In this document: piece by piece, positions 1 to 64,000 of the stretch
Numbering within the stretch: position 1 is the first letter of the stretch
How the letters are laid out: the number at the start of each line of letters is the position of its first letter
Origin: Firmicutes bacterium HGW-Firmicutes-15
GTDB lineage: Bacteria; Bacillota; Syntrophomonadia; Syntrophomonadales; Syntrophomonadaceae
DNA: 64,000 bases
Direction of reading: 5' to 3'
Assembly (NCBI GenBank): GCA_002840245.1
Contig: PHAA01000013.1
Coordinates: 1-64,000, forward strand
Translations under genes and position numbers: made by a program
The notes under the pieces: generated by a model
Seen by the model: only the letters and a program-made list of their open reading frames with translations
Databases searched by the model: none
What the model was told of the DNA's origin: nothing

Positions 1-920
1 GAGGCACAATACAGCAGCTGTTTGCTCATTTCGGCAGCGCCGGTTGCCCCATCAATCAGGCGTTCAAAATTGGTGCTCATCAGGCGGACATAAGAGCCTT
101 CAGGCATATCTCCCGCAAAGGTCATACTCTGCTGGTCTTCATCTATCGCCAAAACAGTGCGTACCAAGCCGATCCCATCAGAGGTACTAATAGATAGAGG
201 GAAAAGCATGGCGGTAGCGGGCAAACCATTGGCATGCTTCCCTAGATATTGTTTATATAGATCCAATGCCGACTTTCCGTCCATTTCGAATAAAACATTG
301 GCTTGAGAACGGGTGATCAAACGTTCAGGGCCAAATGGAATCCAGCCCCCCTGGCTTCCATAACCGACCCTCAATCTATCTCCGTAAAAGCCTAAGCCCA
401 CAATTGTATCGCTGGCGGGAGGGCTATCCAGGAAGACCAGGGTTTCATGGAAACACTCTCCATCAGCAGCCAATCCCCCGGTAACCGTCACGTGTTCAGG
501 TAGGTGCTGGGTAAGCCCTGCAACCAGTTCGCTGCCGTTTACTAGCAGGCCATTGGAGATCACCATGAGATGCGCTAGTCCTTCACGGGGAAAGGATTGA
601 GCCAGACGCTTGCCGGCCTGAAAGCTATTCTCTTCAGCGCCAAGCTTTATTTGCAATCCACGTACTTCGGCGTGGTCGAATTTGATTGCTGTACATACCA
701 GGGAATTATCAGATATTCGGGTATCACAGATTTCGCCGGCGGTCGAGCAACCGCAAATATAGGCATTCGGATAGAACTCATGCATTTCCTGCCAGAACTG
801 GCCTTGACTCAGAATACTGGTAGTGCCGAATAACAGAACCAGTTGGGCCGATTCACCCAGGGACGCATGGGTGGATTCCCAGCCGCTTACTTTTGTCCAG
901 GTTTTTTGCTCAATTCTCAT
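1..920 (-). CDS. FIST-domain sensory protein (partial, C-terminus outside window)
   Basis: An uninterrupted minus-strand reading frame runs from an ATG at 918-920 off the left edge, so about 306 N-terminal residues are seen. The start MRIEQKTWTKVSG and the segments AYICGCSTAGEI, LVVNGSEL-like 'LLVNGSELVAGL', TVTGGLAADG and VVGLGFYGDRLRVGYGSQGGW-type glycine-rich text match FIST_N followed by the start of FIST_C. FIST proteins are cytosolic small-ligand (probably amino-acid) sensors found near chemoreceptors and GGDEF proteins. A purine-rich stretch (GAGGGGAAGG) lies upstream of the ATG. It is divergent from the heat-shock cluster and shares the 280-bp gap with it. The family call is firm; the ligand and partner are unknown. 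Confidence 0.85.
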   Translation of the reverse strand, partial: MRIEQKTWTKVSGWESTHASLGESAQLVLLFGTTSILSQGQFWQEMHEFYPNAYICGCSTAGEICDTRISDNSLVCTAIKFDHAEVRGLQIKLGAEENSFQAGKRLAQSFPREGLAHLMVISNGLLVNGSELVAGLTQHLPEHVTVTGGLAADGECFHETLVFLDSPPASDTIVGLGFYGDRLRVGYGSQGGWIPFGPERLITRSQANVLFEMDGKSALDLYKQYLGKHANGLPATAMLFPLSISTSDGIGLVRTVLAIDEDQQSMTFAGDMPEGSYVRLMSTNFERLIDGATGAAEMSKQLLYCA

Positions 921-1140
921 CGTTCGCAGGGCCCCTTCCCCTCGTTGTTCTGGTAATTAATACTTTTTCGAGTATGACGGAACAAATTTGGGGTTACAAT
1001 TTATAAAGGATTAATTCCAATGTTGCCATAATTCTACAACTATAGGCAAATTCCTCTTTGCAAATAAAAAATAGGAGTCATAGGTAAACGTTATTTAAAT
1101 TTCGGGAAACCATAATATCTATACATAATTTACAAATAAC

Positions 1141-1182
1141 TTGACAATAATATTGATAGATTATATCCTGTATATAGGATAT
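1141..1182 (+). promoter_or_regulatory. hspR-dnaK promoter with inverted-repeat operator
   Basis: A -35-like TTGACA lies at 1141-1146. A perfect inverted repeat, ATATCCT (1163-1169), 6-nt spacer, AGGATAT (1176-1182), covers the expected -10 region about 20-40 bp before the GTG start of hspR. Placement over the core promoter suggests a repressor operator, most simply for HspR itself. It differs from the actinobacterial HAIR box (CTTGAGT-N7-ACTCAAG). Confidence 0.5.
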
Positions 1183-1200
1183 GGAAAAGGGGAAATATTA

Positions 1201-1479
1201 GTGGTTGATGTATCTCGTAACCAACCTGTTTACAACATAAGTATTGCGGCGGAATTGGTAGGCGTCCATCCGCGCACCCTGAGAATATATGAAGAAACAG
1301 GTCTGATTATTCCGGCGCGAACTGAGGGGAATACTAGACTTTTCTCTAATGCGGATATTGAAATATTGCAGCATATTCGTTTTCTTATTCAAGAAAAGGG
1401 ATTAAATCTAGCTGGGGTCAAACTGATACTTATGGTGGAAGAAAAATTAAGTATCCGCATAGAGGAATGGTTTGAATAA
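1201..1479 (+). CDS. hspR: MerR-family heat-shock repressor, HspR-like
   Basis: The protein has 92 residues from a GTG at 1201, placed 8 nt after AAGGGG; this start is preferred to an upstream TTG at 1141 that would overlap the promoter. One MerR-type winged HTH covers nearly the whole protein: [20 protein letters not shown], then [20 protein letters not shown], then an alpha segment [16 protein letters not shown]. The short length and lack of an effector domain are typical of HspR, which represses dnaK and clpB and uses DnaK as co-repressor. Its stop is 24 bp before dnaK, so it heads the chaperone operon. The HspR role is inferred from family and position. Confidence 0.85.
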
Positions 1480-1502
1480 GATTGATTTGGAGGTGTTTAG
1501 TA

Positions 1503-3368
1503 ATGGGAAAAGCAGTAGGCATAGACTTAGGTACCACTAATTCAGCGGTAGCTATTATGGAATCAGGTAAACCAGTTATCATAGTCAATGCGGAGGGAGA
1601 TAGAATTACACCTTCGGTGGTAGCTTATACCAAGGATAATCGACGCCTGGTTGGTACCTTGGCCAAGCGCCAGTCTATAATGAACCCGGAAGCGACCATT
1701 TATTCGGCTAAACGCTTTATTGGTCGCAAGTATGATGAAGTCAGTGAAGAGATGAAAATTGTACCCTATAAAGTTGTTCGCGGTAATAACGATGCGGTGC
1801 ATTTTGACATTCAGGGAACAGCTCATGCTCCAGAGGAAATAAGCGCTCAGGTGTTACGCAAGCTGGTTGATGATGTCTCCAACTACCTGGGTGATAAGGT
1901 AACAGATGCGGTAATTACTGTGCCTGCATATTTTAATGACGCGCAGCGCCAAGCTACCAAGGATGCTGGTCAGATCGCGGGGTTAAAGGTACTGCGAATC
2001 ATAAATGAACCAACTGCAGCCGCGTTGGCTTATGGTTTGGAAAACCACAAAAATCAGACAATTATGATCTTCGATCTGGGTGGGGGAACCTTTGACGTCT
2101 CCGTATTAGATATTGGCGATGGGGTGGTAGAAGTACGATCTACTTCAGGTGATACCCATCTGGGTGGGGATGATTTTGATAAGATGGTGGTTGACTGGCT
2201 GGCCGAGGAATTCCAGAAAAATGAAGGTATTGATCTGCGTCGTGACAAGCAGGCCCTGCAAAGGCTATATGAAGCAGCCGAGAAGGCTAAAGTCGAATTA
2301 TCCAGTACCACTACTACTACGGTTACGCTGCCATTTATAACGGCTGATGCTAGCGGCCCACGGCATCTGGATATTAAGTTAACTCGGGCAAAATTTGATG
2401 ATCTTACCCATCAGTTGCGGGAGCGCTGCCTGGTATCGGTTAAACAAGCCTTAAAGGATGGCAATCTTACCGAAAAGGATCTGGATGAGGTTATTCTGGT
2501 GGGCGGCTCTACTCGTATTCTGGCTATACAGGAATTGGTGCGTTCCCTTACCGGTAAGGAGCCTAATATGTCAGTAAACCCTGATGAGGTAGTAGCCTTA
2601 GGAGCGGCGGTTCAAGCTGCGATCATTACAGGAGAAGTTAAAGATGTGTTGCTCTTGGATGTCACTCCACTTTCGTTGGGGTTGGAGACCATGGGCGGAG
2701 TAATGACTCGCTTAATTGACCGCAATACTACTATTCCTTGTCAGCGTATGGAAAGTTTCAGTACTGCTGAAGATAATCAGCCCTCGGTTGATATTGTGGT
2801 TTTACAGGGCGAACGGGAAATGGCTAAGGATAACCGCCAGATCGGGCGTTTCCGTCTTGACGGCATTGCACCAGCGCCACGAGGAATCGCACAGATAGAG
2901 GTTACCTTTGACATTGATACCAACGGTATATTAAGCGTCTCAGCTAAAGATAAAGCCACTGCTAAGGAACAGAAGATTACCATTAGTGGTTCCACAAATC
3001 TAGACAAAAATGAAATCGACCGTATGGTGCAGGCGGCGGCTGAACATGCAGCTGAAGATAAGAAAATTAGAGAGAATATTGATGTTAAAAATGAGGCGGA
3101 CTCCCTGGCTCACCAAGTGGCCAGGACCCTGAAAGATTTGGGGGATCGGGTTCCCGTGAAGGATAAGGAGCGCTCAGAACAGTTGATTGCTGAAGTGCAG
3201 GCGGCTATTGAAACGGAGACCCCGACCCAGAAGCTCAAAGATTTAATCAGCGACTTACAGCAGGCAGCCCATAGTTTAGCTACTGCGGCACATGAACCGG
3301 AAACTCCGGAGCAGGGCAGCAGCAAGGGGCAGGATGATACTATTGATGCTGATTTTACTGAGAATTAA
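1503..3368 (+). CDS. dnaK: Molecular chaperone DnaK (Hsp70)
   Basis: The protein has 621 residues from ATG 1503, behind GGAGGT at 1489-1494; a longer frame exists but lacks a ribosome site. Hsp70 signatures are present: GIDLGTTNS at the N-terminus, the [14 protein letters not shown] phosphate loop, [10 protein letters not shown], the linker [11 protein letters not shown], then a beta-sandwich substrate domain and a helical lid ending with an acidic tail (DDTIDADF). It is an ATP-driven cytosolic chaperone that works with a J-protein and a nucleotide-exchange factor. The companions here are a CbpA-type J-protein, CbpM and ClpB. No grpE is in the cluster, so exchange factor is either encoded elsewhere or dispensable. 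Confidence 0.97.
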
Positions 3369-3452
3369 TAAGGGAGAGTCGGGAACGATTGACGCTGATT
3401 TGTATACGTAAGTCATATAAGTACGTGCAGTCACCCTGCGGGTACCACTGGT

Positions 3453-3468
3453 GCATCCTTACGGATGC
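3453..3468. other. Small hairpin between dnaK and cbpA
   Basis: GCATCC, loop TTAC, GGATGC form a 6-bp stem. It follows other short palindromes (GGGTACC, ACCACTGGT) in the dnaK-cbpA gap. No T-run follows, so it is more likely a processing or attenuation structure than a full terminator. Confidence 0.3.
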
Positions 3469-3518
3469 CATTAAGGTTGCCGCGTCTTTCGTTCCTCATG
3501 GAAGGCAGATGGTATAAT

Positions 3519-4460
3519 TTGGAATACAAAGATTATTATAAGGCTCTAGGCATCAGCAAAACGGCCACTCAAAAAGAGGTTCAGGGTGCTTACCGTAAAT
3601 TAGCCAGGAAGCTGCATCCGGATGTCAATAAGAAGCCTGATGCTGAGGACAGTTTCAAGGCTATCAACGAGGCTTATGAAGTATTGAAAGATCCTGAGAA
3701 ACGTGAGCGCTATGATACGCTGGGGGCCAATTGGCGCGAGGGTGAGAGATACAGCCCGCCTCCTGGCAGTGAGAATATTCACTTTGATTTTGGAGATGGG
3801 AATGCCGGTCAGTTTAGTGATTTTTTTCAAGATATCTTTGGACGTGGACGCTCCCAAAGCCGATTTAACCAGGAAAGGCCCGGATGGGCTATGCGGGGGG
3901 CAGATCAGGAAACAGATATGGACCTGACTCTGGAGGAAGCCTATCATGGGGTAAAGAAAACCCTGCGCCTTCAGCAATTAGAAAAAGAAGGTTCTGCTTA
4001 TGTGCCTAAAAGCCGAGAAATTAATGTTAATATACCCAGTGGAGTTAGTGAGGGAAGCCGTATTCGCTTAAATGGTCAAGGGGGACCTGGTTCCGGAGGG
4101 CAGAATGGCGACCTTTATCTTAGGATTCATGTCCTACCTCATAAGGTGTTTAAACTCACTGATACTGATCTGGAAGTAGAAATGCCCATCAGCCCATGGG
4201 AAGCAGCACTAGGTACTAAGGTGGAACTTAGTACCTTGACTGGTAAGGTCAATCTAAGTATACCTGCTGGGGTGCAATCGGGGCAGAAACTGCGTTTGCG
4301 AGGCAAGGGGATGCCTGCCGCCAAAGGCTTGTACGGGGATCTTTTTGCAGTGATTAAGATTGCTGTTCCCAAAACGCTTAATGAACGAGAGCGGGAACTG
4401 TTTGAGGAACTGTCTCGGGTGTCAAGCTTTAGCCCGCGCCCGGCAGGAAGGGAGGCCTAA
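3519..4460 (+). CDS. cbpA: DnaJ-family co-chaperone, CbpA type (no zinc finger)
   Basis: The J-domain begins right after a TTG at 3519 (read as MEYKDYYKALGISKTA), giving 313 residues; an ATG at 3498 would add seven residues but has no ribosome site. The HPD motif is near residue 33 (KLHPDVNK). A Gly/Phe-rich linker follows (FGDGNAGQFSDFFQDIFGRG). There are no CxxCxGxG repeats, so it lacks the zinc-binding region of classical DnaJ. Two beta-barrel substrate-binding domains follow (INVNIPSGVSEGSRIRL and VNLSIPAGVQSGQKLRL). It stimulates DnaK ATPase and delivers clients. The next gene, 3 bp downstream, encodes its modulator. Confidence 0.92.
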   Translation: MEYKDYYKALGISKTATQKEVQGAYRKLARKLHPDVNKKPDAEDSFKAINEAYEVLKDPEKRERYDTLGANWREGERYSPPPGSENIHFDFGDGNAGQFSDFFQDIFGRGRSQSRFNQERPGWAMRGADQETDMDLTLEEAYHGVKKTLRLQQLEKEGSAYVPKSREINVNIPSGVSEGSRIRLNGQGGPGSGGQNGDLYLRIHVLPHKVFKLTDTDLEVEMPISPWEAALGTKVELSTLTGKVNLSIPAGVQSGQKLRLRGKGMPAAKGLYGDLFAVIKIAVPKTLNERERELFEELSRVSSFSPRPAGREA

Positions 4461-4463
4461 AGC

Positions 4464-4778
4464 ATGGAATACCGGCGTTATTGTTTAGTACTTCGTCGCC
4501 CTCCATTCCAGCCGGGTTTATTGACTCTGGAAGAAATTGCCCGCCAAGCATGCGTGCATCCTGAATTTCTGGAGCGTATGGTGGATTTGGGTTTAATTGA
4601 ACCGGAGCAATACAGCCCCAAAATACTATTTGCACCGCGAGCAGTCGCTGATGTTTGCAGGGCATTACGCCTGCGTAATGAGCTAGGGATTAATTGGGCC
4701 GGGGTAGGAGTGGTTATGGATTTACTGGAACGAATCGCCCAATTGGAAAGCGAACTTGCCAGATTAAGACATGAATAG
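4464..4778 (+). CDS. cbpM: Chaperone modulator CbpM (MerR-like)
   Basis: The protein has 104 residues, starting at ATG 4464 after the cbpA stop. The N-terminal part resembles MerR HTH (LLTLEEIARQACVHPEFLERMVDLGLIEP), and the C-terminal helix ends RIAQLESELARLRHE, as in CbpM. In the known family, CbpM binds the J-domain of CbpA and blocks its work with DnaK. The tight linkage to a zinc-finger-less J-protein supports the same role here. A DNA-binding function cannot be excluded. Confidence 0.85.
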   Translation: MEYRRYCLVLRRPPFQPGLLTLEEIARQACVHPEFLERMVDLGLIEPEQYSPKILFAPRAVADVCRALRLRNELGINWAGVGVVMDLLERIAQLESELARLRHE

Positions 4779-4787
4779 TGGCATGCA

Positions 4788-4877
4788 CAGACAAGCAGAC
4801 AAGGGGACGGTTCTTTTGTCTGCCTTACCACCAATTCAAGAGCAGACAAAAGAACCGTCCCCTTGTCTGCTTGTCTG
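4788..4877. repeat. Perfect 36-bp inverted repeat (REP-like hairpin)
   Basis: The left arm (4788-4823) and right arm (4842-4877) are exact reverse complements over 36 nt around an 18-nt loop. The arm contains the motif GGGGACGGTTCTTTTGTC. A truncated copy of the right arm occurs after map at 13074-13088. It lies between cbpM and clpB in the operon and would fold very stably in RNA. No T-run follows. It looks like a dispersed palindromic repeat rather than a simple terminator. Confidence 0.85.
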
Positions 4878-4918
4878 AATCGTAACTAGTTGTTTTTTTA
4901 CCAAGGAGGTGTTTATAG

Positions 4919-7531
4919 ATGGATTTAAACAGATTAACTGAAAAGTCGCGTGAGGCAATACATGATGCGGAAAACCGAGCTGCGGGGTATGGGCATCAGG
5001 AAGTTGATGTCGAGCACTTATTCCTGGCTCTGCTAGAACAGAGTGATGGCTTGATCCCTAGCCTTTTGGAGCGGGCTGAGCTTGATCCTGCGGGGATTAT
5101 AAGCGAATTGGAGAATAATCTGGGCAAGCGCCCTAGGGTTTCAGGTGGAAATAGCGAAGCAGGTAAGGTTTACGTAACCCAGCGTTTGAACCAGTTGTTG
5201 GCGCGTTCGGAACAGGAAGCCGGACGTCTTAAGGACGATTATATCAGTGTTGAGCACCTGGTTTTGGCGATGTTTGAAGAAGGCTCTTCCGGGGCGTCAG
5301 CTCGTATTATGAAAGACGCAGGTCTAAGCCGGGATAATTTTTTAAGCGCCTTGACGGCCGTAAGGGGCAACCAACGGGTCACCAGTCCCACGCCCGAGGC
5401 TACTTATGAGGCACTGGAACGCTATGGCCGAGATTTGGTCGCTTTGGTGAGAAGTGGTAAATTGGACCCGGTTATTGGGCGTGATAGCGAGATTCGAGAT
5501 GTGATTTTGATTCTATCCCGTAAACGTAAGAACAACCCGGTTCTAATAGGGGAGCCGGGAGTAGGTAAGACTGCTATTGTAGAAGGTCTGGCCCATCGTA
5601 TAGTTCGTAATGACGTACCCGAAGGGTTAAAGAATAAGACCATTTTTGAACTGGATATGGGATCTCTGGTGGCAGGGGCTAAATATAGGGGTGAATTTGA
5701 AGAACGTCTGAAAGCGGTTTTGCAGGAGGTAAAACAGAGCGAAGGCCGGATTATCCTGTTTATCGATGAACTGCATAACATTGTGGGAGCAGGCAAGGCA
5801 GAAGGTTCCATGGATGCAGGCAATATGCTGAAGCCCATGCTGGCTCGGGGTGAACTGCACTGCATCGGAGCAACCACCCTGGATGAATACCGCAAGCATA
5901 TTGAAAAGGATGCCGCCCTGGAACGGAGGTTTCAACCGGTTATGGTGGATGAGCCTACGGTTGAGGATACCATATCCATACTTCGGGGTCTGAAGGAAAG
6001 ATACGAAGTTTTCCACGGGGTAAAAATTCACGATAATGCCCTGGTGGGAGCGGCTGTTCTTTCCGACCGCTATATATCGGATCGTTTTTTGCCCGATAAG
6101 GCCATTGATTTAGTAGATCAGGCCTGCGCTATGGTAAGAACTGAAATTGATTCTATGCCAGCTGAACTGGATGAAATCTCGCGGCGCATTATGCAATTGG
6201 AAATCGAGGAAGCGGCCCTGAGCAAGGAAAAGGATAAGGCCAGTCGGGAAAGGCTCATGGCTTTACAGAAGGAAATGGCCGATATTAAGAGCAAGTCAGA
6301 TTCTATGCGGGCCAAATGGGAGTCGGAAAAGAATGCTATCCATAAGGTGACTGCACTAAGGGAAGAATTGGATCGAATCCGTCAGGAAATAGAAAGGGCG
6401 GAAAGAGATTACGATTTGAATCGGGCTGCCGAGTTAAAATATGGGAAACTGCCTGACTTGGAAAGAAGGCTTAAGGCGGAAGAAGAGTTTATGTCACGTA
6501 AACAGGGCGGAGTGAGTGTTCTCAGCGAAGAGGTTACGGAAGATGAAATAGCCCGCATAGTTTCGCGCTGGACAGGGATTCCCTTAACTCGTTTGGTGGA
6601 AGGGGAGAGGGAGAAATTGCTCCGACTGGATGAAATATTGCATGAACGTTTGGTAGGTCAGGATGAAGCGGTTAGCCTAGTGGCTGATGCTATTATTCGC
6701 GCCCGAGCAGGCATCAAAGACCCGCGCCGCCCGATTGGCTCATTTATTTTCTTAGGGCCGACCGGGGTAGGTAAAACTGAACTAGCGAAGACCCTGGCAC
6801 AGTCTCTATTTGATTCGGAAAAGAACATGATACGTATCGATATGAGTGAGTACATGGAAAAACATACAGTTTCCCGTTTGATTGGAGCCCCTCCGGGCTA
6901 TATAGGCTATGATGAGGGTGGACAATTGACTGAGGCGGTGCGCCGCAAGCCTTACGCTGTTATCCTTTTTGATGAAATTGAAAAGGCTCATCACGATGTA
7001 TTTAACGTTCTATTACAAGTATTGGATGATGGCCGTATTACTGATTCACATGGGCGGACGGTTGACTTCAAAAATACCATCATTATTATGACATCTAATC
7101 TAGGTTCTCAGTATCTCTTGGAAGGTATTAACGACCAGGGTGAGATTAGTGAAGCAGCGCGTGATCAGGTTATGAACGAACTACACAAGTGGTTTCGACC
7201 TGAATTCCTGAATCGGGTAGATGAGACTGTGCTCTTTAAGCCTCTTACCCTGCAGGAGATTGAACGCATCGTAGAATTGATGGTGGATGATTTACGCCAG
7301 CGTCTACAGGAACGCCAGATTAAACTGGAATTAAGCGAAAATGCGCGATTATTCATAGCTGCTGAGGGATATGATCCGGTTTATGGAGCCCGTCCATTGA
7401 AGCGGTTCCTGCAGAGTAAACTTGAGACCTTAGTAGGCCGTGCTTTGGTTAGCGGGCAAGTAGTGGACGGGGCCATTATCCAGGTTGACGCTCGCGATAG
7501 TAAGCTCGCGATTGACTGGGTTAATCCCTAA
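4919..7531 (+). CDS. clpB: ATP-dependent disaggregase ClpB (Hsp100)
   Basis: The protein has 870 residues from ATG 4919 behind AAGGAGGTG. Domains in order: Clp_N repeats (about 1-145), first AAA+ (GEPGVGKTA Walker A near 205), a long coiled-coil middle domain typical of ClpB (about 400-530, with the [19 protein letters not shown] stretch), second AAA+ ([17 protein letters not shown]), and a C-terminal D2-small domain ([11 protein letters not shown]). The middle domain separates it from ClpA and ClpC. It is a hexameric cytosolic machine that extracts proteins from aggregates with the DnaK system, consistent with being last in this operon. Confidence 0.97.
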
Positions 7532-7536
7532 ACGGA

Positions 7537-7587
7537 ACCCTGGGGAGGCTGCTGCCTCCCCAGGGTGTCAATAAAGTTGACACCCTG
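7537..7587 (+). other. Two overlapping, mutually exclusive hairpins after clpB
   Basis: The first stem is ACCCTGGGGAGGC (7537-7549), loop TGCT, GCCTCCCCAGGGT (7554-7566). The second is CAGGGTGTCAA (7561-7571), loop TAAAG, TTGACACCCTG (7577-7587). They share CAGGGT, so RNA can form one or the other. No T-run follows either. This may be the first part of the clpB terminator region, or attenuator-like. Confidence 0.5.
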
Positions 7588-7590
7588 ATA

Positions 7591-7709
7591 GACCGAGCAA
7601 AAGAAGTGAAGAGCAAGGCATTCAAGATGCCCGTGATTGAGGCGTACATAAGGTACGTTGATTGAACGGGATGATTGAATAACGCAGCTATTCGCTTATT
7701 TTGACGATC
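7591..7709. mobile_element. Miniature inverted-repeat element (copy 1)
   Basis: This 119-bp noncoding unit has imperfect terminal inverted repeats: left 7591-7614 and right 7687-7709. An inner short hairpin is built on GAGGCGTAC/GTACGT, followed by AATAACGCAGC. The same plan is seen at 11247-11377, 55142-55307 and 59877-60050. It has no coding capacity. Copies of GGAGGCTGCTGCCTCC lie on both sides (7544-7559 and 7713-7728). Confidence 0.5.
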
Positions 7710-7712
7710 TAA

Positions 7713-7729
7713 GGAGGCTGCTGCCTCCC
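7713..7729. repeat. Second copy of the clpB terminator stem
   Basis: GGAGGCTGCTGCCTCCC repeats the core of the first clpB hairpin (within 7543-7560). The two copies flank the miniature element, as if the stem had been duplicated when the element arrived. Confidence 0.45.
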
Positions 7730-7756
7730 TTGTATGTTTGGGAATATGTTAACTCT

Positions 7757-7792
7757 AAAATAGGTGCTGACGATTATGTTTGCGCCTATTTT
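7757..7792 (+). terminator. Rho-independent terminator of the chaperone operon
   Basis: AAAATAGGTGC (7757-7767) pairs with GCGCCTATTTT (7782-7792) and is followed by more T residues. It lies about 80 bp before the cysteine desulfurase start. Confidence 0.6.
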
Positions 7793-7871
7793 TATAGTTA
7801 TAACTATATGTTATTTTTCATATAATAGACAATGTGCTATAGTTTTCTTATCGAAATGGGGTGAGTTAGAG

Positions 7872-9020
7872 ATGGAAACCCTTTATATGGATAATGCAGC
7901 TACTTCGTATCCTAAGCCGGAATCCGTCTACGCAGCGGTAGATCATTTTAACCGCTATCTGGGGGCAAGTCCCGGTCGGGGCAGCCACCAGCAGACTGTG
8001 CAGGCGGGGTCTATACTGCTGAATGCGCGGGAGGCGTTGGCACGTCTTTTTAATATTAGTGATGGTACCCGTATTGCTTTCACTTTAAATGTGACGGAAG
8101 CTTTGAATACTGGACTCAAGGGTTTTTTAAACCCTGGCGATCATGTGATTACTACTAGTATGGAACATAATGCGGTTGCTCGTCCCCTTATGGTTATGAG
8201 TCGGATGGGTGTAGAATGGACTGCGGTTCCAGCAGCTTCTGATGGTAGTCTGGAACTGGAACAGATTAAAAATGCTATTCAGGATAATACCCGCCTGATT
8301 TGTATGTCGCATGCCTCTAATCTTACTGGCAGCATTATGCCAATTGCCGAAGTGGGAAAAATAGCCCGAGAACGGGGTATTTTTTTCATGGTGGACAGCG
8401 CCCAGACTGCAGGAGTACTGAACCTGGACGTGGAAAAGCAAAATATTGATATGTTGGCTTTCACCGGCCATAAAGGATTGCTTGGGCCTCAGGGAACAGG
8501 TGGTCTATATGTTAGGCCTGGGCTTGAGATCAGGCCATTAAAAGAGGGTGGGACCGGTTCAATGTCTGAGTTTTTGGAACAGCCTGAGTTCATGCCCGAC
8601 CATCTGGAAAGCGGAACACCTAATACCCCGGGAATAGCCGGACTTTTGGCTGGGGTGGAGTTTATTCAAAAAACCGGCAGGGAGAAGATTCAAAAGCATG
8701 AACAGGAATTGATTGCTATGCTTTTGGAGGGTATGAAGCAAATTAACGGGGTCTTATTGCATGGCCCGGCTGACAGTACTCAGCGAACCGCGGTATTGGC
8801 CTTTAACATCAAAGGAATGGACTGCGGAGATCTGAGCATGAGGTTGGATTTTGAATACGGAATCACTACCCGTTCTGGTTTGCATTGCGCTCCTATGGCC
8901 CACCAGACTCTGGGAACGCTGGAGATGGGAGCATGCCGATTAAGTCCTGGCTTTTTTAATACTGAAGCTGATATTCATAGGGTGGTGGAAGCAGTTTATA
9001 AAATTGCTCGCAGGGTTTAG
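7872..9020 (+). CDS. Cysteine desulfurase family protein (class V aminotransferase fold)
   Basis: The protein has 382 residues from ATG 7872 (METLYMDNAATSYPKP), preceded by GGGGTGAG; an upstream in-frame ATG would add 36 hydrophobic residues without homology. The PLP-binding lysine lies in FTGHKGLLGPQGTGGLYV. The conserved cysteine is in RSGLHCAPMAHQTLG, and HNA and SAQTAG motifs are present. The length and the RSGLHCAP loop fit the single-domain NifS/Csd-like group often annotated as 'cysteine desulfurase family protein', which releases sulfur or selenium from cysteine or selenocysteine. It is monocistronic. Its stop overlaps the convergent cyclase gene by 4 bp. The acceptor is unknown; a SirA/DsrE protein (yedF) occurs far away at 58.7 kb. 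Confidence 0.88.
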   Translation: METLYMDNAATSYPKPESVYAAVDHFNRYLGASPGRGSHQQTVQAGSILLNAREALARLFNISDGTRIAFTLNVTEALNTGLKGFLNPGDHVITTSMEHNAVARPLMVMSRMGVEWTAVPAASDGSLELEQIKNAIQDNTRLICMSHASNLTGSIMPIAEVGKIARERGIFFMVDSAQTAGVLNLDVEKQNIDMLAFTGHKGLLGPQGTGGLYVRPGLEIRPLKEGGTGSMSEFLEQPEFMPDHLESGTPNTPGIAGLLAGVEFIQKTGREKIQKHEQELIAMLLEGMKQINGVLLHGPADSTQRTAVLAFNIKGMDCGDLSMRLDFEYGITTRSGLHCAPMAHQTLGTLEMGACRLSPGFFNTEADIHRVVEAVYKIARRV

Positions 9021-10345
9021 TTTACTTTTAATTTGCTGTTTATCATGGAACGGGTTGACTCTCGATTACTATCCTTGAATATATACATTTTATTATCGGC
9101 TTCTGCAAATATTTTTTCTAGTAGTTGATCTGGATCGGATTTTACTGCACACCCTATGGATAAGGATAAGGGAAGATGGGAACTGGTATCCCGGTATTCC
9201 TCGATCTTTTGCGAAATACGTTTGCAGGACTGCTCCAGCACTTCCTTAGATGTCTCGCCTAACAGGACGGCAAACTCATCCCCTCCAATACGCGCCACGA
9301 CATCACCATCCCGAAAACAGCTTTTCAATACGGTTGCAGCTGCCTTTATTAGTTCGTCACCCCTTTGGTGGCCCAGGGTGTCATTGATAATTTTCAGACC
9401 ATCGATATCGGCCACGATTACACCCACCGGTAAGAAACGGTTGCTATCCAATCGGATCATTTCTTCATCAAAATAGGCACGGTTATGTAGTCCGGTTAGG
9501 GCATCATGCATACCCAGATACTGCATTTTTTCTTCCAGAAGCTTGCTTTCAGTGATATCCCGTCCTACCGCCTGGTATTCTACTATTTCCCCTATATCGT
9601 CAAAAAGTGCCCGGTAATTCCATTGTTGCCAGCAGATTTCACCATTTGGCATTCGTATACGGTGCTCAATTCTGGCAACGGGGTTCTCTATGGTGATAGC
9701 TTTAAAACTATTCTTGAATTGATGCCGATCTTCTTCCAGAACCCAAGGGCGAAAGCGGGAGCCTATCAACTGCCCTTTGCTGATGTTAAAATATCGGCAA
9801 AAGGCTTCGTTGACAAAGGTAAAGCTATCATCCTTTTGGAATCGGCAGATAAGTTCGGTTTGATCTTCAACAACCATTCGATAAAGGGCCTCACTTTGGA
9901 ATAAGGCTTCTTCCAGTTTATTTTGCCCAGTTATATCTCTGATTATGGTCTCGTAATACATTATGGCACCGTCTTTGTTTTTAACCGCAATACTGGTATA
10001 GGTAAGCATTACCTCATAACCGTCCTGGGCAATCAGTTTAAGATTAATATTATTAATTATATCGATGCCCAGGTTCATTTGACGTAAAATGTATTGTAAT
10101 TTATCTGACGAATCTGGGTGGACGATCTGAAAAGCTAGATGAGGGTTGCTCAGCCATTCCTCCAAAGAATACCCCAAGAGTTTCTTGGCTGTGGTATTGA
10201 CATAGATAATCTGGCCATTATCAGCTCTTACTCGGAAAATGACTTCTCCGACACAGGTGATCAGCCGTTCATAACTCCCATTTATATTCCGAAGTTGTTC
10301 TAGCTCATTTGATAATTCTTTTTTAGATTTACCATGACTCTTCAT
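9017..10345 (-). CDS. PAS-PAS diguanylate cyclase
   Basis: The protein has 442 residues from the ATG at 10343-10345, placed 8 nt after AAAGGA; a longer frame lacks a ribosome site. A first PAS domain (about 25-150, ending YYETIIRDITG) and a second PAS-PAC (about 150-270, ending YQAVGRDITESK) precede a GGDEF domain. The active loop is RIGGDEFAVLL. An inhibitory RxxD site (RDGD) lies exactly five residues before GGDEF, so product inhibition is predicted. No membrane segment is seen, so it is cytosolic. It makes c-di-GMP from two GTP in response to PAS input. It is divergent from the pseudo-receiver gene across a palindromic region. Confidence 0.93.
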   Translation of the reverse strand: MKSHGKSKKELSNELEQLRNINGSYERLITCVGEVIFRVRADNGQIIYVNTTAKKLLGYSLEEWLSNPHLAFQIVHPDSSDKLQYILRQMNLGIDIINNINLKLIAQDGYEVMLTYTSIAVKNKDGAIMYYETIIRDITGQNKLEEALFQSEALYRMVVEDQTELICRFQKDDSFTFVNEAFCRYFNISKGQLIGSRFRPWVLEEDRHQFKNSFKAITIENPVARIEHRIRMPNGEICWQQWNYRALFDDIGEIVEYQAVGRDITESKLLEEKMQYLGMHDALTGLHNRAYFDEEMIRLDSNRFLPVGVIVADIDGLKIINDTLGHQRGDELIKAAATVLKSCFRDGDVVARIGGDEFAVLLGETSKEVLEQSCKRISQKIEEYRDTSSHLPLSLSIGCAVKSDPDQLLEKIFAEADNKMYIFKDSNRESTRSMINSKLKVN

Positions 10346-10447
10346 ATGAATCTGTCCTTTCAAAATGTATTTATTGAGAGGTTTGAAGTAAATCTGAGGG
10401 TAATATACAAACAATTAATAAGAAATGAACATGTTTAATACAATTAG

Positions 10448-10490
10448 GAACTATTTACCTTTATTATAGTATAATAAGACTAAATAGTTC
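10448..10490. promoter_or_regulatory. Nested palindromes between divergent signalling genes
   Basis: The outer inverted repeat is GAACTATTTA (10448-10457) with TAAATAGTTC (10481-10490). Inside it sits a second perfect palindrome, TTATTATA-G-TATAATAA. The TATAAT-like halves could serve as -10 elements in both directions. This is a candidate operator controlling both genes. Confidence 0.45.
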
Positions 10491-10555
10491 TTAATAAATC
10501 GGAATAATATAATAGTTTTTTGGTGGAAACAAGGTTCTGGAGAATGGGGGCGGGA

Positions 10556-11080
10556 ATGGTGAAGAGAGTCTTGGTAGTAAATGATTCTAGATTTGAAAGA
10601 AAGATTATGAGAGATATGCTCATTAGTTTGGGTTATGAGGTCAAAGTTACAAATGAATATGAGGTGTTTTTTCTTTTGGATAGCTATAATCCTGATATTG
10701 TAATTGCAAATATGAATATGACTAATATAACCGGCGATCGTCTTATTCAGGATATAAAAGGGAGAATACCAACTACTAAATGCTACTTGTCATCCTGTAG
10801 CGAGATTAACCCAGAATATTCACAGAGCAAGTGGATTGACGGTGTTTTTGCAACTCCTATAAATCCAGGATCTCTAGCGAAAATATTACAGCAGGAAGAG
10901 ATAGAAGTACCAAAACCTTTCGAAGAAATAATGGACCTAGCAGTTAATTGCAGCCTTGGGCAGAACCTTCATGACGAAAATGACGTAACTCGGTTTGCGT
11001 TCTGCCCTTATTGCGGTAATACACTTAGTGAAAGCAGTGGAAAATTTGATTTTTGTCCTTTCTGTGGGATGAAAATATAA
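10556..11080 (+). CDS. Degenerate CheY-like receiver fused to a double zinc ribbon
   Basis: The protein has 174 residues from ATG 10556 (MVKRVLVVNDSRFERK), with GGGGG 5 nt upstream; an in-frame ATG at 10544 is an alternative. Residues 1-115 follow the CheY fold, but the phospho-acceptor Asp is Asn (PDIVIANMNM), the acidic pair is Asn-Asp (VVNDS), and the conserved Lys before Pro is Thr (VFATPINP). It therefore should not be phosphorylated in the usual way. The C-terminus has two CPxCG knuckles (FCPYCGNTL and FCPFCGMKI), a zinc ribbon. Its position opposite a diguanylate cyclase suggests a signalling adaptor. No specific function is claimed. Confidence 0.8.
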   Translation: MVKRVLVVNDSRFERKIMRDMLISLGYEVKVTNEYEVFFLLDSYNPDIVIANMNMTNITGDRLIQDIKGRIPTTKCYLSSCSEINPEYSQSKWIDGVFATPINPGSLAKILQQEEIEVPKPFEEIMDLAVNCSLGQNLHDENDVTRFAFCPYCGNTLSESSGKFDFCPFCGMKI

Positions 11081-11451
11081 GGTAAGGTGATACAGCTCTT
11101 ACAAGGAATGTCTCCATGTCTTTTAAACATTACGCCAACAAAAGTTGAGACCATAAACATAAGCTGTAGATAATTCCAGGTTTTTGTGAAAAATAATCAT
11201 AAGGAGAATCCAAACATAAATTCGCATTTGGTGTATAAACTATATAGGATCATAAAACAATGAGAACGAATTTTGTTTTATTTTGATACAGCGAGGCGGA
11301 GGAAGGGCAATAAGGGTAGTATTGCAACTTACGACAAAAATGGCTGCAAAATTGGGGACTGATTATTTCGTGATCCCGTAATATAATAGAGTATAATACT
11401 ATTCAGGACCATGGAAAGGATTATAGAGAGGTTTTTGGGGGGATAGGAAAG
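11081..11451. other. 371-bp intergenic region before trhA
   Basis: The left part (11081-11246) shows no convincing gene or structure. The centre holds miniature element copy 2 (11247-11377). The right part is AT-rich with TATAATA-type sequences (11378-11400) that could be the trhA promoter. Confidence 0.4.
11247..11377. mobile_element. Miniature inverted-repeat element (copy 2)
   Basis: This 131-bp unit has a left end (11247-11275, GGATCATAAAACAAT...) and right end (11347-11377) that form an imperfect inverted repeat of about 29 nt. The core has GAGGCGGAGGAAGG, a small GCAATA/TATTGC hairpin and CGACAA. The right end (ATTATTTCGTGATCCC) closely resembles the ends of the copy at 59877-60050. 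Confidence 0.55.
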
Positions 11452-12132
11452 ATGAGCGGTTTGAAAGCAGGTTTTACAAGTATCATGGCTAAGTTTAAGG
11501 ATCCGGTAAGTGGTTTAACCCACCTTGCGGGTGCCCTATTATCAATCATAGGGTTGGTTGTTTTGGTAAGATATGCAGAACGGTATGCTACGATAAAGCA
11601 TGTTGTTTCCTTCGCTATATTTGGCGTTACTCTGATATTGCTGTATAGTGCCAGTGCCATATACCATCTTTTAAATATCTCGGATAAAATTGATACGCTC
11701 TTGAGACGCATTGACCATATGATGATCTATGTGTTGATAGCTGGTACATATACGCCCATCTGTGTTATTGGCCTGACTGGTGCATGGGGAGTAAGCATGC
11801 TGATTATGGTATGGGTTCTGGCAGCACTGGGTATTATTATAACCGTGGTGTGGTTTGGAGCACCACGCTGGTTAACCACTGCACTTTACTTGCTGATGGG
11901 TTGGTTGGTTGTTATTGCTTTTTATCCGCTAATACATTCCTTGCCGGTAGGAGGGATTACCTGGTTGGTAATAGGTGGTCTGCTATACACCATTGGTGCT
12001 GTTATTTATGGTTTCAAATGGCCGAAAATAACTTCGCGGTGGTTTGGTTTTCACGAGATTTTTCATCTGTTTGTAATTGGGGGAAGCCTAGGGCACTTCT
12101 GGTTGATGTTTAGATATCTGATGTATGTATAA
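11452..12132 (+). CDS. trhA: Hemolysin III / PAQR-family membrane protein
   Basis: The protein has 226 residues from ATG 11452, after a G-rich site (GGGGGGATAGG). Seven predicted membrane helices include GALLSIIGLVVLVRY, FAIFGVTLILLYSASAIYHLL and the final GGSLGHFWLMFRYLM. PAQR metal ligands are visible: SAIYHL with the Ser and His in helix 2, and HEIFHLFVIGGSLGHF with His near the last helix. Members are integral membrane proteins often called hemolysin III or TrhA and linked to membrane-energy homeostasis. It is a single gene, 58 bp before map. Confidence 0.92.
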   Translation: MSGLKAGFTSIMAKFKDPVSGLTHLAGALLSIIGLVVLVRYAERYATIKHVVSFAIFGVTLILLYSASAIYHLLNISDKIDTLLRRIDHMMIYVLIAGTYTPICVIGLTGAWGVSMLIMVWVLAALGIIITVVWFGAPRWLTTALYLLMGWLVVIAFYPLIHSLPVGGITWLVIGGLLYTIGAVIYGFKWPKITSRWFGFHEIFHLFVIGGSLGHFWLMFRYLMYV

Positions 12133-12190
12133 AGACTATTAAAATCCAGGCAGAGACTGAATAGGAAATATATAGCAAATCAGGGAGGGT

Positions 12191-13063
12191 ATGAACATTA
12201 ATTACATATCGCGTAATGACCCGTGTTGGTGCGGGAGTGCTAGTAAATATAAAAAATGTCATTTGGAGCAAGATGCCCGGCTGATTCAAATGGAGTTAGA
12301 GGGCTGCCAGGTTCCTAGCCGGAAGCTTATTAAAACTGAGCAACAGATTGCTGGAATTGGTCGGGCCTGTCAGTTGAGCAAGCAAATTCTGGATATGGTT
12401 GGAAAGAAAATTAAAGCCGGTATTATAACTAATGAGATTAACCAATGGGTACATGAATACACTATCCAGCATGGCGCTATTCCAGCTCCTTTGAATTATG
12501 AGGGATTTCCCAAGAGTGTCTGCACTTCTCCCAATAATGTAATTTGTCATGGCATTCCGAATGATACACCTTTACAGGATGGGGATATCATAAACGTGGA
12601 TGTTACCTCTATATTGGATGGTTATTATGGCGATGTAAGCCAGATGTTTTTCGTCGGAGAACCTTCCCAGAAGGCGCAGGAATTGGTTAGGGTAGCTAAG
12701 GAGTGTCTTTACCTGGGAATAGAAAAGGTAAAACCATTTAATCGTATTGGGGATATAGCGTATGCTATAGAGCAGCATGCGAATCGACACGGGTATTCCG
12801 TTGTTCAGGATTACGGTGGGCATGGCGTAGGTCTTGATTTTCACGAAGAGCCTTTTGTGCAGCATTATGGCGACCGTGATTGTGGTATGGTATTGGTTCC
12901 AAACATGGTTTTTACCATAGAACCGATGATTAACGCCGGCAGCTATAAGTGCAAAAAGCTTAAGGATGGCTGGACCACGATAACAGTTGATGGCTCTCTT
13001 TCGGCCCAATGGGAGCATACCGTTCGAGTAACAAAAACCGGCGTGGAAATATTGAGCGAGTAG
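12191..13063 (+). CDS. map: Methionine aminopeptidase with N-terminal SEC-C motif
   Basis: The protein has 290 residues, starting at ATG 12191 after GGGAGGG. The first 30 residues are a SEC-C zinc motif (RNDPCWCGSASKYKKCH), which in this family helps docking to ribosome or chaperone partners. The remainder is a type I methionine aminopeptidase: substrate His in ICHGIPND, metal ligands in VDVTSILDGYYGD, GHGVGLDFHEEP, FTIEPM and QWEHT. It removes the initiator methionine in the cytosol. The SEC-C fusion is common in clostridia. Confidence 0.95.
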   Translation: MNINYISRNDPCWCGSASKYKKCHLEQDARLIQMELEGCQVPSRKLIKTEQQIAGIGRACQLSKQILDMVGKKIKAGIITNEINQWVHEYTIQHGAIPAPLNYEGFPKSVCTSPNNVICHGIPNDTPLQDGDIINVDVTSILDGYYGDVSQMFFVGEPSQKAQELVRVAKECLYLGIEKVKPFNRIGDIAYAIEQHANRHGYSVVQDYGGHGVGLDFHEEPFVQHYGDRDCGMVLVPNMVFTIEPMINAGSYKCKKLKDGWTTITVDGSLSAQWEHTVRVTKTGVEILSE

Positions 13064-13073
13064 CAGCACAAGG

Positions 13074-13088
13074 AGAACCGTCCCCTTG
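13074..13088. repeat. Fragment of the 36-bp hairpin repeat
   Basis: Fifteen nucleotides (AGAACCGTCCCCTTG) just after the map stop are identical to part of the right arm of the repeat at 4842-4877. Flanking CAAGG and CCTTG still allow a small hairpin. It is probably a decayed copy. Confidence 0.5.
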
Positions 13089-13199
13089 ATCGGATCGGGT
13101 GTTGGGATTGAGAAAGTCGCGAGAAATTGCTACAATGTAGGACAGGCAACAATTGAGGTTGCTATTAAAACTAAAATTAGATATTTGGAGGGTTGACTG

Positions 13200-14273
13200 G
13201 TGCATAAGAAGTTATTTATCCCCGGTCCAGTAGAAGTTAGGCCGGATGTACTAGCGAAAATGGCTACGCCAATGATCGGGCACCGCAGTAAGGATGCATC
13301 TGAGCTGCAAAGGAAAATCAGTGATAAAATGAGAAAGCTTTTTTATACGGATGAAGCCATATTGCTATCAACTTCGTCCGGCACCGGTCTGATGGAAGGG
13401 GCGGTACGCTCTTGTACTCTAAAAAGGGCGGCAATTTTTTCCATAGGAGCGTTTGGTAATAGATGGTTTGAAATAGCTGAGAGTAATAATGTCCCGGCAG
13501 ACTTGTTTCCCGTTGAATGGGGTACGGCTACCACTCCGGCACTAGTGAATGAAGTTCTGGCCACCGGTAAGTATGACCTGATTACTATAACCCACAATGA
13601 AACCTCAACTGGATTAATGAACCCGGTTGAGGATATAGCTGAGGTTATGAAGAAATATCCGGATGTGGTCTACTGCTTGGATGCGGTAAGCTCGGCAGGT
13701 GGAACTAAGATTGAGGTCGATAAACTGGGGGTGGATATATGTATCACTTCTACACAGAAGGCTCTGGGATTGCCGCCGGGGATGGCAATTTGCTCATTTT
13801 CACAGAAGGCAATAGATAAGGCTGGACGGGTTTTACATCGCGGTAGTTACCTGGATTTGCTTTCTATATATGATTACATTATTAAAAAGGACTACCAATA
13901 TCCTTCTACACCTTCTCTGTCACATATGTTTGCTCTAGATTACCAGTTGGATAGGATTATGGAAGAAGGACTGGATAATCGCTTCGAACGGCATATGGAA
14001 ATGGCAGAACAAGTAAGGAGCTGGGCTCGTGAACACTTTGCCCTTTTTGCGGAGGAGAGATATCTTTCCAACACCCTTACGACTATAAGCAACACTCGAG
14101 GAATTGACGTTGGAGCTTTGAACAAAGAGCTGGGTGCCAGGGGATACCAGATTTCTAACGGTTATGGCAAGATGAAGGACAAGACTTTCCGAATCGCCCA
14201 TATGGCCGATTGTACCCTTGATGAAATAAAGGATCTGTTGGGTAATATTGATGATATTTTAGGAATACTTTGA
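13200..14273 (+). CDS. Class V aminotransferase (serine-pyruvate / alanine-glyoxylate type)
   Basis: The protein has 357 residues from a GTG at 13200 with GGAGGG about 6 nt upstream. The N-terminus KLFIPGPVEVRPDVLAKM and MIGHRSKDASEL are typical of the alanine-glyoxylate/serine-pyruvate aminotransferase family. The PLP lysine is in CITSTQKALGLPPGMA, and DAVSSAGG carries the PLP-binding Asp. With the DUF1015 gene behind it, the pair resembles clostridial loci that also carry serine-synthesis genes, so a serine/glycine or phosphoserine role is plausible. Substrate is not determined. Confidence 0.9.
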   Translation: MHKKLFIPGPVEVRPDVLAKMATPMIGHRSKDASELQRKISDKMRKLFYTDEAILLSTSSGTGLMEGAVRSCTLKRAAIFSIGAFGNRWFEIAESNNVPADLFPVEWGTATTPALVNEVLATGKYDLITITHNETSTGLMNPVEDIAEVMKKYPDVVYCLDAVSSAGGTKIEVDKLGVDICITSTQKALGLPPGMAICSFSQKAIDKAGRVLHRGSYLDLLSIYDYIIKKDYQYPSTPSLSHMFALDYQLDRIMEEGLDNRFERHMEMAEQVRSWAREHFALFAEERYLSNTLTTISNTRGIDVGALNKELGARGYQISNGYGKMKDKTFRIAHMADCTLDEIKDLLGNIDDILGIL

Positions 14274-14300
14274 TAAACTTCTATAATTGACAAAATAACT

Positions 14301-14315
14301 TGGGGTCTGACTCCA
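14301..14315. repeat. Short REP-type palindrome
   Basis: TGGGGTCTGACTCCA is a near-palindrome of the GGGGTC-type dispersed repeats. It lies in the aminotransferase-DUF1015 gap. Only one unit is seen here. Confidence 0.35.
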
Positions 14316-14359
14316 GGTTACTAATTGTGAGATAAATAAATTACTTGGGAGGATTAGAA

Positions 14360-15604
14360 ATGGCAGTGATAAAACCCTTTCGGGCGGTTAGGCCGGTGCC
14401 GGAGTTGGCAGGGAAGGTAGCGGCTCTCCCCTATGATGTTATGAGCAGTGAAGAAGCCCGGGAGATGGTGAAGGATAATCCCTATTCTTTCTTACATGTA
14501 GACAAAGCGGAGATCACCCTGGACCGGGATGTAGATTTATATGACTTGAGGGTATATGAGAAAGCGAGAGATAACTTGCAGGGGATGATTGATAGCGGGG
14601 TATTGGCAGAAGAGGAAAGACCCTGTCTCTATATTTACCGCCAAGTTATGAATGGACGGGCGCAGACAGGAATTGTAGCCTGCGCTTCCATAGATGACTA
14701 TTTAAACAACATTATTAAGAAACATGAACTCACCAGGGCCGATAAAGAAATGGATCGCACGAGGCATGTGGACTACTGCGATGCTAATACCGGACCAATA
14801 TTTCTGACCTATAAGTTCCAGACAGAGATAAATGAAATTGTAGCCGATTGGACAGGCAAGGAGCCGGTTTACGATATTCATTCTGATGATGGTATTGACC
14901 ATATTGTATGGGTAATAGATGATGAAACTGCGATTAACAGTCTTATGGCTTTGTTTGAACAGGTGGAGTGCTTGTATATTGCGGATGGACATCATCGCTC
15001 AGCATCTGCGGTTCGGGTTGGTCAGAAGCGCAGGCAGGCTAAGCCTGATTACACCGGTGAAGAAGAGTTCAATCATTTCTTATCAGTGATTTTTCCGGAT
15101 CAAGATCTTTATATTATGGATTATAATCGGGTGATCAAGGATCTCCACGGGCTTTCCGCTGAGGATTTTATGGCGAAGGTAGCAGAGTGTTTCTCCATAA
15201 ATAAACATGAAGGCCTGGGAGCTTTTAAACCATTGCATAAGCATAGCTTTGGCATGTATATGGGTGGACAATGGTATGAATTGGAGGCCAAGGAAGGAAG
15301 TTATGATGCCAATGACCCGGTCGCCCGGCTGGATGTTTCTATAATACAAAACAATATTCTAAAGCCTATACTGGGAATTGAAGACCCGCGCATTGACAAG
15401 CGGATTGATTTTGTAGGTGGTATCCGGGGACTGAATGAACTTGAGAAAAGGGTAGATGAAGGAATGCAGGTAGCCTTTTCCATGTATCCTACCACTATTC
15501 AGGACCTGATGGACATTGCCGATGCTGGTCAGGTGATGCCTCCGAAATCGACCTGGTTTGAACCTAAGTTGAGAAGCGGTTTATTTGTTCATAAACTGTC
15601 ATAA
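14360..15604 (+). CDS. DUF1015 family protein
   Basis: The protein has 414 residues from ATG 14360 behind GGGAGG. The opening MAVIKPFRAVRPVPELAGKV and ALPYDVMSSEEA, together with ECLYIADGHHRSASAVR near the middle, are hallmarks of DUF1015. The His-rich ADGHHR motif suggests a metal or phosphate site, but no reaction is established for the family. It follows the class V aminotransferase by 86 bp on the same strand, a recurring pairing that suggests a role around serine or phosphoserine metabolism. Complete at both ends. Confidence 0.9.
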   Translation: MAVIKPFRAVRPVPELAGKVAALPYDVMSSEEAREMVKDNPYSFLHVDKAEITLDRDVDLYDLRVYEKARDNLQGMIDSGVLAEEERPCLYIYRQVMNGRAQTGIVACASIDDYLNNIIKKHELTRADKEMDRTRHVDYCDANTGPIFLTYKFQTEINEIVADWTGKEPVYDIHSDDGIDHIVWVIDDETAINSLMALFEQVECLYIADGHHRSASAVRVGQKRRQAKPDYTGEEEFNHFLSVIFPDQDLYIMDYNRVIKDLHGLSAEDFMAKVAECFSINKHEGLGAFKPLHKHSFGMYMGGQWYELEAKEGSYDANDPVARLDVSIIQNNILKPILGIEDPRIDKRIDFVGGIRGLNELEKRVDEGMQVAFSMYPTTIQDLMDIADAGQVMPPKSTWFEPKLRSGLFVHKLS

Positions 15605-15695
15605 ATAATTGCTCCCGTATTAATAATGTAATGTTTTAAGCGAGCCGCCTTTACTTCTTTATGTTGGGGAGTTCATTTTTAGGTTATTAGAAACA

Positions 15696-15735
15696 AAACA
15701 GGCGGGTGATGGAAAAAACCATCATCCACCTGTTT
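15696..15735. terminator. Bidirectional terminator between DUF1015 and CoA-transferase genes
   Basis: A 17-nt arm (15696-15712) pairs with 15719-15735 with two mismatches around an A6 loop. It ends with TTT on the plus side and with TTTGTTTC on the minus side. It serves two convergent genes. Confidence 0.75.
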
Positions 15736-15790
15736 ATTGCTTATCAGAGTCCTTTAAGCAAGCTGGTGGCTATAGCTGGATATAATAGAA

Positions 15791-17137
15791 TTAAGCTCTC
15801 AATTTATTAGTTTTAACCCAGATATTATTTTTCTCTGCCTCTTTGATCAGTTCATCGCGTAGGTCGGGATGAGCTATACTAATGAGGGCTTCGGCTCTTT
15901 CCCAAGTACTCTTGGCCTTTAACAGCACTATGCCATACTCGGTGACTACATAGGCATTGAGGCTGCGGGGTACAGTCACAGTCGCACCCGGGGTCAGGGT
16001 AGGCATGATACGGGATTTTAAGTTGCCCTCTTTGTCCTTGAAGGTGGAGGTGAGGCAGATCAGTCCCTTGGCGCCTTTGGATTTGTAGGAGCCATAAATA
16101 TAATCCAGCTGGCCGCCGGTTCCGGAGATATGCCTTACTCCCGAGGATTCCGAAGCCACCTGGCCATAGAGATCGACCTCGACCGCGTTATTGATACAGA
16201 TCATATTGTCTTGCAGGCATATGATGTCGGGATCATTGGTGTAATCCACCGGGAAGCTGGCGCAGACCGGATTGCTGTCCAAGAAGTTATAAAGCTTGTT
16301 GGTGCCCATGGCAAAGGTATAAACCATTTTACCTTTATCCAATTGTTTGCGAAGTCCAGTAATACGTCCTGCTTCATACATATCAACAAATGAATCCACC
16401 AGCATCTCGGTGTGAACCCCCAGATCTTTTAGATCGGATTGGGCGATCATGGCACCCACTGCATTCGGCATGGCGCCTATCCCCAACTGCAGACAGTCCC
16501 CGTCCTTGATCTGCTCCAAGATGATGCTGGCAATTTTTTTGTCGACATCGGATATGGGCAGTTCGGGCAGATTTATCAACTGTTTGTTGTCGCCCTCTAC
16601 GAAATAGTCGATTTCCGATACGTGCAAGGTCTCGCGCAGTCCTCCCAGACACCGGGGGACCGATTCATTTATTTCGGCGATTACTATTTTCGAAGCATCA
16701 CAAAAAGCATGGGTAAATGAATTGGAGGTGCCTAGGTTTACGAATCCGTGCTTATCTGGGGGCGTTACTTTGATGAGGGCTACGTCGGGCTGGACATAAC
16801 CGCGATCATAGAAACTGGGCACTTCATGATAGGTTATAGAGATATAGTTGCACATGCCCTTGTCATGCAGCTTGCGGCTGGCGCCGCTGAAATGATAGTC
16901 GTTATAGATGAAGTGTTTTCTTTCTGGATCATTTACTACCGTTTGGGGTGGAAAAGGACAGGTGGTGGTTCTTATATTCACCCCTTCTAGTTCATCTGAC
17001 CTTTTGGCCAGGGCCGCATCTAAAACATGGGAGTTCATCACGAATTCACCATAATGGACCAGATCGCCTGATTTAACTACTTTGACTGCTTCATCAGCAG
17101 AGACGAATTTGCTTTTGTAATTATCCATATAACTCAT
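15791..17137 (-). CDS. Acetyl-CoA hydrolase/transferase family CoA-transferase
   Basis: The protein has 448 residues; the start ATG at 17135-17137 lies behind GAAGGAGCG. The family runs acetyl-CoA hydrolase N- and C-terminal domains. The catalytic glutamate is in GVHTEMLVDSFVDMYEAG and is followed by the usual GTGGQLDYIYG oxyanion region. Length and motifs fit the 4-hydroxybutyrate or butyrate:acetate CoA-transferase branch, which exchanges CoA between acyl-CoA and acetate. Beside beta-oxidation genes it plausibly activates butyrate or recycles CoA. It lies about 400 nt downstream of a sigma-54 promoter and a dedicated EBP gene, with a small ORF between. The substrate pair is inferred. Confidence 0.92.
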   Translation of the reverse strand: MSYMDNYKSKFVSADEAVKVVKSGDLVHYGEFVMNSHVLDAALAKRSDELEGVNIRTTTCPFPPQTVVNDPERKHFIYNDYHFSGASRKLHDKGMCNYISITYHEVPSFYDRGYVQPDVALIKVTPPDKHGFVNLGTSNSFTHAFCDASKIVIAEINESVPRCLGGLRETLHVSEIDYFVEGDNKQLINLPELPISDVDKKIASIILEQIKDGDCLQLGIGAMPNAVGAMIAQSDLKDLGVHTEMLVDSFVDMYEAGRITGLRKQLDKGKMVYTFAMGTNKLYNFLDSNPVCASFPVDYTNDPDIICLQDNMICINNAVEVDLYGQVASESSGVRHISGTGGQLDYIYGSYKSKGAKGLICLTSTFKDKEGNLKSRIMPTLTPGATVTVPRSLNAYVVTEYGIVLLKAKSTWERAEALISIAHPDLRDELIKEAEKNNIWVKTNKLRA

Positions 17138-17286
17138 ATTTATCGCTCCTTCATTTTAAAATAGGGAGTGTTAGGTATGCTTAAATATTTCTGTATCCAC
17201 TGGGAAGTCATGGCTGGGTTGCCGCCATATTTTCTTCCTGGTCCTCTGTTAAAGAAAGACACAGTTTGGAGAACTACCCAAGTTAT

Positions 17287-17403
17287 TCAAGCTTGTCCAA
17301 AAAGAGTTTTAACTAAACCTAGCATTATGTCACAGGACACGGAGAGTTTATAGCCGTTGTCCGGGGTGAAGCTATCAACCGCAGTAAAAAACGGTTTGTT
17401 CAT
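17287..17403 (-). CDS. Small ORF (38 aa) between sigma-54 promoter and CoA-transferase
   Basis: The frame is MNKPFFTAVDSFTPD..., 38 codons from ATG 17401-17403 to TGA at 17287. Its upstream AGAGGAGGTTTA...ACGATG matches the initiation region of the crotonase gene at 23404, so it sits exactly where crotonase sits in the paralogous block. No homology is recognised. It may be a real small protein, a leader peptide, or a relic of the replaced operon. Confidence 0.35.
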   Translation of the reverse strand: MNKPFFTAVDSFTPDNGYKLSVSCDIMLGLVKTLFGQA

Positions 17404-17546
17404 CGTAACTACCGTAAACCTCCTCTCATATTTGAATAGTATTTAACCTTGTGCGGAGAACAATATCACCTCCTTGGATTAAAGATAGGAAAGGTGATTT
17501 GCCATTATATGCAAATCGCTCCTTGTATAGCACAGATTTTCTTCCT
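17404..17546 (-). promoter_or_regulatory. 5' leader with perfect Shine-Dalgarno, block 1
   Basis: In RNA sense the leader carries AAGGAGGTGA (17466-17475), a full anti-16S match about 70 nt after the predicted start. ATCACCT (17492-17498) can pair with AGGTGAT (17465-17471) and hide that site. The frame after it stops within about eight codons. The same AAGGAGGTGA occurs at the equivalent place in block 2 (23460-23469). Confidence 0.45.
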
Positions 17547-17556
17547 AATTTATTAC

Positions 17557-17573
17557 AGCAATATTCATGCCAA
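17557..17573 (-). promoter_or_regulatory. Sigma-54 (-24/-12) promoter, block 1
   Basis: On the minus strand TTGGCATGAATATTGCT fits the -24/-12 consensus TGGCAY-N5-TTGCW with exact GG and GC placement. It lies just downstream of the first EBP gene and drives the small ORF and CoA-transferase. Only two positions differ from the block 2 promoter, and those lie in the spacer. Confidence 0.85.
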
Positions 17574-17605
17574 TTATAAGGAAAGTAGTTAAAGTAGGGC
17601 GAAAA

Positions 17606-17619
17606 GGCGGTATATATGG
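17606..17619 (-). promoter_or_regulatory. Putative activator site, block 1 (diverged)
   Basis: GGCGGTATATATGG (plus-strand reading) lies 33 bp upstream of the -24 box. The palindrome of block 2 (23595-23628) starts 32 bp from its own -24 box and begins GGGCGGTATATCCA. The partner arm here is degenerate. Confidence 0.4.
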
Positions 17620-17788
17620 TTTTAGTACATGCCACTACAAGGTGACTTTGATACAAAATACATATAATATTTCCTAAATTGCTTAGAAGCGAATTGAGAA
17701 ATCGTTATAGAATAGGCAGAATGCCCAATGGATCTCTTCTCAAAATAGGAGGCAGAATTCCCGAAACCGACAGCTCAATGATGGAATA

Positions 17789-20251
17789 CTATTCCAAGCC
17801 ATATTTAGATAGTTTACGGTATAAGGCAGAGCTGTGTATTCCTAATGATTTTGCTGCTTGAACCTTGTGGCCAGAGGTTTTTGCCAGAGCCTTAATAATA
17901 ATTTGCTTTTCCAGGGTTTCAATAGTCTCTGTCAGGTTGATATTCTCTTCATCCGGACTGTTAACCTCAGAATTGGCATCTTCTAGAAGTGAGGGGAAAT
18001 GCTTAATGCCTAGATAATCCTCGTGGTTCATATCGGCCAGATTAATGGCCCTTTCAAGCAGATTTTCGAGTTCACGTACATTGCCCGGCCATGAGTAATT
18101 TTGTAGTAGTTTTCGTACCTGTTCGGAAATGCCAGTGATAGCCGTTTTTAGATTACAGTTAATCCTATCGATTAAAGCTTCGGCGATGAGGAGCACATCA
18201 ATCTGCCTTTTTCTCAGGGGGGGAATGCTCAGTCTTACTACATTCAAGCGGTAATAGAGATCCTGGCGGAATGTCTGGTTGTCGACCATTTCCTCTAAAT
18301 TACGGTTGGTGGCGGCTATGACTCTTACATTGACGGAAATAGGTGCGGTTCCCCCGATCCGTTCTACAGTTCTTTCTTGCAATACTGTGAGCATTTTGGT
18401 CTGCATAGCTAGAGGCATATCTCCTATTTCATCCAGGAAAATGGTTCCTCCGCAGGCTAGTTCAAATTTGCCCTGCTTACCACCTTTTCGGGCACCCGTA
18501 AAGGATCCTTCTTCGTAGCCAAACAATTCGGAATCTAACAGGGTGTCGGGTAAAGCAGCGCAGTTTATCCTGATGAAAGGACCGGAGTTTCTCTTGCTGG
18601 CATTATGAATGGCTTGAGCAAATAACTCTTTGCCTGTGCCACTTTCGCCGGTTATTAGGAGTGTGCTGGTGGTATGGGAAACATGTTCAGCCATTGTTTT
18701 AATCGCTAAAAACTCGGTGTCCTGACCGATAAGGTCGGGAAACCGCCATTTGGCTCTATAAAAATTGCGCACTTCTTCTTTATAAATGTTTAATTCTTTC
18801 TCAGTATCCTGTAATTTTTTAACCAGAATCTTAGCGCCAGACATATCCAGGAATAGGCTTTTCTCTATTGCACCTACGATATCGCCGTCTTTGATAATAG
18901 GTAGGCGGGTCACGATAGTTTCTCGTCCTTTGATCATGAAAATATCAGCTTTGTCAATACGCTTAGTTTTCAAGATCATAGGGAGTTCGGAACTGGGAGT
19001 TATATCAAGTATATATTTACCTACGACATCCTCTTTCTTCATCTCCAGGATGTCAAGATAGGTTTGATTCATCGTGGTAATATAACCATCTTTATCCACA
19101 ATAACATAAACCATATAAGGGCTTTCAATCAGCCCTTCTAGTATGGAAGCAAATTCTTTCTCCGTCTCTTGCATTTTTTTCATTAGAATTTTGGCTCCGG
19201 ACATATCCAGGAAAAGGCTTTTACCAATGGCTCCAATAATCTCACCGTCTTTGACAATAGGTAATCGTGTTACGATTGTGTCACGCCCTTTTATGGGCCA
19301 TATGTCAGCTTTGTCTATGCGGCCAGTTCTAAGAACCTCAGGAAGTTCAGAAGTCGGAGTGATATCCAGTATGTGTTTCCCAACTACATCTTCCTTCTTA
19401 AACCCCAGAATATCCAAGTAAGTCTGATTCATGGCAGTAATATAACCTTCTTTATCAACAATAACATATACCATGTAGGGGCTTTCGATTAGACCTTCCA
19501 GGATGGTGCTGAATTCTTTTTCGGTTTCCTGTAGCTTTTGCATTAAAATCTTAGCTCCGGACATATCCAGAAAAAGACTTTTGGCAATGGCGCCTACTAT
19601 TTGCCCGTTTTTAATAATGGGTATTCGAGTTACGATCATCTCGTGTCCTTTGATAGACCAGATTTCCGCACTGTCAATCCGACCCGTTTTAAGTATTTCA
19701 ATAAGACCGGAATTTGGTATTATATCAAGTACGTATTTTCCGATAACATCTTCCTTTTTCATTTCCATGATGTCTAGGTAGGTTTGGTTCATTGCCGTAA
19801 TGAAGCCATTGCTATCAACTGACGCATAAAGCATATATGGACTCTCTACTAGGGCTTCAAAAAGGGCAGTGAATTCTTTTTCTCTTTCCTGCAGTCTTTT
19901 CATAAAAATCTTGGCTCCGGACATGTCCAGAGAAAGACTTTGCCCAATCGCTCCTATTATCTTGCCATCCTTTATAATGGGTACACGGGTAACGATAGTA
20001 TCTTGATCTTTAATAGGCCAAATATCGGCTTTGTCAACGCGGCCAGTTTCAAGTACTTCTGGAAGTTGTGAATGGGGAAGAATTTCAAGAACGTGCTTGC
20101 CAATTACATCAGCTTTCGTTAATTCTAGGGAATCAAGAAAGGTTTGGTTCATGAGGGTTATATGGCCTTCCTTATTAACGATCACTAAGGCCATATAAGG
20201 ACTTTCAATTAGTGCTTCAAAAGTTGCATTGAATTCGTAGTCAGAAACCAT
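17789..20251 (-). CDS. Sigma-54-dependent activator with four tandem PAS domains (EBP 1)
   Basis: The protein has 820 residues from the ATG at 20249-20251, behind AAAGGAGGTCG. Four PAS units of about 120 residues run from about 5 to 485; each opens E(S)PYM and ends LDMSGAKI(L/F). In DNA this is a 360-nt periodicity. The AAA+ sigma-54 domain follows: Walker A GESGTGKE, loop GSFTGA (Ser instead of the common Ala), LDEIGDMPLAMQ, and YYRLNVVRL. The C-terminus is a Fis-type HTH (KVQAAKSLGIHSSALYRKL). No membrane segment is present, so a cytosolic ligand is likely, perhaps an acyl-CoA or redox cue. It lies just upstream of a sigma-54 promoter feeding the CoA-transferase gene. Confidence 0.93.
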   Translation of the reverse strand: MVSDYEFNATFEALIESPYMALVIVNKEGHITLMNQTFLDSLELTKADVIGKHVLEILPHSQLPEVLETGRVDKADIWPIKDQDTIVTRVPIIKDGKIIGAIGQSLSLDMSGAKIFMKRLQEREKEFTALFEALVESPYMLYASVDSNGFITAMNQTYLDIMEMKKEDVIGKYVLDIIPNSGLIEILKTGRIDSAEIWSIKGHEMIVTRIPIIKNGQIVGAIAKSLFLDMSGAKILMQKLQETEKEFSTILEGLIESPYMVYVIVDKEGYITAMNQTYLDILGFKKEDVVGKHILDITPTSELPEVLRTGRIDKADIWPIKGRDTIVTRLPIVKDGEIIGAIGKSLFLDMSGAKILMKKMQETEKEFASILEGLIESPYMVYVIVDKDGYITTMNQTYLDILEMKKEDVVGKYILDITPSSELPMILKTKRIDKADIFMIKGRETIVTRLPIIKDGDIVGAIEKSLFLDMSGAKILVKKLQDTEKELNIYKEEVRNFYRAKWRFPDLIGQDTEFLAIKTMAEHVSHTTSTLLITGESGTGKELFAQAIHNASKRNSGPFIRINCAALPDTLLDSELFGYEEGSFTGARKGGKQGKFELACGGTIFLDEIGDMPLAMQTKMLTVLQERTVERIGGTAPISVNVRVIAATNRNLEEMVDNQTFRQDLYYRLNVVRLSIPPLRKRQIDVLLIAEALIDRINCNLKTAITGISEQVRKLLQNYSWPGNVRELENLLERAINLADMNHEDYLGIKHFPSLLEDANSEVNSPDEENINLTETIETLEKQIIIKALAKTSGHKVQAAKSLGIHSSALYRKLSKYGLE

Positions 20252-20308
20252 CGAAATTTGAACGACCTCCTTTAGCGCACCTTATATTGTAAGTATTAAT
20301 AATATTTT

Positions 20309-20336
20309 ATCATATCATTTCCGATTGCTATTGTAA
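20309..20336 (-). promoter_or_regulatory. Sigma-A-type promoter of EBP 1
   Basis: On the minus strand TTACAA (20331-20336) is followed after 16 nt by TATGAT (20309-20314). The same two hexamers with the same spacing precede EBP 2 (26328-26355), so the activator genes themselves use the housekeeping sigma factor. Confidence 0.55.
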
Positions 20337-20391
20337 GAATTAGTACAAAGTGTTTGGAAATGTATAAGCTTCGTGCTCTGTGCGTATACAC

Positions 20392-20413
20392 TGCCAGGCG
20401 GCGGTAGAAAAGT
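20392..20413 (+). pseudogene. 22-nt remnant of copZ left by duplication
   Basis: These 22 bases are identical to copZ codons at 26627-26648 (encoding part of CQAAVEKS). They stand upstream of EBP 1 just as copZ stands upstream of EBP 2, but about 240 bp closer. It is a junction scar, not a gene. Confidence 0.75.
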
Positions 20414-20417
20414 AGGT

Positions 20418-20441
20418 GGGTGATGGCACTAGCCATCACCC
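20418..20441 (-). terminator. Terminator of the crotonase-thiolase-hbd operon
   Basis: GGGTGATGGC (20418-20427), loop ACTA, GCCATCACCC (20432-20441) form a perfect 10-bp stem about 46 bp after the hbd stop. On the minus strand a CTACTTTTCT stretch follows. Confidence 0.65.
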
Positions 20442-20486
20442 ATCTTCAACCTCTTATATTTTCAATTACCATCCATTTCATTAATG

Positions 20487-21341
20487 CTATTTTTTATAAT
20501 CAAAGAAGCCTTCTCCGGTCTTAATGCCCAGTTTACCAGCACGCACCATTTTAACCAGAAGTGGGCAAGGACGATATTTAGGATCACCAAATTCTCTATG
20601 CAGGGTCTGCATAACAGCTAGGACTATATCCAATCCAATCATATCCGATAAAGCAAGCGGACCCATGGGATGTCCAGCTCCAAATTTCATGGAAGTATCA
20701 ACATCGACAGGATTAGCTACGCCTTCCATAACTGCATATATACCCTCGTTTAGCATTGGAACTAAAAGCCGGTTAACAACGAAACCGGGAGCTTCATTAA
20801 TTTCAACCGGAGCTTTGCCCATATCTTCGGTTAGTTTCTTAATAAGATCATAGGTATCTTGGCTGGTAGAAGATCCCTTGATTATTTCAACTAACTTCAT
20901 GGCCGGTACTGGGTTGAAAAAATGCATGCCTATCATTTTGTCTGCTCTATTAGTGGCTGCACCGATTTCGGTAATACTGAGAGCTGAAGTATTCGAAGCT
21001 AGGATACACTCGGGTTTGCAAATGGCATCTAATTCTTTAAAAATAGTTTTCTTTATTTCCATGATTTCAACTGCGGCTTCGATTACCAGATCAACATCTT
21101 TTAAAGCGGTCATGTCAATAGTACCTGTGATTCTTCCTAATATCTCGGCTTTTTCGTCTTCAGCCAGTTTGCCTTTGGAAACCAGCTTATCAAGATTCTT
21201 AGTAATTCCAGCGATACCTTTGTCAACAAATTCCTGTTTGATATCTCGTAAAACTACGTTAATTCCCTTTTGAGCAGCAACCTGAACGATACCAGCACCC
21301 ATCGTGCCGGCTCCAAGAACTGCAATTTTATTAATTGCCAA
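20487..21341 (-). CDS. hbd: 3-hydroxybutyryl-CoA dehydrogenase
   Basis: The protein has 284 residues from a TTG at 21339-21341, behind AAGGAGG with 8-nt spacing; a longer frame would add 13 residues ahead of the Rossmann fold. The NAD site is [16 protein letters not shown]. The catalytic His is in [15 protein letters not shown], preceded by [10 protein letters not shown]. The C-terminal domain shows PGFVVNRLL and [16 protein letters not shown]. It oxidises 3-hydroxybutyryl-CoA to acetoacetyl-CoA with NAD in butyrate beta-oxidation, or the reverse. It is the last gene of a three-gene operon. Confidence 0.95.
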
Positions 21342-21389
21342 TAGAAAATCCTCCTTGTATTTAGTAATACGTTCTTCCATTAGGTGTGT

Positions 21390-22595
21390 TTAGATATCTC
21401 TGGTCCACAAGGAAGCCATCGCCGGACCGCCGCCCACACAGAGAGAAGCGCCACCCAGGGTCAATCCCAGGCGCTCCATTTCATAATACATAGATACGAT
21501 TATGCGCAGGGCCGTAGCTCCCACCGGGTGACCCAGGCCAATTCCGGAACCATTGTGATTAACCTTGGAAAGATCCATTTCAATGCCGAAGTCTTCCTTT
21601 AGCATTCTGCCCACCCCGATAAATTGCGCAGCAAATGCTTCGTTGATTTCCCAGTAATCAATATCTTCATATTTTAAGCCAGCCTGTTTAAGAGCCTTGG
21701 GAATTGCTACTGCAGGGCCAACTCCCATAATGGTTGGATCAACACCCTCAGCTACAATATTGATCATCTTCAACAGGGGTTTAATTCCGAGTTCTAAAGC
21801 CTTTTCTTTGGACATTACGATAACGGCTGCAGCAGCGTCGTTAATACCGGAAGCATTGGCAGCTGTGACAACCCCTTCTTTTTTGAAAGCTGGAGGCAAT
21901 TTGGCCATCGATTCAACACTGGCATCGGGAATCATATGTTCGTCATTTTCGAAAAGTTTTACACCCTTCTTGGATTTAAGCTCCACTGGAACGATTTCCC
22001 GTTTAAATATTCCGTTTTGCATAGCAGCAGTGGCTTTTTGATGGCTGGCCAGCGCTAAGGCATCGCATTCCTCGCGGGTAATGCCATACTTGGCGGCTAC
22101 GTTTTCAGCGGTAAGGCCCATGTGACCAGGAACCAGTTTGTCAACCAGTCCGTCGTAAAGCAAGGAATCTTCAATGCTTCCGGGGCCCATGCGATATCCC
22201 ATTCTAGCTTTATCCATCATATAAGGTGCATTGGTCATACTTTCCGCGCCTATTACCAGACCGATGTCGATCTTGCCCAGCGCAATATGATCGCATATTA
22301 TTTCCAGGGCTCTCATGCCAGATGCGCAGTTCTGATTAACGTTACAGGCGTTACTTCTAACCGGAAGTCCCAATGCCATAGCCACCTGTCGGGAAGGCAG
22401 CGATCCTTGAAAATGAGGATAAATCTGGCCCAGAACCAGTTCATCAATGGCATCGGCGGGGATACCGGCTCTTTTAATAGCTTCTTTGCCTGCGGTTATG
22501 GCCAGTTCTTTGACCGACACGTCTTTCAAGGTTCCCATAAACCTGGCTATTGGGGTTCTACATGCACTTACAATTACTACTTCTTTGGTTTCCAC
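21390..22595 (-). CDS. thlA: Acetyl-CoA acetyltransferase (thiolase)
   Basis: The protein has 401 residues, starting at METKEVVIVSACRTPIARF. The nucleophilic Cys is in VNQNCASGMRAL. The second-site residues are His in GSGIGLGHPVGATALR and Cys in GASLCVGGGPA, so all three catalytic positions are intact. It cleaves acetoacetyl-CoA with CoA into two acetyl-CoA. It lies 26 bp after crotonase and about 48 bp before hbd, and shares their sigma-54 promoter. Confidence 0.95.
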   Translation of the reverse strand: METKEVVIVSACRTPIARFMGTLKDVSVKELAITAGKEAIKRAGIPADAIDELVLGQIYPHFQGSLPSRQVAMALGLPVRSNACNVNQNCASGMRALEIICDHIALGKIDIGLVIGAESMTNAPYMMDKARMGYRMGPGSIEDSLLYDGLVDKLVPGHMGLTAENVAAKYGITREECDALALASHQKATAAMQNGIFKREIVPVELKSKKGVKLFENDEHMIPDASVESMAKLPPAFKKEGVVTAANASGINDAAAAVIVMSKEKALELGIKPLLKMINIVAEGVDPTIMGVGPAVAIPKALKQAGLKYEDIDYWEINEAFAAQFIGVGRMLKEDFGIEMDLSKVNHNGSGIGLGHPVGATALRIIVSMYYEMERLGLTLGGASLCVGGGPAMASLWTRDI

Positions 22596-22621
22596 TATAT
22601 ATACCTCCTCATAAATCTATA

Positions 22622-23404
22622 TTATTTGCATTTAAAATCAGCTTTCCGTTTCTCAACGAATGCCGCCATACCTTCTTTCTGATCTTCAGTCGCAAAGCAC
22701 AGTCCGAATAAGTCAGCTTCAATCGCCATAGCGGTATCAATATCTGCCTGCATACCTCGGGTTACCTGATTCTTACTTAATCGAACTGCCAAGGGGGCTT
22801 TGCCGGATATTATCTTAGCCAGCTTTTTTGCTTCAGCCATTAATGACTCCGCAGGATATACATGATTTACGAGACCTACTCGATAGGCTTCATCGGCATT
22901 AATATTAATAGCAGAATAGATTAATTCTTTAGCTCTCCCTTCACCAATTAGGCGGGGTAATCGCTGGGTTCCACCATAACCGGGAGTGATCCCTAAACCT
23001 ACCTCAGGTTGTCCAAACAGAGCCTTATCAGAAGCCAGCCTTATATCGCAAGCCATGGAGAGTTCACAGCCGCCGCCCAGCGCGAAGCCATTAACCGCTG
23101 CAATAACAGGTTTGTCCATTGTTTCGATAAGCCTAAAAACTTCTTGACCTAGGATAGCGAAGGCGCGCGCTTGCATGGCCGGAAGTTTTTGCATGTAGGC
23201 TATATCAGCGCCAGCCACAAAGGCTTTGTTACCTACCCCGGTAATGATTAACACATCTACATTCGGATCTTCAGCAATTGCCAGCACGGCATTTTTTATA
23301 TCTAATAGGGTATCTGCATTAAGCGCATTAAGCGCATTAGGTCTATTGATAGATAGTAATGCTGTCCGGTCTTCTATTTCCAGTAATATGTTTTCATAAG
23401 CCAT
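22622..23404 (-). CDS. crt: Enoyl-CoA hydratase / crotonase
   Basis: The protein has 260 residues, starting MAYENILLEIEDRTALLSIN. The oxyanion-hole segments are KAFVAGADIAYM and NGFALGGGCELSMACDIR, with the catalytic Glu in GGGCELSM and the second Glu in FGQPEVGLGITPGYGGTQR. It hydrates crotonyl-CoA to 3-hydroxybutyryl-CoA. It is the first gene of the operon. The ribosome site GAGGAGGAGG ends 14 nt before ATG, unusually far, and a perfect AAGGAGGTGA lies further upstream in the leader. Confidence 0.95.
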   Translation of the reverse strand: MAYENILLEIEDRTALLSINRPNALNALNADTLLDIKNAVLAIAEDPNVDVLIITGVGNKAFVAGADIAYMQKLPAMQARAFAILGQEVFRLIETMDKPVIAAVNGFALGGGCELSMACDIRLASDKALFGQPEVGLGITPGYGGTQRLPRLIGEGRAKELIYSAININADEAYRVGLVNHVYPAESLMAEAKKLAKIISGKAPLAVRLSKNQVTRGMQADIDTAMAIEADLFGLCFATEDQKEGMAAFVEKRKADFKCK

Positions 23405-23546
23405 CGTTTTTAGTTAAACCTCCTCCTCTAGTAGATAAGTACTTATCTGATAATGATCCTCACCTCCTTAGATAACGGACTGCAAGCCGTTTTAGATTAT
23501 ATGCAGATCACTGGTAGAATAGTATATGGTTATATACAATGAATAG
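23405..23546 (-). promoter_or_regulatory. 5' leader with perfect Shine-Dalgarno, block 2
   Basis: The leader carries AAGGAGGTGA (23460-23469) about 66 nt after the predicted start, followed by a frame that stops after a few codons. Upstream is the AACGG/CCGTT hairpin, and between the two ribosome sites is the 16-nt palindrome AGATAAGTACTTATCT. The layout matches the block 1 leader. Confidence 0.45.
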
Positions 23547-23563
23547 AGCAAGATTCATGCCAA
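23547..23563 (-). promoter_or_regulatory. Sigma-54 (-24/-12) promoter, block 2
   Basis: On the minus strand TTGGCATGAATCTTGCT gives TGGCAT and TTGCT with exact sigma-54 spacing. It lies between EBP 2 and crotonase and would start a leader of about 130 nt. Confidence 0.88.
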
Positions 23564-23594
23564 CTATCAGAATATGGCGGTAATTAAGATGAAA

Positions 23595-23628
23595 GGGCGG
23601 TATATCCAGTTTGTTGGATATACCGCCC
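23595..23628. promoter_or_regulatory. 14-bp perfect palindrome, likely enhancer site for EBP
   Basis: GGGCGGTATATCCA (23595-23608), 6-nt spacer, TGGATATACCGCCC (23615-23628). Its centre is about 76 bp upstream of the predicted start, a usual distance for an EBP binding site. It could also terminate EBP 2 transcription, as it lies downstream of that gene. Confidence 0.65.
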
Positions 23629-23783
23629 CAAAGTGATTTGATGTAAGTAAATATACATTTTATTCAAAATAGGATAGATTCGAAATGATTGTCCCTTGTA
23701 AGGTTAGGATGATGCTGAATAGAAAGCACTTGCCCAAAATAGGAGACCGCTTTTCCAAAAAAGGAGACTTAATGCCCAGCAAA

Positions 23784-26249
23784 TTATTCTAACCCATACT
23801 TGGAGATTTTACGATATAATGCTGAGCTGTGAATCCCCAGCATCTTTGCGGTTTGTACCTTGTTCCCTGCGGTTTTTGCCAGAGCTTGAATTATCAATTG
23901 CTTTTCCAGGTTTTCCATGGCTTCGGGCATATTCATACTATTTACGCTTTGGGTTTGACTAACAGCGGAATCAGCCTCTTCAACCAATGAAGGGAAATGC
24001 TTAACAGTTAAATAATCTTCATGGTTCATATCAGCCAGATTCACGGCTCTTTCCAATAGATTCTCCAGTTCACGTATATTGCCCGGCCATGAATAATTTT
24101 GCAGCAGTTCACATGCCTGCTCGGATATGCCAATTATACAGGTTTTTAGATTCTTGTTAATCCTATACATCAAGTCATTGGTGATAAGTAGTACATCAGT
24201 CTGTCTATTTCGCAAAGGTGGAATACTTAGTCTTACTACATTTAAACGGTAATAGAGATCCTGGCGAAATTCCTGCTTACTGACCATTTCCTCCAAATTC
24301 CGGTTGGTGGCTGCTATGATCCTTACATTGACGAGGATAGGTATAGTTCCACCGATCCGTTCTACGGTTCGTTCCTGTAATATGGTGAGAATTTTTGTCT
24401 GCATAGCCAGTGGCATATCGCCGATTTCATCCAAGAAAATGGTGCCGCTTTGGGCCAATTCGAACTTACCCTTTTTGCCGCCTTTTCTAGCTCCGGTAAA
24501 GGCACCATCTTCATACCCAAACAACTCGGATTCCAGCAGGTTGTCTGGTAAAGCTGCACAGTTAATACGGATAAAGGGCCCGGATTTTCTTTGACTGTCA
24601 TTATGAATGGCCTGGGCAAACAGTTCTTTGCCGGTACCACTTTCACCAGTTATCAGCAGAGTACTGGTGGTATGGGATACATGTTGGGCCATTGATTTAA
24701 CTGTTAGGAATTCAGAACTATTACCGATCAGGTCAGAAAAATGCCATTTGGCTCGGTAAAATTTGCATATTTCATCTCTATAAACATTTAATTCTTTCTC
24801 GGTATCCTGAAGCTTTTTTACGAGGATCTTAGCGCCTGACATATCCAGGAAGAGGCTTTTGCCGATGGCACCCACAATTTCTCCGTCTTTGATAATGGGT
24901 AAGCGGGTTACAATGGTTTCACGTCCTTTTATTATATAAATATCCGCTTTATCAATCCGACCAGTTTTTAGGACTTCGGGAAGCTCGGAAGTTGGAGTTA
25001 TATCCAAGATATACTTTCCTATAACATCTTCCTTTTTCATTTCCAGAATATCTATATAGGTCTGGTTCATCGTTGTGATATAACCATCTTTATCTACGAT
25101 AACAAAAACCATATAAGGGCTTTCAATCAAGCCTTCCAGAATTAATGCAAACTCTTTTTCTGTCTCCTGCATTTTCTTCATCAGGATCTTAGCACCGGAC
25201 ATATCCAGGAAGAGACTCTTGCCAATGGCACCTACAATTTCATTATCTTTGATGATAGGTAATCTGGTTACGATGGTGTCGCGTCCTTTTATAGGCCATA
25301 TATCTGCCTTGTCAATGCGGCCGGTTTTTAATATTTCGGGAAGCTCTGAGGTAGGGGTTATGTCTAATATATATTTGCCAACTACATCTTCCTTGTTCAT
25401 TCCTAAGATATCTAGGTAAGTCTGATTCATAGCGGTAATATAGCCATCTTTGTCAACAATAACATAGACCATGTAGGGACTTTCGATTAGACCTTCCAGG
25501 ATCTTGGCAAAATCTTTTTCGGTTTCCCGAAGCTTTTGCATTAAAACTTTGGCCCCGGACATATCCAAGAAAAGACTTTTAGCAATGGCCCCAATTATTC
25601 GGCCGTTTTTTATGATGGGCAGCCGAGTTACGATCATCTCGTGCCCTTCTATGGACCAGATGTCTGCATTATCAATTCGGCCCGTCTTTAATACTTCAAT
25701 AAGTCCGCAATTGGGGGTTATTTCAAGTATATATTTGCCTATTACGTCTTCGATTTTAACTTTTAGGATGTCCAAGTAGGTCTGGTTCATTGCTGTAATG
25801 AAGCCATTGCTATCCACGGCAACATAGAGCATATAAGGACTTTCAACAAGGGCCTCAAAAAGGGTAGTGAATTCTTTTTCTCTTTCATGTAGTCTTTTCA
25901 TAAAAATCTTGGCTCCTGACATGTCCAGAGAAAGACTTTGCCCAATCGCTCCTATTATCTTGCCATCCTTAATAATAGGGAACCGAGTAACGATAGTGTC
26001 CTGGTCTTTTATTGGCCAAATATCGGCTTTGTCAACCCGGCCTGTCTTAAGTATCTCAGGAAGTTTGGAATGGGGAAGGATTTCAAGAACGTGTTTGCCC
26101 AATACATCATTTTTCGTTAATTCCAATGAATCTAGGAAGGTCTGATTCATAAGGGTTATATTGCCTTCCTTATTAACGATAACCAACGCCATATAAGGGC
26201 TTTCAATTAGCGCTTCGAAAGTTGCATTAAATTCGTAGTCGGTAACCAT
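23784..26249 (-). CDS. Sigma-54-dependent activator with four tandem PAS domains (EBP 2)
   Basis: The protein has 821 residues and is closely similar to EBP 1 along its whole length. Four PAS units of about 120 residues are followed by AAA+ (GESGTGKE, canonical GAFTGA loop, LDEIGDMPLAMQ) and a Fis-type HTH (KVQTAKMLGIHSSALYRKI). It sits directly upstream, on the same strand, of a sigma-54 promoter and the crotonase-thiolase-hbd operon, so it is the likely activator of butyrate beta-oxidation. The ligand is unknown. Variation between copies is higher in PAS 2 and the acidic linker before the HTH than elsewhere. Confidence 0.93.
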   Translation of the reverse strand: MVTDYEFNATFEALIESPYMALVIVNKEGNITLMNQTFLDSLELTKNDVLGKHVLEILPHSKLPEILKTGRVDKADIWPIKDQDTIVTRFPIIKDGKIIGAIGQSLSLDMSGAKIFMKRLHEREKEFTTLFEALVESPYMLYVAVDSNGFITAMNQTYLDILKVKIEDVIGKYILEITPNCGLIEVLKTGRIDNADIWSIEGHEMIVTRLPIIKNGRIIGAIAKSLFLDMSGAKVLMQKLRETEKDFAKILEGLIESPYMVYVIVDKDGYITAMNQTYLDILGMNKEDVVGKYILDITPTSELPEILKTGRIDKADIWPIKGRDTIVTRLPIIKDNEIVGAIGKSLFLDMSGAKILMKKMQETEKEFALILEGLIESPYMVFVIVDKDGYITTMNQTYIDILEMKKEDVIGKYILDITPTSELPEVLKTGRIDKADIYIIKGRETIVTRLPIIKDGEIVGAIGKSLFLDMSGAKILVKKLQDTEKELNVYRDEICKFYRAKWHFSDLIGNSSEFLTVKSMAQHVSHTTSTLLITGESGTGKELFAQAIHNDSQRKSGPFIRINCAALPDNLLESELFGYEDGAFTGARKGGKKGKFELAQSGTIFLDEIGDMPLAMQTKILTILQERTVERIGGTIPILVNVRIIAATNRNLEEMVSKQEFRQDLYYRLNVVRLSIPPLRNRQTDVLLITNDLMYRINKNLKTCIIGISEQACELLQNYSWPGNIRELENLLERAVNLADMNHEDYLTVKHFPSLVEEADSAVSQTQSVNSMNMPEAMENLEKQLIIQALAKTAGNKVQTAKMLGIHSSALYRKISKYGLE

Positions 26250-26581
26250 CGAAATTTGAATGACCTCCTTTAGGACTTGTTTTTCTAGAAGAAAAGAACC
26301 GATTATATTGTAAATTAGTATTATTTTATCATATCATTTCCGATTGTTATTGTAAGAATTAGTGCAAAGTGTAGAGATTCGGGTATTAACCTTTCTACAG
26401 TAACTTACATCAATCGTTAGGAAATATTATATTGAACATAATTTGGCTGTATTAAAATATCTGGGTATGAGAAAATAATGGTAAGTCTTGTTACGGAAAA
26501 AGTCTGAAGGATTGCTTGATACAGTTAAAACGTGGCAAGCCCTAAGTATACAACCAATTATTTTAAAAGGAGGTTTATTAT
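26250..26581. other. 332-bp divergent region between EBP 2 and copZ
   Basis: The left part holds the EBP 2 ribosome site and promoter. TTGAAC at 26432-26437 with TAAAAT 15 nt later could be the copZ promoter, and AAAAGGAGG lies just before the copZ ATG. No further gene or clear structure is seen. Confidence 0.4.
26328..26355 (-). promoter_or_regulatory. Sigma-A-type promoter of EBP 2
   Basis: On the minus strand TTACAA (26350-26355), 16-nt spacer, TATGAT (26328-26333), in a stretch nearly identical to the EBP 1 upstream region. Confidence 0.55.
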
Positions 26582-26791
26582 ATGCAGACTGAAAAAATAA
26601 AGATTTCAGGTATGTCCTGCGGACATTGCCAGGCGGCGGTAGAAAAGTCCATTAAGTCATTAAATGGTATAGTTGGCCTGGAAGTATTACTGAAAGAAGG
26701 TCAGGCTCAAGTATCCTTTGATGAAAGTAAAATTTCGCTCAAGGATATCCGGGCTAGCATTGAAGAGGCAGGCTATTCAGTAGACAATTAG
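26582..26791 (+). CDS. copZ: CopZ-like heavy-metal chaperone (HMA domain)
   Basis: The protein has 69 residues from ATG 26582 with AAAAGGAGG 8 nt upstream. It is a single ferredoxin-like HMA domain with the metal loop GMSCGHCQAAVEKS (CxxC). It binds Cu(I) or a similar ion and passes it to P-type ATPases. No ATPase gene is adjacent. Part of this gene has been copied to 20392-20413 in the block 1 duplication scar. Confidence 0.92.
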   Translation: MQTEKIKISGMSCGHCQAAVEKSIKSLNGIVGLEVLLKEGQAQVSFDESKISLKDIRASIEEAGYSVDN

Positions 26792-26882
26792 GTTCTGGGA
26801 GAGGAAAAAAGGGGTTTCTTTTGCAAACTGTGTCCATAAGAGGTCAAGTTTTTTGATGGGGTTTAACTGGTGGAGGTGGAGA

Positions 26883-27563
26883 ATGAAGAGGATTATCGAG
26901 GTTTGCCCGCATATATACCAAGTAGGTGGCAACAGCTTATCTGATTCACAGGACTGCTGTGTTTATCTTGTAGAGGGAGATAGTGAATCAGTATTAATTG
27001 ATACCGGGGCTGGGAAGAGCGTTTCTTTAATCGTTGATAATATGAAACACAGTGGCATAGATACTGACGCTATTAAATATATTATTGCCACTCACGGTCA
27101 TATTGACCACATCGGAGGACTGAAGGCTATGCAGGAGCGCTTGCAAGCTCAGGTTGTAGCCCATCGCTTGGAACTACCTGCTATTCAGGAAGGTTTGGCA
27201 CATCTGACAGCAGCGAGTTGGTATGGAGTTAATTACCAGAAGGTAACAGTTGATAGGGTATTAAATGGGGTGCAAGAAACTTTACAGGCAGGCAATATGA
27301 AACTTGTATGTATGCATACACCTGGACATACCCAGGGTGGCATCTCAGTATATGTTGATACGGGCGGTTTGCGGGTGCTTTTTGGACAGGATATTCATGG
27401 CCCTTTTAATCGGGAATGGGGTTCAGACTTAAAGCAGTGGCGGATTTCTATGCAGGCGCTAGTGAATCTAAAAGCGGATATTCTTTGTGAGGGTCATTTT
27501 GGAATTTACCAGCCTGCTGTAGCTGTGCGTGATTATATTGAGGGTTACCTAAAGCGGAACTAG
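26883..27563 (+). CDS. MBL-fold metallo-hydrolase
   Basis: The protein has 226 residues from ATG 26883 behind GGAGGTGGAG; an ATG at 26853 is a less likely alternative. Metal-binding motifs are THGHIDHIGG (HxHxDH), HTPGHTQGG, the bridging Asp in LFGQDIHG, and a late His in CEGHFGIY, as in glyoxalase II-like hydrolases. It is probably a cytosolic thioester or ester hydrolase; substrate unknown. It is followed by a strong bidirectional terminator. Confidence 0.9.
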   Translation: MKRIIEVCPHIYQVGGNSLSDSQDCCVYLVEGDSESVLIDTGAGKSVSLIVDNMKHSGIDTDAIKYIIATHGHIDHIGGLKAMQERLQAQVVAHRLELPAIQEGLAHLTAASWYGVNYQKVTVDRVLNGVQETLQAGNMKLVCMHTPGHTQGGISVYVDTGGLRVLFGQDIHGPFNREWGSDLKQWRISMQALVNLKADILCEGHFGIYQPAVAVRDYIEGYLKRN

Positions 27564-27626
27564 CACGAGAATAGAGAACGTTAGGCACGGATGTATCCGT
27601 AGTGAGAAAGTCATTGTAGTGAAAAT

Positions 27627-27662
27627 AACGCTTAGACAATAATTAATTATTGTCTAAGCGTT
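27627..27662. terminator. Bidirectional terminator (16-bp stem)
   Basis: AACGCTTAGACAATAA (27627-27642), loop TTAA, TTATTGTCTAAGCGTT (27647-27662). It separates the convergent MBL hydrolase and lysA. Confidence 0.8.
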
Positions 27663-27685
27663 AATATAATCCAGCTTATGTGCGA

Positions 27686-28918
27686 CTAGTCCTTCCAGAG
27701 GTCTTCCAAGGTCTGGGCCTTTCTAATCAAGCGAATCCCACCATTCTTTTCCAGCAGAATCTCGGCCGGCAAGGGACGCGAGTTATAGTTGCTTGCCATA
27801 GTAAATCCGTAAGCTCCAGCGTCGTGTACAATAAGGGCGTCTCCCTCCTGGCAGCAGGGGAAAACACGGTCATGAGCCAGAATATCTCCGCTTTCGCAAA
27901 TCTGCCCCACTACATAAACGGCTTTATCATATTCTTGATAAGGTCGATCTTCCTGGGGAACGACACTTATCTCATGATAGCTGTCATACATTACCGGGCG
28001 TACTAAGGTGTTGAAGCCAATATCCGTTCCAATGAAGAAGGTATTATAGTTTTCCTTCACCGCCGTAACTGTACCTAGTAAGGCTCCGCATTCGGCAACA
28101 ACATAACGCCCCGGCTCGGTACGAATATTAATAGATCGATGTGAAGCTACCCAATCCTCAACCAGGTTATCCAGTTCGTTGCCCAGTACGGCAAGATCTA
28201 GGCGCGATTCTATACCATGGCGATAGGGGATACCAAACCCTCCCCCCAGATCTACCATTTCTACGCTGGGAAGGGTAGCGGCCAATTCTAATATACCCGC
28301 CGCAGCTTCTACATAAGCTTTTGATTCTAGAAACAAGGAACCTATATGATGGTTTAAGCCAATTATGGTCATATCATAGTTGGCGGCAATGTCCTGTGCC
28401 AGATTCAAATCTTCTATGGCAATGCCAAACTTGGCTTTTTTTCCCCCGGTTATTACTTTATCGTGGTGCCCGGCACCAATGCCCGGATTTATGCGGAGGC
28501 ATACCCGTCCTCCCCGATTGATCTCCCCCAGAAGGCGGAGCTGAGACAGCGAATCCACGCTTACCAGAATATCCTGATTGACTGCGAACTGAAGCTCATT
28601 CCGGGAGACATTGTTGCCGATAAAAGTTATGCGATCGGAAGAGAAGCCGGCCTTCATTTCCAGGTGCATCTCTCCAGGAGACATGCCATCGACATCTAAG
28701 CCTTCAGAGCATATTATTTTCAATAGTTCCACGTTGGTATTGGCTTTGGCGGAATAATTTACCCGGAAAAGAGGGTACTTCATGAGGTTTTTCATTTCCT
28801 GGCAGCGTTTTCTTAAAGTTTCTTCGTCATACACGTATAGAGGGCTGCCATATTCTCTAAGCAGTTCATGGACTGCTTCTTTACTGAAGACCAATTTTTC
28901 AAATCCCAATTTATTCAC
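27686..28918 (-). CDS. lysA: Diaminopimelate decarboxylase
   Basis: The protein has 410 residues from ATG 28916-28918, behind GGGAGTGA. It has the alanine-racemase-like PLP barrel: Lys in FRVNYSAKAN, HHIGS, the glycine loop DLGGGFGIPY and EPGRYVV. The C-terminal domain carries the second-subunit active site GQICESGDILA and HDAGAYGFTMASNYN. It converts meso-diaminopimelate to lysine, the last step of lysine synthesis. No lysine riboswitch is visible in the 87-bp gap to the MFS gene. Confidence 0.95.
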   Translation of the reverse strand: MNKLGFEKLVFSKEAVHELLREYGSPLYVYDEETLRKRCQEMKNLMKYPLFRVNYSAKANTNVELLKIICSEGLDVDGMSPGEMHLEMKAGFSSDRITFIGNNVSRNELQFAVNQDILVSVDSLSQLRLLGEINRGGRVCLRINPGIGAGHHDKVITGGKKAKFGIAIEDLNLAQDIAANYDMTIIGLNHHIGSLFLESKAYVEAAAGILELAATLPSVEMVDLGGGFGIPYRHGIESRLDLAVLGNELDNLVEDWVASHRSINIRTEPGRYVVAECGALLGTVTAVKENYNTFFIGTDIGFNTLVRPVMYDSYHEISVVPQEDRPYQEYDKAVYVVGQICESGDILAHDRVFPCCQEGDALIVHDAGAYGFTMASNYNSRPLPAEILLEKNGGIRLIRKAQTLEDLWKD

Positions 28919-29005
28919 TCCCTATTAGAACTAACATAGACTTATATATTGTAATCTAGCCAGCAGGAGTTTGGCAAGACTAAGCGGTCAAGTATACAGG
29001 AGGTT

Positions 29006-30208
29006 TTAAGACGTAATCTCTGTACCTTGAATCCTTTCCCGAGTAGGTATGAACCCGGAAAGCGCAAGGTTTAGAACGGCCATGATGCCGGAAGCAATGA
29101 AAACAGGAACATAGCCGTAATGTGTCCACAGTAATCCTCCTCCTATAGGGATCAACATGGATACCGCATGATCCAGGGTAAGACCCATGGAAATGGTAGG
29201 GGTTATGTCTTCCGGAGAATCTACGATACGGTTGAGATAAGTGGTACGGGCTATTCTCACTGCGAAAAGCAGTTGGTCTACAACGAAGCAAGCCATAATG
29301 ATGTATAGAGCAACACTACTAGAAAACCAGCTAGTAGAAAATCCATAAAGTATGCTCAAAATTACTAGCAGCAAAGATTCTGCTGCGATGATTACCTTCT
29401 CACCCCATGAGTCAATAGCCCGTCCTAATAGGGGGCGGAACACCAGGCTCAAAACTGTACCTGTAAAACCGAGCAAAGCAAAGGTTTCAATTCCACAGTC
29501 AAAAACCTTAATAAGCACCCAGGGGGCAAAGGTAAGAAAGATCTGCTTGCGTGCCCCAAAAACAACATTGAGAGCATAGAACAGAAAGTATTTCCGCTTG
29601 AAAACTAGGCGGCGGGGACTGCTAACTAGGGGTTGGGGTTTAATATGATAAAGGCACAAGGCAGCAATCAAGGCAAAGATACCGGCCATTCCGAAAATCA
29701 CCCCAAAGGAGAAATGGAGGCGGGAAGCTCCCCAGTATACGACCAGCATACCGACTAAAGAACCCAGGGATTCTAGGGAGCCGAGCTGTCCCAAACGGCG
29801 CCCTTCTTGCCCTTCTTTTGCTAGGCGTAGTCCAATAGAAGGGGTAATGGCCATATACAAATGCGCACCGGTACTCCAAATGATCATCCATACTACAACT
29901 ATGGTAAGATCGGGCGATAGAAAGCCTTGCCCCCATAAGGCCAATCCTACTAGGAGGGATGACAGGGCTGCTATTCGAGTATCGGCCAGAAAGATCAAGG
30001 CTGTAAAGACAAAGACAAAGACAACCATAAAACCAGGCAATTCCCGAGGAAATTCCAATGCCCCGCGGGCCAGCGGGCTAACATTATATGTTTGGGCCAG
30101 GTAATTATTAAAGGAAGGGTCATAAAGCCCGGAATAAAGACCCATTAATAAACTGGCTCCGGCGAACAGAACTAGAGGTGCCCCCAAAGCCTTTTTAAAT
30201 ACGGTCAT
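29006..30208 (-). CDS. MFS transporter
   Basis: Taken from the ATG at 30206-30208 (MTVFKKALGAPLVLFAGAS), about 400 residues with AAGGCG upstream; a start at 30256 would add 16 polar residues. About 12 membrane helices are visible, e.g. GFMVVFVFVFTALIFL, FSFGVIFGMAGIFALIAALCLY and a MLIPIGGGLLW segment. A cytoplasmic loop RLAKEGQEGRRLGQLGSLES lies between helices 4 and 5, and a long basic loop follows helix 6. It is a secondary transporter of unknown substrate. Its ends do not overlap lysA. Confidence 0.88.
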   Translation of the reverse strand: MTVFKKALGAPLVLFAGASLLMGLYSGLYDPSFNNYLAQTYNVSPLARGALEFPRELPGFMVVFVFVFTALIFLADTRIAALSSLLVGLALWGQGFLSPDLTIVVVWMIIWSTGAHLYMAITPSIGLRLAKEGQEGRRLGQLGSLESLGSLVGMLVVYWGASRLHFSFGVIFGMAGIFALIAALCLYHIKPQPLVSSPRRLVFKRKYFLFYALNVVFGARKQIFLTFAPWVLIKVFDCGIETFALLGFTGTVLSLVFRPLLGRAIDSWGEKVIIAAESLLLVILSILYGFSTSWFSSSVALYIIMACFVVDQLLFAVRIARTTYLNRIVDSPEDITPTISMGLTLDHAVSMLIPIGGGLLWTHYGYVPVFIASGIMAVLNLALSGFIPTRERIQGTEITS

Positions 30209-30494
30209 AGATGTTTCGCCTTCTTTTCCAGGATGATTTTGTTCGCTAATGTCCATCTATTCTATACTTTCGCCGGCAACTTGTGAAGCTATTGAAATTC
30301 TATTATTAGAATAGAGATGGGTTATAAATGCTTTCTTATGATAATAAGCTATAAGTAGGAACCTCTCAATTACGCTGCAGGGTTCAGGGTGAATGCTTGT
30401 ATATATATAGCAAACATAGTAAAATTCAATATATAGTAATTACATATTTTGCTTTTTCGTTATACGATTCAGTACATAGGGGAGTTGGGCAATA

Positions 30495-31343
30495 TTGGGG
30501 AGAATCATACTTTATGCGGATAACGCCTGTGATCTGGACAGAGATATTTTGGTCAAATATGGAATAAAGCTGTTTTATATGACCACGATGATAAAGGGCA
30601 GGACTTATATGGATCGCTTAACCATTAGTCCCCCAGAATTCTACCAGTTATTGGAGGAGCCAGGGATAGTTGCGACCACTTCCCAAGTGAATACAGCGAG
30701 CATGCAGATGGAGTTTGAAGAGTTTATGAAAGACAGTGATGTGGAAATTATCTACATCGCTTTTTCATCAGGCTTGAGTGGAACCTATCAATCTGCTTGC
30801 ATAGCTCGGGATATGGTTAATAGCGAACGAATCACCGTGATTGATTCCCTAAGCGCTTCGGTGGGGTATGGGATGACAGTATTACGGGCTGCTCAGGCAA
30901 TAGCTGCGAACAAGAGCAAAGAGGAAGTTATAGCGGATATTTATGACAATATCAACCGCATGCAGCATATTTTTATTGTAGGTAATTTTGAAATGTTGAA
31001 AAGGGGCGGGAGAGTTAATTCGGCTGCAGCGATGATCGGCGATTTGCTTAATATTAAATTGATACTGCAAATAGTAGATGGAAAAATCGTACCCTTAGAA
31101 AAAGCGCACGGGCTAAAAAAGGCCCAAAAGAGATTCCTGGATATTATGGAAATGAGGGGTTATGATCTAAAAAACCAAACTATCGGAATAAGCTACTCTC
31201 ACGATCTGGAAGGAGCATTGGAAGTCAAGCGGCTGGTGGAAGAAAGATTTGGTACTACTGACTTCATTATATCCGAGATTGGAGCCTTAATTGGTGCTCA
31301 CGTAGGTGCAGGCACCTATTGTGTGTTCTTTATAGCTAAGTAA
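30495..31343 (+). CDS. DegV family fatty-acid-binding protein
   Basis: The protein has 282 residues from a TTG at 30495, with GGGGAG upstream. Family features are the opening ILYADNACDLDRDILVKYGI, TTSQVNTASMQMEFEEF (lipid-contact Ser/Thr) and FSSGLSGTYQSA, then the AMIGDLLNIKLILQIVDGKIVP hinge. DegV/FakB proteins bind a fatty acid and in Gram-positives present it to the FakA kinase. No fakA is in this window. The 238-bp region upstream is shared with the divergent MFS gene. Confidence 0.93.
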   Translation: MGRIILYADNACDLDRDILVKYGIKLFYMTTMIKGRTYMDRLTISPPEFYQLLEEPGIVATTSQVNTASMQMEFEEFMKDSDVEIIYIAFSSGLSGTYQSACIARDMVNSERITVIDSLSASVGYGMTVLRAAQAIAANKSKEEVIADIYDNINRMQHIFIVGNFEMLKRGGRVNSAAAMIGDLLNIKLILQIVDGKIVPLEKAHGLKKAQKRFLDIMEMRGYDLKNQTIGISYSHDLEGALEVKRLVEERFGTTDFIISEIGALIGAHVGAGTYCVFFIAK

Positions 31344-31368
31344 GCCCAGGATTACAGTCGAGTAAGCA

Positions 31369-31400
31369 CGGGGACATTCCCTGGTAAGGGTGTGTCCCCG
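31369..31400. terminator. REP-like hairpin after DegV gene
   Basis: CGGGGACA (31369-31376) pairs with TGTCCCCG (31393-31400), with an inner CCCT/AGGG stem. It probably terminates the DegV transcript. The GGGGACA motif resembles dispersed REP-type repeats. Confidence 0.55.
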
Positions 31401-31503
31401 CACATTATATGTTATACTTTAACGGCTGGCGTGTTTGATGGAGTATCTTTATCGGATAGGACATTTTCAATCAGGTTTACAGTCAATAAGGAGGAACAGG
31501 TAA

Positions 31504-33087
31504 TTGCAAACCCAGACATTTAATGAGATGGGGCTGAAACCCCAACTGTTGCAGATGATAGAAAAGAAAGGCTTTGAGGTCCCTACCCCCATACAAATTG
31601 AAGCAATTCCACCTGGATTAGCAGGGCGAGATATCATGGGCCAAGCCAAAACGGGTACTGGGAAGACTGCAGCCTTTGGCATACCCATGTTAAACAAGAT
31701 AAAACTAAACCAGGGCTTGCAGGGGATGGTGCTTTGCCCTACCCGTGAATTAGCGGTTCAGGTATCTGAGGAAATTGCTTCTCTGGGGCAGGGATTGAAG
31801 ATAAATATCCTGCCTGTTTACGGCGGGCAGTCGATAGAAATCCAGTTGCGAGCATTACGGAGAAGACCGGAAATAATAGTAGGGACTCCGGGAAGGATGA
31901 TTGATCACCTGAACCGGGGGACTATTAATTTATCAGGTCTGGATTTCGTAGTTTTAGATGAAGCGGATGAAATGTTGGATATGGGATTTTTGCCTGATAT
32001 AGAGAGAATACTGGTGCAATGTCCGGAACATAGGCAAACATTTCTGTTTTCAGCTACCTTGGTACCAGAAATTAGGGAATTAGGGAGGACGTTCATGAAG
32101 AACCCGGAGCTGATTGTTATTGCATCTCCGGAGCTTACTGTATCTCTTACTGAACAATATTATTATGAAGTAAACCCTCGGCAAAAAGTGGAGACTATTT
32201 GCCGGGTTATTGATGTGGATCAGCCACCGGTCAGCCTGGTATTTTGTCGTACTAAAAAGGGTGCCGATGAACTGAACCGAGTTCTGAATAGTCGTGGTTA
32301 TGCAGCCGACTCCCTGCATGGGGATATGTCCCAGCGGGAACGGGACCATGTCATGGAGCGTTTTCGTAACGGTAATGTAGAAATATTGGTAGCTACGGAC
32401 TTAGCGGCCCGAGGGTTGGATGTTGAGATGGTAACCCATGTTTTCAATTACGATATTCCTGAAGATCCGGATGGTTATGTTCACCGTATAGGGCGAACCG
32501 GTCGGGCGGGAAGAGATGGAGTTGCTATCACTTTGGTGGAACCAAGGCAGATTCGGCAGTTGAAAATTATTGAAAAGTATATTGGCACGAAAATTAGTCG
32601 CCAGATGCTGCCCTCCTTGAAAGACGCCATCGAGCGTCGCCAGGAAACCTTAATAAGTAAATTAATTGAGAGTGCTGACCAGGATCAGGGCATTTACCAA
32701 GCCATGGCGAAGGAACTCTTGGAACGATATGATGCCCAGTACTTATTGGGTGCAGCATTAAAGCTGATAGCCTGTGAAGCTCCGCAACTGGAAACTGCCA
32801 GCGTTGAAAATATCCATCCAACCACTGCTCATGTTGAGCTTCCCTTAGGAAGATTCCAAGGGCTTCATCCTAAGAGGCTGGTAGAATTCCTTACGGCCCA
32901 TACCCCAATTACACCTCGTCAGGTTGGGGACATAGAGATTCAGGGCAACAGCACCTTGGTAGAAATACCGATGGTTTTCGTCGATCAGGTTTATGCTGCT
33001 TTTAGCCAGTTTGAAAATAGCTTAAGAGGCAATAAACGGACGCGTATGCCCTCCAATCGTCGTTCCACCAGTCAGCAAGCCAACTGA
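31504..33087 (+). CDS. DEAD-box RNA helicase
   Basis: The protein has 527 residues from a TTG at 31504 behind AAGGAGGAACAGG. Helicase motifs in order: Q motif (MGLKPQLLQMIEKKGFEVPTP), AKTGTGKTAA, PTRELAVQV, TPGRMIDHL, VLDEADEML, SATL, ATDLAARGLDVE, and HRIGRTGRAGRDG. A C-terminal segment (about 440-515, VELPLGRFQGLHPKRLVEFL) is a DbpA-type RNA-binding domain, so the protein belongs to the CshA/DeaD group that acts in cold adaptation, ribosome assembly or mRNA decay. The exact subgroup is not resolved. Confidence 0.94.
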   Translation: MQTQTFNEMGLKPQLLQMIEKKGFEVPTPIQIEAIPPGLAGRDIMGQAKTGTGKTAAFGIPMLNKIKLNQGLQGMVLCPTRELAVQVSEEIASLGQGLKINILPVYGGQSIEIQLRALRRRPEIIVGTPGRMIDHLNRGTINLSGLDFVVLDEADEMLDMGFLPDIERILVQCPEHRQTFLFSATLVPEIRELGRTFMKNPELIVIASPELTVSLTEQYYYEVNPRQKVETICRVIDVDQPPVSLVFCRTKKGADELNRVLNSRGYAADSLHGDMSQRERDHVMERFRNGNVEILVATDLAARGLDVEMVTHVFNYDIPEDPDGYVHRIGRTGRAGRDGVAITLVEPRQIRQLKIIEKYIGTKISRQMLPSLKDAIERRQETLISKLIESADQDQGIYQAMAKELLERYDAQYLLGAALKLIACEAPQLETASVENIHPTTAHVELPLGRFQGLHPKRLVEFLTAHTPITPRQVGDIEIQGNSTLVEIPMVFVDQVYAAFSQFENSLRGNKRTRMPSNRRSTSQQAN

Positions 33088-33153
33088 TTCACGGATATAA
33101 AGGTGGCTTCGACTATGAAGTCTAAAGAATTTGCCAATTAGGTAAAAACTAAT

Positions 33154-33190
33154 AAGCCAGGAACAGTCTTAAACCGTTCCTGGCTTTTCG
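33154..33190 (+). terminator. Terminator of the helicase gene
   Basis: A stem AAGCCAGGAAC / GTTCCTGGCTT, about 67 bp after the helicase stop, is followed by TTTCGTTGCTTTT. Confidence 0.75.
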
Positions 33191-33212
33191 TTGCTTTTAT
33201 AAAACTTGTGAT

Positions 33213-33473
33213 TTATTGACTGACTTGGGATTTGACGGTTTGAATATCAGCCTGGGGAGCCTGAGAAGCGGGTTTGTAAAAACCCTTTTGTTCTGCCATC
33301 TGGTAAAGCTGATACTGGAACTGTTCATCAGCATTTCTAATCTGCTGAATGGTTTGCCTGAACTGGGCATTGGAAGCCTGGCTGATGACGCTGGCATAGC
33401 CGCTCAGGCTACCATTTATCATAGCCAGAGTATCATTGACCATTTCCTTTTCTTTTATTTGCATGTTGGCCAC
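33213..33473 (-). CDS. Small CotF-like spore coat protein
   Basis: The protein has 86 residues from a GTG at 33471-33473, behind GGGAGG. The sequence is Gln-rich and helical (SGYASVISQASNAQFRQTIQ, then RNADEQFQYQLYQMAEQKGFYKP), matching the second half of CotF-type coat proteins, including the final KGFYKP. It follows a 66-residue gene of the first half by 12 bp, so together they make a split CotF-like pair. Expression in the mother cell is expected but no sigma-E or sigma-K promoter was verified. Confidence 0.8.
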   Translation of the reverse strand: MANMQIKEKEMVNDTLAMINGSLSGYASVISQASNAQFRQTIQQIRNADEQFQYQLYQMAEQKGFYKPASQAPQADIQTVKSQVSQ

Positions 33474-33485
33474 TATTTTACCTCC

Positions 33486-33686
33486 CTATCCTAAAAATGA
33501 CATCAATTTTTTGTGCGTATCGCAAGCTGATTGAGCGGATTGCTCAAACATTTGCCGTACCTGAGCATCTTGGCACTGACTGGCATAGAATCTGAGTTTC
33601 TTTTCAGCGGTTGCATGCGAACCTATCAGGTGTCTAAGATTTTGTAGTTCTAGTTGACTTAAATTCACCGCATGAACTCCTTCCAT
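33486..33686 (-). CDS. Small helical protein, N-terminal CotF half
   Basis: The protein has 66 residues from ATG 33684-33686, preceded by a GAAGGAG-like run. It is helical, with a hydrophobic heptad pattern: LELQNLRHLIGSHATAEKKL, then FEQSAQSACDTHKKL. This fits the DUF-type first half of CotF-like coat proteins (ferritin-like helix pair). It ends 12 bp before the partner. Confidence 0.7.
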   Translation of the reverse strand: MEGVHAVNLSQLELQNLRHLIGSHATAEKKLRFYASQCQDAQVRQMFEQSAQSACDTHKKLMSFLG

Positions 33687-33779
33687 AAATATTTTTGTGA
33701 CATTTATAGAATGGCAATAAATCTGTTAAATATACGGCCATTTAGTAAAAAATAATATTAAGAAGGGAAGAAATTATGG

Positions 33780-35138
33780 CTAACCAATCATAATTTTACC
33801 TTTAGGATAATGGATTTCAGGCTGTTTGCGTTTGTAAGCCAGGGCAAAGCCCAGGGTTAGAGGACCTACTCGTCCCAGAAACATAGTGATGATAATTATA
33901 AGCTGTTCGCAGGGCGTAAGCTGAGTAGTCAACCCCAGGCTTAGACCAACGGTACCTAAGGCTGATGCTACCTCAAAGATGATTTGGGTTAAATCTGCCT
34001 GGTGGATTAGGGCCAGCAAAAAGGTCATAGTGATAAGGGTGAAGCCCGACAGTAAAGTGATGGTCAAGGCCTGAAACATATCGCTGTTAGGGATTTGCCG
34101 CTGGAATATTTCGTTATCTTTTTTGCCACGCAGTTGGCTGATGATAGCAATCCACAGTAAGGCAAAGGTTGAGGTTTTAATTCCTCCGGCAGTAGAACCA
34201 GGTGAGCCCCCGATAAACATTAATAATATAATTATTAATTGAGAAGATAAAAACAGTGAATTCAGGTCGATGGTGTTAAAGCCAGCAGTACGCGGAGACA
34301 CTGACTGAAAATAGGAGGCTAGAAGTTTACCGGCCAGGGGCAAGTCCTTGAGTGCGTGATTGTATTCACTGAGAAATAAAATGATTGTTCCCGCAATAAT
34401 CAATATAGCGGTAGTAATCAACACCACCCGGGCATGCAATGACAGAGTATCCTTCTTTTTAAAATGAAATATTTCGTATAGTACCACAAAGCCTAACCCG
34501 CCCATAATGATAAGGCTGGTAATGACCATGTTTACGGTGAAATCAGTAGTAAATCCAGTCAAACTGCGAAAATTGCCAAATAAGTCGAATCCGGCATTAT
34601 TAAAGGCAGATACCGAATGAAAGATTCCGAACCACAAGGCTTTCTTAAATCCTAGCAAAGGTGTCCAGTGAATTGTCAAGATGAGAGCAGCAATGGCCTC
34701 AATGGAAAAGGTGATTATTAAGAGGTAGCGGAAGATTTTTACGATACCGCCTACAGAAGATTGGTTCATGGCCTGCTGCATGATCAACCTTTGTCGAAAA
34801 TGAATTTTCCACCCAAATAATAGGGCTAAAAATGTGGCGAAGGACATAACCCCTAGGCCCCCTATTTGAATCAGTATTATAATTACTACCTGTCCGAAGT
34901 GAGTCCAGTGGGTGGCGGTATCCACTACTATTAGACCGGTTACGCATACTGCTGAAGTGGCAGTGAAAAGGGCGGTCAAAAAATTAATCTGACCGTTTTG
35001 AACGGACCACGGAGTGCATAGTAACAGGCTGCCCGCTAAAATTATACCCAAAAAGCTTAATACCAGTAGTTGGGCCGGGGTAATGTGTTCATTGGTCACT
35101 TTGTAAACCTCATTATTATTGTCATTAATCGAGCTCAC
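33780..35138 (-). CDS. ktrB: Potassium uptake channel subunit KtrB (TrkH family)
   Basis: The protein has 452 residues from a GTG at 35136-35138 overlapping ktrA by 14 bp. It has four M-P-M units with K+ filter loops: TSAVCVTGLIVVD, SVSAFNNAGFDL, SVSPRTAGFNTIDL and ASALGTVGLSLG. The short length (about 450) fits KtrB rather than long TrkH. It is membrane-embedded and works with KtrA, whose nucleotide gates it. Uptake is likely K+/Na+ coupled by family analogy. Confidence 0.93.
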   Translation of the reverse strand: MSSINDNNNEVYKVTNEHITPAQLLVLSFLGIILAGSLLLCTPWSVQNGQINFLTALFTATSAVCVTGLIVVDTATHWTHFGQVVIIILIQIGGLGVMSFATFLALLFGWKIHFRQRLIMQQAMNQSSVGGIVKIFRYLLIITFSIEAIAALILTIHWTPLLGFKKALWFGIFHSVSAFNNAGFDLFGNFRSLTGFTTDFTVNMVITSLIIMGGLGFVVLYEIFHFKKKDTLSLHARVVLITTAILIIAGTIILFLSEYNHALKDLPLAGKLLASYFQSVSPRTAGFNTIDLNSLFLSSQLIIILLMFIGGSPGSTAGGIKTSTFALLWIAIISQLRGKKDNEIFQRQIPNSDMFQALTITLLSGFTLITMTFLLALIHQADLTQIIFEVASALGTVGLSLGLTTQLTPCEQLIIIITMFLGRVGPLTLGFALAYKRKQPEIHYPKGKIMIG

Positions 35139-35781
35139 TTAACTTTTGCAGGTCGTCATTATGTCCCAGTGCTACCAGAATATCTCCCTGCCTCATATTT
35201 TCGTTAGGACCTGGAGCAACAATGATATTATCCCCACGCCTTATAGCCAGAATCGTAACCCCGAACTTCTGCCGCAGGTTAGCTGCGGTTAAACTTTTAT
35301 TGGCAAATAATAGAGGTGTATAAAATTCGATTATGCTGTAATCAGGGGAGAGATTGATCTGTTCCACGAAATTCTGTGAAACTAGGGAACGAGCTAGTTT
35401 GATAGCTACGTCTCGCTCCGGATAGATCACGATATCTGCGCCGATTTTCTCCAAAACCTTGCCGTGCATGGCGTTTTTGGCTTTGGAGATGACTTTTTTC
35501 ACGCCCAGCTCTTTTAAAACTATTGTAGTTAATATATTGGACTGAATGTTATCGCCAATAGCTACAATGACTGCATCAAAGTTGCGGATGCCTAAGGTTT
35601 TTAGGACCTGATCATCCATAGTGTCGGCCTGAACCGCGTGGGTGGCAAAATCAACTGCATCGTTCACTTTTTCTTCATCAACATCTATAGCCAGGACTTC
35701 ATGCCCCATTCGGGTCAATTCTTTGGTAAGGCTTTCTCCAAAACGTCCTATACCAATTACAGCAAACTGCTTCTCTTTCAT
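35125..35781 (-). CDS. ktrA: Potassium uptake regulatory subunit KtrA (RCK domain)
   Basis: The protein has 218 residues. It has an N-terminal RCK_N Rossmann fold (FAVIGIGRFGESLTKEL) and a C-terminal RCK_C half from about 140. The Asp in VLAIDVDEEKV binds the ribose. It binds ATP/ADP or NAD(H) and opens KtrB. It is the first gene of a two-gene operon; the overlap suggests translational coupling. Confidence 0.94.
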   Translation of the reverse strand: MKEKQFAVIGIGRFGESLTKELTRMGHEVLAIDVDEEKVNDAVDFATHAVQADTMDDQVLKTLGIRNFDAVIVAIGDNIQSNILTTIVLKELGVKKVISKAKNAMHGKVLEKIGADIVIYPERDVAIKLARSLVSQNFVEQINLSPDYSIIEFYTPLLFANKSLTAANLRQKFGVTILAIRRGDNIIVAPGPNENMRQGDILVALGHNDDLQKLSELD

Positions 35782-35937
35782 CCTTTATCCTCCTAGATAT
35801 TATAAATAATCCAGTCATATCTATTAAGGTACTATCAAATAACAAGTATCGGGTTTTCTAGCATTATAATAGTTTCTACAGTATTTACAGAGACTATTAT
35901 GAACTTTTTATTAATAATTGCAATATGTAAAATAAAA

Positions 35938-35961
35938 AACCTGCCTCCTCGGAGACAGGTT
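35938..35961 (-). terminator. Terminator of the membrane MCP gene
   Basis: AACCTGCCTCC / GGAGACAGGTT stem with one mismatch. On the minus strand it is followed by TTTTTTATTTTA. It lies about 20 bp past the MCP stop. Confidence 0.75.
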
Positions 35962-35982
35962 AAAATCAGTTTGGTGATTAAA

Positions 35983-37701
35983 CTAAACCGTGAAAAAAGC
36001 AATGGCTTTCTTCAAATCTTCTATAACAATGGTTAGCCGATCGATAGACGCTCCGGTTTCTTCTAACCCAGCTAGCTGTTCACTAGCTAATGAGCTGATC
36101 TTCTTAGCTACGACAGCATTTTTATCCGCAGCATAGGTTGTTTGTTCAATTGAATGTATGGCAGTCTCGGCGCTGGCCGCCATCTGTTCGCTGGCGGCGC
36201 TTACTTCCTGAATTTGCTGGTTTACAGTATTAATGGCCTGAATAATATGTTCGAAGGCCTGCCCTGCATGGCCTACTACTTGAGTACCCATAGCTACTTC
36301 CTTAGTTCCCTCTTGCATGGCTTCCACCGCGTTGTCAGCTTCAGACTGTACCTCTTTGACCAGACTGGCAATGCGCTTGGCGGCTTCACCAGATTCTTCG
36401 GCCAATTTTCGGACTTCTTCTGCTACCACCGCAAATCCGCGTCCTTGCTCTCCAGCTCGGGCGGCCTCAATAGCAGCGTTTAAAGCCAAGAGATTGGTCT
36501 GGTTGGCAATGTTGGTAATCAGATCTACTATTTGACCGATTTCTTGAGATTTGGTTCCCAGTCCCTCTATGATCATAGCAGTAGAGTGAACTGTTTCACT
36601 GATGATGCTAATCTGACTTATGGCCTTCTCTACCTGTTTCTCTCCTTCTTCCGCCTTGTTAGTAGCGCTCATAGCAGAGGAAGCTACTTCCTGGGCATTT
36701 CCAGCCAATTGCTGAATAGCTACCGACATTTCTCCGATAACCATTTTGGATTTGCCGGTCAGTTCGGCTTGACTAGCGGCAGTGGAGCTCATCTCTTCAG
36801 ACTGAAAGGTCATATCCTTCATGAGCGAAGCGCTCATTTCCGAACGATTTAGAAGTTCAGAAGTAGATTGGCTTACATTTACAATCAAATTCTTGGTGTT
36901 GCCTATTAATTCTGACATTCTGGCGATCATGACGTTTATCAGGCCAGCTAGCTGACCCAATTCGTCATTCGCCGTCTGGGGGATCATGGAGGTCAGATCG
37001 CCCTCGCTGGATTTTCCAATGGAACCCTTGATTCTTTCAAGCGGTTTGTGAACCGTGTAGGCCAGCAGTAAAGCAGCTAGGAACCCAAGCAGTATACCTA
37101 GCCCGGCGTAGAGTAACATGCTGCTGCGAAAATTACTAACCATGTTATCATAAGGAGTTGCCGGTACGCCTACATACCAGATGCCGATGACTTGACCGCT
37201 AGCGTCCTTAATCGGCTCGTAAGCGGTTTCGTTCCAGGTTCCTACCACATTAGCACGACCGATATAGGTTTTACTATCTTTAAGAACTGTTTGTATTACT
37301 TCGGCTGATGCCTGGGTTCCGATCTGTCGCTTATCGTCTTTCTTAACATTGGTGGAGACTCGTGTATCGCCTTTGAAAATTGTAACTGTGTCGCCGGTCA
37401 ATTTACCAATCAAATCAACAAGGTCATTATTGTTCTCCATCAGAGTAGTGCCTTTATACAGGGAACCATTTACCAGCTTCCAATCGCCGGGAAAGTTCTT
37501 GTCCAGCATTTGTCCACCCATTGCCAAGTCTGATTTCAACTTTTCCTGGGCGGAAATTATTATCTTTTCCGACATAACCGAAGTAGCATAAACACCCATT
37601 ACCCCGGTTACCGCAGCTAAAATTAGCGTAAATACCAGGACTAAACGCAGGCGTACATTGATTTTACGTGCTAGGCGTTCTAGCTTAATAACTAAATCCA
37701 A
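35983..37701 (-). CDS. Membrane chemoreceptor (MCP) with Cache sensor
   Basis: The protein has 572 residues: TM1 about 18-38 ([19 protein letters not shown]), an extracellular Cache-type domain (to about 190, with the [20 protein letters not shown] strand pair), TM2 ([20 protein letters not shown]), HAMP, and a signalling domain whose tip is [20 protein letters not shown]. It should detect a small extracellular ligand and signal through CheA/CheW. A cheW gene lies at 59.4 kb, and a cytosolic MCP at 49.6 kb. The Cache fold fits organic acids or amino acids, not resolved further. Confidence 0.93.
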
Positions 37702-38125
37702 AATGAATCCATCTCCTCTCTATAAACGGTCAAATACAAAAACAACGTACTAAACCAAATTATTCCTTAATCAGTTCTACACCCGTATACCATTTTCCTG
37801 CCCAGAAGATAATATTTTTTTATAATTTATAGAATCATGTCAGGTATTGTTGTAACAAAGGAGACGAGGCTAATTATTTGGAGGATTTTGCTTTTATTCG
37901 CATATTAGCTTGTCTAAATGAAGGGGCTTAGCATGAATAATGGGATGGTAATGGCTGAAGGTAGCCAGCTGATAAGCGAGCAAACAACCGCCAGATGTCT
38001 TGCAGTACGCAAGGTGATTATTGCTGGAGGGTGTAAAAGCATATATTTATGATGCGTAAAATTGTTGAGAATGGGAAAAAGTAAATTGACATGGAGTTGA
38101 ATTAGTTTCCTGGAAGGGGCATAAG
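37702..38125. other. 424-bp divergent region
   Basis: The left part contains the MCP promoter region and the right part the DUF421 ribosome site (GGAAGGGG before GTG). A 39-codon ORF is listed separately. No strong hairpin is seen. Confidence 0.4.
37933..38052 (+). CDS. Possible small ORF (39 aa)
   Basis: ATG 37933 follows AAGGGG at 6-nt spacing. The frame has 39 codons (MNNGMVMAEGSQLISEQ...). No family is recognised and there is no membrane segment. Only the ribosome site supports it. Confidence 0.25.
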   Translation: MNNGMVMAEGSQLISEQTTARCLAVRKVIIAGGCKSIYL

Positions 38126-38863
38126 GTGATTGACGGTAACTTACTGAGCAGCTTTACAGATTCCGTCTCTATATTGACCAGGAGTCTTATTGCCATAGTG
38201 GTGCTATATGTAATAACTAGGTTGATGGGGAAAAAACAGATCTCCCAGTTGACCTTTTTTGATTATATAGTGGGGATTACTATTGGTTCGATTGCTGCCA
38301 GTCTTTCCATCGATGACCACATCACCTATACCCATGGTTTGATAGGACTTGTGGTCTGGGGATCGTTCCCTATCATTATTGCTTATCTTAATCTGAAAAA
38401 TATGCGGGCTAGAAGGTTATTGGGAGGTGTTTCTACCATCGTTATACAGAACGGGACAATAGTAGAAGCCAACCTTAGAAAAGAAAGACTGCATATCAAT
38501 GATTTGCTGGAAGAGCTAAGAATCAAGGGAGCATTCAATATAGATGATGTTGAATCTGCTATTTTGGAAACCAACGGACAGATTAGCGTTCAGATGAAAG
38601 CTGACAAACAAGCCGTTACTCCATCCGATTTGAATATCGCAGTCAGACAGCAAGGTTTATCGGCCAACCTCATCATCGATGGTAAGGTGATGCCAGACAA
38701 TCTTACCCTGATGGGTTTAAGTTATGAGTGGTTAATTGGAGAACTGAAAAAGAGCAATATCAACTCTCCTCGTCAAGTTATGCTAGCCTGTCTTAATTCG
38801 AGTCGAGATTTGCATATTTACTTAAAAAATCAGGACATTAAGACCTTAACGGTTATAGATTAA
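38126..38863 (+). CDS. DUF421 membrane protein (YetF/YcaP type)
   Basis: The protein has 245 residues from a GTG at 38126 behind GGAAGGGG. The N-terminus has about three membrane helices (SLIAIVVLYVITRLMGKKQI, YIVGITIGSIAASL and LIGLVVWGSFPIIIAYLNL), and the rest is a cytosolic alpha/beta domain (NIDDVESAILETNGQISV). The signature RLMGKKQISQLTFFDYIVGI is diagnostic of DUF421. Members are linked to sporulation or stress in bacilli; molecular role unknown. Confidence 0.92.
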   Translation: MIDGNLLSSFTDSVSILTRSLIAIVVLYVITRLMGKKQISQLTFFDYIVGITIGSIAASLSIDDHITYTHGLIGLVVWGSFPIIIAYLNLKNMRARRLLGGVSTIVIQNGTIVEANLRKERLHINDLLEELRIKGAFNIDDVESAILETNGQISVQMKADKQAVTPSDLNIAVRQQGLSANLIIDGKVMPDNLTLMGLSYEWLIGELKKSNINSPRQVMLACLNSSRDLHIYLKNQDIKTLTVID

Positions 38864-38966
38864 TTTAAGATTCCATGGATTTTCAGAGGGTAAAGGCTGG
38901 CTTGGCGGGTTACAATAATGGGTAGTAAAGGAATTATGCGAACATTGAAAGTAAGGAGGATGTGCC

Positions 38967-39866
38967 ATGTATCCCTATATTCCTAGTTATGGTACCGAAA
39001 ATGAGTGCAAAACTAACCCGGTTGCTTTTCCCCCGCAACATCAAGATCAACAGCCGGGGCTTGAATTCAATATGGTTCCTCAGCCCATCTATGAAAACCC
39101 TGATTATCAGGGGAGTAGTAAACTGGCGAACAAGGTGGCCATTATTTCTGGTGGTGATAGTGGAATCGGCAGAGCTGTGGCCATTGCTTATGCCAAAGAA
39201 GGAGCCGAAATAGCAATCGTATATCTCAATGAGCATCGGGATGCAGAAGAGACCAGGAATCGGGTTGAACAGCTTGGTCGCACCTGCCTATTAATCGCCG
39301 CTGACCTGCGCCAAGAGGAGTTGTGCAATAATGTAGTGCAGCAAACCATAGATAAATTCAAACATCTAGACATTTTGGTAAACAATCAGGCTATAATGAT
39401 CCCCCAAAAAAGTCTGCTGGACATTACGGCAGAGCAACTAGATAATACCTTTCGTACTAACATTTATTCATACTTTTATATGAGCCGGGCGGCATTGCCG
39501 CATTTATCGAGGGGCAGCTCAATTATAAATACCACTTCCGTAACTGCTTATGAAGGTCATGTAGAATTAATAGATTACTCGGCGACCAAAGGAGCCATTG
39601 TCAGTTTTACCCGTTCTTTAGCCTTATCCCTCAGTAGTTCTGGGGTACGGGTAAATGCTGTAGCACCTGGGCCAGTTTGGACTCCCTTAGTTCCGGCTGG
39701 CTTTTCTGCGGAACAAGTCAAAAAGTTCGGGCTAAATACTCCTCTAAAACGCGCCGGGCAACCTTTCGAGCTTGCTCCTGCTTTCGTATTCCTGGCCGCA
39801 GATGATTCCGGTTTTATATCGGGGCAGGTAATTCATGTAAATGGTGGAGTTATGGTAAATTCATAA
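38967..39866 (+). CDS. Short-chain dehydrogenase/reductase
   Basis: The protein has 299 residues from ATG 38967 behind AAGGAGGA. The first 50 residues are a Pro/Gln-rich extension (PPQHQDQQPGLEF) typical of the YhdF/YdaD 'general stress' SDR group. The cofactor motif is SGGDSGIGRAVA, the structural motif NNQA replaces the common NNAG, and the active-site pair is YSATK with the catalytic Ser in NTTSVTAYEG. C-terminal ISGQVIHVNGG is intact. It is an NAD(P)-dependent oxidoreductase of unknown substrate. Confidence 0.9.
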   Translation: MYPYIPSYGTENECKTNPVAFPPQHQDQQPGLEFNMVPQPIYENPDYQGSSKLANKVAIISGGDSGIGRAVAIAYAKEGAEIAIVYLNEHRDAEETRNRVEQLGRTCLLIAADLRQEELCNNVVQQTIDKFKHLDILVNNQAIMIPQKSLLDITAEQLDNTFRTNIYSYFYMSRAALPHLSRGSSIINTTSVTAYEGHVELIDYSATKGAIVSFTRSLALSLSSSGVRVNAVAPGPVWTPLVPAGFSAEQVKKFGLNTPLKRAGQPFELAPAFVFLAADDSGFISGQVIHVNGGVMVNS

Positions 39867-39993
39867 ATAAATTGGTATTTGCCGTTGACTACCTATGGAA
39901 GCGCTATACCTGAAAACCAAAACATTTTACTAACAATAATAATTGGGAAGTATGAAAGGCAAGTCGATGTTAAACCGATGAGGAGGAGCTAAA

Positions 39994-40188
39994 ATTAAGA
40001 CAACTATAGAGGCAAATCGCTTGATAAATGAAAAGTCACCATATTTATTACAGCATGCCCACAACCCGGTGGACTGGTATCCTTGGGGTGAGGAAGCGTT
40101 TACGAAGGCCGTTGCTGATGATCTGCCTATTTTTCTTAGTATAGGCTATAGCACCTGTCACTGGTGCCATGTACATAAATTGCCCTAG
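39994..40188 (+). pseudogene. Truncated YyaL-type thioredoxin-domain gene
   Basis: The frame reads [19 protein letters not shown]... to [12 protein letters not shown] and then stops at 40186-40188: 65 codons of a family usually near 600-690. The beginning follows AGGAGGAG but the initiation triplet is ATT (39994), as if ATG had mutated. The protein diverges clearly from the YyaL gene at 47666, so it is an independent copy rather than a fresh duplicate. It ends 25 bases after CHWC, where the sequence changes to unrelated DNA. Confidence 0.8.
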
Positions 40189-40969
40189 ACTAATCCCTTG
40201 ACAAGACCGATGCGTCAATAAGCTTGTAACCCGAGAAGAACTGAACTTCCGCACCAGGCTCCGGAGACTGATGTTAAGTCTCCGGTCCATCCTTGACTTT
40301 CCTTTAATATCCTATATTATGGCCTTAATAGTATTGAACTATTTGGTTCTATCCCGTTATTCCTATTGAAAAACTATCTGTTTGGGAATTGATTATAACC
40401 AAAGTTTTAACCAAGAAAAAAATCTAATCGATCTGTTTTTAATCAAAAAACCTTACTCTGGCGATCAATAATTAGAGAATTAGCTTTAGCGGTCAATAAT
40501 GATAACTAATTCTGCTTCTTCCAATCCACACCCTCCAGCCCTAACACCTTCACACATTTCAATATTTAGCGATGATATGGCCGACTGCTGCACCTGGCTT
40601 CGGAGGCTAAATATCAGCTCCCTTTAAATACCTAGTTGTCTAAACCAAGCCCTATGTTTGCTGTTTTATACTTGTATCTCCCAATTTAGCAGCTTTTAAG
40701 CTGAATAACTGTATAAAATAAATAATGTGATCATTTAGGCTATAATATGCCAAATTAATCAGAGATAAGCAAAAATGTAAAATACATAGTATACTGAAAG
40801 TGGCAATGTATGATTGACATAAAAAATATGTTTTTAGGAGATATCTTTGGATTCCTTTGGGTCCCAGAACTTAATTAAAACAAGAAATAAAAAAACTTAC
40901 AGATAAGCTTGAGTATAGTTGGATGCTGGAATTGTTTGATGATAAATATTGCATTTAGGAGGATATCGT
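40189..40969. other. 781-bp region without a recognised gene
   Basis: The first 100 bp contain a perfect 9-bp hairpin CCGGAGACT / AGTCTCCGG (40261-40285). AATATTTAGC (40561-40570) and GCTAAATATC (about 40606-40615) form a wider inverted repeat, and CACC(A/T)GGCT(C/T)CGGAG occurs just before both structures. The right half is AT-rich and carries the promoter area of the kinase gene. No protein with known homology is seen. Confidence 0.4.
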
Positions 40970-42490
40970 ATGATGAATTATGTAATAGGTAAATCAGATT
41001 CATGCCAAATACTTGTTGTTGATGATATTCCAGCTAATCTCAAGCTTCTTGCTGACATCCTTGCCAATCAGGATTATAAGGTTCGTCCAGCCTCCAGCGG
41101 ACAACTGGCATTAAGATCCGTGGCGGTTGAAATGCCGGACCTAATTCTGCTGGATGTGAAAATGCCTGACATGGACGGTTATGAAGTCTGCCAGTTACTA
41201 AAGGCTGATGAAATCAGCCGAAGGATCCCGGTAATCTTCATTAGTGCTCTTGATGAGGTCTCCGACAAGGTTAAGGGTTTTAATGTTGGTGGAGTTGATT
41301 ATATAACTAAACCATTTCAATCAGCTGAGGTTCTAGCCCGGGTTAATACACATCTCACTGTATGGCGTTTGCAAAGACAACTTGAGGAGCAAAATCTTCA
41401 ACTCCAACAGGAGATTGCTGAACGAACGAGGACGGAGATTGAGTTGCGCAGTGCAAATGCAGAAATTGAACAAATATTTGCAGCTATTCCTTCCTTAATG
41501 ATTAGCATATCTTCAGAAGGAAACGTCACCAAGTGGAACTCTGGGGCCGAAAAAACACTTGGGATTATAGCGAAGGAGGCAGTGGGCCAAGAACTGATTG
41601 AATTGTCGATTAGTTGGGAATGGGATAAAGTTAATCAGGGGCTGGCTACCTGCAGGGAAAATGGCTGCCTCATTGAAATGAATGATATTCACTTCCAATA
41701 CTCAGATAAAAGGCCTGGTTTTCTAGCGATTAGTATTATTCCCATCCAAACAGATGGGTCAATACATGAGGGTCTAATTGTTTTAGGAACGGATATAACT
41801 GAACGCAAACATATGGAAATTGAAATCACTCGCCTTGATCGGCTTAATCTAGTGGGAGAAATGGCAACTGGCATTGGTCATGAAATTAGAAACCCGATGA
41901 CATCTGTTCGTGGCTTTTTGCAAATGTTTAAGGACAGATATGCTGAAGATAAAGAATTTATGGATCTAATGATCGAAGAACTGGACACAGCCAATTCGAT
42001 AATCACTGAATTCCTATCTCTAGCCAAAAATAAGATGGTAGACCTGAAATTAAATAACCTTAACTCAATAATTAGTAAAATATTGCCGTTAGTTCAGGCT
42101 AATGCCATAGTCCAAGAAAAAAACATAATTATTTATTCTTCGGACATACCGGATCTGTTGGTGGATGAGAAAGAGATTCGTCAGCTTATACTCAACTTGG
42201 TTAGAAATGCTCTGGAATCAATGACTCCGAATGGAACTGTTACTATAAGGACGTTTATGGAAGAAGAAAAAGTAGTATTAGCTATCCAGGATCAAGGCTA
42301 CGAAATAAGTAGTGATTTGTTAGATAAGCTGGGCACACCATTCTTTACCACTAAAGAGCAAGGGACCGGCTTAGGACTGGCAGTATGCTACAGGATAGCT
42401 GCTCGACATAATGCCAAAATTGATATAGAGACCAGTTCAAGCGGTACAACATTTTACGTCCGCTTCCCAAGGACAAGCAGCGATTATTAG
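40970..42490 (+). CDS. Receiver-PAS-histidine kinase hybrid
   Basis: The protein has 506 residues from ATG 40970 with AGGAGG upstream. Order: receiver (about 12-130; VVDDIPANLKLL, acceptor Asp in PDLILLDVKMPDMDGYE, YITKPF), a coiled-coil linker, PAS (about 165-285), HisKA with the His in GIGHEIRNPMTSVRGF, and HATPase (NALESM, DQGYEIS, TGLGLAV). The G1-like box DQGYEIS replaces the more common DxGxGI. No membrane part. It resembles KinA/KinE-type sporulation or stress kinases. It opens a three-kinase cluster. Confidence 0.92.
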   Translation: MMNYVIGKSDSCQILVVDDIPANLKLLADILANQDYKVRPASSGQLALRSVAVEMPDLILLDVKMPDMDGYEVCQLLKADEISRRIPVIFISALDEVSDKVKGFNVGGVDYITKPFQSAEVLARVNTHLTVWRLQRQLEEQNLQLQQEIAERTRTEIELRSANAEIEQIFAAIPSLMISISSEGNVTKWNSGAEKTLGIIAKEAVGQELIELSISWEWDKVNQGLATCRENGCLIEMNDIHFQYSDKRPGFLAISIIPIQTDGSIHEGLIVLGTDITERKHMEIEITRLDRLNLVGEMATGIGHEIRNPMTSVRGFLQMFKDRYAEDKEFMDLMIEELDTANSIITEFLSLAKNKMVDLKLNNLNSIISKILPLVQANAIVQEKNIIIYSSDIPDLLVDEKEIRQLILNLVRNALESMTPNGTVTIRTFMEEEKVVLAIQDQGYEISSDLLDKLGTPFFTTKEQGTGLGLAVCYRIAARHNAKIDIETSSSGTTFYVRFPRTSSDY

Positions 42491-42548
42491 TAGTGCTAAG
42501 GATTAGTTACATTTATTGATGTCCTCTCTTGCCCCAAAAAGCCATTAT

Positions 42549-42594
42549 AAAAAGCCTTGTGTATTCTGTATTTTCAGAATACACAAGGCTTTTT
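42549..42594 (+). terminator. Terminator of the first kinase gene
   Basis: AAAAAGCCTTGTGTATTCTG and its exact complement form a 20-bp stem with a 6-nt loop, ending in TTTTT. It divides the cluster into two transcription units. Confidence 0.85.
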
Positions 42595-42779
42595 AGTTGG
42601 GTGAAAATTTGAACAAACAAGACACTTTCTTTTACGATATACTTTTTTAGATTTATTACAATTATATCTTCTGTTTTTAGTGTTTTTGTCTTAATAAACA
42701 CTAATATACCATTTATTACCTATACATACTCAATATGTTTATTCTAATTTAGAACAGTGACAGAAATGCGAGGTATAAC

Positions 42780-45700
42780 ATGATAGATTTTTCACCCAAT
42801 TATATGGCACCGTTTAAGGAACTGATTAGTAGCCAAGAAGAGTGGTTGATGAAAAGGATATTTCACTATGCGTTTGAACGCAATTATGCAGAAGGAACCG
42901 CTACGATTGAAGAAGCATGGCGCAATTGTGTATTTGGTCTTTCAAGGGCCATATTAGAGAGTGTTGACACCATATATCCTGATTACGAGTTTGGACCGGA
43001 TCATGATTTCAGGAGTGATCCCCTCTGTTCCTTTATCGTTGATACAGCCAAAAGGCACAGGGAAAGGGGTGTCAGTCTGCAGATGTTTCATGGACTGATG
43101 ATCTATTACAGAGAAGCCTGGCTCGATCTGGTTCGTAACGCAGAATTTAAAATAGATTATAAAAATGAATGCTTAAAAATAGTTGCACGCATGTTCGACC
43201 GTTTTATAATTGCACTCTGCACAGAATGGGCTGAGACTGACCGATGTCGGCAGATTGAAGAACTCCAGGTTCGAAATCGAGAAACTACAGTAGAGAAGAA
43301 CCGGTTTTTAACAATATTTGAAAGCGTTCCTAGTCCAGTATTCATTATTGATGATAGCAAACAGATTGTTAACTTTAATTTTGTGGCAGCAGTGATGCTA
43401 AATGTATCAGCCCTCCATGGTTCTCAATACTACCCAAAAACGGAGAAATCGACTTCTGTTGTGCAATTTGAAGAGGAGACTTCGGCCAAAAGTTCCAACA
43501 CAATAATTGGCAAACCATTCATAACCTTTTTTCCATGGCTGGCTGATGATCTTGATGTTTTTATCACAGGTAACGAATCTTCTGTAAATCTCGAAAAGGA
43601 AGTCGTAAATGAAAAAGAAACAAAGTACTTTAATATCAAATTATCACGAAGGTTTGATGTAAGCAAAACATTCGTCGGCGGAGTTATTATTCTTGAAGAT
43701 ATAACAAAGGAAAAACAAGCCGAAGAGGAATTGCGTCAGGCAAAAGATGCCCAAAGGGAAGAAGTAAAGCGTAATGAAAACCGTTTAAATAGTATTTTAA
43801 ATATACTCCAGCATAGCTCATATTCGGTGCGTGAATTCTTAGACTATACTCTTGACGAAGCTATAAAACTGAGTGGAAGCAAAATTGGTTATATCTTACA
43901 TTACAATGATAACAAGCAAGAATTTATCATTAATACCTGGTCCAAAGGAGCAATGAAGGAGTGTTCTATTGATTATAAACCAACCGTTTTTTATTTGAGC
44001 CAGACCGGTATTTGGGGAGAAGCGGTAAGGCAGAGGAAAGCGGTCATTCTCAACGAATTCCAGGATCCCAATCCACTAAAAAGGGGATACCCCGACGGGC
44101 ATGCTCATATCGAAAGGTTTATGGAGATACCGGTATTCAGCGATAACCACATAGTGGCAGTAGTTGCCGTGGCCAATAAAGAATCCGAGTATGATCAAAC
44201 CGATGTACTCCAGCTTAGTTTACTGATGGATTCAGTTTGGAAATCCGTGGATATGAAGCTAATGCAAGAGGTTCTCCTGGACAGTGAAGAAAAATACCGA
44301 ACCGTCTTTCAGACCACCGGCTCTGCGACAATAATTATCGAGGAAGACACGACTATCTCTCTGGTAAATGATGAATATTGCAAACTATTTGGCTATTCCA
44401 GGGAGGAGATAGAAGGCCAGAAAAGCTTTATTGAATTTGTAGCAAAAAATGATATTGAAAAAATAATAAAATACCACCGTTTAAGACGAATTGAACCAGA
44501 CACGATTCCCCCGAACTATGAATTCCAGGCTATTGACAGGCAGGGTAGAATTATGGATTTACTAATATCTGCTGCCATGATTCCAGGTGCCGGGAAAAGC
44601 GTGGCATCCATGATAGATATCAGTGATAGAAAGCGAACTGAACGAGAATTGTATGATGCTAATGAAAATTTGATTGGAATCAACAAGCAGTTGCAGAATG
44701 CCAATGTTGCTCTTGAAGAACGTACAACGGAACTGGCAGTCGCCAAAGATAAAGCCGAAGCTGCCAACAAGGCCAAGAGTGCTTTTCTGGCGAACATGAG
44801 CCATGAATTGCGTACTCCTCTGAATGCTATATTAGGGTACGCTCAAATAATGCAAAGAGATAATAACCTCTCACCTGGTCAACGTGAGTATCTGAACACC
44901 ATAAATAGCAGTGGGGAGCATCTGCTGGCGTTGATTAATGAAGTGCTGGAGATATCCAAGATTGAAGCAAGACGTATTACTTTAGAACGGGTGAGCTTTG
45001 ATCTCCATACTCTTTTTTACGACCTTGAAAAAATGTTTCGGTTCAGAACCAATGTCAAAGACTTGCAGTTAGAATTTACCGGAATCAATACAATACCACG
45101 TTATATAATAGCGGATGAGAATAAATTGCGCCAGATATTAATCAATCTGCTGGGAAATGCTGTGAAATTTAGTGAGGAAGGCGCTATTAATGTGCGGATA
45201 ACGGGAACCTATGGAACCCTGGATGAAATGCGCTTGGTAGTAGAAATTCAGGATACTGGGATGGGAATAGCAGAGAATGAATATGACAAACTATTCCAAT
45301 ATTTTGAACAAACAACCAGCGGAAGACAGACCCAGGGTGGAACTGGACTGGGGCTAGCCATAAGCCGAGAATATGCCCGGATGATGGACGGAGATATCAC
45401 CTTTATCAGTCAGGTGGGTAAAGGTAGTACTTTCCGGGTGGAGATCGGCGTCAGGCAAGGGAGAGAAACAGAACTTGAAGAGGGTAAGAGGAAACATAGG
45501 GTTATAGGTTTAGAAAAAGGCAAAGACAGCATTCCACGTATCCTAGTAGTGGAGGACATGTTGGAAAGCCGAAATCTGCTCAGCAAGCTTCTGGAGATAA
45601 CTGGATTTGAGGTGAGACAAGCCGCTAACGGGCTGGAGGCAATGGAAATCTTCGAACAGTGGCGACCACACTTCATTTGGATGGATATTCGCATGCCAGT

Positions 45701-46163
45701 TATGAATGGATTAGAGGCGACCCGGCGCATTAAGGCCACAGAGAATGGAAAGCTCACCACAGTGGTAGCGCTTAGTGCCAATGTACTGGAAGAAGAAAAG
45801 CAAGCAATCCTGGCGGTAGGTTGTGATGGTGTCGTTTGGAAGCCGTATCGTGAGGAAGAGATATTTGAAAGTATGGCTGAGCATATGGGGCTAAAATACA
45901 TTTATGAACGAGAAGCAGCAGAAGAATTGCCTTCAGAGTCATTGGTTGAGATGAATTGCGAACAACTGGTCGTAGCCTTGGATACAGATTTACGCCAGGA
46001 ATTGTGTGAAGCTGTGCTTAGATTAAATATAGAACAGATTATGAAAGTAATTGATAGGATTATGGTGCAAGATGCTTCCATAGGAGTTGCATTAAAAAAG
46101 GTAGTGGAGACATTGGATTTTGAATCATTGTTGAACTTGTTGGAGACTGAACTGAAAAAATAG
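42780..46163 (+). CDS. Large hybrid sensor kinase (PAS-GAF-PAS-HK-REC)
   Basis: The protein has 1127 residues from ATG 42780 after GAGGT. N-terminal 1-160 is a helical module like the RsbR-type N-terminus (ALCTEWAETDR end). Then a PAS (about 175-310), a coiled coil, a GAF-like domain (about 335-500), another PAS (about 500-625), a coiled coil, HisKA (His in NMSHELRTPLNAILGYAQ), HATPase (NLLGNAVKFS, DTGMGIAENEYDKLF, GTGLGLAIS), a receiver (MDIRMPVMNGLEATRR) and a C-terminal helical tail of about 75. No membrane segment. It is followed 14 bp later by another receiver-kinase gene, which may be its phosphorelay partner. Confidence 0.92.
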   Translation: MIDFSPNYMAPFKELISSQEEWLMKRIFHYAFERNYAEGTATIEEAWRNCVFGLSRAILESVDTIYPDYEFGPDHDFRSDPLCSFIVDTAKRHRERGVSLQMFHGLMIYYREAWLDLVRNAEFKIDYKNECLKIVARMFDRFIIALCTEWAETDRCRQIEELQVRNRETTVEKNRFLTIFESVPSPVFIIDDSKQIVNFNFVAAVMLNVSALHGSQYYPKTEKSTSVVQFEEETSAKSSNTIIGKPFITFFPWLADDLDVFITGNESSVNLEKEVVNEKETKYFNIKLSRRFDVSKTFVGGVIILEDITKEKQAEEELRQAKDAQREEVKRNENRLNSILNILQHSSYSVREFLDYTLDEAIKLSGSKIGYILHYNDNKQEFIINTWSKGAMKECSIDYKPTVFYLSQTGIWGEAVRQRKAVILNEFQDPNPLKRGYPDGHAHIERFMEIPVFSDNHIVAVVAVANKESEYDQTDVLQLSLLMDSVWKSVDMKLMQEVLLDSEEKYRTVFQTTGSATIIIEEDTTISLVNDEYCKLFGYSREEIEGQKSFIEFVAKNDIEKIIKYHRLRRIEPDTIPPNYEFQAIDRQGRIMDLLISAAMIPGAGKSVASMIDISDRKRTERELYDANENLIGINKQLQNANVALEERTTELAVAKDKAEAANKAKSAFLANMSHELRTPLNAILGYAQIMQRDNNLSPGQREYLNTINSSGEHLLALINEVLEISKIEARRITLERVSFDLHTLFYDLEKMFRFRTNVKDLQLEFTGINTIPRYIIADENKLRQILINLLGNAVKFSEEGAINVRITGTYGTLDEMRLVVEIQDTGMGIAENEYDKLFQYFEQTTSGRQTQGGTGLGLAISREYARMMDGDITFISQVGKGSTFRVEIGVRQGRETELEEGKRKHRVIGLEKGKDSIPRILVVEDMLESRNLLSKLLEITGFEVRQAANGLEAMEIFEQWRPHFIWMDIRMPVMNGLEATRRIKATENGKLTTVVALSANVLEEEKQAILAVGCDGVVWKPYREEEIFESMAEHMGLKYIYEREAAEELPSESLVEMNCEQLVVALDTDLRQELCEAVLRLNIEQIMKVIDRIMVQDASIGVALKKVVETLDFESLLNLLETELKK

Positions 46164-46177
46164 GAAGGACAAAAATA

Positions 46178-47356
46178 ATGGAATATAAGGATAAGGAAAC
46201 ATATTCTCCTCAGATTTTAATCGTTGACGATCTAAAAGCCAATCTTAAACTTCTAACAGATATTCTCAGCAGCCAGGGATACAATGTGCGTCCAGCAATC
46301 AGTGGGAAGCTGGCATTGAGATCCGTGGCGGTTGAGGTACCGGACCTAATTCTGCTGGATGTGAAAATGCCGGACATGGACGGTTACAAAGTCTGCCAGC
46401 TCCTAAAAGCCGACGAAAAGAGCCAAAGGGTACCTATAATCTTCATTAGCGCTCTCGATGAAGTGTCCGATAAGGTTAAGGGTTTTAGTGTTGGTGGGGT
46501 TGACTACATAACTAAACCATTTCAATCAGCAGAGGTACTGGCCCGGGTTAAAACACATCTTACTATATGGCATTTGCAAAGACAGCTTGAGGATCAGAAC
46601 CTTCAACTCCGACAAGAAATCACAGAGCGCCAGAATGCGGAAAAAAGAAGCCAGGAACTTATGCAAGAATTAGAATTTACCAACCAGGAATTAAAAGATT
46701 TTGCTCATATAGTATCACACGATTTGAAAGCCCCTCTCAGGGGAATTACATCGCTGGCCGAATGGTTAGCAAATGATTACCAGGATAAATTGGACGAAGA
46801 TGGTAAGGAACAGTTGGGTATGCTTTTAAATCGGACTAAAAGAATGCACAATCTTCTGGAAGGAATACTTCGCTATTCGAAGTTAAGCTACAGTAAGGAA
46901 GAAAAAAATACCATAAATTTTAATGGGGTGATATTAGAAGTAGTAGACATGCTGGTTCCACCAGATAACATTTCTATCATCATTGAAAATGAGATGCCTT
47001 TACTTAAGTTGGATAGAACCCGCACCCAGCAGTTATTTGGGAACTTAATCGGTAATGCCGTTAAATATATGGACAAACCCAATGGTCAAATAAGAATATC
47101 ATGTCACAAGCAGGGAGAGTTCTGCCAGTTTAGTATCCATGATAATGGATGTGGCATCGAGGCCAGGCATTTTGATAAAATATTTACTATTTTCCAGACC
47201 GTAAAATCACAGGATGAATTTGAAAGCACGGGTATTGGGCTGACGATTGCCAAAAAGATTGTTGAAATGTATGGTGGAAAGATTTGGGTTGAATCAAAGG
47301 TTGGTGAAGGAAGCACCTTCCATTTTACTTTGCCAACGCTTCAAAATGGCGTTTGA
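46178..47356 (+). CDS. Receiver-histidine kinase
   Basis: The protein has 392 residues from ATG 46178. The receiver (1-130; LLDVKMPDMDGYK) is nearly identical to that of the kinase at 40970 including the long LDEVSDKVKGF run. Then a coiled coil, HisKA of the phytochrome-kinase kind (HIVSHDLKAPLRGITSLAE) and HATPase (DNGCGIEARHFDKIF, GIGLTIAKK). It lacks the PAS domain of its relative. The 14-bp gap after the large kinase suggests co-translation. Confidence 0.92.
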   Translation: MEYKDKETYSPQILIVDDLKANLKLLTDILSSQGYNVRPAISGKLALRSVAVEVPDLILLDVKMPDMDGYKVCQLLKADEKSQRVPIIFISALDEVSDKVKGFSVGGVDYITKPFQSAEVLARVKTHLTIWHLQRQLEDQNLQLRQEITERQNAEKRSQELMQELEFTNQELKDFAHIVSHDLKAPLRGITSLAEWLANDYQDKLDEDGKEQLGMLLNRTKRMHNLLEGILRYSKLSYSKEEKNTINFNGVILEVVDMLVPPDNISIIIENEMPLLKLDRTRTQQLFGNLIGNAVKYMDKPNGQIRISCHKQGEFCQFSIHDNGCGIEARHFDKIFTIFQTVKSQDEFESTGIGLTIAKKIVEMYGGKIWVESKVGEGSTFHFTLPTLQNGV

Positions 47357-47497
47357 AGGTTTAATAAATAAAAAAAGTAGAATGTAGTCTTATGTTAGTA
47401 TTAAAAATTGAGACTATTATTATATTATACTAAAAACTATCACTCAAATAATAGCACTTACAGTTTGATATGACCCAAAAAAAGTTAGACAAATAAT

Positions 47498-47627
47498 TCA
47501 GGCAACTAAGGATTGAATTCTGTAGTATACAGGACTCAGTCCTTTTAGTTTGCTCTTGATTCTGTGGTTATTATAGTACTCGATATAGACTTCCAATTCA
47601 TCAATAAACTGTGTTAAAAAGGGCAAC
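47498..47627 (-). pseudogene. C-terminal fragment of an IS3-family transposase
   Basis: On the minus strand the frame [20 protein letters not shown] continues to [14 protein letters not shown] and stops at 47498, which is the end of an IS150-type OrfB. The DNA beyond the stop, TGACCCAAAAAAAGTTAGACA, looks like an IS terminus. The 5' part is missing, so this is an inactive remnant. Confidence 0.75.
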
Positions 47628-47665
47628 ATAAATAAAGAATAATAGTACTGGGAGATGATTAATTA

Positions 47666-49474
47666 GTGAGTATATCATTAGATTTAGATAGAAAAGCGAA
47701 TCGTCTGATTACTGAGAAATCCCCGTATTTACTGCAACACGCATACAATCCAGTGGATTGGTACCCTTGGGGAAAGGAAGCATTTGAAAAAGCTAAAAGT
47801 AAAGATACTCCAATATTTCTAAGCATTGGATATTCAACTTGCCATTGGTGCCATGTGATGGAAAAAGAATCATTTGAGGATTCCGTAGTAGCGAATCTCC
47901 TGAACCAGGATTTTGTGTGCATAAAAGTTGATCGGGAGGAACGACCGGATATAGACCATATCTATATGCAGGTTTGCCAGGCTCTGACTGGTAGTGGAGG
48001 ATGGCCTTTAACCATCATTATGACCCCGGAGCGACACCCTTTTTATGCTGCTACTTATCTGCCCCCGCTGAGCAGAGGGGGGATGCCGGGGCTTTTGGAA
48101 TTGCTGCCGCGATTGTCTCAATTGTGGAAAAATGACCGAGAAACGGCCTTAAATGCTGGGCAGGAAGTCAGTAATTTGATAAAAATTACACCTAGGGTAA
48201 AGACGGGCATACAGTTGTCGGAAGAGGTATTTATACGGGCATTCAAGCAGTATGAGCAAGCTTTTGATAGTGCTTACGGGGGCTTTGGTTCTGCGCCGAA
48301 GTTTCCTACTCCCCACACTTTACTTTTTCTGCTCAAATACTATGAACTGCATAGAGAGAAAAAGGCTTTGCAAATGGTGGAAAAAACTCTGTTAAGTATG
48401 TACCAGGGGGGCATTTATGACCATATAGGATTTGGATTTTCTCGTTATTCCACAGATAGGAAGTGGTTGGTGCCTCATTTCGAAAAAATGCTCTATGATA
48501 ATGCCCTTCTGGCTATGTCATATTTGGAAGCAGATCGTATTACTGGGAGTCATTTTTATGGTAGAGTAGCCGGAGAGATTTTTACCTATATATTAAGGGA
48601 TATGACTTCTCCGGAAGGGGGATTCTACTCGGCGGAAGATGCTGATTCAGAAGGTGAGGAGGGTAAATTTTATGCCTGGAGCCCTGATGAAGTAATGCAT
48701 GTGCTGGGACCGCGAGGGGCTCACTATTGTGAAATGTACGATATAACTGATGCTGGTAATTTTGAGGGTAGAAGTATTCCCAACTTGGTTAAGAACATAA
48801 GGGTTACAGATGCAAGAGCAGAACTGGAGCAAGAGCGGCAGGCACTTTTTGCCCATCGGGAAAAACGGGTTAAACCTCATAAAGATGATAAAATACTGAG
48901 CAGTTGGAACGGCCTGATGATAGCCGCGTTGGCCATGGGTTATCGAATTATTAAAGATGAAAGGTATTTGCAGGCGGCTGAACGAGCTGCGGATTTTGTT
49001 TTACGGAAGCTGCGTCGGGAGGATGGTCGACTTTTGGCCAGATATCGTGAAGGAGAGGCTCTTTATCCTGCTTATGCTGCAGATTACGCCTATTTAATAT
49101 GGGGACTTATTGAGCTGCATGAAGCCGGTTCGGACAGTCGGTATTTAAAGGCAGCTCAGGAGCTTAATAATGATTTACTCAAATTATTTTGGGATAAAGA
49201 AAAGGGCGGCTTATTCTTCTATGGAGAGGACAGTGAAAAACTTTTGATTCGCCCTAAGGAAGTCTATGATGGGGCCATGCCATCGGACAATGCAGTAGCA
49301 ACCTCGAACTTCCTTCGACTGGGGCGAATGACTGGTAATGCGAACCTTGAGGAAAGGGTTAGGGATCAATTCCTGCTTTTTGCCGGAACAATTAATGAAA
49401 ATCCAACTGCCTATGCCTTCTGGTTGCTGGTAGCTCTCAATCAGCGGCAAACTGGTCTAAGGATTGTATTATAG
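47666..49474 (+). CDS. YyaL-type thioredoxin-domain protein (DUF255), C-terminally short
   Basis: The protein has 602 residues from a GTG at 47666 behind GGGAGATGA. An N-terminal thioredoxin-like domain carries STCHWCHVM. An (alpha/alpha)6-type barrel follows ([35 protein letters not shown]). Most family members are about 680 residues; here the protein ends [15 protein letters not shown], where others continue with a terminal beta-rich piece, so it seems truncated by about 75 residues or a shorter variant. Function is unknown; relatives are linked to spore or germination biology. Confidence 0.88.
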
Positions 49475-49479
49475 AAAGA

Positions 49480-49521
49480 AAAAAAGGGGGAAATATGTAC
49501 GTAACAACTTCTCCCTTTTTT
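49480..49521. terminator. Bidirectional terminator after YyaL
   Basis: AAAAAAGGGGGAA (49480-49492) pairs with TTCTCCCTTTTTT (49509-49521) with one G-U pair. It serves the convergent YyaL and MCP genes. Confidence 0.7.
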
Positions 49522-49549
49522 ACCCTTTGGTTTTTTGCAATAGTTCTGT

Positions 49550-50698
49550 TTACATATCTTTGGCCATCATGTCCAATTCAGCCGCCATGTTAGTAACTTC
49601 CTGTACGCTTGCAGTCATCTCCTGGGTGGCGGCAGCCTGTTCTTCGCTAGCCCGCAGAGTGAGTTCACTATTCTGGGTGGTTTCCTTTATTTTATTTTTA
49701 ATATTTTCTGTCAACTGGCGTATTTTTACCACAGTTCCTTTTGATTGATCGGAAAGTTTTCTTATTTCTTCAGCGACTACACCGAAACCGCGACCAGCCT
49801 CACCAGCCCTGGCTGCTTCTATAGCAGCATTGAGCCCCAGCATTTTGGTTTCATCTGCAATCTGTTGGATAAAACCTAGAACTGCATTTATGTCTTCAGA
49901 TAGTTTATAAACGTCTTTTACATTCTGGTGGAGATGGTGTTCATTAGAGGCTATTTCGGTGGCTGAAGAGGCCAGTTCTTCTAGCACGGAGGCTATTTCT
50001 TCTAATCCTTTGTCCATGTTACTGGCCATATTTTTTAATTGTACTGCCTTGGCACGGGGGATTGCTACTCCGAAGGTGGCTACTACCTTACTGGGGTCGT
50101 CTTCATCAAACTGTGGGTAGCAGGTTATGGCTACTGGAACCCCATAAATATTGGCATCCAAATCTCGTGTGATTGTCTTTTTGGTTCGAATTACCTCAGA
50201 GGCAATTTGTCTATCGGTAAGCAGGGTGCCTTTCTGAAGATCTGGCATATCGAATTTATCCGCAGCCTGCCGATAAGCTATTTTTTCTAGATCGCTCATG
50301 TACAGGAAACCACCCTCAGGAAACATATTAGCAACCATTGGTGCAAAAGTGTCGAAGGCTTTGGCAATCGTATTGAGGCGCGGGGTACCAATAACAAGCG
50401 TTCCAACTACTAAATCTTGATCGAATACTGGTATAGCAGTTAAAATTAGTCGCATTCCATAGAGAGCCCGAGGGACTTTTTCAGTAGTGGTTTTTTGTTC
50501 TCGCATAGCATTATAAGGTCCTCCGTTAACTCTAACCGGTGCTCCGACAGCAAAGGCGGGAATGTTGAAAACATCGGAAGCTAACTTCCAGTCTATCTGT
50601 TCACGATCCGTTGTTGCAAAAATAACACCATCAGGAAAAAGATTGACAATTAGCGGAGCAATTTCTTTGAAACACGCAACAGTAGTGGTGGTTATCAT
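49550..50698 (-). CDS. Cytosolic methyl-accepting chemotaxis protein
   Basis: The protein has 382 residues from the ATG at 50696-50698, with AGGAGG 8 nt upstream; a TTG at 50704 is too close to the ribosome site. The N-terminal half repeats a PAS-like module twice ([19 protein letters not shown] and [19 protein letters not shown]). The C-terminal half is an MCP signal helix whose tip is [20 protein letters not shown]. No membrane segment or HAMP. It is likely an internal-state sensor working with CheW and CheA. Confidence 0.9.
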
Positions 50699-51090
50699 GG
50701 ACAAGCCCTCCTTTTAAATTAGATATAAATAAACTATGGATAATTACTCCAAGGTTTTTCGCCCCAATTACATGGAATGTTAATAGGATTATGTGCATAG
50801 AAGTATAATTTTTGTAGCTTAAAAGGATTTGACGCCCGGAACGCAAACGAAATACTTATATCAGCAATATTATACATAAAATCGCAAATTCCTTTTAATG
50901 ATGTAGAAATGCATCGTGGATTTTTTCTGCATCACTTGATTAAAATATGTGATATTTAAAATGCAATCTGGCAGATATTTGAATCAATTAGATTGAAAAC
51001 ATGACGGATTATTTTGCTAATCTAGGAGTGATTTATTCGGTGCTTTTGGGACACAATATTGTATAACTAATAATATTAGGAGGTTATTTT
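50699..51090. other. 392-bp divergent region
   Basis: ATGCA and TGCAT (about 50909-50932) allow one weak hairpin. ACAATATTGT near 51053 and the following TATAAC could belong to the transpeptidase promoter. Otherwise nothing is recognised. Confidence 0.35.
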
Positions 51091-52053
51091 GTGTTGCGCA
51101 ATTTGAGGCTCTTTTTAATACTGATAGCTTTACTCTTTGTCATCATTTTTCCAGCTGGTTTAGCTAAAGCCCAGGAGGGAGTATCATCAAAGCCGAGTTC
51201 GATCGAAAGAGTAGATCGAACCGATTTTCCTATTTTATATCTGAAAACCCCACAATTGCAGGGGGATGCTATATGGATGGTGCAGGCTCTTCTGCGAGAC
51301 ATTGGTTACGAAATAGAGCCTGATGGAGTATATAGTGAAGCTACCAGTGAGTTTATACGTTTGTTTCAGTTGGCTAATAATCTAGTCGTAGATGGCAGGG
51401 TCACCCAAGAAGTATGGGAAAGGCTCATTAATGATGAACCGGAGGCGCCTTGCTTAACCCAGCCGGAAGGAGAAGCTAAGATAAGCATAGAAATTGATGT
51501 GGCTAAACATAGCCTGATTGTTTTTTCTGATGGTCAGCAGATCAAAAAGTTTGTGGTAGCGGTAGGTAAGAGTTCAACCCCATCACCTTTAGGTGAATGG
51601 AAGATAGTGCAAAAGTCGTATAATTGGGGTAACGGTTTCGGAACTCGTTGGATGAGATTGAGCGTACCATGGGGTATATATGGTATTCATGGAACCAATC
51701 AGCCAGGTTCCATTGGCTATTCTGCATCTCATGGATGTATCCGGATGAGAAATAAAGATGTGGAGGCATTATATCCACTCATTCCTATGGGAACAACCGT
51801 TAAGATGATGGAAAACGGACAGATTTTCCCCAAGTCTTTTTCGGCACCTACCTTAAAAGAAAAATCATACGGACAGAATGTAGTTTATTTACAATCTCAA
51901 CTAAAGGAAAAAGGCATAATGTTTGATAATGCAGATGGTAGATATGGGAAAATGACTGTGCTGGCAGTAAAGTATTATCAATCTTGGCACGGACTGACTC
52001 CAACCGGGGTGGCTGACAAAGAAACATACCGCAGCCTGGGTATGATTAAATAA
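51091..52053 (+). CDS. L,D-transpeptidase with two peptidoglycan-binding domains (1)
   Basis: The protein has 320 residues from a GTG at 51091 behind AGGAGG. It has a signal peptide (NLRLFLILIALLFVIIFPAGLAKA), a PG_binding_1 domain (about 55-110), a YkuD catalytic domain (about 128-245) with IHGTNQPGSIGYSASHGCIR, and a second PG_binding_1 domain (about 255-320, ADGRYGKMTVLAVKYYQ). The Cys in SHGCIR and the upstream His are the active pair. It acts outside the membrane and forms 3-3 crosslinks or anchors proteins. A near copy follows at 52119. Confidence 0.94.
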   Translation: MLRNLRLFLILIALLFVIIFPAGLAKAQEGVSSKPSSIERVDRTDFPILYLKTPQLQGDAIWMVQALLRDIGYEIEPDGVYSEATSEFIRLFQLANNLVVDGRVTQEVWERLINDEPEAPCLTQPEGEAKISIEIDVAKHSLIVFSDGQQIKKFVVAVGKSSTPSPLGEWKIVQKSYNWGNGFGTRWMRLSVPWGIYGIHGTNQPGSIGYSASHGCIRMRNKDVEALYPLIPMGTTVKMMENGQIFPKSFSAPTLKEKSYGQNVVYLQSQLKEKGIMFDNADGRYGKMTVLAVKYYQSWHGLTPTGVADKETYRSLGMIK

Positions 52054-52118
52054 CTGATATGCATCCCAGGTTTAAGCAAGCATTAAACAGATAATATGAA
52101 TTTTAAGGAGAATGTTCT

Positions 52119-53072
52119 GTGTTGCTTACTAGGAAGTTCTTATTAATATTATTAACGATGTTTACAATCATAATTTTTCCTGCAGAGGGATTGAGCAGCG
52201 AAGAAATGGCCCCGGAATCGTCTGTGCGAGTAGATCGGCACGATTTCCCGACTTTATACCTGGCTGAACCTGAGTTGCAGGGAGATGCAGTCTGGATGGT
52301 TGAGGCACGGCTGGCCGAACTAGGGTATGAAATAGAACCGAATGGAATATACAATGAGGCTGCATGTGATGCTGTAAAAATATTTCAAATTGCCAACAAC
52401 CTTAAGGCGGATGGCAAAGTAACCCGGGAAGTATGGGGAAAACTTATAAACGAAGATGCAGATGAACTATGTCTGACCCAACCAGAGGGACAGCCCAAAA
52501 TAAGGATAGAAATTGATCTAGTTAAACACACCTTAACTGTATTTTCCGACAACCAACCAATTAAAAAGTTTCCGGTAGGAACCGGCCAAAGTGCAACTCC
52601 ATCACCTTTGGGAGAATGGAAGATAGTACAAAAGTCAACCAAAATAGGTGGCCCTTACGGTACCCGTTGGATGAGGCTTAGTGTACCCTGGGGTACATAC
52701 GGCATCCATGGAACCAATCAGCCTGGCTCAATTGGCTGGTCTTCATCCCACGGTTGTATTCGGATGCGCAATAAAGACGTAGAGGCGTTATACCCACTTA
52801 TTCCGATAGGAACCCCGGTTAAAATTATGAAAAGTGGTCAAATTATCCCTGAATATTTTAAGACACGTACTCTTCAAGAAAAGTCATATGGGCAGGATGT
52901 AGTTTATCTGCAGAGTCGGCTTAAAGAAAAGGGGATAATGTTTGATAATGTTGATGGTAGATATGGAATTATGACCGAACTGGCTGTTAAGTATTATCAG
53001 AAATGGCACGGTCTTAATCCTACCGGCAAGGCTGATACTGAAACTTACCGTAGTTTGGGTTTGATAAAGTGA
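52119..53072 (+). CDS. L,D-transpeptidase with two peptidoglycan-binding domains (2)
   Basis: The protein has 317 residues from a GTG at 52119 behind AAGGAG. Signal peptide (KFLLILLTMFTIIIFPAEG), PG_binding_1, YkuD (IHGTNQPGSIGWSSSHGCIR) and PG_binding_1 in the same order as the gene before it. The two are clearly tandem paralogues, with the N-terminal region and the ends of the first domain more diverged. The gap of 65 bp has no terminator, so they may share a transcript. Confidence 0.94.
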   Translation: MLLTRKFLLILLTMFTIIIFPAEGLSSEEMAPESSVRVDRHDFPTLYLAEPELQGDAVWMVEARLAELGYEIEPNGIYNEAACDAVKIFQIANNLKADGKVTREVWGKLINEDADELCLTQPEGQPKIRIEIDLVKHTLTVFSDNQPIKKFPVGTGQSATPSPLGEWKIVQKSTKIGGPYGTRWMRLSVPWGTYGIHGTNQPGSIGWSSSHGCIRMRNKDVEALYPLIPIGTPVKIMKSGQIIPEYFKTRTLQEKSYGQDVVYLQSRLKEKGIMFDNVDGRYGIMTELAVKYYQKWHGLNPTGKADTETYRSLGLIK

Positions 53073-53165
53073 AAGAAGTCACAATAATTTACCCATAAGA
53101 AGCTAAAATGTATTAAAATATGCAGTAATTATATTTATGTTGTGATGGGGAAGGGTGGTAACAAA

Positions 53166-54107
53166 ATGAATATTCTGGTTTTTGGGTTAGGGGCTTTGGG
53201 TACGGTTTACTCCTGTCTCTTAAAGGAGCAGGGTCATCAGGTTAGCGGCTTGGATAGGGAAGCGGTGCTGGACGCGATCCAGGAAAAGGGAGTACGGGTA
53301 AATGGGATATGGGGGGAGCACTCCGAAAGTTTGGATGAACTATTATCTGAGGTAGGTGAGCTGGCCGGTAAAGATTATGACCTGCTTATCCTTACAGTGA
53401 AATCCTACGAGACTGAAGAGGTAGCCCGGCAAATCGCTCGAGTTATTTCTCCCAATACATATGTTTTGTTGGCTCAAAATGGGTATGGTAACTTTGAAGC
53501 AGCGGCTAAGTATATTTCCGAAGCCCGATTGATTTTAGGCCGGGTGATATTTGGTGCTGAAACTACCGAACTGGGTATGTCAAAAGTTACAGTCATTGCG
53601 GATGATGTGGTACTAGGCTCGCCTGCGAATTTGGTGGATGCGGAGCTCCTTGAGACTTATGCAGGGATTTTCAATGAGGCGGGGATACCTACGCGCACTT
53701 CCACTGAGGTAATGAAATATGTTTGGGGAAAAATCATATATAATTCTGCACTGAATCCGCTGGGTGCCATCCTAGAAGTGCCTTATGGTAAACTGGCTGC
53801 AAATGAAAATACCCGGGCACTGATGGACAGCATTATCCAGGAGATTTTCGCAGTATTGTCAGCTCATGGTCAGGAAACACTCTGGCGTGATTGCAGAGCT
53901 TATCGACAGACTTTTTACGGGCAGATGGTTCCAACCACCGCCCAGCACCATTCTTCCATGCTACAAGATATACAGAGAGGGCGGAAAACGGAGATCGATG
54001 CATTAAATGGGGCGGTGGTAAAGCTGGGTAAACGTTACGGTGTGAGTACACCAGTCAACGAGGTAATCATTTCTCTCCTGCGGTCTAAAGAGGAGATGCG
54101 TGATTAA
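53166..54107 (+). CDS. panE: Ketopantoate reductase family protein
   Basis: The protein has 313 residues from ATG 53166 with GGGAAGGGTGG upstream. NADP site NILVFGLGALGTVYSCLL. The catalytic Lys is in VMKYVWGKIIYNSALNPLGAI, and the family Ser/Asp motif in SSMLQDIQRGRKTEIDALNG is present. It reduces 2-dehydropantoate to pantoate in CoA synthesis, although other 2-oxoacid reductions by relatives are possible. It converges with the GntR gene by a 23-bp overlap. Confidence 0.85.
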   Translation: MNILVFGLGALGTVYSCLLKEQGHQVSGLDREAVLDAIQEKGVRVNGIWGEHSESLDELLSEVGELAGKDYDLLILTVKSYETEEVARQIARVISPNTYVLLAQNGYGNFEAAAKYISEARLILGRVIFGAETTELGMSKVTVIADDVVLGSPANLVDAELLETYAGIFNEAGIPTRTSTEVMKYVWGKIIYNSALNPLGAILEVPYGKLAANENTRALMDSIIQEIFAVLSAHGQETLWRDCRAYRQTFYGQMVPTTAQHHSSMLQDIQRGRKTEIDALNGAVVKLGKRYGVSTPVNEVIISLLRSKEEMRD

Positions 54108-54792
54108 TTCCGGATTCAATATTGTTAATATGTTCTAGCATCTTAGCCCAAGCTTCCTCGGGTTTTCGTTCTTGAATAGCCTTGTTAATGGCCTCATGTT
54201 CGCTTATAACGCGAGGACCCAGACTGGGGTTGGCATATAAATTCTCCCGAGCTTGCCGAAAAGTATTATGCATGAGATCGGACACCGTGTTCATTATACG
54301 TAAAAGCACGGTGTTTTTAGTGGCTTCAGCAATGGCAAAATGGAAGCGCAGGTCAGCATCCACGGCTTCAGAGATAGAGTTAGCAGTCTTCATAACGAAG
54401 AGGCTTGCTTCTATTTTCTGCAGGTCTTCTTGTGTGGCCCGCACAGCTGCCAGGGCAGCACATTCTGTCTCCAGAATCCTTCTTACCTCCATCATCTGGG
54501 CTTCTGGGTTTCGTTCAAAAGCCAGAAGCAGGGCCAGAGGTTCGAAGGTCTCAGAATCACTGGTACGCCGCACGAATGTACCTTCGCCGGGTCTTATATC
54601 AAGAATTCCCATGGTTTCCAAGGCAGTAAGCGCTTCACGCACAGATGCCCGGCTAACCCCCAGGGATTCAGCCATATCACGTTCAGCAGGCAGTTTGTTG
54701 CCAGGCTGAAGGTCACCCCTGCTAATCATACCTTTTAATTGTTCTACGATCTCTTCATATATTCTCTTGGTCTTGATTGGATGGAAAGACAA
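54085..54792 (-). CDS. GntR/FadR-family (FCD) transcription regulator
   Basis: The protein has 235 residues from a TTG at 54790-54792 after GGTAGGA. N-terminal winged HTH (IYEEIVEQLKGMISRGDLQ; GVSRASVREALTALE) then an all-helical FCD effector domain with metal ligands (EVRRILETECAAL, DLRFHFAIAEAT, SEHEAI). FCD regulators bind small acids such as pyruvate, lactate or gluconate. A palindrome resembling the PdhR/LldR operator is in the por promoter at 58484-58498, and the por operon lies beside this gene on the same strand. Control of porGDAB is the leading hypothesis. Confidence 0.9.
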   Translation of the reverse strand: MSFHPIKTKRIYEEIVEQLKGMISRGDLQPGNKLPAERDMAESLGVSRASVREALTALETMGILDIRPGEGTFVRRTSDSETFEPLALLLAFERNPEAQMMEVRRILETECAALAAVRATQEDLQKIEASLFVMKTANSISEAVDADLRFHFAIAEATKNTVLLRIMNTVSDLMHNTFRQARENLYANPSLGPRVISEHEAINKAIQERKPEEAWAKMLEHINNIESGINHASPL

Positions 54793-55041
54793 TGAGATTC
54801 CTACCTTCCTGCTATAGTATTTACATCAATCCAATTTTTAGTAACTATATATATTATATATAATTTATAGTTAAATAAGAAAGAAAATTACCTTTGATTA
54901 TCTTATATTGGAAGCTTTGAGGCTATATGTCTACTGTTTTCCCGGCTTACGTTCGTCGCATATTCCATACATATTTTTATGCATGCGCACTTTCAGTGTG
55001 CCTAAAGGCGCTGTTGGTATTATGCCCTTATAAGGCCTGTG

Positions 55042-55071
55042 CATTACCACCGGTAGTAACCGGTGGTAATG
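55042..55071. terminator. Perfect 12-bp hairpin
   Basis: CATTACCACCGG (55042-55053), loop TAGTAA, CCGGTGGTAATG (55060-55071). It lies beyond porB and may have been the terminator of the por operon before the element at 55142-55307 came between them. No T-run follows. Confidence 0.4.
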
Positions 55072-55141
55072 ACTATGAAGGCTAGTGAAAAATGTAACGA
55101 TTGCCGGTGTACCGCTGAACAGACAGATGGAAAGCAGATAC

Positions 55142-55307
55142 TAAGGGTTTGTCACGTAATAACTGTATCCAGCATGCCGACAGATTTTCCGACCTGCTTC
55201 GTTGTCGTCTGCTTAGATACGGTCGAGTATCTGCGCCTCCTTCCGCCTTGCATGACGAAAAATCTGCACCGGCATCAGAGGACACATTTATTATGTGACA
55301 AGCCCTA
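55142..55307. mobile_element. Miniature inverted-repeat element (copy 3)
   Basis: This 166-bp unit has imperfect 21-nt ends: TAAGGGTTTGTCACGTAATAA (left, 55142-55162 shown in part: GGGTTTGTCACG) and its near complement at 55288-55307. On the minus strand the core reads AAGGCGGAAGGAGGCG, GATACT/GTATC hairpin, then GACGACAACG. It sits 13 bp beyond the porB stop. Confidence 0.55.
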
Positions 55308-55319
55308 ACATAGTGAAAA

Positions 55320-56258
55320 CTAAATCGTAATCTTCGCCCGTTCTCGCATAAAAGCGATCTCCCGATCGATGTCGCCTTGAATTTCAGCGATGCGGCTCTC
55401 TGCGTCAGGGCCTTTAAGCAGGCGGTTGAAGCGACCCTGCTTCATTACGTATTCATCCACCGGGTCAGCGCCCTTTTTGCCGCTGATGATAAGCGAGCTG
55501 GGGTTATTAAAGCTTATTTTGCCATTTTCCGCTTCCCACAACAGCCAGGCACCGCTCTTTACAGCCATACGGCTCAACTGCACGGTTTCAGGCATGTCGA
55601 ACTGCCAGCCTAAATAGCAGGGGGCTAGAATTTCGATGTATTTCATGCCAGGGATGTTTTTGGCTTTTACCACCTTGTCGTACAGGTCACCGGGGTAAGC
55701 CACGGTAGCGGTAGCCACGTAGGGAATATTGTGCTCCAGCATCAGCAGGGCCATGTTTTTCTTGGGCTGGCGCTTGCCGGTGGGCGTGGTGGTGGTGAAT
55801 GTGCCGCGCGGGGTGGCACCGCTGCGTTGAACTCCGGTGTTGCTGTAGGCTTCGTTGTTATAGCAAAAGTGAATCATATTATCGTTGCGCTCTGCTGCGG
55901 CTGAAAGCGCCTGGAAGCCGATGTCATAGGTGCCGCCGTCGCCCACCCAACTGAATACGGTGGGCAGTTCGCCTTGCAGGCGGCCTTTTTCCTTCAATAT
56001 TTCAACCGCATGGGTAATACCGGAGGCCGAGGAACCAGCGGTGGCAAAGCAAATATTAATGCCGGGCCAGTTGTAGCCCAGCTTGGGGGTCATGCCCATG
56101 CTGGCTACCGAGCAGGAGGGGGTCAGCAGCATGATGGCGTTTGATCCCAAAGCCTTACCCACGATGCGCAGCGCCATTGTGGCAGGGCAGCCGCCGCAGG
56201 CCCCGTTGCCGCTTAAAACCTGCTCAATATCCGGTAATTTTTTAATACTGGTAGTCAT
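55320..56258 (-). CDS. porB: 2-oxoacid:ferredoxin oxidoreductase, beta subunit
   Basis: The protein has 312 residues. Thiamine pyrophosphate site: NGACGGCPATMALRIV at the start, GDGGTYDIGFQALS and NEAYSNTGVQRSG. The C-terminus ends with a helix of the pyruvate:ferredoxin group. It works with the alpha, gamma and delta subunits to oxidise a 2-oxoacid with CoA to acyl-CoA, CO2 and reduced ferredoxin, or run in reverse. Last gene of porGDAB. Codon use is GC-rich compared with its flanks. Pyruvate is the likely substrate; 2-oxoisovalerate is possible. Confidence 0.93.
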   Translation of the reverse strand: MTTSIKKLPDIEQVLSGNGACGGCPATMALRIVGKALGSNAIMLLTPSCSVASMGMTPKLGYNWPGINICFATAGSSASGITHAVEILKEKGRLQGELPTVFSWVGDGGTYDIGFQALSAAAERNDNMIHFCYNNEAYSNTGVQRSGATPRGTFTTTTPTGKRQPKKNMALLMLEHNIPYVATATVAYPGDLYDKVVKAKNIPGMKYIEILAPCYLGWQFDMPETVQLSRMAVKSGAWLLWEAENGKISFNNPSSLIISGKKGADPVDEYVMKQGRFNRLLKGPDAESRIAEIQGDIDREIAFMRERAKITI

Positions 56259-56394
56259 ATCTCATCCATTCCTTTCATGGTCTATGTTTTTTGCACTATC
56301 ACAAGGTATAACATTTTGTAAGGTTGCAACCTACGGGCACTACTGATGTTCGCTTCGCTCACTATTAAGGTAGCGGCGGCAAGCCGGGTTTTCT

Positions 56395-57525
56395 TTATTC
56401 ATCCATCATGGCGCGAATCTCAGCGGCCATGAAGCGGCGGGTCAGATCGATGCCACCAATGCCCATTACCCGGTTTTTAACCGTGATGTCGTTGCGTCGG
56501 CCAAAGAGCACGCTTTTAAGCTCGGAAGCCAAAATGCCGCCAGGGTGGCCGTAGTTATAGTTGCGATCCAGTACCATCACCTGGGCATTTTGCGGCAGTG
56601 CGCTGATGATATCCTCGGCAGGGAAGGGCAGATACAGGCGCGGTCTGAGCAGGCCGGCTTTGATGCCCTGCTCGCGAAGGATATCGATGGAAAGCTTTAA
56701 TTCTGCTGCCATACTGTTGACCGCAAATGCAACCACTTCGGCGTCTTCCAGCCGATAAGTGTCGATGGTGTCGCCATCCCACATGCCGGTGATATCCTTA
56801 TATTCCTGCGCCGCCTGTTTTACCAGCGGGATGGACGCGATAATATCGTCGGACAGCATCTGGCGGAATTGTGCGTATTCAGCCGCCATGGTCACATTAC
56901 TGAAGGAAGAGGGATTAGCCGGGTCTAGCCGCCATTCCGGTTCATGCGGGGGCAGGAAACGGTCGATATCCTCCTGTGGTGGCAAGGTGAGGGGCATCAG
57001 ACAATGGGAGATGGCAAAGCCATCGAAGTTGACCATCACAGGGATATTGGTCTGTTCGGCCACGCGGAAGGCCTGCAAAATGGTGTTGAACACCTCCTGA
57101 TTGGAGGAGCAGTGATATTGGATCCAGCCGGTATCGCGCTGAGCAAATGAGTCCTGATGATCGGCCCACAGGGTCCAGGGGGCAAAAATACCGCGGTTGA
57201 CGTTGACCATTACGACTGGCAAACGTCCACCAGAAGCCATATGTAAAACTTCGTGCATATACAGCAATCCGTTGGCCGAGGTGGCGGTAAAAACGCGGGC
57301 GCCGGCAGCGGATGCGGCCACGGCAGCGGCCATGGCGCTATGTTCGCCTTCCACCGGAATGAAGCGGGCGTTCATCTCGCCATTTTCAACCATGGCGGCC
57401 ATCGCTTCCATAATACTGGTCTGGGGGGTGATGGGGTAGCCGGGCACGACGTCCACCCGGGCGCTTTTTACGGCCAGCGCGGCGGCATTGGCACCGGTAG
57501 CCATTATAACTTGCGCTGCTTTCAT
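56395..57525 (-). CDS. porA: 2-oxoacid:ferredoxin oxidoreductase, alpha subunit
   Basis: The protein has 376 residues from ATG 57523-57525, behind AGGAGGAG; a longer frame overlapping porD is rejected. The family start MKAAQVIMATGANAAALAVK and VVPGYPITPQTSIMEAM are clear. The central ADHQDSFAQRDTGWIQ and VNFDGFAISH match the pyruvate/2-oxoisovalerate group, with ADHQ replacing the HPDH of many PORs. It binds substrate and CoA with the beta subunit. 4 bp behind porD. GC-rich. Confidence 0.92.
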   Translation of the reverse strand: MKAAQVIMATGANAAALAVKSARVDVVPGYPITPQTSIMEAMAAMVENGEMNARFIPVEGEHSAMAAAVAASAAGARVFTATSANGLLYMHEVLHMASGGRLPVVMVNVNRGIFAPWTLWADHQDSFAQRDTGWIQYHCSSNQEVFNTILQAFRVAEQTNIPVMVNFDGFAISHCLMPLTLPPQEDIDRFLPPHEPEWRLDPANPSSFSNVTMAAEYAQFRQMLSDDIIASIPLVKQAAQEYKDITGMWDGDTIDTYRLEDAEVVAFAVNSMAAELKLSIDILREQGIKAGLLRPRLYLPFPAEDIISALPQNAQVMVLDRNYNYGHPGGILASELKSVLFGRRNDITVKNRVMGIGGIDLTRRFMAAEIRAMMDE

Positions 57526-57529
57526 ACTG

Positions 57530-57787
57530 CTACTCCTCCTTTTCCATGCTAATTGCGCCGGTGGGGCATTCTGTGGCGCACACGCCGCAGCCCTTGCAGT
57601 AGCGGTAATCAATCGTAATTTCCTTGCGGTCAATGACCGCTTCCGGACAATATACCCAGCAAAACTGGCATTTGGTGCATATCTCAATGTCAACGACCGG
57701 ACGGTGCGCTCGCCAGGAACCGGTGTCACCGCCGGCTCCCTTCATCGGCCAGGAAATAGGCCGGTAAGCTTTCGTAACTGATTTCAT
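57530..57787 (-). CDS. porD: 2-oxoacid:ferredoxin oxidoreductase, delta subunit (2[4Fe-4S])
   Basis: The protein has 85 residues. It carries two cluster motifs, CTKCQFCWVYCPEA and CKGCGVCATECPTG, and passes electrons from the thiamine site to ferredoxin. The separate small subunit is typical of four-subunit enzymes. The stop is 4 bp before porA. Confidence 0.94.
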   Translation of the reverse strand: MKSVTKAYRPISWPMKGAGGDTGSWRAHRPVVDIEICTKCQFCWVYCPEAVIDRKEITIDYRYCKGCGVCATECPTGAISMEKEE

Positions 57788-57862
57788 TTATTTCCATTCC
57801 TTTCGCTAATCCAAATATAACGAGGTGATAAGATATCCCCCGCCTCGTTGCAGCGGTGTATT

Positions 57863-57881
57863 GAAACTGCTTCGCAGTTTC
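57863..57881. other. Hairpins in the porG-porD gap
   Basis: GAAACTGC, loop TTC, GCAGTTTC is a perfect 8-bp stem. Just beside it AACGAGG and CCTCGTT (about 57818-57848) form a wider one. They may tune the ratio of gamma to the downstream subunits. Confidence 0.4.
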
Positions 57882-57900
57882 TTCCGATGCTTAAAAGCGC

Positions 57901-58443
57901 CTATAAGCTAATCTGTGTTACAGTGTTATAAGCCTTGCCCGCGGCACCCAGATTGCGCTCGCCGTTATTGCCCGGCCATTTATTCAGGATGGTTTGTTCC
58001 ATAATATTTTGCGGGATGTTTAGCACTCGGCACACCGCGCCAAACAGTGGAATATTGATATTGGGTCCATCGGCGGAAAATAATCCGGCTTCGCGGGCCA
58101 TGGCGTCGGCGTCCACATGCCAGGTAGGGTGCTTATCCACGGCTACGGCTTCGGGAGCATTGATGATCACGGTGCCGATCGCAGTAATGCCTTCACTGAC
58201 CGCCGCTCCGATGAGCTTTTCGCTCATCACTACCACATAATCGGGCAGCTCGCATTGACTGTGCGCGTGGATAGTGGTGGGGGACATGCGCACTGCGGCC
58301 CGCACCGGCGCTCCGCGGCGTTCCACCCCGAAGAAAGGCAAGGCCTGTCCCTGCTCACCATTTTCCAGCGCAGCCTGCGCTAACAAGTGAGCCAGGGTAA
58401 CGGAGCCTTGCCCGCCAAACCCGTTGATTCGTAGTTCTAACAT
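57901..58443 (-). CDS. porG: 2-oxoacid:ferredoxin oxidoreductase, gamma subunit
   Basis: The protein has 180 residues. The glycine-rich start MLELRINGFGGQGSVTLAHL and the PFFGVERRGAPVRAAVRMS segment define the gamma domain. First gene of the operon, 113 bp from porD. The promoter region holds the palindrome at 58484-58498. Confidence 0.93.
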   Translation of the reverse strand: MLELRINGFGGQGSVTLAHLLAQAALENGEQGQALPFFGVERRGAPVRAAVRMSPTTIHAHSQCELPDYVVVMSEKLIGAAVSEGITAIGTVIINAPEAVAVDKHPTWHVDADAMAREAGLFSADGPNINIPLFGAVCRVLNIPQNIMEQTILNKWPGNNGERNLGAAGKAYNTVTQISL

Positions 58444-58483
58444 ATTGTTCCTCCGTCCTTATTTCTTGACTGACCAGTGTCCT

Positions 58484-58498
58484 GGTGGTCAGACCACC
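58484..58498. promoter_or_regulatory. GntR-type operator upstream of por
   Basis: GGTGGTC-A-GACCACC, a perfect 7-bp palindrome, contains the TGGTCnGACCA core used by PdhR/LldR-like FCD regulators. It lies about 40 bp before porG. Confidence 0.6.
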
Positions 58499-58673
58499 TT
58501 TATGCAACATTATATTATATTGGGGCCTTATAATTCTAGTAGAAAATAATTTTTATGAAATTGAGTTTCCTTCCTGAGCAGTCTGGCTGGTGTTAATTAT
58601 TGGAATTATGGTAAAATAAAAATGAGTCAATGAAACTAATATATACAAAAGATAAAGGAGATGACTGGATTAC

Positions 58674-59252
58674 GTGAAGAAAATAATTGATGCTCGCGGC
58701 TTGGCCTGCCCAGAACCGGTAGTATTGACCAAAAGGGCACTTGATAGTAATGAGGTACATGAAGTAATAACTATCGTTGATAACAGAATTGCTCTTGAAA
58801 ACGTTTCCAGGATGATAAAAACGCTCAGCTTGGAAAGTATGATTGAAGAACAGGATGGCAATTTCTACATCAATATTACCAAGGAGGATATGCTTCCGGA
58901 AAAGGATACTCTGAGAGGCAGTACAGTAGTATTGATTAAGAGCAATGTGCTGGGGCAAGGTGATGATAAACTGGGCAGCATATTAATGAAGAGTTTTATG
59001 TATACCCTCACCCAGATGGAGGGTGAGATTAAGACCCTCATCTTTTTAAATAGTGGGGTGTTACTTACTACTGCGGGATCTGATTTGATCGAACATATCA
59101 AAATATTGGAGAGTAATGGAGTGGAGGTTCTTTCCTGCGGAACCTGTCTCGACTTCTACAGCTTGATAGATAAATTACAGGTAGGTGTGGTAGGGAATAT
59201 GTATACCATAGCTGAAGAAATGATACACGCGAGCAAGGTTATTGTTTTATAA
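58674..59252 (+). CDS. yedF: Sulfurtransferase-like protein YedF (SirA + DsrE)
   Basis: The protein has 192 residues from a GTG at 58674 after AAAGGAG. An N-terminal TusA/SirA domain (DARGLACPEPVVLTKRAL with the active CPxP) is followed by a DsrE-like domain (TVVLIKSNVLGQGDDKLG, VLSCGTCLDFY). This two-domain form is the YedF group linked to selenium metabolism in Firmicutes. No selD or selA is present here, so the selenium role is inferred from family only. Monocistronic. Confidence 0.9.
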   Translation: MKKIIDARGLACPEPVVLTKRALDSNEVHEVITIVDNRIALENVSRMIKTLSLESMIEEQDGNFYINITKEDMLPEKDTLRGSTVVLIKSNVLGQGDDKLGSILMKSFMYTLTQMEGEIKTLIFLNSGVLLTTAGSDLIEHIKILESNGVEVLSCGTCLDFYSLIDKLQVGVVGNMYTIAEEMIHASKVIVL

Positions 59253-59382
59253 ATAGAAACTATAGGGATGTAATAAATATTAATTTATAGAAAGGAAATA
59301 CGGTATTGTCATAGAATACATTCAATAGAACAGCGCAACGCGTATTGGGTCAGAATAATTGCTAATTAGAGGAGGGTATACT

Positions 59383-59862
59383 ATGGCTGAAGAGATTCAA
59401 TTGGTGGTATTTAAATTAAAGACGGGTGACACTGTATGTGAGTATGGGGTTCCGATTACCCAGGTGCAGGAGATAATTCCCATTGCAACGCCTACCAGAC
59501 TGCCGCAAGCTCCGAGTTTTGTTGAGGGAATAATTAATCTTCGGGGTAAAATTATACCCATAATTGACCTTAAAAAGAGATTCGGTTTGGCCTCCTCAGA
59601 GTTAAGTAGTGAAAGCCGCAGCGTAGTGGTTGATGTGGAAGGACAGACTGTTGGCATTATGGTAGACGAAGTTAGCGAGGTGCTGAGATTAGCTTTTGAT
59701 AGCATAGAACCTCCGCCAGCGCTGGTAGGGGGAATTACCTCCGAATATCTGACCGGGGTGGGTAAAATGGAAGACCGCCTCTTAATCCTATTGGATATGA
59801 ACAAGATATTAAGCGAAGGGGAGAGGGCCGAACTCCTGAGCGTTGGAGGGAAAGCCAGCTAG
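59383..59862 (+). CDS. cheW: CheW chemotaxis coupling protein
   Basis: The protein has 159 residues from ATG 59383 behind GAGGAGGG. CheW fold: VPITQVQEIIPIATPTRLPQ, APSFVEGIINLRGKIIPIIDL and EVLRLAFDSIEPPP. It links MCPs to CheA. No cheA is nearby; candidates for partners are the two MCPs at 36 kb and 50 kb. Confidence 0.94.
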   Translation: MAEEIQLVVFKLKTGDTVCEYGVPITQVQEIIPIATPTRLPQAPSFVEGIINLRGKIIPIIDLKKRFGLASSELSSESRSVVVDVEGQTVGIMVDEVSEVLRLAFDSIEPPPALVGGITSEYLTGVGKMEDRLLILLDMNKILSEGERAELLSVGGKAS

Positions 59863-59876
59863 CACCAATGTGGCCT

Positions 59877-60050
59877 TGAAACCGAGGGCTCATGAAATAA
59901 TAAGTTCCCATTTTTGAAAGGGTATTTCCGATATTGCGGCGTTGTCATTTGTAACAATACTACCAGTATTGCTAGCTCTTGCGCTTGATACGATCGGAAA
60001 CACTTCGCTACCAAATTTGGTCTTATTATTTCGTGAGCCCTAAGGTTTCA
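59877..60050. mobile_element. Miniature inverted-repeat element (copy 4)
   Basis: This 174-bp unit has outer arms TGAAACC at 59877 and GGTTTCA at 60044, and long inner arms GGGCTCATGAAATAATAAG (59886 on) and CTTATTATTTCGTGAGCCC (60022-60040). The core has CGATCG, an AATACT/AGTATT hairpin and TGACAACGCC on the minus strand. It separates cheW and acpS. Confidence 0.65.
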
Positions 60051-60101
60051 GGGCTTAACTATATTCAGAACTTAGAATGAAAAGTCAGGGGGATAGTTTG
60101 T

Positions 60102-60470
60102 TTGCTTATCGGTATTGATATTATTGATATTGCCAGACTTAGAAATGTGATAAATAGAACACCCCGATTTTTGGAACGGGTATTTACCCAGCAGGAAATT
60201 GAGTATTGTTACCGGAAAAAGGATCCCTACCCTTCTCTAGCGGTAAGATTTGCGACTCGGGAGGCATTTCGCAAGCTGGATATGATATTTGTTAATGGAA
60301 TCCGCTTTCACGATACAGAGGTTGTAGTGGATACGGGAGGGAAACCCCAGCTTATCTTACATGAGGCCGCCTTGCTTAGGGCCTATGAAGCTAAAATAGA
60401 TGACTTTTCGATAAGTCTCTCACATAGCAAAGAACAGGCAATAGCAGTCGTTATTGCCAGTAAGGGGTGA
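60102..60470 (+). CDS. acpS: Holo-[acyl-carrier-protein] synthase
   Basis: The protein has 122 residues from a TTG at 60102 behind AGGGGGAT. The metal motif IGIDIIDIARLRNVI at the start and RFATREAFRKLD are those of AcpS. The C-terminal SLSHSKEQAIAVVIA is complete. It transfers phosphopantetheine from CoA to ACP. It heads acpS-nnr-CBS-alr-ndoAI. Confidence 0.95.
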   Translation: MLIGIDIIDIARLRNVINRTPRFLERVFTQQEIEYCYRKKDPYPSLAVRFATREAFRKLDMIFVNGIRFHDTEVVVDTGGKPQLILHEAALLRAYEAKIDDFSISLSHSKEQAIAVVIASKG

Positions 60471-60474
60471 TCAT

Positions 60475-62028
60475 ATGAAGCTGCTAACTGCAGAGCAGAT
60501 GAAAGATATTGATAGGCGAGCTACAGATGATTATTTAATACCAGGACTGATACTTATGGAAAACGCTGGTTTGCGCGTTTTAGAGACAATTGAAGGTTTA
60601 ATAGGTGAGCTGCGCAACGCGAAGATAATCATACTGGCTGGGAAAGGCAACAATGGGGGAGACGGCCTGGTTTTGGGACGGCATCTTATAAATGCAGGAG
60701 CCCTAGTCGATACCTTCCTGTTGGGAGAACCACAAAATATGAGTTCCGATGCCAACATTAATTATAGTATCCTTAAAAAAATGAGTGATAGCTTGTTTCC
60801 ATTAAGGGTAGATGAAGATTTGAATCGCCTAATGATTGCTCTTTTGTCGGCTGACATCATTGTCGATGCTATTTATGGAATTGGATTTCGGGGTAGTCTG
60901 GATGATTTTGAAAACCGGATAGCACAAATGGTTAATTGGAGCCAAGCAGTGGTGGTGGCAGTAGATATTCCTTCGGGAGTGGAGGCAAATACGGGCAAAA
61001 TACATGGGATAGCTATAAAAGCTAATCACACTGTAACCTTCGCTCTTCCGAAACTAGGTTTGGTTTTAGACCCAGGTCGGGATTACGTGGGAACTTTAAC
61101 TGTTGCCGATATATCTATCCCTCAGGCTCTGTTAGAAGATGACAAGTTTAAGCTCAACCTAATCGGCGAAGCTATGGTTAAAAGGCTATTAAAACCTCGG
61201 ATGCCAGAATCACATAAAGGCACCTATGGACATGCCTTAGTAATCGGAGGTTCTACAGGGATGACTGGAGCAGTCATTATGACTTCTTATGCGGCTTTAC
61301 GCACCGGTGCAGGGCTGGTTACTGCCGCGCTTCCTGAGTCATTAGTGCCGATCTTGGAAGCTTCGGTTATGGAAGTAATGAGCCGAGCCCTGCCGGAAAC
61401 AAGTGAGGCCACCATCTCCCTAGAGGCACTTCCGGCAATTGAAAATCTTTTGGGTACAGTGTCGGTTTGCGCTATTGGCCCCGGGATGTCTACGTATCAG
61501 GAGGCGAATGCAATACTTCGCCAAGTACTAGAGAAATCAGGAGTTCCAATTTTGATCGATGCTGATGGACTCAATGCTTTGGCAGGCGATACAGCGATAT
61601 TTAAAGACCGGCAGGTTCCGATAGTAATAACCCCTCATCCAGGAGAAATGGCGCGGTTAACCGGTTTGACAGTAGAGGAAATCCAGCAAAATCGTCTCGA
61701 AATTGCACGGAACTATGCTGTTGAATGGGGGATTACCGTAGTTTTGAAGGGTAATAAGACTGTGGTAGCCAGCCCATCTGGGGAAGTGTTTATCAATATG
61801 TGCGGAAATCCAGGTATGGCAACAGCCGGCAGCGGCGATGTTCTAAGCGGAATTATCCTTGGGCTTATGGCTCAGGGTCTAAGACCCCAGAGCGCTGCGG
61901 TAGCCGGTGTTTATATCCACGGCAGCGCGGGTGATCGGGCAGCCGAAATACTCGGGCAGAGAGGATTGATTGCAGGTGATTTGCTTAATCATCTGCCGTA
62001 TGTCCTACATGAATTGGAGAAGAGTTAA
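60475..62028 (+). CDS. nnr: Bifunctional NAD(P)HX epimerase/dehydratase
   Basis: The protein has 517 residues from ATG 60475, 4 bp after acpS. YjeF_N epimerase domain (about 1-210; MENAGLRVLE and LAGKGNNGGDGLVLGRHL) then a ribokinase-like dehydratase domain (about 225-510; HKGTYGHALVIGGSTGMTGA, NAGSGDVLSGI-type 'AGSGDVLSGIILGLM'). It repairs hydrated NADH and NADPH. Translationally coupled to acpS. Confidence 0.95.
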   Translation: MKLLTAEQMKDIDRRATDDYLIPGLILMENAGLRVLETIEGLIGELRNAKIIILAGKGNNGGDGLVLGRHLINAGALVDTFLLGEPQNMSSDANINYSILKKMSDSLFPLRVDEDLNRLMIALLSADIIVDAIYGIGFRGSLDDFENRIAQMVNWSQAVVVAVDIPSGVEANTGKIHGIAIKANHTVTFALPKLGLVLDPGRDYVGTLTVADISIPQALLEDDKFKLNLIGEAMVKRLLKPRMPESHKGTYGHALVIGGSTGMTGAVIMTSYAALRTGAGLVTAALPESLVPILEASVMEVMSRALPETSEATISLEALPAIENLLGTVSVCAIGPGMSTYQEANAILRQVLEKSGVPILIDADGLNALAGDTAIFKDRQVPIVITPHPGEMARLTGLTVEEIQQNRLEIARNYAVEWGITVVLKGNKTVVASPSGEVFINMCGNPGMATAGSGDVLSGIILGLMAQGLRPQSAAVAGVYIHGSAGDRAAEILGQRGLIAGDLLNHLPYVLHELEKS

Positions 62029-62054
62029 TAAAACCTAAGGAAGAAGGATGGGTA

Positions 62055-62510
62055 ATGTTAGCAAAAAATATTATGACTAAAGATGTAATTACAGTGAGGC
62101 CGGATGAAAAGGTAGAAAAGGTAGCTCAGATGCTGGTGGAAAATAGGATTAGTGGAATACCAGTGGTGGATGAAAATCATCATGTGCTAGGTATTGTCTC
62201 GGAAAAGGATTTGATGATTAGGGCCAGCGAGTTGAAAGTTCCATTCTATCTCACATTATTTGACAGTATTATTTTTTTAGAGAATCCCATACGATTTAAT
62301 AATAATCTTAAGAAATATACGGCTTTGCAAGTAAAAGATGCTATGACAACGAAGGTAATCGTCGTTGAGGAGGACGCTCCGGTGAGCGAGGTGGTAGACA
62401 TCATGCAAAAGCATGAAATCAACCGTGTGCCGGTTGTAAGGCACGGCAAACTGATAGGTATCATTACTCGTAATGATATATTGAAGTCTCTGGTAGAAAG
62501 AGATGGATAA
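62055..62510 (+). CDS. CBS-pair domain protein
   Basis: The protein has 151 residues from ATG 62055 after GAAGGATGGG. Two CBS motifs (MTKDVITVRPDEKVEKVAQM and MTTKVIVVEEDAPVSEVVDI) form one Bateman module with an insertion (about 60-85). It may bind adenine nucleotides. It overlaps alr by 8 bp, so it is co-translated, an arrangement not part of the well-known acpS-alr layout of Bacillus. Confidence 0.92.
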   Translation: MLAKNIMTKDVITVRPDEKVEKVAQMLVENRISGIPVVDENHHVLGIVSEKDLMIRASELKVPFYLTLFDSIIFLENPIRFNNNLKKYTALQVKDAMTTKVIVVEEDAPVSEVVDIMQKHEINRVPVVRHGKLIGIITRNDILKSLVERDG

Positions 62511-63627
62511 TTGCCTAATAAGCTGGGCAGAAATAGACTTAAGGGCAATACGAAGTAATATAGCTGGAATAAAACGCCTGATTTCCCCGCAGACCAAGTT
62601 GATGGCGGTAGTAAAAGCGAATGCTTACGGGCATGGCATGGTGGAGGTTTCAAAGGCCTGCCTGCAAGAGGGGGCTAGCTATTTGGGTGTGGCTAATCCT
62701 GACGAAGCGGTGGCTCTGCGGGAAGCAGGTATCAATGCGCAGGTATTGCTATTAGGGTATATGCCGGAAGAATGTGCCGAGACTATGGTGCAAAACCAAA
62801 TCGAAGTAACGGTGTTTAACCTCGATACCGCCAAGGTTTTATCGAAGGCTGCTTCCAGCTCTGACGGTGAGGCTCGGCTGCACTTGAAGATTGATACGGG
62901 GATGGGGAGAATAGGTTTTAACCCGGATTCTTCCTCGCTGGAGTTGATTTCGGAAATAAGTCGTCTACCCGGAATTTTTATTCAGGGTATATTTAGCCAT
63001 TTGGCTACCGCGGATCATAGTGATAAGAGTTTTGCACGGCAGCAAGTGGAAATATTCAAGCGCTTTATATGCAAGTTAGAGGAATCCGGGGTGTCAATTC
63101 CGCTAAAACATATTGCGAATAGTGCGGCTATTATGGAAATGCCTGAGGCACATTTTAATATGGTAAGAAGCGGGATTACTACCTACGGCTTATATCCCTC
63201 GCCACAGGTTGATAAGGCTAAACTGGATCTTACACCCGCCATGCGCTTGAAGAGTAGGGTCAGTTATGTTAAAACGATCCCTCAAGGCCAATCAGTGAGC
63301 TATGGCCGTACTTATATAAGTGAGCACGAAACCAGGGTGGCTACCGTATCTATAGGCTATGCAGACGGCTATAGCCGGCTTCTTTCCAATAGGGGCTGGG
63401 CTACAATTAGGGGGAAGAAGGTACCTTTAATTGGAACTGTTTGTATGGATCAATGTATGTTTGATGTAAGCGGGTTAGAAAATGTGCAAGTAGGAGATGA
63501 GATAATTCTTTTTGGCAGGCCGGAAGATGGAGTAACGGCAGATGACCTAGCAGATACAATAGGAACCATTAACTATGAAATTGTATGTGCTCCCAGTAGC
63601 CGAGTTAACAGAATTTACATGGGATAA
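62503..63627 (+). CDS. alr: Alanine racemase
   Basis: The protein has 374 residues. PLP Lys in AVVKANAYGHG; the second catalytic Tyr lies in SIGYADGYSR; RIGF and GTVCMDQCMFDV are intact. It makes D-alanine for the cell wall. The starting ATG at 62503 lies within the end of the CBS gene. Confidence 0.96.
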   Translation: MDNCLISWAEIDLRAIRSNIAGIKRLISPQTKLMAVVKANAYGHGMVEVSKACLQEGASYLGVANPDEAVALREAGINAQVLLLGYMPEECAETMVQNQIEVTVFNLDTAKVLSKAASSSDGEARLHLKIDTGMGRIGFNPDSSSLELISEISRLPGIFIQGIFSHLATADHSDKSFARQQVEIFKRFICKLEESGVSIPLKHIANSAAIMEMPEAHFNMVRSGITTYGLYPSPQVDKAKLDLTPAMRLKSRVSYVKTIPQGQSVSYGRTYISEHETRVATVSIGYADGYSRLLSNRGWATIRGKKVPLIGTVCMDQCMFDVSGLENVQVGDEIILFGRPEDGVTADDLADTIGTINYEIVCAPSSRVNRIYMG

Positions 63628-63720
63628 AATTTGTGCAAGTAATAATTGGATTTGCGAGCCCAGGGTCTTGTCTATATAATAGATATATGATTTTGTATAT
63701 TTATTATGGGGGTGCTCGTA

Positions 63721-63990
63721 TTGCCTACCTCTAAAAGAATTATTATTTCTATTTCTGAAATGCTTCTATCTGAAGTTGATAGTTTTACAGTTTTGGAAAA
63801 AAGAAACCGCAGTGAAATTGTGCGGGACGCGATAAAGTTTTATCTAGAGGAACGTAAAAAGGAATTAATGATTGAGCAGATGAAAAAAGGCTACTTGGAA
63901 ATGGCGCCGATTAATTTAACGATCGCCAGTGAAAGTTCGGTTTTGGAAGAAGAGATTCTGGTGTGGCGTGATTATAAACTGCTGGAGTGA
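63721..63990 (+). CDS. ndoAI: EndoAI-like ribbon-helix-helix antitoxin
   Basis: The protein has 89 residues from a TTG at 63721, 7 nt after GGGGGTG; a start at 63706 would place the ribosome site inside the gene. MetJ/Arc-type strand and helices: KRIIISISEMLLSEVDSF, RNRSEIVRDAIKFYLEERKK, then a C-terminal toxin-binding tail. It pairs with an MazF/NdoA-type mRNA interferase in Bacillus directly after alr. Here it ends 10 bases before the window edge, so the toxin is probably just outside. Confidence 0.88.
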   Translation: MPTSKRIIISISEMLLSEVDSFTVLEKRNRSEIVRDAIKFYLEERKKELMIEQMKKGYLEMAPINLTIASESSVLEEEILVWRDYKLLE

Positions 63991-64000
63991 TAAGATATAT

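Follow-up and report, generated by a model that had tools for sequence, protein, structure and literature searches.

A crt-thl-CoAT-hbd-bcd operon that appears to have become two adjacent units, each with its own sigma-54 activator

In the 64,000-nucleotide stretch of the genome of Firmicutes bacterium HGW-Firmicutes-15 analysed here (contig PHAA01000013.1; the window), one operon appears to have turned into a pair of adjacent units that each have a sigma-54 activator (EBP) of their own. We take its enzymes to serve beta-oxidation in a syntroph. We consider, with good confidence, that this is best accounted for by the duplication in place of a complete unit followed by complementary gene loss. 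The ancestral unit, consisting of an EBP gene, an operon crt-thl-CoAT-hbd-bcd and a terminator, would have been duplicated head to tail, its breakpoints lying inside copZ and directly past the operon terminator. Block 2 would then have retained crt, thl and hbd but not CoAT and bcd. In block 1, CoAT would have survived, while crt, thl, hbd and bcd disappeared apart from remnants of crt, thl and perhaps bcd (Table 1). The locus is an unusually readable example of what follows when an operon and its regulator are duplicated in tandem and, since the lost genes can still be made out as scraps, the course of events is open to testing.

Table 1. Positions of the features of the two blocks in the window
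Feature	Position	Strand	Remarks
copZ, copper chaperone-like, intact	26582-26791	+	HMA domain 63.8 bits; duplicated unit starts inside, at 26648
EBP2 promoter region	26323-26355	-	32/33 identical to 20304-20336
EBP2, 821 aa	23784-26249	-	four PAS, AAA+ sigma-54 activator domain (GAFTGA), Fis-type HTH
Upstream activator-like site, block 2	23753-23767	-	12/15
Upstream activator-like site, block 2	23732-23746	-	13/15
Upstream activator-like site, block 2	23662-23676	-	12/15
Probable EBP2 terminator hairpin	23595-23628	-	GC-rich palindrome, -27.7 kcal/mol, z -7.75
-24/-12 promoter, block 2	23548-23563	-	TTGGCATGAATCTTGC
Transcript leader 2	23405-23547	-	self-comparison
crt, short-chain enoyl-CoA hydratase	22622-23404	-	NF004475 398.8 bits, cut-off 394
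thl, acetyl-CoA acyltransferase	21390-22595	-	TIGR01930 411.6 bits, cut-off 240.55
hbd, 3-hydroxybutyryl-CoA dehydrogenase	20487-21380	-	NF004474 439.8 bits, cut-off 408
Operon terminator, block 2	20419-20440	-	fold of 20406-20447: -23.2 kcal/mol, z -6.1
copZ scrap, tandem junction 20413/20414	20388-20413	-	25/26 to 26623-26648
EBP1 promoter region	20304-20336	-	counterpart of 26323-26355
EBP1, 820 aa	17789-20251	-	four PAS, AAA+ domain with GSFTGA, Fis-type HTH
Upstream activator-like site, block 1, single	17738-17752	-	14/15
EBP1 terminator place, 5' arm eroded	17585-17650	-	no stable hairpin, -6.8 kcal/mol, z -0.03
-24/-12 promoter, block 1	17558-17573	-	TTGGCATGAATATTGC
Transcript leader 1	17407-17557	-	self-comparison
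crt scrap 1 (codons ~95-133)	17290-17406	-	85/117 to crt; 0/500 shuffles
crt scrap 2 (near 3' end)	17221-17265	-	0/500 shuffles
thl 3' end scrap and thl-CoAT intergenic, as in G006	17143-17226	-	0/500 shuffles
CoAT, acetyl-CoA hydrolase/transferase family	15791-17137	-	family assignment by profile
Possible bcd 3' end scrap (AIATSLLKGL*)	15741-15770	-	collinear with G006; alone 36/500 shuffles, not significant
Operon terminator, block 1	15708-15727	-	fold of 15690-15735: -24.3 kcal/mol, z -7.1

On the minus strand, both blocks carry in the same order a copZ piece, an EBP promoter, a four-PAS sigma-54 activator, a -24/-12 promoter and a leader. By comparing the window with itself, we found that 17504-20353 aligns with 23496-26372 at 77.9% DNA identity over 2887 positions, with 694 of the 820 aligned amino acids identical between EBP1 and EBP2. 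The homology extends far beyond the EBP genes: the promoter region and copZ piece share 104 of 114 aligned nucleotides (score 132 against a maximum of 39 in 300 shuffles) and the leader regions 235 of 336 (score 170 against a maximum of 45 in 300 shuffles), while the copZ scrap was recovered with an E value of 1.9e-5. At the junction of these head-to-tail collinear copies, the block 2 operon terminator is followed 5 nt further on by the copZ scrap. Thus, the shared order of parts and the copZ scrap at the outer edge of block 1, both claimed in a preliminary description of this DNA, were confirmed by self-comparison and part-by-part alignment, and the repeat unit of about 6.2 kb that it proposed (20414-26648) fits a start in copZ and an end directly past the operon terminator. 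The intact copZ gene scored slightly under the cut-offs of the CopZ models and slightly over that of TIGR00003. As the copies are only 78% alike, we judged an assembly artefact to be an unlikely source of the two blocks.

The closest relative, Syntrophomonas sp. STD2_151 (G006), has at the same place, between the same flanks (90-96% amino acid identity), one EBP and one operon crt-thl-CoAT-hbd-bcd, and both operon terminators of the window are similar to the single terminator of that operon. The EBP lies between DUF1015 and copZ in G006 and between MBL and DUF1015 in two other genomes (G002 and G005), so that the readable loci of relatives have it at the same place and not at the unrelated loci that would have spoken against the preliminary description. 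No second genome with both blocks was found among the relatives compared, in one of which (G003) the locus is split by contig ends.

We then considered how block 1 came to hold CoAT only. The preliminary description had the target genes of one copy replaced, that is, the control block would have been duplicated in tandem and a CoA-transferase gene brought in from elsewhere. However, block 1 has crotonase and thiolase scraps between its leader and CoAT, together with a thl-CoAT junction of the G006 type, which indicates that CoAT stood at that position of the unit before the losses. First, crt scrap 1 differs from crt at 13, 8 and 11 sites of codon positions 1, 2 and 3, hence without codon-position bias; over the same stretch the window and G006 crt genes show 16 differences, all at third positions. 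Second, the crotonase scrap scored 106 against the window crt and 102 against the G006 crt, whereas none of the 32 other loci compared gave more than 60. Third, among the six thl ends compared, the thl end with its intergenic part scored 77 to the G006 thl-CoAT junction and next 56 to the window thl end (coding part alone, 1/500 shuffles). Since block 1 retains scraps of crt and thl, and perhaps of bcd, around its CoAT and arranged as in the G006 operon, the missing genes point to loss by deletion, with CoAT part of the original unit, and replacement of the target genes gives way to their erosion.

Part of the evidence does favour replacement. The window CoAT belongs to a clade of C68-type operons, apart from the G006 CoAT, and by eye its first 14 nt agree with G006 and a stretch starting near codon 9 with C68, which would fit an exchange of the CoAT body; a mosaic scan of CoAT and thl found no clear inner breakpoint. 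The best model for CoAT was butyryl-CoA:acetate CoA-transferase, at 584.7 bits and thus under its cut-off of 674.8. Altogether we regard replacement as very improbable, and it is already contradicted as to how the other target genes went.

At the level of the operon, the block 1 scraps, the intact block 2 genes and the G006 gene set display a complete unit from which the two copies lost different genes, as in duplication-degeneration-complementation. On the block 2 side, the scar after hbd was not significant alone (63/500 shuffles), nor was the bcd scrap of block 1, so that block 2 is presumed to have lost CoAT and bcd from comparison only. The same genome, in which other operons of these enzymes occur (C61 and C68), holds, at E <=0.001, 14 family matches for CoAT, 9 for thl, 17 for crt and 10 for hbd, which speaks against complementary loss being necessary. 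Both EBPs are nevertheless under purifying selection (dN/dS 0.06-0.09; 0.079 between EBP1 and EBP2), which speaks for the retention of both copies.

The synonymous distances do not suit a simple history. Between the window and G006, dS climbs from 0.33-0.37 in the five outer flanking genes to 0.53-0.71 in MBL, DUF1015 and copZ and to at least 0.8 in EBP, crt and thl, with hbd (only 0.39) as an exception. Crt stands at 1.36, thl at 2.1 and CoAT is saturated; for the EBPs, dS is 1.20 between EBP1 and EBP2, 1.10 between EBP1 and G006 and 0.79 between EBP2 and G006. As to when the duplication took place, trees conflict over which EBP is the sister of the G006 EBP: the C-terminal protein tree groups EBP1 with it (89/82), the full DNA tree EBP2 (89/91), and the full protein tree does not resolve the placement. 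At the sites that differ between the crt genes of the window and G006, the crt scraps side with the window 12 times, with G006 nine times and with neither twice. The thl and CoAT of G006 do not fall in the clades of their window counterparts, so the locus has recombined. Alternatively, both blocks could stem from recombination in which another Syntrophomonas contributed a foreign allele of this locus, either a single block or all of it, with no duplication in this lineage. The rise in dS would agree with that, as would the AU test, in which a sister relation of EBP1 and EBP2 is weakly rejected on DNA (p 0.035) but not on protein (p 0.106). However, the copZ scrap at the junction is nearly identical to the intact copZ beside block 2, as expected from copying in place, and the two blocks resemble each other most in the promoter region and first PAS. 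We therefore think this origin improbable and keep to duplication in place.

Both EBPs matched PF00158 (236-237 bits), with GESGTGKE in each, and PF02954 (46.8 and 52.8 bits). Neither reached the cut-off of the named NCBIfam EBP groups PrdR (543 and 555 against 795 bits), AtoC (335 and 352 against 714) and PrpR (330 and 333 against 499). Thirty-five sequences of solved structures matched at E <=1e-20, aligned from about residue 477 onward, none of them covering the PAS part. Among the 23 EBPs read, the GSFTGA loop occurs in EBP1 alone; two published papers list this variant as still permitting activation.

Behind the EBP genes we found a phased upstream motif, TCTCCTATTTTGAGA, with one candidate site in block 1 and three in block 2. 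It is present in 17 of 17 EBP-downstream regions, the same ones from which it was derived. Allowing one mismatch, a genome scan gave 15 matches, 4 of them at EBP loci (control 8); the exact 13-base form, from which the block 2 sites deviate, gave 3, two at EBP loci (block 1 and C61) and the third (C30) inside an apparent coding sequence (control 0). The palindrome GGGCGGTATATCC...GGATATACCGCCC (23595-23628) was also considered as an activator site, but it probably is a terminator of EBP2 rather than an operator, although the T-rich tail behind it is weak. Hairpins with T-rich DNA after them lie 3' of EBP2, the G006 EBP and the C61 EBP (folded), and also in G006_C1 and G027; their fold is kept while their sequence varies. 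On the other hand, a scan for exact-arm palindromes found the terminator-like kind in only 5 of 17 regions. In block 1, the EBP terminator is lost. Rfam yielded nothing in the window at the gathering score.

From these elements we infer a scheme in which each EBP would be made from its own promoter, sense a signal through its PAS domains, bind the candidate TCTCCTATTTTGAGA sites and drive the -24/-12 promoter behind its gene. Block 2, with three sites, would probably be driven more strongly than block 1 and, because the EBP1 terminator is gone, transcription from the EBP1 promoter may run on into the block 1 operon as well. The preliminary description held that two paralogous activators serve two steps of one pathway. 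The paralogous pair stands, while a division between separate steps is unproven given the near-identical recognition helices, the same site type and the other operons of these enzymes. Independent control, with separate signals and targets for CoA transfer (block 1) and the crt-thl-hbd steps (block 2), concerns regulation and is compatible with any of the histories above. The blocks do differ in site number and terminator, GSFTGA is peculiar to EBP1, and the AAA+ lid and HTH parts diverge more than the PAS parts (pN 0.17 against 0.04-0.08). Yet the PAS domains are nearly alike and the recognition helix HSSALYRK(L/I)SKYGL differs by a single L/I change, so that separate control is unproven and both EBPs probably act on both promoters; we hold independent control to be rather unlikely. 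More speculative and rather doubtful is a two-activator switch. Substrate entry by CoA transfer would be set by EBP1 (GSFTGA, one site, leaky terminator) and the crt-thl-hbd steps by EBP2 (GAFTGA, three sites), and cross-binding and possibly mixed hexamers would couple the two. If true, a syntroph would tune fatty-acid activation and oxidation separately near thermodynamic limits. For syntrophic fatty-acid oxidation, the locus offers a pair of activators, a candidate binding site and two defined promoters to test.

Among the literature matches listed, in which subscription papers are thinly covered, no description of this Syntrophomonas case was found, nor one of it among those on duplicated operons or EBPs. 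One protein, G026:C1:535514, is 70% identical to EBP2 and, as we guess from its position, may be Swol_0456 of Syntrophomonas wolfei. Swol_0456 is one of three paralogous PAS/sigma-54 regulators, and its product is discussed among the proteins found only in butyrate-grown cells; the available part of that report describes no tandem pair, in contrast to the window (PMC4324140). In layout, the window resembles the CrbR system, beside which AhcR, XcgR and YctR are named: as far as the accessible text goes, it comprises an EBP, a sigma-54 promoter and a crt/hbd/thl/bcd-type operon with several upstream sites, but it serves butyrate synthesis, whereas the window would serve beta-oxidation and has two tandem EBP-operon units with partitioned genes (PMC6615313). 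The mamAB magnetosome operon was likewise duplicated whole, with loss and divergence afterwards, but its copies are 172 kb apart in the instance reported and the available portion mentions no regulator, unlike the head-to-tail copies with regulator and complementary loss described here (PMC6819731). Duplication and locus loss have been surveyed for exopolysaccharide operons across bacteria, where, according to the part available, duplicates were counted only at least 10 kb apart and ascribed to horizontal transfer and not, as here, to tandem duplication (PMC7112194). Finally, as in the window, paralogous EBPs occur in one cell in Azotobacter vinelandii, where the accessible part of the source describes interacting control of the alternative nitrogenases (PMC9542535).

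We confirmed the twin blocks on one strand proposed in the preliminary description, and found that their likeness extends beyond the genes of the two sigma-54 activators (EBP1 and EBP2) into the promoter, the copZ piece and the leader. The minus-strand order is EBP2, crotonase (crt), thiolase (thl), 3-hydroxybutyryl-CoA dehydrogenase (hbd), a terminator, a 26-nt copZ scrap, EBP1, its leader, about 270 nt holding no intact gene, a CoA-transferase gene (CoAT) and a terminator. Both copZ, before EBP2, and a DUF1015 gene, past the block 1 terminator, lie on the opposite strand. Both activators combine four PAS domains with a sigma-54 activator domain and a Fis-type HTH, and 694 of their 820 aligned residues are identical. 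Between the blocks, the promoter with the copZ piece matches at 104/114 positions and the leader at 235/336, both scoring far above 300 shuffles. The 5' parts (promoter and first PAS) are closer to each other than the remainder, through either constraint or gene conversion. Each EBP has its PAS domains as four direct repeats, spaced at a strict 360-nt period and 65-79% identical in DNA to the reference copy: an internal amplification.

Coordinates of the features discussed
Feature	Sequence	Position	Strand
EBP1	window	17789-20251	-
EBP2	window	23784-26249	-
PAS repeats, EBP1	window	18792-20171	
PAS repeats, EBP2	window	24790-26169	
AAGGAGGTGA-type element, block 1	window	17466-17475	-
AAGGAGGTGA-type element, block 2	window	23460-23469	-
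Scrap, crt interior	window	17290-17406	
Scrap, near crt 3' end	window	17221-17265	
Scrap, thl end and thl-CoAT gap	window	17143-17226	
Short reading frame	window	17287-17403	-
Acyl-CoA dehydrogenase-like end	window	15741-15770	
Palindrome	window	27626-27663	
thl and CoAT of G006	L031	9826-12412	
Tandem EBP pair of G045	L049	9916-12062; 13917-16057	

The flanks are shared with Syntrophomonas sp. STD2_151 (G006; 90-96% amino acid identity across eight genes), where they enclose a single EBP, crt, thl, CoAT, hbd, an acyl-CoA dehydrogenase gene (bcd) and one terminator, to which both window terminators are similar. Together the two blocks hold the G006 gene set minus bcd. Among the seven genomes of the genus searched, this one included, two blocks at one place occur here only, the G003 locus being interrupted by contig ends. 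G002 and G005 have one EBP and thl between MBL and DUF1015, thl being the sole match among the operon genes tested, and G001 and G004 gave no match to EBP1 in a search at E up to 1e-200. The simplest course is duplication of the full unit, EBP and operon, followed by complementary gene loss from the two copies.

Block 1 retains remnants of such genes. First, one scrap matches the crt interior at 85 of 117 positions, a second resembles crt near its 3' end, and a third the thl end with the thl-CoAT gap of G006; none of 500 dinucleotide shuffles scored as high in any case (1/500 for the thl scrap when cut down to its coding portion). Second, the crt scrap scored 106 against window crt and 102 against G006 crt, and at most 60 against 32 other fetched loci, which include only part of the genome's crt paralogues (46 and 42 for its operons C61 and C68). 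Third, its 32 differences from crt are spread over codon positions 1, 2 and 3 (13, 8 and 11), whereas the 16 differing sites between window and G006 crt over the same stretch are all third positions, so that it looks like a remnant under neutral drift. The crt and thl scraps overlap by GGCGGC, as would be expected from deletion between short repeats. By themselves, neither the acyl-CoA dehydrogenase-like end 3' of CoAT, collinear with G006 (36/500 shuffles), nor the block 2 stretch 3' of hbd (63/500) is significant. The deletion also brought the leader 1 ribosome site directly 5' of a crotonase-internal ATG, giving a 38-codon frame without the GGG of the crotonase loop.

The dS values fit poorly with a simple duplication course. 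Between window and G006, dS is lowest for five outer flanking genes (0.33-0.37) and hbd (0.39), higher for MBL, DUF1015 and copZ (0.53-0.71) and higher still for crt (1.36) and thl (2.1), with saturation in CoAT; for the EBPs it is 1.20 (EBP1-EBP2), 1.10 (EBP1-G006) and 0.79 (EBP2-G006). In trees, window and G006 are sisters for crt and hbd, not for thl and CoAT: window thl groups with thl from G001 and from the same locus in G003, window CoAT with those of C68-type operons, and the G006 genes are placed apart from these groups. This placement and the dS spread argue that alleles were exchanged at the locus. In G006, thl and CoAT fall in clades other than the window's despite the alike flanks, which points to cassette exchange within a conserved locus. 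On the order of the duplication and the G006 split the EBP trees conflict, and the crt scraps favour neither order.

A -24/-12 box follows the EBP gene in 15 of 17 regions by a strict pattern and in 17 by a looser one. The motif TCTCCTATTTTGAGA, at 11/15 or better, is in 17/17 EBP-downstream regions (0.03-0.22 expected per region by shuffling), a count that is not independent, the motif being derived from those regions; it often lies near -113, -184, -206 or -310 relative to the -24 box. Genome-wide, exact search gave three matches, two at EBP loci (control 0), and one mismatch gave 15, four at EBP loci (control 8). Candidate sites number one in block 1, three in block 2 and one at the G006 EBP. 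A strong hairpin, probably the EBP terminator, stands 3' of EBP2 and the G006 and C61 EBPs; it is missing 3' of EBP1, which suggests that transcription from the EBP1 promoter may also reach CoAT. Both leaders, like those of G006, C61, G027 and others, carry AAGGAGGTGA or a near variant, a strong Shine-Dalgarno-like element well 5' of the first gene's own ribosome site and, in the window, lacking a nearby ATG on its 3' side; it may serve a leader peptide that uses a rare start, or be some other RNA element. The MBL gene and the decarboxylase gene have between them 38 nt of perfect self-complementarity, perhaps a shared terminator.

Purifying selection acts on EBP1 and EBP2 alike. Of 23 EBPs read, EBP1 alone has GSFTGA and the remaining 22 have GAFTGA; GSFTGA is listed in a Clostridiales study and a Desulfovibrio study as a variant still allowing activation. 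Since the recognition helices differ by L/I alone, we expect control of the two blocks to overlap and not to form separate circuits.

Published parallels include crt-hbd-thl-bcd operons of Clostridiales under sigma-54/EBP control (PMC6615313), the PAS/sigma-54 regulators of S. wolfei (PMC4324140) and magnetosome operons that were duplicated whole and then underwent loss (PMC6819731). Our literature search, as far as it reached, found no account combining regulator and operon co-duplication, complementary loss and readable scraps. Redundancy tempers this: family matches in the genome number 14 for CoAT, 9 for thl, 17 for crt and 10 for hbd, so the split was not necessarily adaptive. A separate tandem EBP pair (78% DNA identity), sisters in the EBP tree, flanks an acyl-CoA dehydrogenase gene in G045, a genome of another family.

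Follow-up and report, generated by a model that had tools for sequence, protein, structure and literature searches.

Two reduced copies of one operon

Analysis of the window, that is, the whole stretch of 64,000 nucleotides considered here, revealed two shrunken copies, by all sequence indications in tandem, of a fatty-acid-degradation gene cluster that a relative carries once. We consider it very likely that a whole operon was duplicated in tandem, from its terminator to a point inside copZ, and that gene losses were then sorted between the two blocks. Block 1 reads T1-CoA-transferase-thl relict-crt relict-EBP1-copZ scrap, and block 2 reads T2-hbd-thl-crt-EBP2-copZ, T1 and T2 being terminator copies and EBP1 and EBP2 sigma54 activators. 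The nearest relative found was Syntrophomonas sp. STD2_151 (GenBank:JAQUUV010000004.1; contig C171, 35,428 bases), hereafter G006, the one relative with full synteny among the seven genomes of the genus searched. In the orientation of the window, the order in G006 is DUF1015 (+), terminator, acd (-), hbd (-), CoA-transferase (-), thl (-), crt (-), EBP (-), copZ (+), MBL (+), and lysA (-), and that in the window is DUF1015 (+), T1, CoA-transferase (-), EBP1 (-), scrap, T2, hbd (-), thl (-), crt (-), EBP2 (-), copZ (+), MBL (+), and lysA (-). One G006 cluster therefore faces two reduced window copies, collinear with it in their remaining parts, and all copies lie in direct orientation, as predicted by tandem duplication. 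A first-pass annotation of this DNA had proposed an alignment with related strains; G006 was the one relative of shared synteny available for it.

On the minus strand, block 1 has kept the CoA-transferase/hydrolase gene (15791-17137), and block 2 has kept hbd (3-hydroxyacyl-CoA dehydrogenase, 20487-21347), thl (thiolase, 21390-22595), and crt (enoyl-CoA hydratase, 22622-23404). The intact copZ, a copper-chaperone gene encoding a heavy-metal-associated domain protein, lies on the plus strand (26582-26791).

The copZ scrap at the right end of block 1

According to the first-pass annotation, a 22-nt run upstream of EBP1 is identical to copZ; letter-for-letter comparison of 20392-20413 with copZ 26627-26648 bore this out at all 22 positions. 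The match widens to 25 of 26 bases, with one mismatch, between 20388-20413 (plus strand), the copZ scrap that forms the right end of block 1, and 26623-26648 (plus strand), the source segment within copZ, in the region that encodes CHCQAAVEKS. We looked for the same 22 bases at many sites of the genome, as expected of a repeat; with up to three mismatches allowed, the 22-mer was present at two sites only in the window's own genome (3,465,716 bases, 84 contigs), which rules out a common dispersed repeat, and the reversed 22-mer, used as a control, had no match in the same 3,465,716 bases. Local alignment of 20354-20486 with copZ scored 47, a value reached by none of 2,000 dinucleotide shuffles (maximum, 27), in agreement with the earlier statement that a match of this length at the expected place is very unlikely by chance; the best score among 298 other plus-strand segments of the window was 29 and that of the best minus-strand segment was 27. 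With two sites in 3.47 Mb and no shuffle attaining the score, the probability that the match is a chance resemblance or a common repeat is negligible.

Terminators and the join between the blocks

A terminator-like hairpin follows hbd at the left edge of block 2 (T2, minus strand, 20411-20442, with the hairpin proper at 20417-20442) and is homologous to the G006 terminator (7639-7670). Its sister copy, T1 (15700-15731), is situated beside DUF1015 at the left edge of block 1. The single terminator of G006 matched T2 with a score of 45 and T1 with a score of 43, neither of which was reached in 2,000 shuffles. Since the terminator scan of the window as a whole gave 8 terminator-like sites versus 6.0 expected, the evidence for T2 is this homology and not the scan.

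T2 adjoins the scrap directly: the part of T2 that matches G006 begins at 20411 and so takes in the AGT with which the scrap ends. This triplet is common to copZ and the G006 terminator flank, an overlap of 3 bp being no more than chance gives. The right end of the duplicated unit thus abuts a homologue of the terminator at its left end, and the alignments support a true join of truncated copZ to T2 at about 20413/20414, by which copZ would have been fused to the duplicate of the operon-end terminator. The scrap had previously been taken to mark the duplication edge; it is indeed a copZ remnant at the edge, and the hbd terminator mentioned beside it proves to be a copy of the unit's left edge, its homologue in G006 being the one terminator next to DUF1015.

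The RNA of the T2 region (20375-20460) was predicted to fold with -34.8 kcal/mol (z -4.3). No Rfam family matched at gathering scores in 17100-26700, which speaks against a known structured RNA in this interval. As to the terminal repeats that an insertion element or transposon would leave around a copied unit, no inverted repeats of at least 20 nt (12-base exact seed) were found in 17700-27000.

Relicts of lost genes in block 1

Two gene remnants, both on the minus strand, lie between the CoA-transferase gene and EBP1 in operon order. One is the 3' end of thl (17178-17226; 36 of 49 bases identical to intact thl; score 31, reached by none of 2,000 shuffles), at the position that corresponds to the thl 3' end in G006, next to the CoA-transferase gene. 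The other, a crt relict (17290-17406; 85 of 117 bases identical to intact crt; score 74, again reached by none of 2,000 shuffles), was also found by protein search (E 3.2e-5) and has a TGA stop codon inside. Beside T1, a frame ending in ATSLLKGL* (15741-15770, minus strand) resembles the end of the G006 acyl-CoA dehydrogenase, AANLLKGLR*, and is only suggestive of an acd C-terminus relict, the support being weak: its score was reached by 72 of 5,000 shuffles under a strict scheme, by 1 of 5,000 under a loose one, and by 6 of 1,000 against the whole gene, and a protein search with acd did not report 15741-15770. Following T2, 20443-20489 resembled G006 acd weakly (18 of 1,000 shuffles reached the score) and was left unused. 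Protein searches reported neither an hbd relict in block 1 nor a CoA-transferase relict in block 2.

These relicts bear on the extent of the duplicated unit. The longest similarity between the blocks (17504-20353 vs 23496-26372) is centred on the EBP, as would be expected if the EBP, its upstream region, and part of copZ alone had been copied and inserted after hbd as a dispersed single-gene duplication. However, such a copy would bring neither the crt and thl relicts of block 1 in operon order nor a second operon-end terminator. Duplication of the EBP alone is largely ruled out by these features, and we regard it as highly improbable. The first-pass annotation was right that the EBP is duplicated, but the relicts and the second terminator indicate a unit larger than the EBP, comprising the adjoining operon, the EBP, and the 5' part of copZ.

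EBP upstream regions and a probable deletion in block 1

The upstream regions of the two EBPs are alike up to CAAAGTGT (20353 and 26372, respectively), with 49 of 51 bases identical between 20303-20353 and 26322-26372, as had been noted before; the direct jump from there to the scrap, claimed at the same time, did not hold, because 34 bases separate CAAAGTGT from the copZ scrap (38 from the exact 22-mer). The conserved segment upstream of EBP1 (20303-20353, minus strand) contains a promoter-like CTTACA-17-TATGAT site, for which conservation is what counts, since the promoter scan of the window found 20 sites versus 19.0 expected.

The rest of the EBP1 leader (20354-20387) aligned to G006 with a score reached by 5 of 2,000 simple shuffles, the EBP1 leader being alignable to G006 up to 20380; it has diverged from the leader of EBP2, with whose own upstream region it gave no alignment above chance (p 0.88). 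Judged from this alignment, the 34 bases that precede the scrap represent old EBP leader whose counterpart can still be recognised in G006, and a foreign insert between CAAAGTGT and the scrap was ruled out on the same ground. When the EBP upstream regions were aligned simply as two sequences, gaps broke up the scrap, and this alignment was set aside for the scrap.

An ACA triplet is common to the leader (26407-26409) and copZ (26623-26625). Aligning on this triplet gives a deletion of 216 bp, and we infer breakpoints at the two ACA copies, with about 216 bp probably removed between them. The previous proposal of a deletion after duplication, between the EBP1 upstream region and the scrap, is thus retained, but not its size of about 240 bp or its start at CAAAGTGT.

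Two activators and two sigma54-type promoters

Both EBP1 (17789-20251) and EBP2 (23784-26249), on the minus strand, are PAS-rich and contain PF00158 (the AAA+ Sigma54_activat domain) and PF02954 (a Fis-type HTH) in addition to several PAS domains; PF00158 and PF02954 were the domains by which we recognised both as sigma54 activators. The GAFTGA motif is the EBP loop that contacts sigma54. EBP2 has GAFTGA, and EBP1 has GSFTGA in its place, being the sole one to do so among the 11 EBPs compared (the other 10 of 11 have GAFTGA). In both proteins there is a row of PAS repeats of about 120 residues, about 70% alike in DNA, and the matched extent of this PAS-repeat part varies among relatives.

The consensus of the sigma54 -24/-12 promoter is YTGGCAYGNNNNTTGCW. 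It occurs exactly twice in the window, on the minus strand at the two paralogous crt promoters, at 17557-17573 in block 1 (TTGGCATGAATATTGCT) and at 23547-23563 in block 2 (TTGGCATGAATCTTGCT), and none of 100 shuffles had two. With two mismatches allowed, 12 sites were found versus 9.4 expected; because these are close to chance, only the two exact sites carry weight. The crt leader, the ribosome-site region, and the sigma54 site of block 1 align with block 2 and with G006. It was also noticed that a 15-pair hairpin (23594-23629) lies between EBP2 and the crt promoter, its counterparts in block 1 and G006 being less regular by eye.

Taken as a sequence-based reading, one operon probably became two regulatable units, each with an EBP and a sigma54-type promoter. 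The result is likely to be two half-operons, the CoA-transferase gene with EBP1 and hbd-thl-crt with EBP2, each having a putative promoter of its own and an adjoining activator.

The cluster in other genomes of the genus

DNA from the EBP2 start to the copZ end was matched in three of the seven genomes of the genus, namely the window's own, G006, and G001, where the copZ part alone matched and no cluster adjoined it. The EBP1 upstream segment was matched in two of the seven, the window's own and G006 (at its single copy). Genomes G002, G003, and G005 have single EBPs near MBL with differing neighbours: in G003, thl adjoins DUF1015 and the CoA-transferase gene comes after thl, and in G002 and G005, thl and an EBP, but no hbd or crt match, were seen between DUF1015 and MBL. 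In G001 (L102, 3263-6246), DUF1015, copZ, and lysA are side by side without a cluster between DUF1015 and copZ, and the cluster would have been either lost in G001 or gained elsewhere. In G003 (L027, 2883-5075), about 1.5 kb lies between MBL and the EBP, and no copZ was matched there.

In trees of CoA-transferase and thl, the G006 copies group with C61-type paralogs of the window's genome (support 91 and 70-99, respectively), and these trees therefore do not date the duplication. This grouping of the two genes (G006, L053, 11664-14256) suggests replacement by recombination inside the cluster. Between the window and G006, crt (dS 1.48), thl (2.58), and the CoA-transferase gene (saturated) are far more diverged than the flanks. 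Because of this excess divergence and the C61-type grouping, recombination has probably reshuffled the cluster, and G006 would be an imperfect picture of the ancestor, whose gene order it may not wholly preserve.

Age of the duplication and preservation of the scrap

Synonymous divergence was obtained for 12 window-G006 gene comparisons. The dS values were 1.31 for EBP1-EBP2, 1.20 for EBP1-G006, and 0.85 for EBP2-G006, compared with 0.35-0.74 between the window and G006 for copZ and genes outside the cluster; hbd gave 0.39, and another EBP pair (C61 of the window's genome vs C1 of G006) gave 0.87. Because the EBP values exceed those outside the cluster, the duplication would seem to predate the split from G006 or to be of about the same age. 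The EBP trees were built from 11 of 18 open frames (L030, L007, L008, L013, L015, and both L032 frames were left out, being truncated, shorter, or more distant). In the DNA tree, it is EBP2 that groups with G006 (bootstrap 77), and in the protein tree, it is EBP1 (73); in an AU test of the DNA topologies, EBP2+G006 had p 0.75, EBP1+G006 0.31, and EBP1+EBP2 0.054, values that do not settle whether the duplication came before or after G006.

The dS of 1.31 between the EBPs would also be explained if block 1 or EBP1 had been acquired by recombination from another Syntrophomonas with a diverged copy, an origin partly compatible with tandem duplication and in keeping with the mixed ancestry of the cluster genes between genomes seen in the CoA-transferase and thl trees. 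Yet it is the window's own copZ that the scrap resembles most, with one difference versus three each to the copZ of G006 and of G001 (one of the agreeing bases lies in AGT and possibly came from the terminator side), and besides the window's own genome, only G006, with its single copy, matches the EBP1 upstream segment among the seven genomes. We therefore consider such an acquisition rather unlikely and keep to tandem duplication of the resident operon.

The scrap is better preserved (25 of 26 bases) than the crt and thl relicts (121 of 166; Fisher p 0.005), and no 26-column window of the crt relict exceeds 20 matches (92 windows). Its one mismatch to the window's copZ is the base present in the copZ of G006 and G001, and the change therefore probably occurred in the window's copZ. 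For neutral DNA as old as the duplication appears to be, the scrap is too well preserved, a point that counts against the proposed history; constraint, repair at a later time, or simple luck over a length of 26 bases may each account for it. A short templated copy of copZ made by repair or conversion after the duplication, which is compatible with tandem blocks, would account for a scrap closer to copZ than the other block 1 relicts are to their genes, and closer to the window's copZ than is the copZ of G006 (22 of 26). However, the scrap keeps the order and orientation of an original edge and abuts the duplicated terminator, and its mismatch looks like an older state that was kept. A later copy is thus quite improbable, and the scrap is best taken as a remnant of the duplication itself.

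As to constraint, the scrap may be a working hybrid: the complement of GAAAAGT would supply the U-run of the hbd terminator and insulate the hbd operon from EBP1, so that the scrap was kept nearly unchanged while the relicts decayed, and this would have helped to make lasting the division of a single sigma54 operon between two units under separate activation, one with EBP1 and its altered GSFTGA loop and the other with EBP2. The short U-run on the hbd transcript is indeed the complement of the scrap, but in the predicted fold these U's are base-paired as part of an outer stem, so that a simple U-run role becomes less likely, and we hold this function to be doubtful.

Proposed history

The observed homologies, relicts, order, and orientation would fit the following course. 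The ancestor would have had one cluster between DUF1015 and copZ, with a terminator, acd, hbd, CoA-transferase, thl, and crt, all leftward, a sigma54-type promoter in front of crt, a leftward EBP upstream of this promoter, and then copZ in the opposite direction. The segment from the terminator to a point inside copZ would have been duplicated in tandem, so that copZ (...GAAAAGT) came to adjoin the second terminator, with AGT as a possible 3-bp overlap at the level of chance. Losses would then have removed hbd, most of thl and crt, and acd (possibly leaving a trace) from block 1, which kept the CoA-transferase gene and EBP1, and would have removed acd and the CoA-transferase gene from block 2, which kept hbd-thl-crt and EBP2. 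Block 1 would also have lost about 216 bp, from one ACA triplet to another, and with them the copZ start and its upstream region, so that 26 copZ bases were left. In the resulting present state, each half-operon would have its own sigma54-type promoter and neighbouring activator, with the scrap between the hbd terminator and the EBP1 leader.

Meaning and comparison with known systems

The processes involved, namely duplication, reciprocal loss, and joining at short homology, are all of known kinds, and the locus is a well-preserved, ordinary genome fossil. It offers a readable case in which a metabolic operon doubled along with its adjoining activator, and each copy then kept only some of the genes; the join is still in place, as are relicts of two lost genes. 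For a genus known to have many beta-oxidation paralogs, it illustrates one concrete step by which these and the regulators may arise. The preserved scrap also raises a small testable question, whether an accidental sequence can become part of a terminator. A literature search for a report of this join of truncated copZ to a terminator found none, which is not a claim that none exists.

In the portions of a Salmonella survey that deal with duplication junctions, these are ascribed to short-homology (illegitimate) recombination, with the bases shared at the junction as the diagnostic (PMC3411829). As there, where duplications are among the events, a new junction here joins two places of the chromosome. 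That survey, by the same portions, screened for long microhomology with a cut-off of at least 11 bp for true duplications, shorter ones being beyond its reach (PMC3411829); in contrast, the AGT shared here is 3 bp, at the level of chance, and the join is old and eroded.

For Syntrophomonas wolfei, of the same genus, passages of a published study describe paralogous PAS/sigma-54 regulators as well as multiple beta-oxidation paralogs and their expression (PMC4324140); these passages concern paralogs and expression, whereas the window adds a duplication join and relicts. A further known system is the CrbR regulon of Clostridiales, for which the relevant sections describe sigma54-controlled crt-hbd-thl butyrate operons and PAS domains as common in EBPs of the order (PMC6615313). 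The likeness lies in a putative sigma54 promoter before a crt-hbd-thl operon and in PAS-bearing EBPs. The window differs in that its EBPs have a longer PAS row than the single or double PAS described in those sections, and in that operon and EBP appear to have been duplicated, with the operon genes divided between the two blocks.

Follow-up and report, generated by a model that had tools for sequence, protein, structure and literature searches.

Predicted sigma-54 promoters at enhancer-binding protein and beta-oxidation gene pairs of Syntrophomonadales

The DNA of Firmicutes bacterium HGW-Firmicutes-15 investigated in this study, a stretch of 64,000 nucleotides referred to as the window, contains two similar 17-mers that resemble -24/-12 promoters and that precede genes of beta-oxidation. 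This raises the question of whether the sites are genuine sigma-54 promoters and, if so, which activators would act on them. Both 17-mers are found letter for letter where a preliminary description had placed them, on the minus strand and with the correct spacing (GG-N10-GC), and each follows the gene of an enhancer-binding protein (EBP) as had been claimed, with P1 located behind EBP1, P2 behind EBP2 and all elements being co-directional. P1 points at the genes of a crotonase, a thiolase and a 3-hydroxybutyryl-CoA dehydrogenase, P2 at the gene of a CoA-transferase:

23547..23563, minus strand: P1, predicted -24/-12 promoter TTGGCATGAATCTTGCT, predicted +1 at about 23536
17557..17573, minus strand: P2, predicted -24/-12 promoter TTGGCATGAATATTGCT, predicted +1 at about 17546
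23784..26249, minus strand: EBP1, four PAS repeats, AAA+ domain with GAFTGA and Walker A motifs, Fis-type HTH (Pfam and motif inspection)
17789..20251, minus strand: EBP2, paralogue of EBP1 (85% identical) in which the sigma-54 contact loop reads GSFTGA
22622..23404, minus strand: crotonase (short-chain enoyl-CoA hydratase; NF004475, score above cut-off)
21390..22595, minus strand: thiolase (acetyl-CoA C-acyltransferase; TIGR01930, score above cut-off)
20487..21380, minus strand: 3-hydroxybutyryl-CoA dehydrogenase (NF004474, score above cut-off)
15791..17137, minus strand: CoA-transferase, nearest to butyryl-CoA:acetate CoA-transferase TIGR03948 (584.7 bits, below the cut-off of 674.8)

Both sites match the sigma-54 promoter pattern TGGCAYR-N4-TTGCW with its GG/GC spacing. 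In the 3.47-Mb Syntrophomonas-like genome, the exact sequence TTGGCATGAATNTTGCT occurs only as P1 and P2, and a 16-mer copy that lacks the leading T is located at G000:C9:337. The genome encodes one rpoN, whose absence had been named as an argument against the proposal, with an RpoN DNA-binding domain recognized at E=8e-61.

The expected properties of bacterial enhancer-binding proteins are reflected in the sequences of EBP1 and EBP2, which contain a Sigma54_activat AAA+ domain, Walker A and GAFTGA motifs, the latter of which is altered to GSFTGA in EBP2, and a Fis-type HTH, and operator-like repeats recur within the upstream range of 100-250 bp that is expected for such proteins. The four tandem PAS repeats within one protein are 59-85% identical to each other, which suggests a recent duplication or homogenisation, and the number of these domains seems to vary among relatives. 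Their best match among solved structures is the cytoplasmic PAS domain of CitA, which does not identify a ligand of the array. The nearest named relative of EBP1 was found in a Syntrophomonas metagenome assembly (86%). Concerning the target genes, the CoA-transferase belongs to the acetyl-CoA hydrolase/transferase family, and the ATG start listed for the 3-hydroxybutyryl-CoA dehydrogenase (20487-21380) is probably too early; family matches start at residue 15, where a TTG codon with a good RBS is found.

A genome-wide search for TGGCA-N6-TTGCW yields 39 sites, compared to 38 for a wrong spacing of N7 and 115 over four wrong spacings, and a total this close to background would be expected if the 17-mers were chance matches or a non-promoter repeat. 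Since the raw count is near this background, the intergenic sites alone are informative, which comprise 23 of the 39 sites with right spacing but only 4 of the 30 wrong-spacing sites examined. About 12 of these 23 precede a gene of a crotonase, CoA-transferase, thiolase or 3-hydroxybutyryl-CoA dehydrogenase, or a biotinyl/acyl-CoA-dehydrogenase gene pair, several of them named by likeness to window proteins alone; other targets, as assigned by Pfam, include a citrate-synthase family gene, a Na/sulfate-symporter family gene and a molybdopterin oxidoreductase. The regulon is thus better defined by the degenerate motif limited to intergenic DNA than by the exact 17-mer that had been suggested for this purpose, whose two matches do not define it. 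A backward-pattern control (39 versus 3) had made the excess over the genome look too large, probably as a result of CpG in the reversed words, and this view was corrected by the wrong-spacing controls. At the locus L007 (G000:C9, minus strand), the first ORF behind the sigma-54 site at 12391-12406 encodes a 50-aa Com-like zinc ribbon (PF10122), which is followed by a thiolase.

The conserved position of the sites argues strongly against their chance origin. With EBP1 as query against 40 relatives and subsequent retrieval of the neighbourhoods, we have compared 22 gaps between EBP and beta-oxidation genes, four from the same genome and 18 from relatives. The motif TGGYA-N6-TTGC is directed toward the operon in 21 of these gaps and found on the opposite strand in none, compared to a mean of 0.07 and a maximum of 2 sites in 2000 shuffles. 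The exception is found in G007, with TTGGCATGACTCTTGT between EBP and operon. The same anatomy, a multi-PAS EBP followed by a gap and beta-oxidation genes, is common to three families, and the site is kept irrespective of whether crt, hbd, thl or a CoA-transferase comes first. It is even present where EBP and operon are divergent (G027, G029, G033). A sigma-54 switch at these gene pairs is thus very probably real, and we consider it extremely improbable that the 17-mers arose by chance or belong to a repeat without promoter function. In a single-contig relative (L130, G009:C1:1533024-1534478), the EBP homologue contains four in-frame stops, and the -24/-12 site is retained together with thiolase/CoA-transferase genes.

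A second pronounced feature of the gaps concerns the quasi-palindrome TCTCCTATTTTGGGAGA (TCTCC-N7-GGAGA), which is common to the region between the EBP stop codon and the -24 element, where its repeats are located 110-210 bp upstream of -24, typically at about 110, 180 and 205 bp. The candidate sites in the window are:

23751..23767, minus strand: candidate UAS copy 1, TCTCCTTTTTTGGAAAA
23730..23746, minus strand: candidate UAS copy 2, TCTCCTATTTTGGGCAA
23660..23676, minus strand: candidate UAS copy 3, weaker, TATCCTATTTTGAATAA
17736..17752, minus strand: candidate UAS upstream of P2, CCTCCTATTTTGAGAAG

A matrix built from these four sites only was tested on 19 held-out gaps from other genomes. 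At a loose threshold it finds matches in 16 of the 19, leaving three without, and at a middle threshold in 10, compared to 0.2 in random windows, with matches being 65-fold denser in gaps than elsewhere. Since the HTH (GIHSSALYRK-KYGL) is conserved within this group of EBPs and differs in the more distant ones of the genome, TCTCCTATTTTGGGAGA is probably the operator of this group. The search provided no evidence for a wider regulon of EBP1 and EBP2, as the pattern is not enriched genome-wide at two mismatches (41 versus 56 in the control) and the four matches outside EBP loci that deviate at no more than one position are not followed by a convincing -24/-12 element.

The presence of about 15 EBPs in the genome, many of them with PAS domains, raises the possibility that the -24/-12 sites are functional but answer mainly to another EBP, with the adjacent ones being redundant or directed at other targets, particularly as EBPs are able to act in trans. 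However, the operator is located between EBP and promoter in the loci of this genome and of its relatives and seldom occurs in other parts of those loci, and the EBPs have stayed beside beta-oxidation genes across three families, which makes control mainly by another EBP quite unlikely. We are thus confident that P1 and P2 are true sigma-54 promoters and belong to a beta-oxidation regulon of Syntrophomonadales, with EBP1 and EBP2 as their predicted activators, although the GSFTGA in place of GAFTGA in the loop of EBP2 counts against this assignment. The previously proposed control of beta-oxidation by RpoN has in this way gained strong support at the level of sequence from the presence of rpoN, the order-wide position and orientation of the sites and the predicted operator for the adjacent EBP.

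The likeness of the two promoters, described initially as near-identity, holds in that they are similar with intact cores, but since they reside in paralogous DNA that originates from the duplication of a cassette, it mostly reflects shared descent. The P1 and P2 gaps can be aligned over their full length, and the leader of the CoA-transferase gene, whose start codon is about 409 nt away from the predicted +1 of P2, contains in between a remnant of a crotonase gene, which matches an internal part of crotonase and is accompanied by a second piece of 30 nt. The remnant and a hairpin behind EBP1 are located as follows:

17290..17406, minus strand: crotonase remnant in the CoA-transferase leader, 73% over 117 nt (blastn E=2e-15), containing a 38-codon ORF
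23594..23629, minus strand: hairpin after EBP1, -27.7 kcal/mol, z -8.8, read as intrinsic terminator

In light of this remnant, the aligned gaps and the 85% identity of the EBPs, P2 most likely goes back to a cassette of EBP, promoter and crotonase that has since lost its crotonase by deletion. The element GGCGGTATATCC...GGATATACCGCC (23594-23629) was initially considered as UAS but rejected, as it folds very stably, relatives keep a similar hairpin with changed sequence, followed by a T-run, and GGCGGTATAT lacks enrichment in the genome (14 versus 12 for the backward control). In the equivalent stretch after EBP2, this folding is lost (z -0.75), and EBP2 transcripts may consequently run on into the CoA-transferase gene. 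The decayed terminator, the crotonase remnant inside the leader and the single strong UAS left would all be compatible with P2 as a leftover of the cassette duplication and with expression of the CoA-transferase chiefly by read-through from EBP2 or from a sigma-A promoter. We regard this as rather unlikely, since P2 has retained a full consensus with TTGGCATGAAT and TTGCT as in P1, and both its operator and the decamer in its leader, described below, are intact.

In the preferred mechanism, where P2 has remained active, EBP1 and EBP2 would work as one-component activators, each with its array of four PAS domains. The perception of a signal by the PAS array would lead to an AAA+ oligomer on TCTCCTATTTTGGGAGA-type operators, which both paralogues may share, and DNA looping would carry the AAA+ ring to the complex of RNA polymerase and sigma-54 at TTGGCATGAATNTTGCT, where its ATP hydrolysis would open the RpoN closed complex. 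P1 would thereby give rise to a crt-thl-hbd transcript and P2 to that of the CoA-transferase, whose gene would have inherited the promoter once the second crotonase cassette lost its crotonase. The steps concerning signal, binding and transcription in this scheme are adopted from the established biology of EBPs.

The lineage studied here is known for syntrophic butyrate oxidation. Control of such operons by sigma-54 had initially been described as uncommon in Firmicutes, which is incorrect, as CrbR, AhcR, XcgR and YctR of Clostridium were predicted to control crt-hbd-thl-bcd-etf and CoA-transferase operons together with sigma-54 (PMC6615313), and lipid-metabolism COGs are enriched in the sigma-54 regulons of Clostridia (PMC12316311). 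The CrbR system resembles the one described here, as it combines an EBP with C4 acyl-CoA genes that are preceded by several UAS and a sigma-54 promoter (with the consensus TTGGCATNNNNNTTGCT; PMC6615313). It differs in its operator, TGT-N10-12-ACA, which is characteristic of the CrbR orthologous group, whereas the conserved element here is TCTCCTATTTTGGGAGA with its TCTCC-N7-GGAGA pattern, in the assignment of its operon to butyrate synthesis, and with respect to the four PAS repeats found in the present EBPs. Over their PAS-AAA-HTH part, both EBPs match the proline reductase regulator PrdR (NF041552) best among the NCBIfam models, but their scores of 555 and 543 bits are below the cut-off of 795 and the neighbouring genes are unlike. 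Swol_0456 and its paralogues of Syntrophomonas wolfei, a member of the genus of the nearest named relative, share PAS, sigma-54 and DNA-binding domains; in the accessible part of that report they appear as a proteomic detection, without promoter, operator or regulon (PMC4324140). We found no paper on this promoter set in Syntrophomonas, which, given the partial library searched, is weak evidence of novelty. New with respect to these systems are the order-wide activator group, its predicted operator and a decamer, AAGGAGGTGA, that this genome contains in four leaders. It is poorly understood how fatty-acid oxidisers that live syntrophically and close to thermodynamic equilibrium select among the many paralogues of their beta-oxidation genes. 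The regulator family, the operator and promoter set and their order-wide conservation offer a concrete and testable basis for this choice, with the PAS arrays as presumed sensors of redox or metabolite state, and might provide a mechanism behind the butyrate-only proteomic observation in S. wolfei.

The decamer AAGGAGGTGA is a perfect anti-Shine-Dalgarno match, being complementary to the 3' end of the 16S sequence identified in this genome. Its two exact copies in the window are both located in the leaders of P1 and P2:

23460..23469, minus strand: AAGGAGGTGA in the leader of crotonase, lacking a start codon at RBS distance, real start 55 nt on
17466..17475, minus strand: AAGGAGGTGA in the P2 leader, followed only by a 6-codon TTG frame

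The genome contains 21 exact copies, most of the others being ordinary ribosome-binding sites. In the four EBP-linked leaders, P1, P2, C61 (G000:C61:49785) and C68 (G000:C68:50962), the decamer is located 48-65 nt before the start codon and is apparently untranslated. The lack of a start codon at RBS distance is clear for P1 and C61, and the decamers of P2 and C68 precede very short frames. A conserved leader peptide was rejected upon inspection by eye, as frames and lengths vary among leaders. We have also abandoned the idea of a decamer general to all sigma-54 leaders, since the purine-rich matches in most of those that are not of the EBP1 type are weak and do not exceed those of shuffles. 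The closest precedent is the STAB-SD of cry3A mRNA, likewise an untranslated SD-like leader sequence complementary to the 16S 3' end (PMC4113751), although the decamer here is found 65-81 nt behind -12 (in the closest leader set) and away from the mRNA 5' end. The likeness is a lead rather than a demonstration. By analogy, the decamer in Syntrophomonadales leaders might hold a 30S subunit, lengthen the life of the mRNA and so couple an energy-dependent promoter to a stabilising leader, a tentative reading that we consider possible rather than probable. If true, it would describe an mRNA-stabilising leader joined to a sigma-54 promoter in an energy-limited syntroph. Among the relatives, G006 contains two leaders with the exact AAGGAGGTGA, and several other leaders match it with one mismatch. 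Leaders with a perfect decamer include L113 and L114, for which the range of 48-65 nt before the start codon likewise holds.
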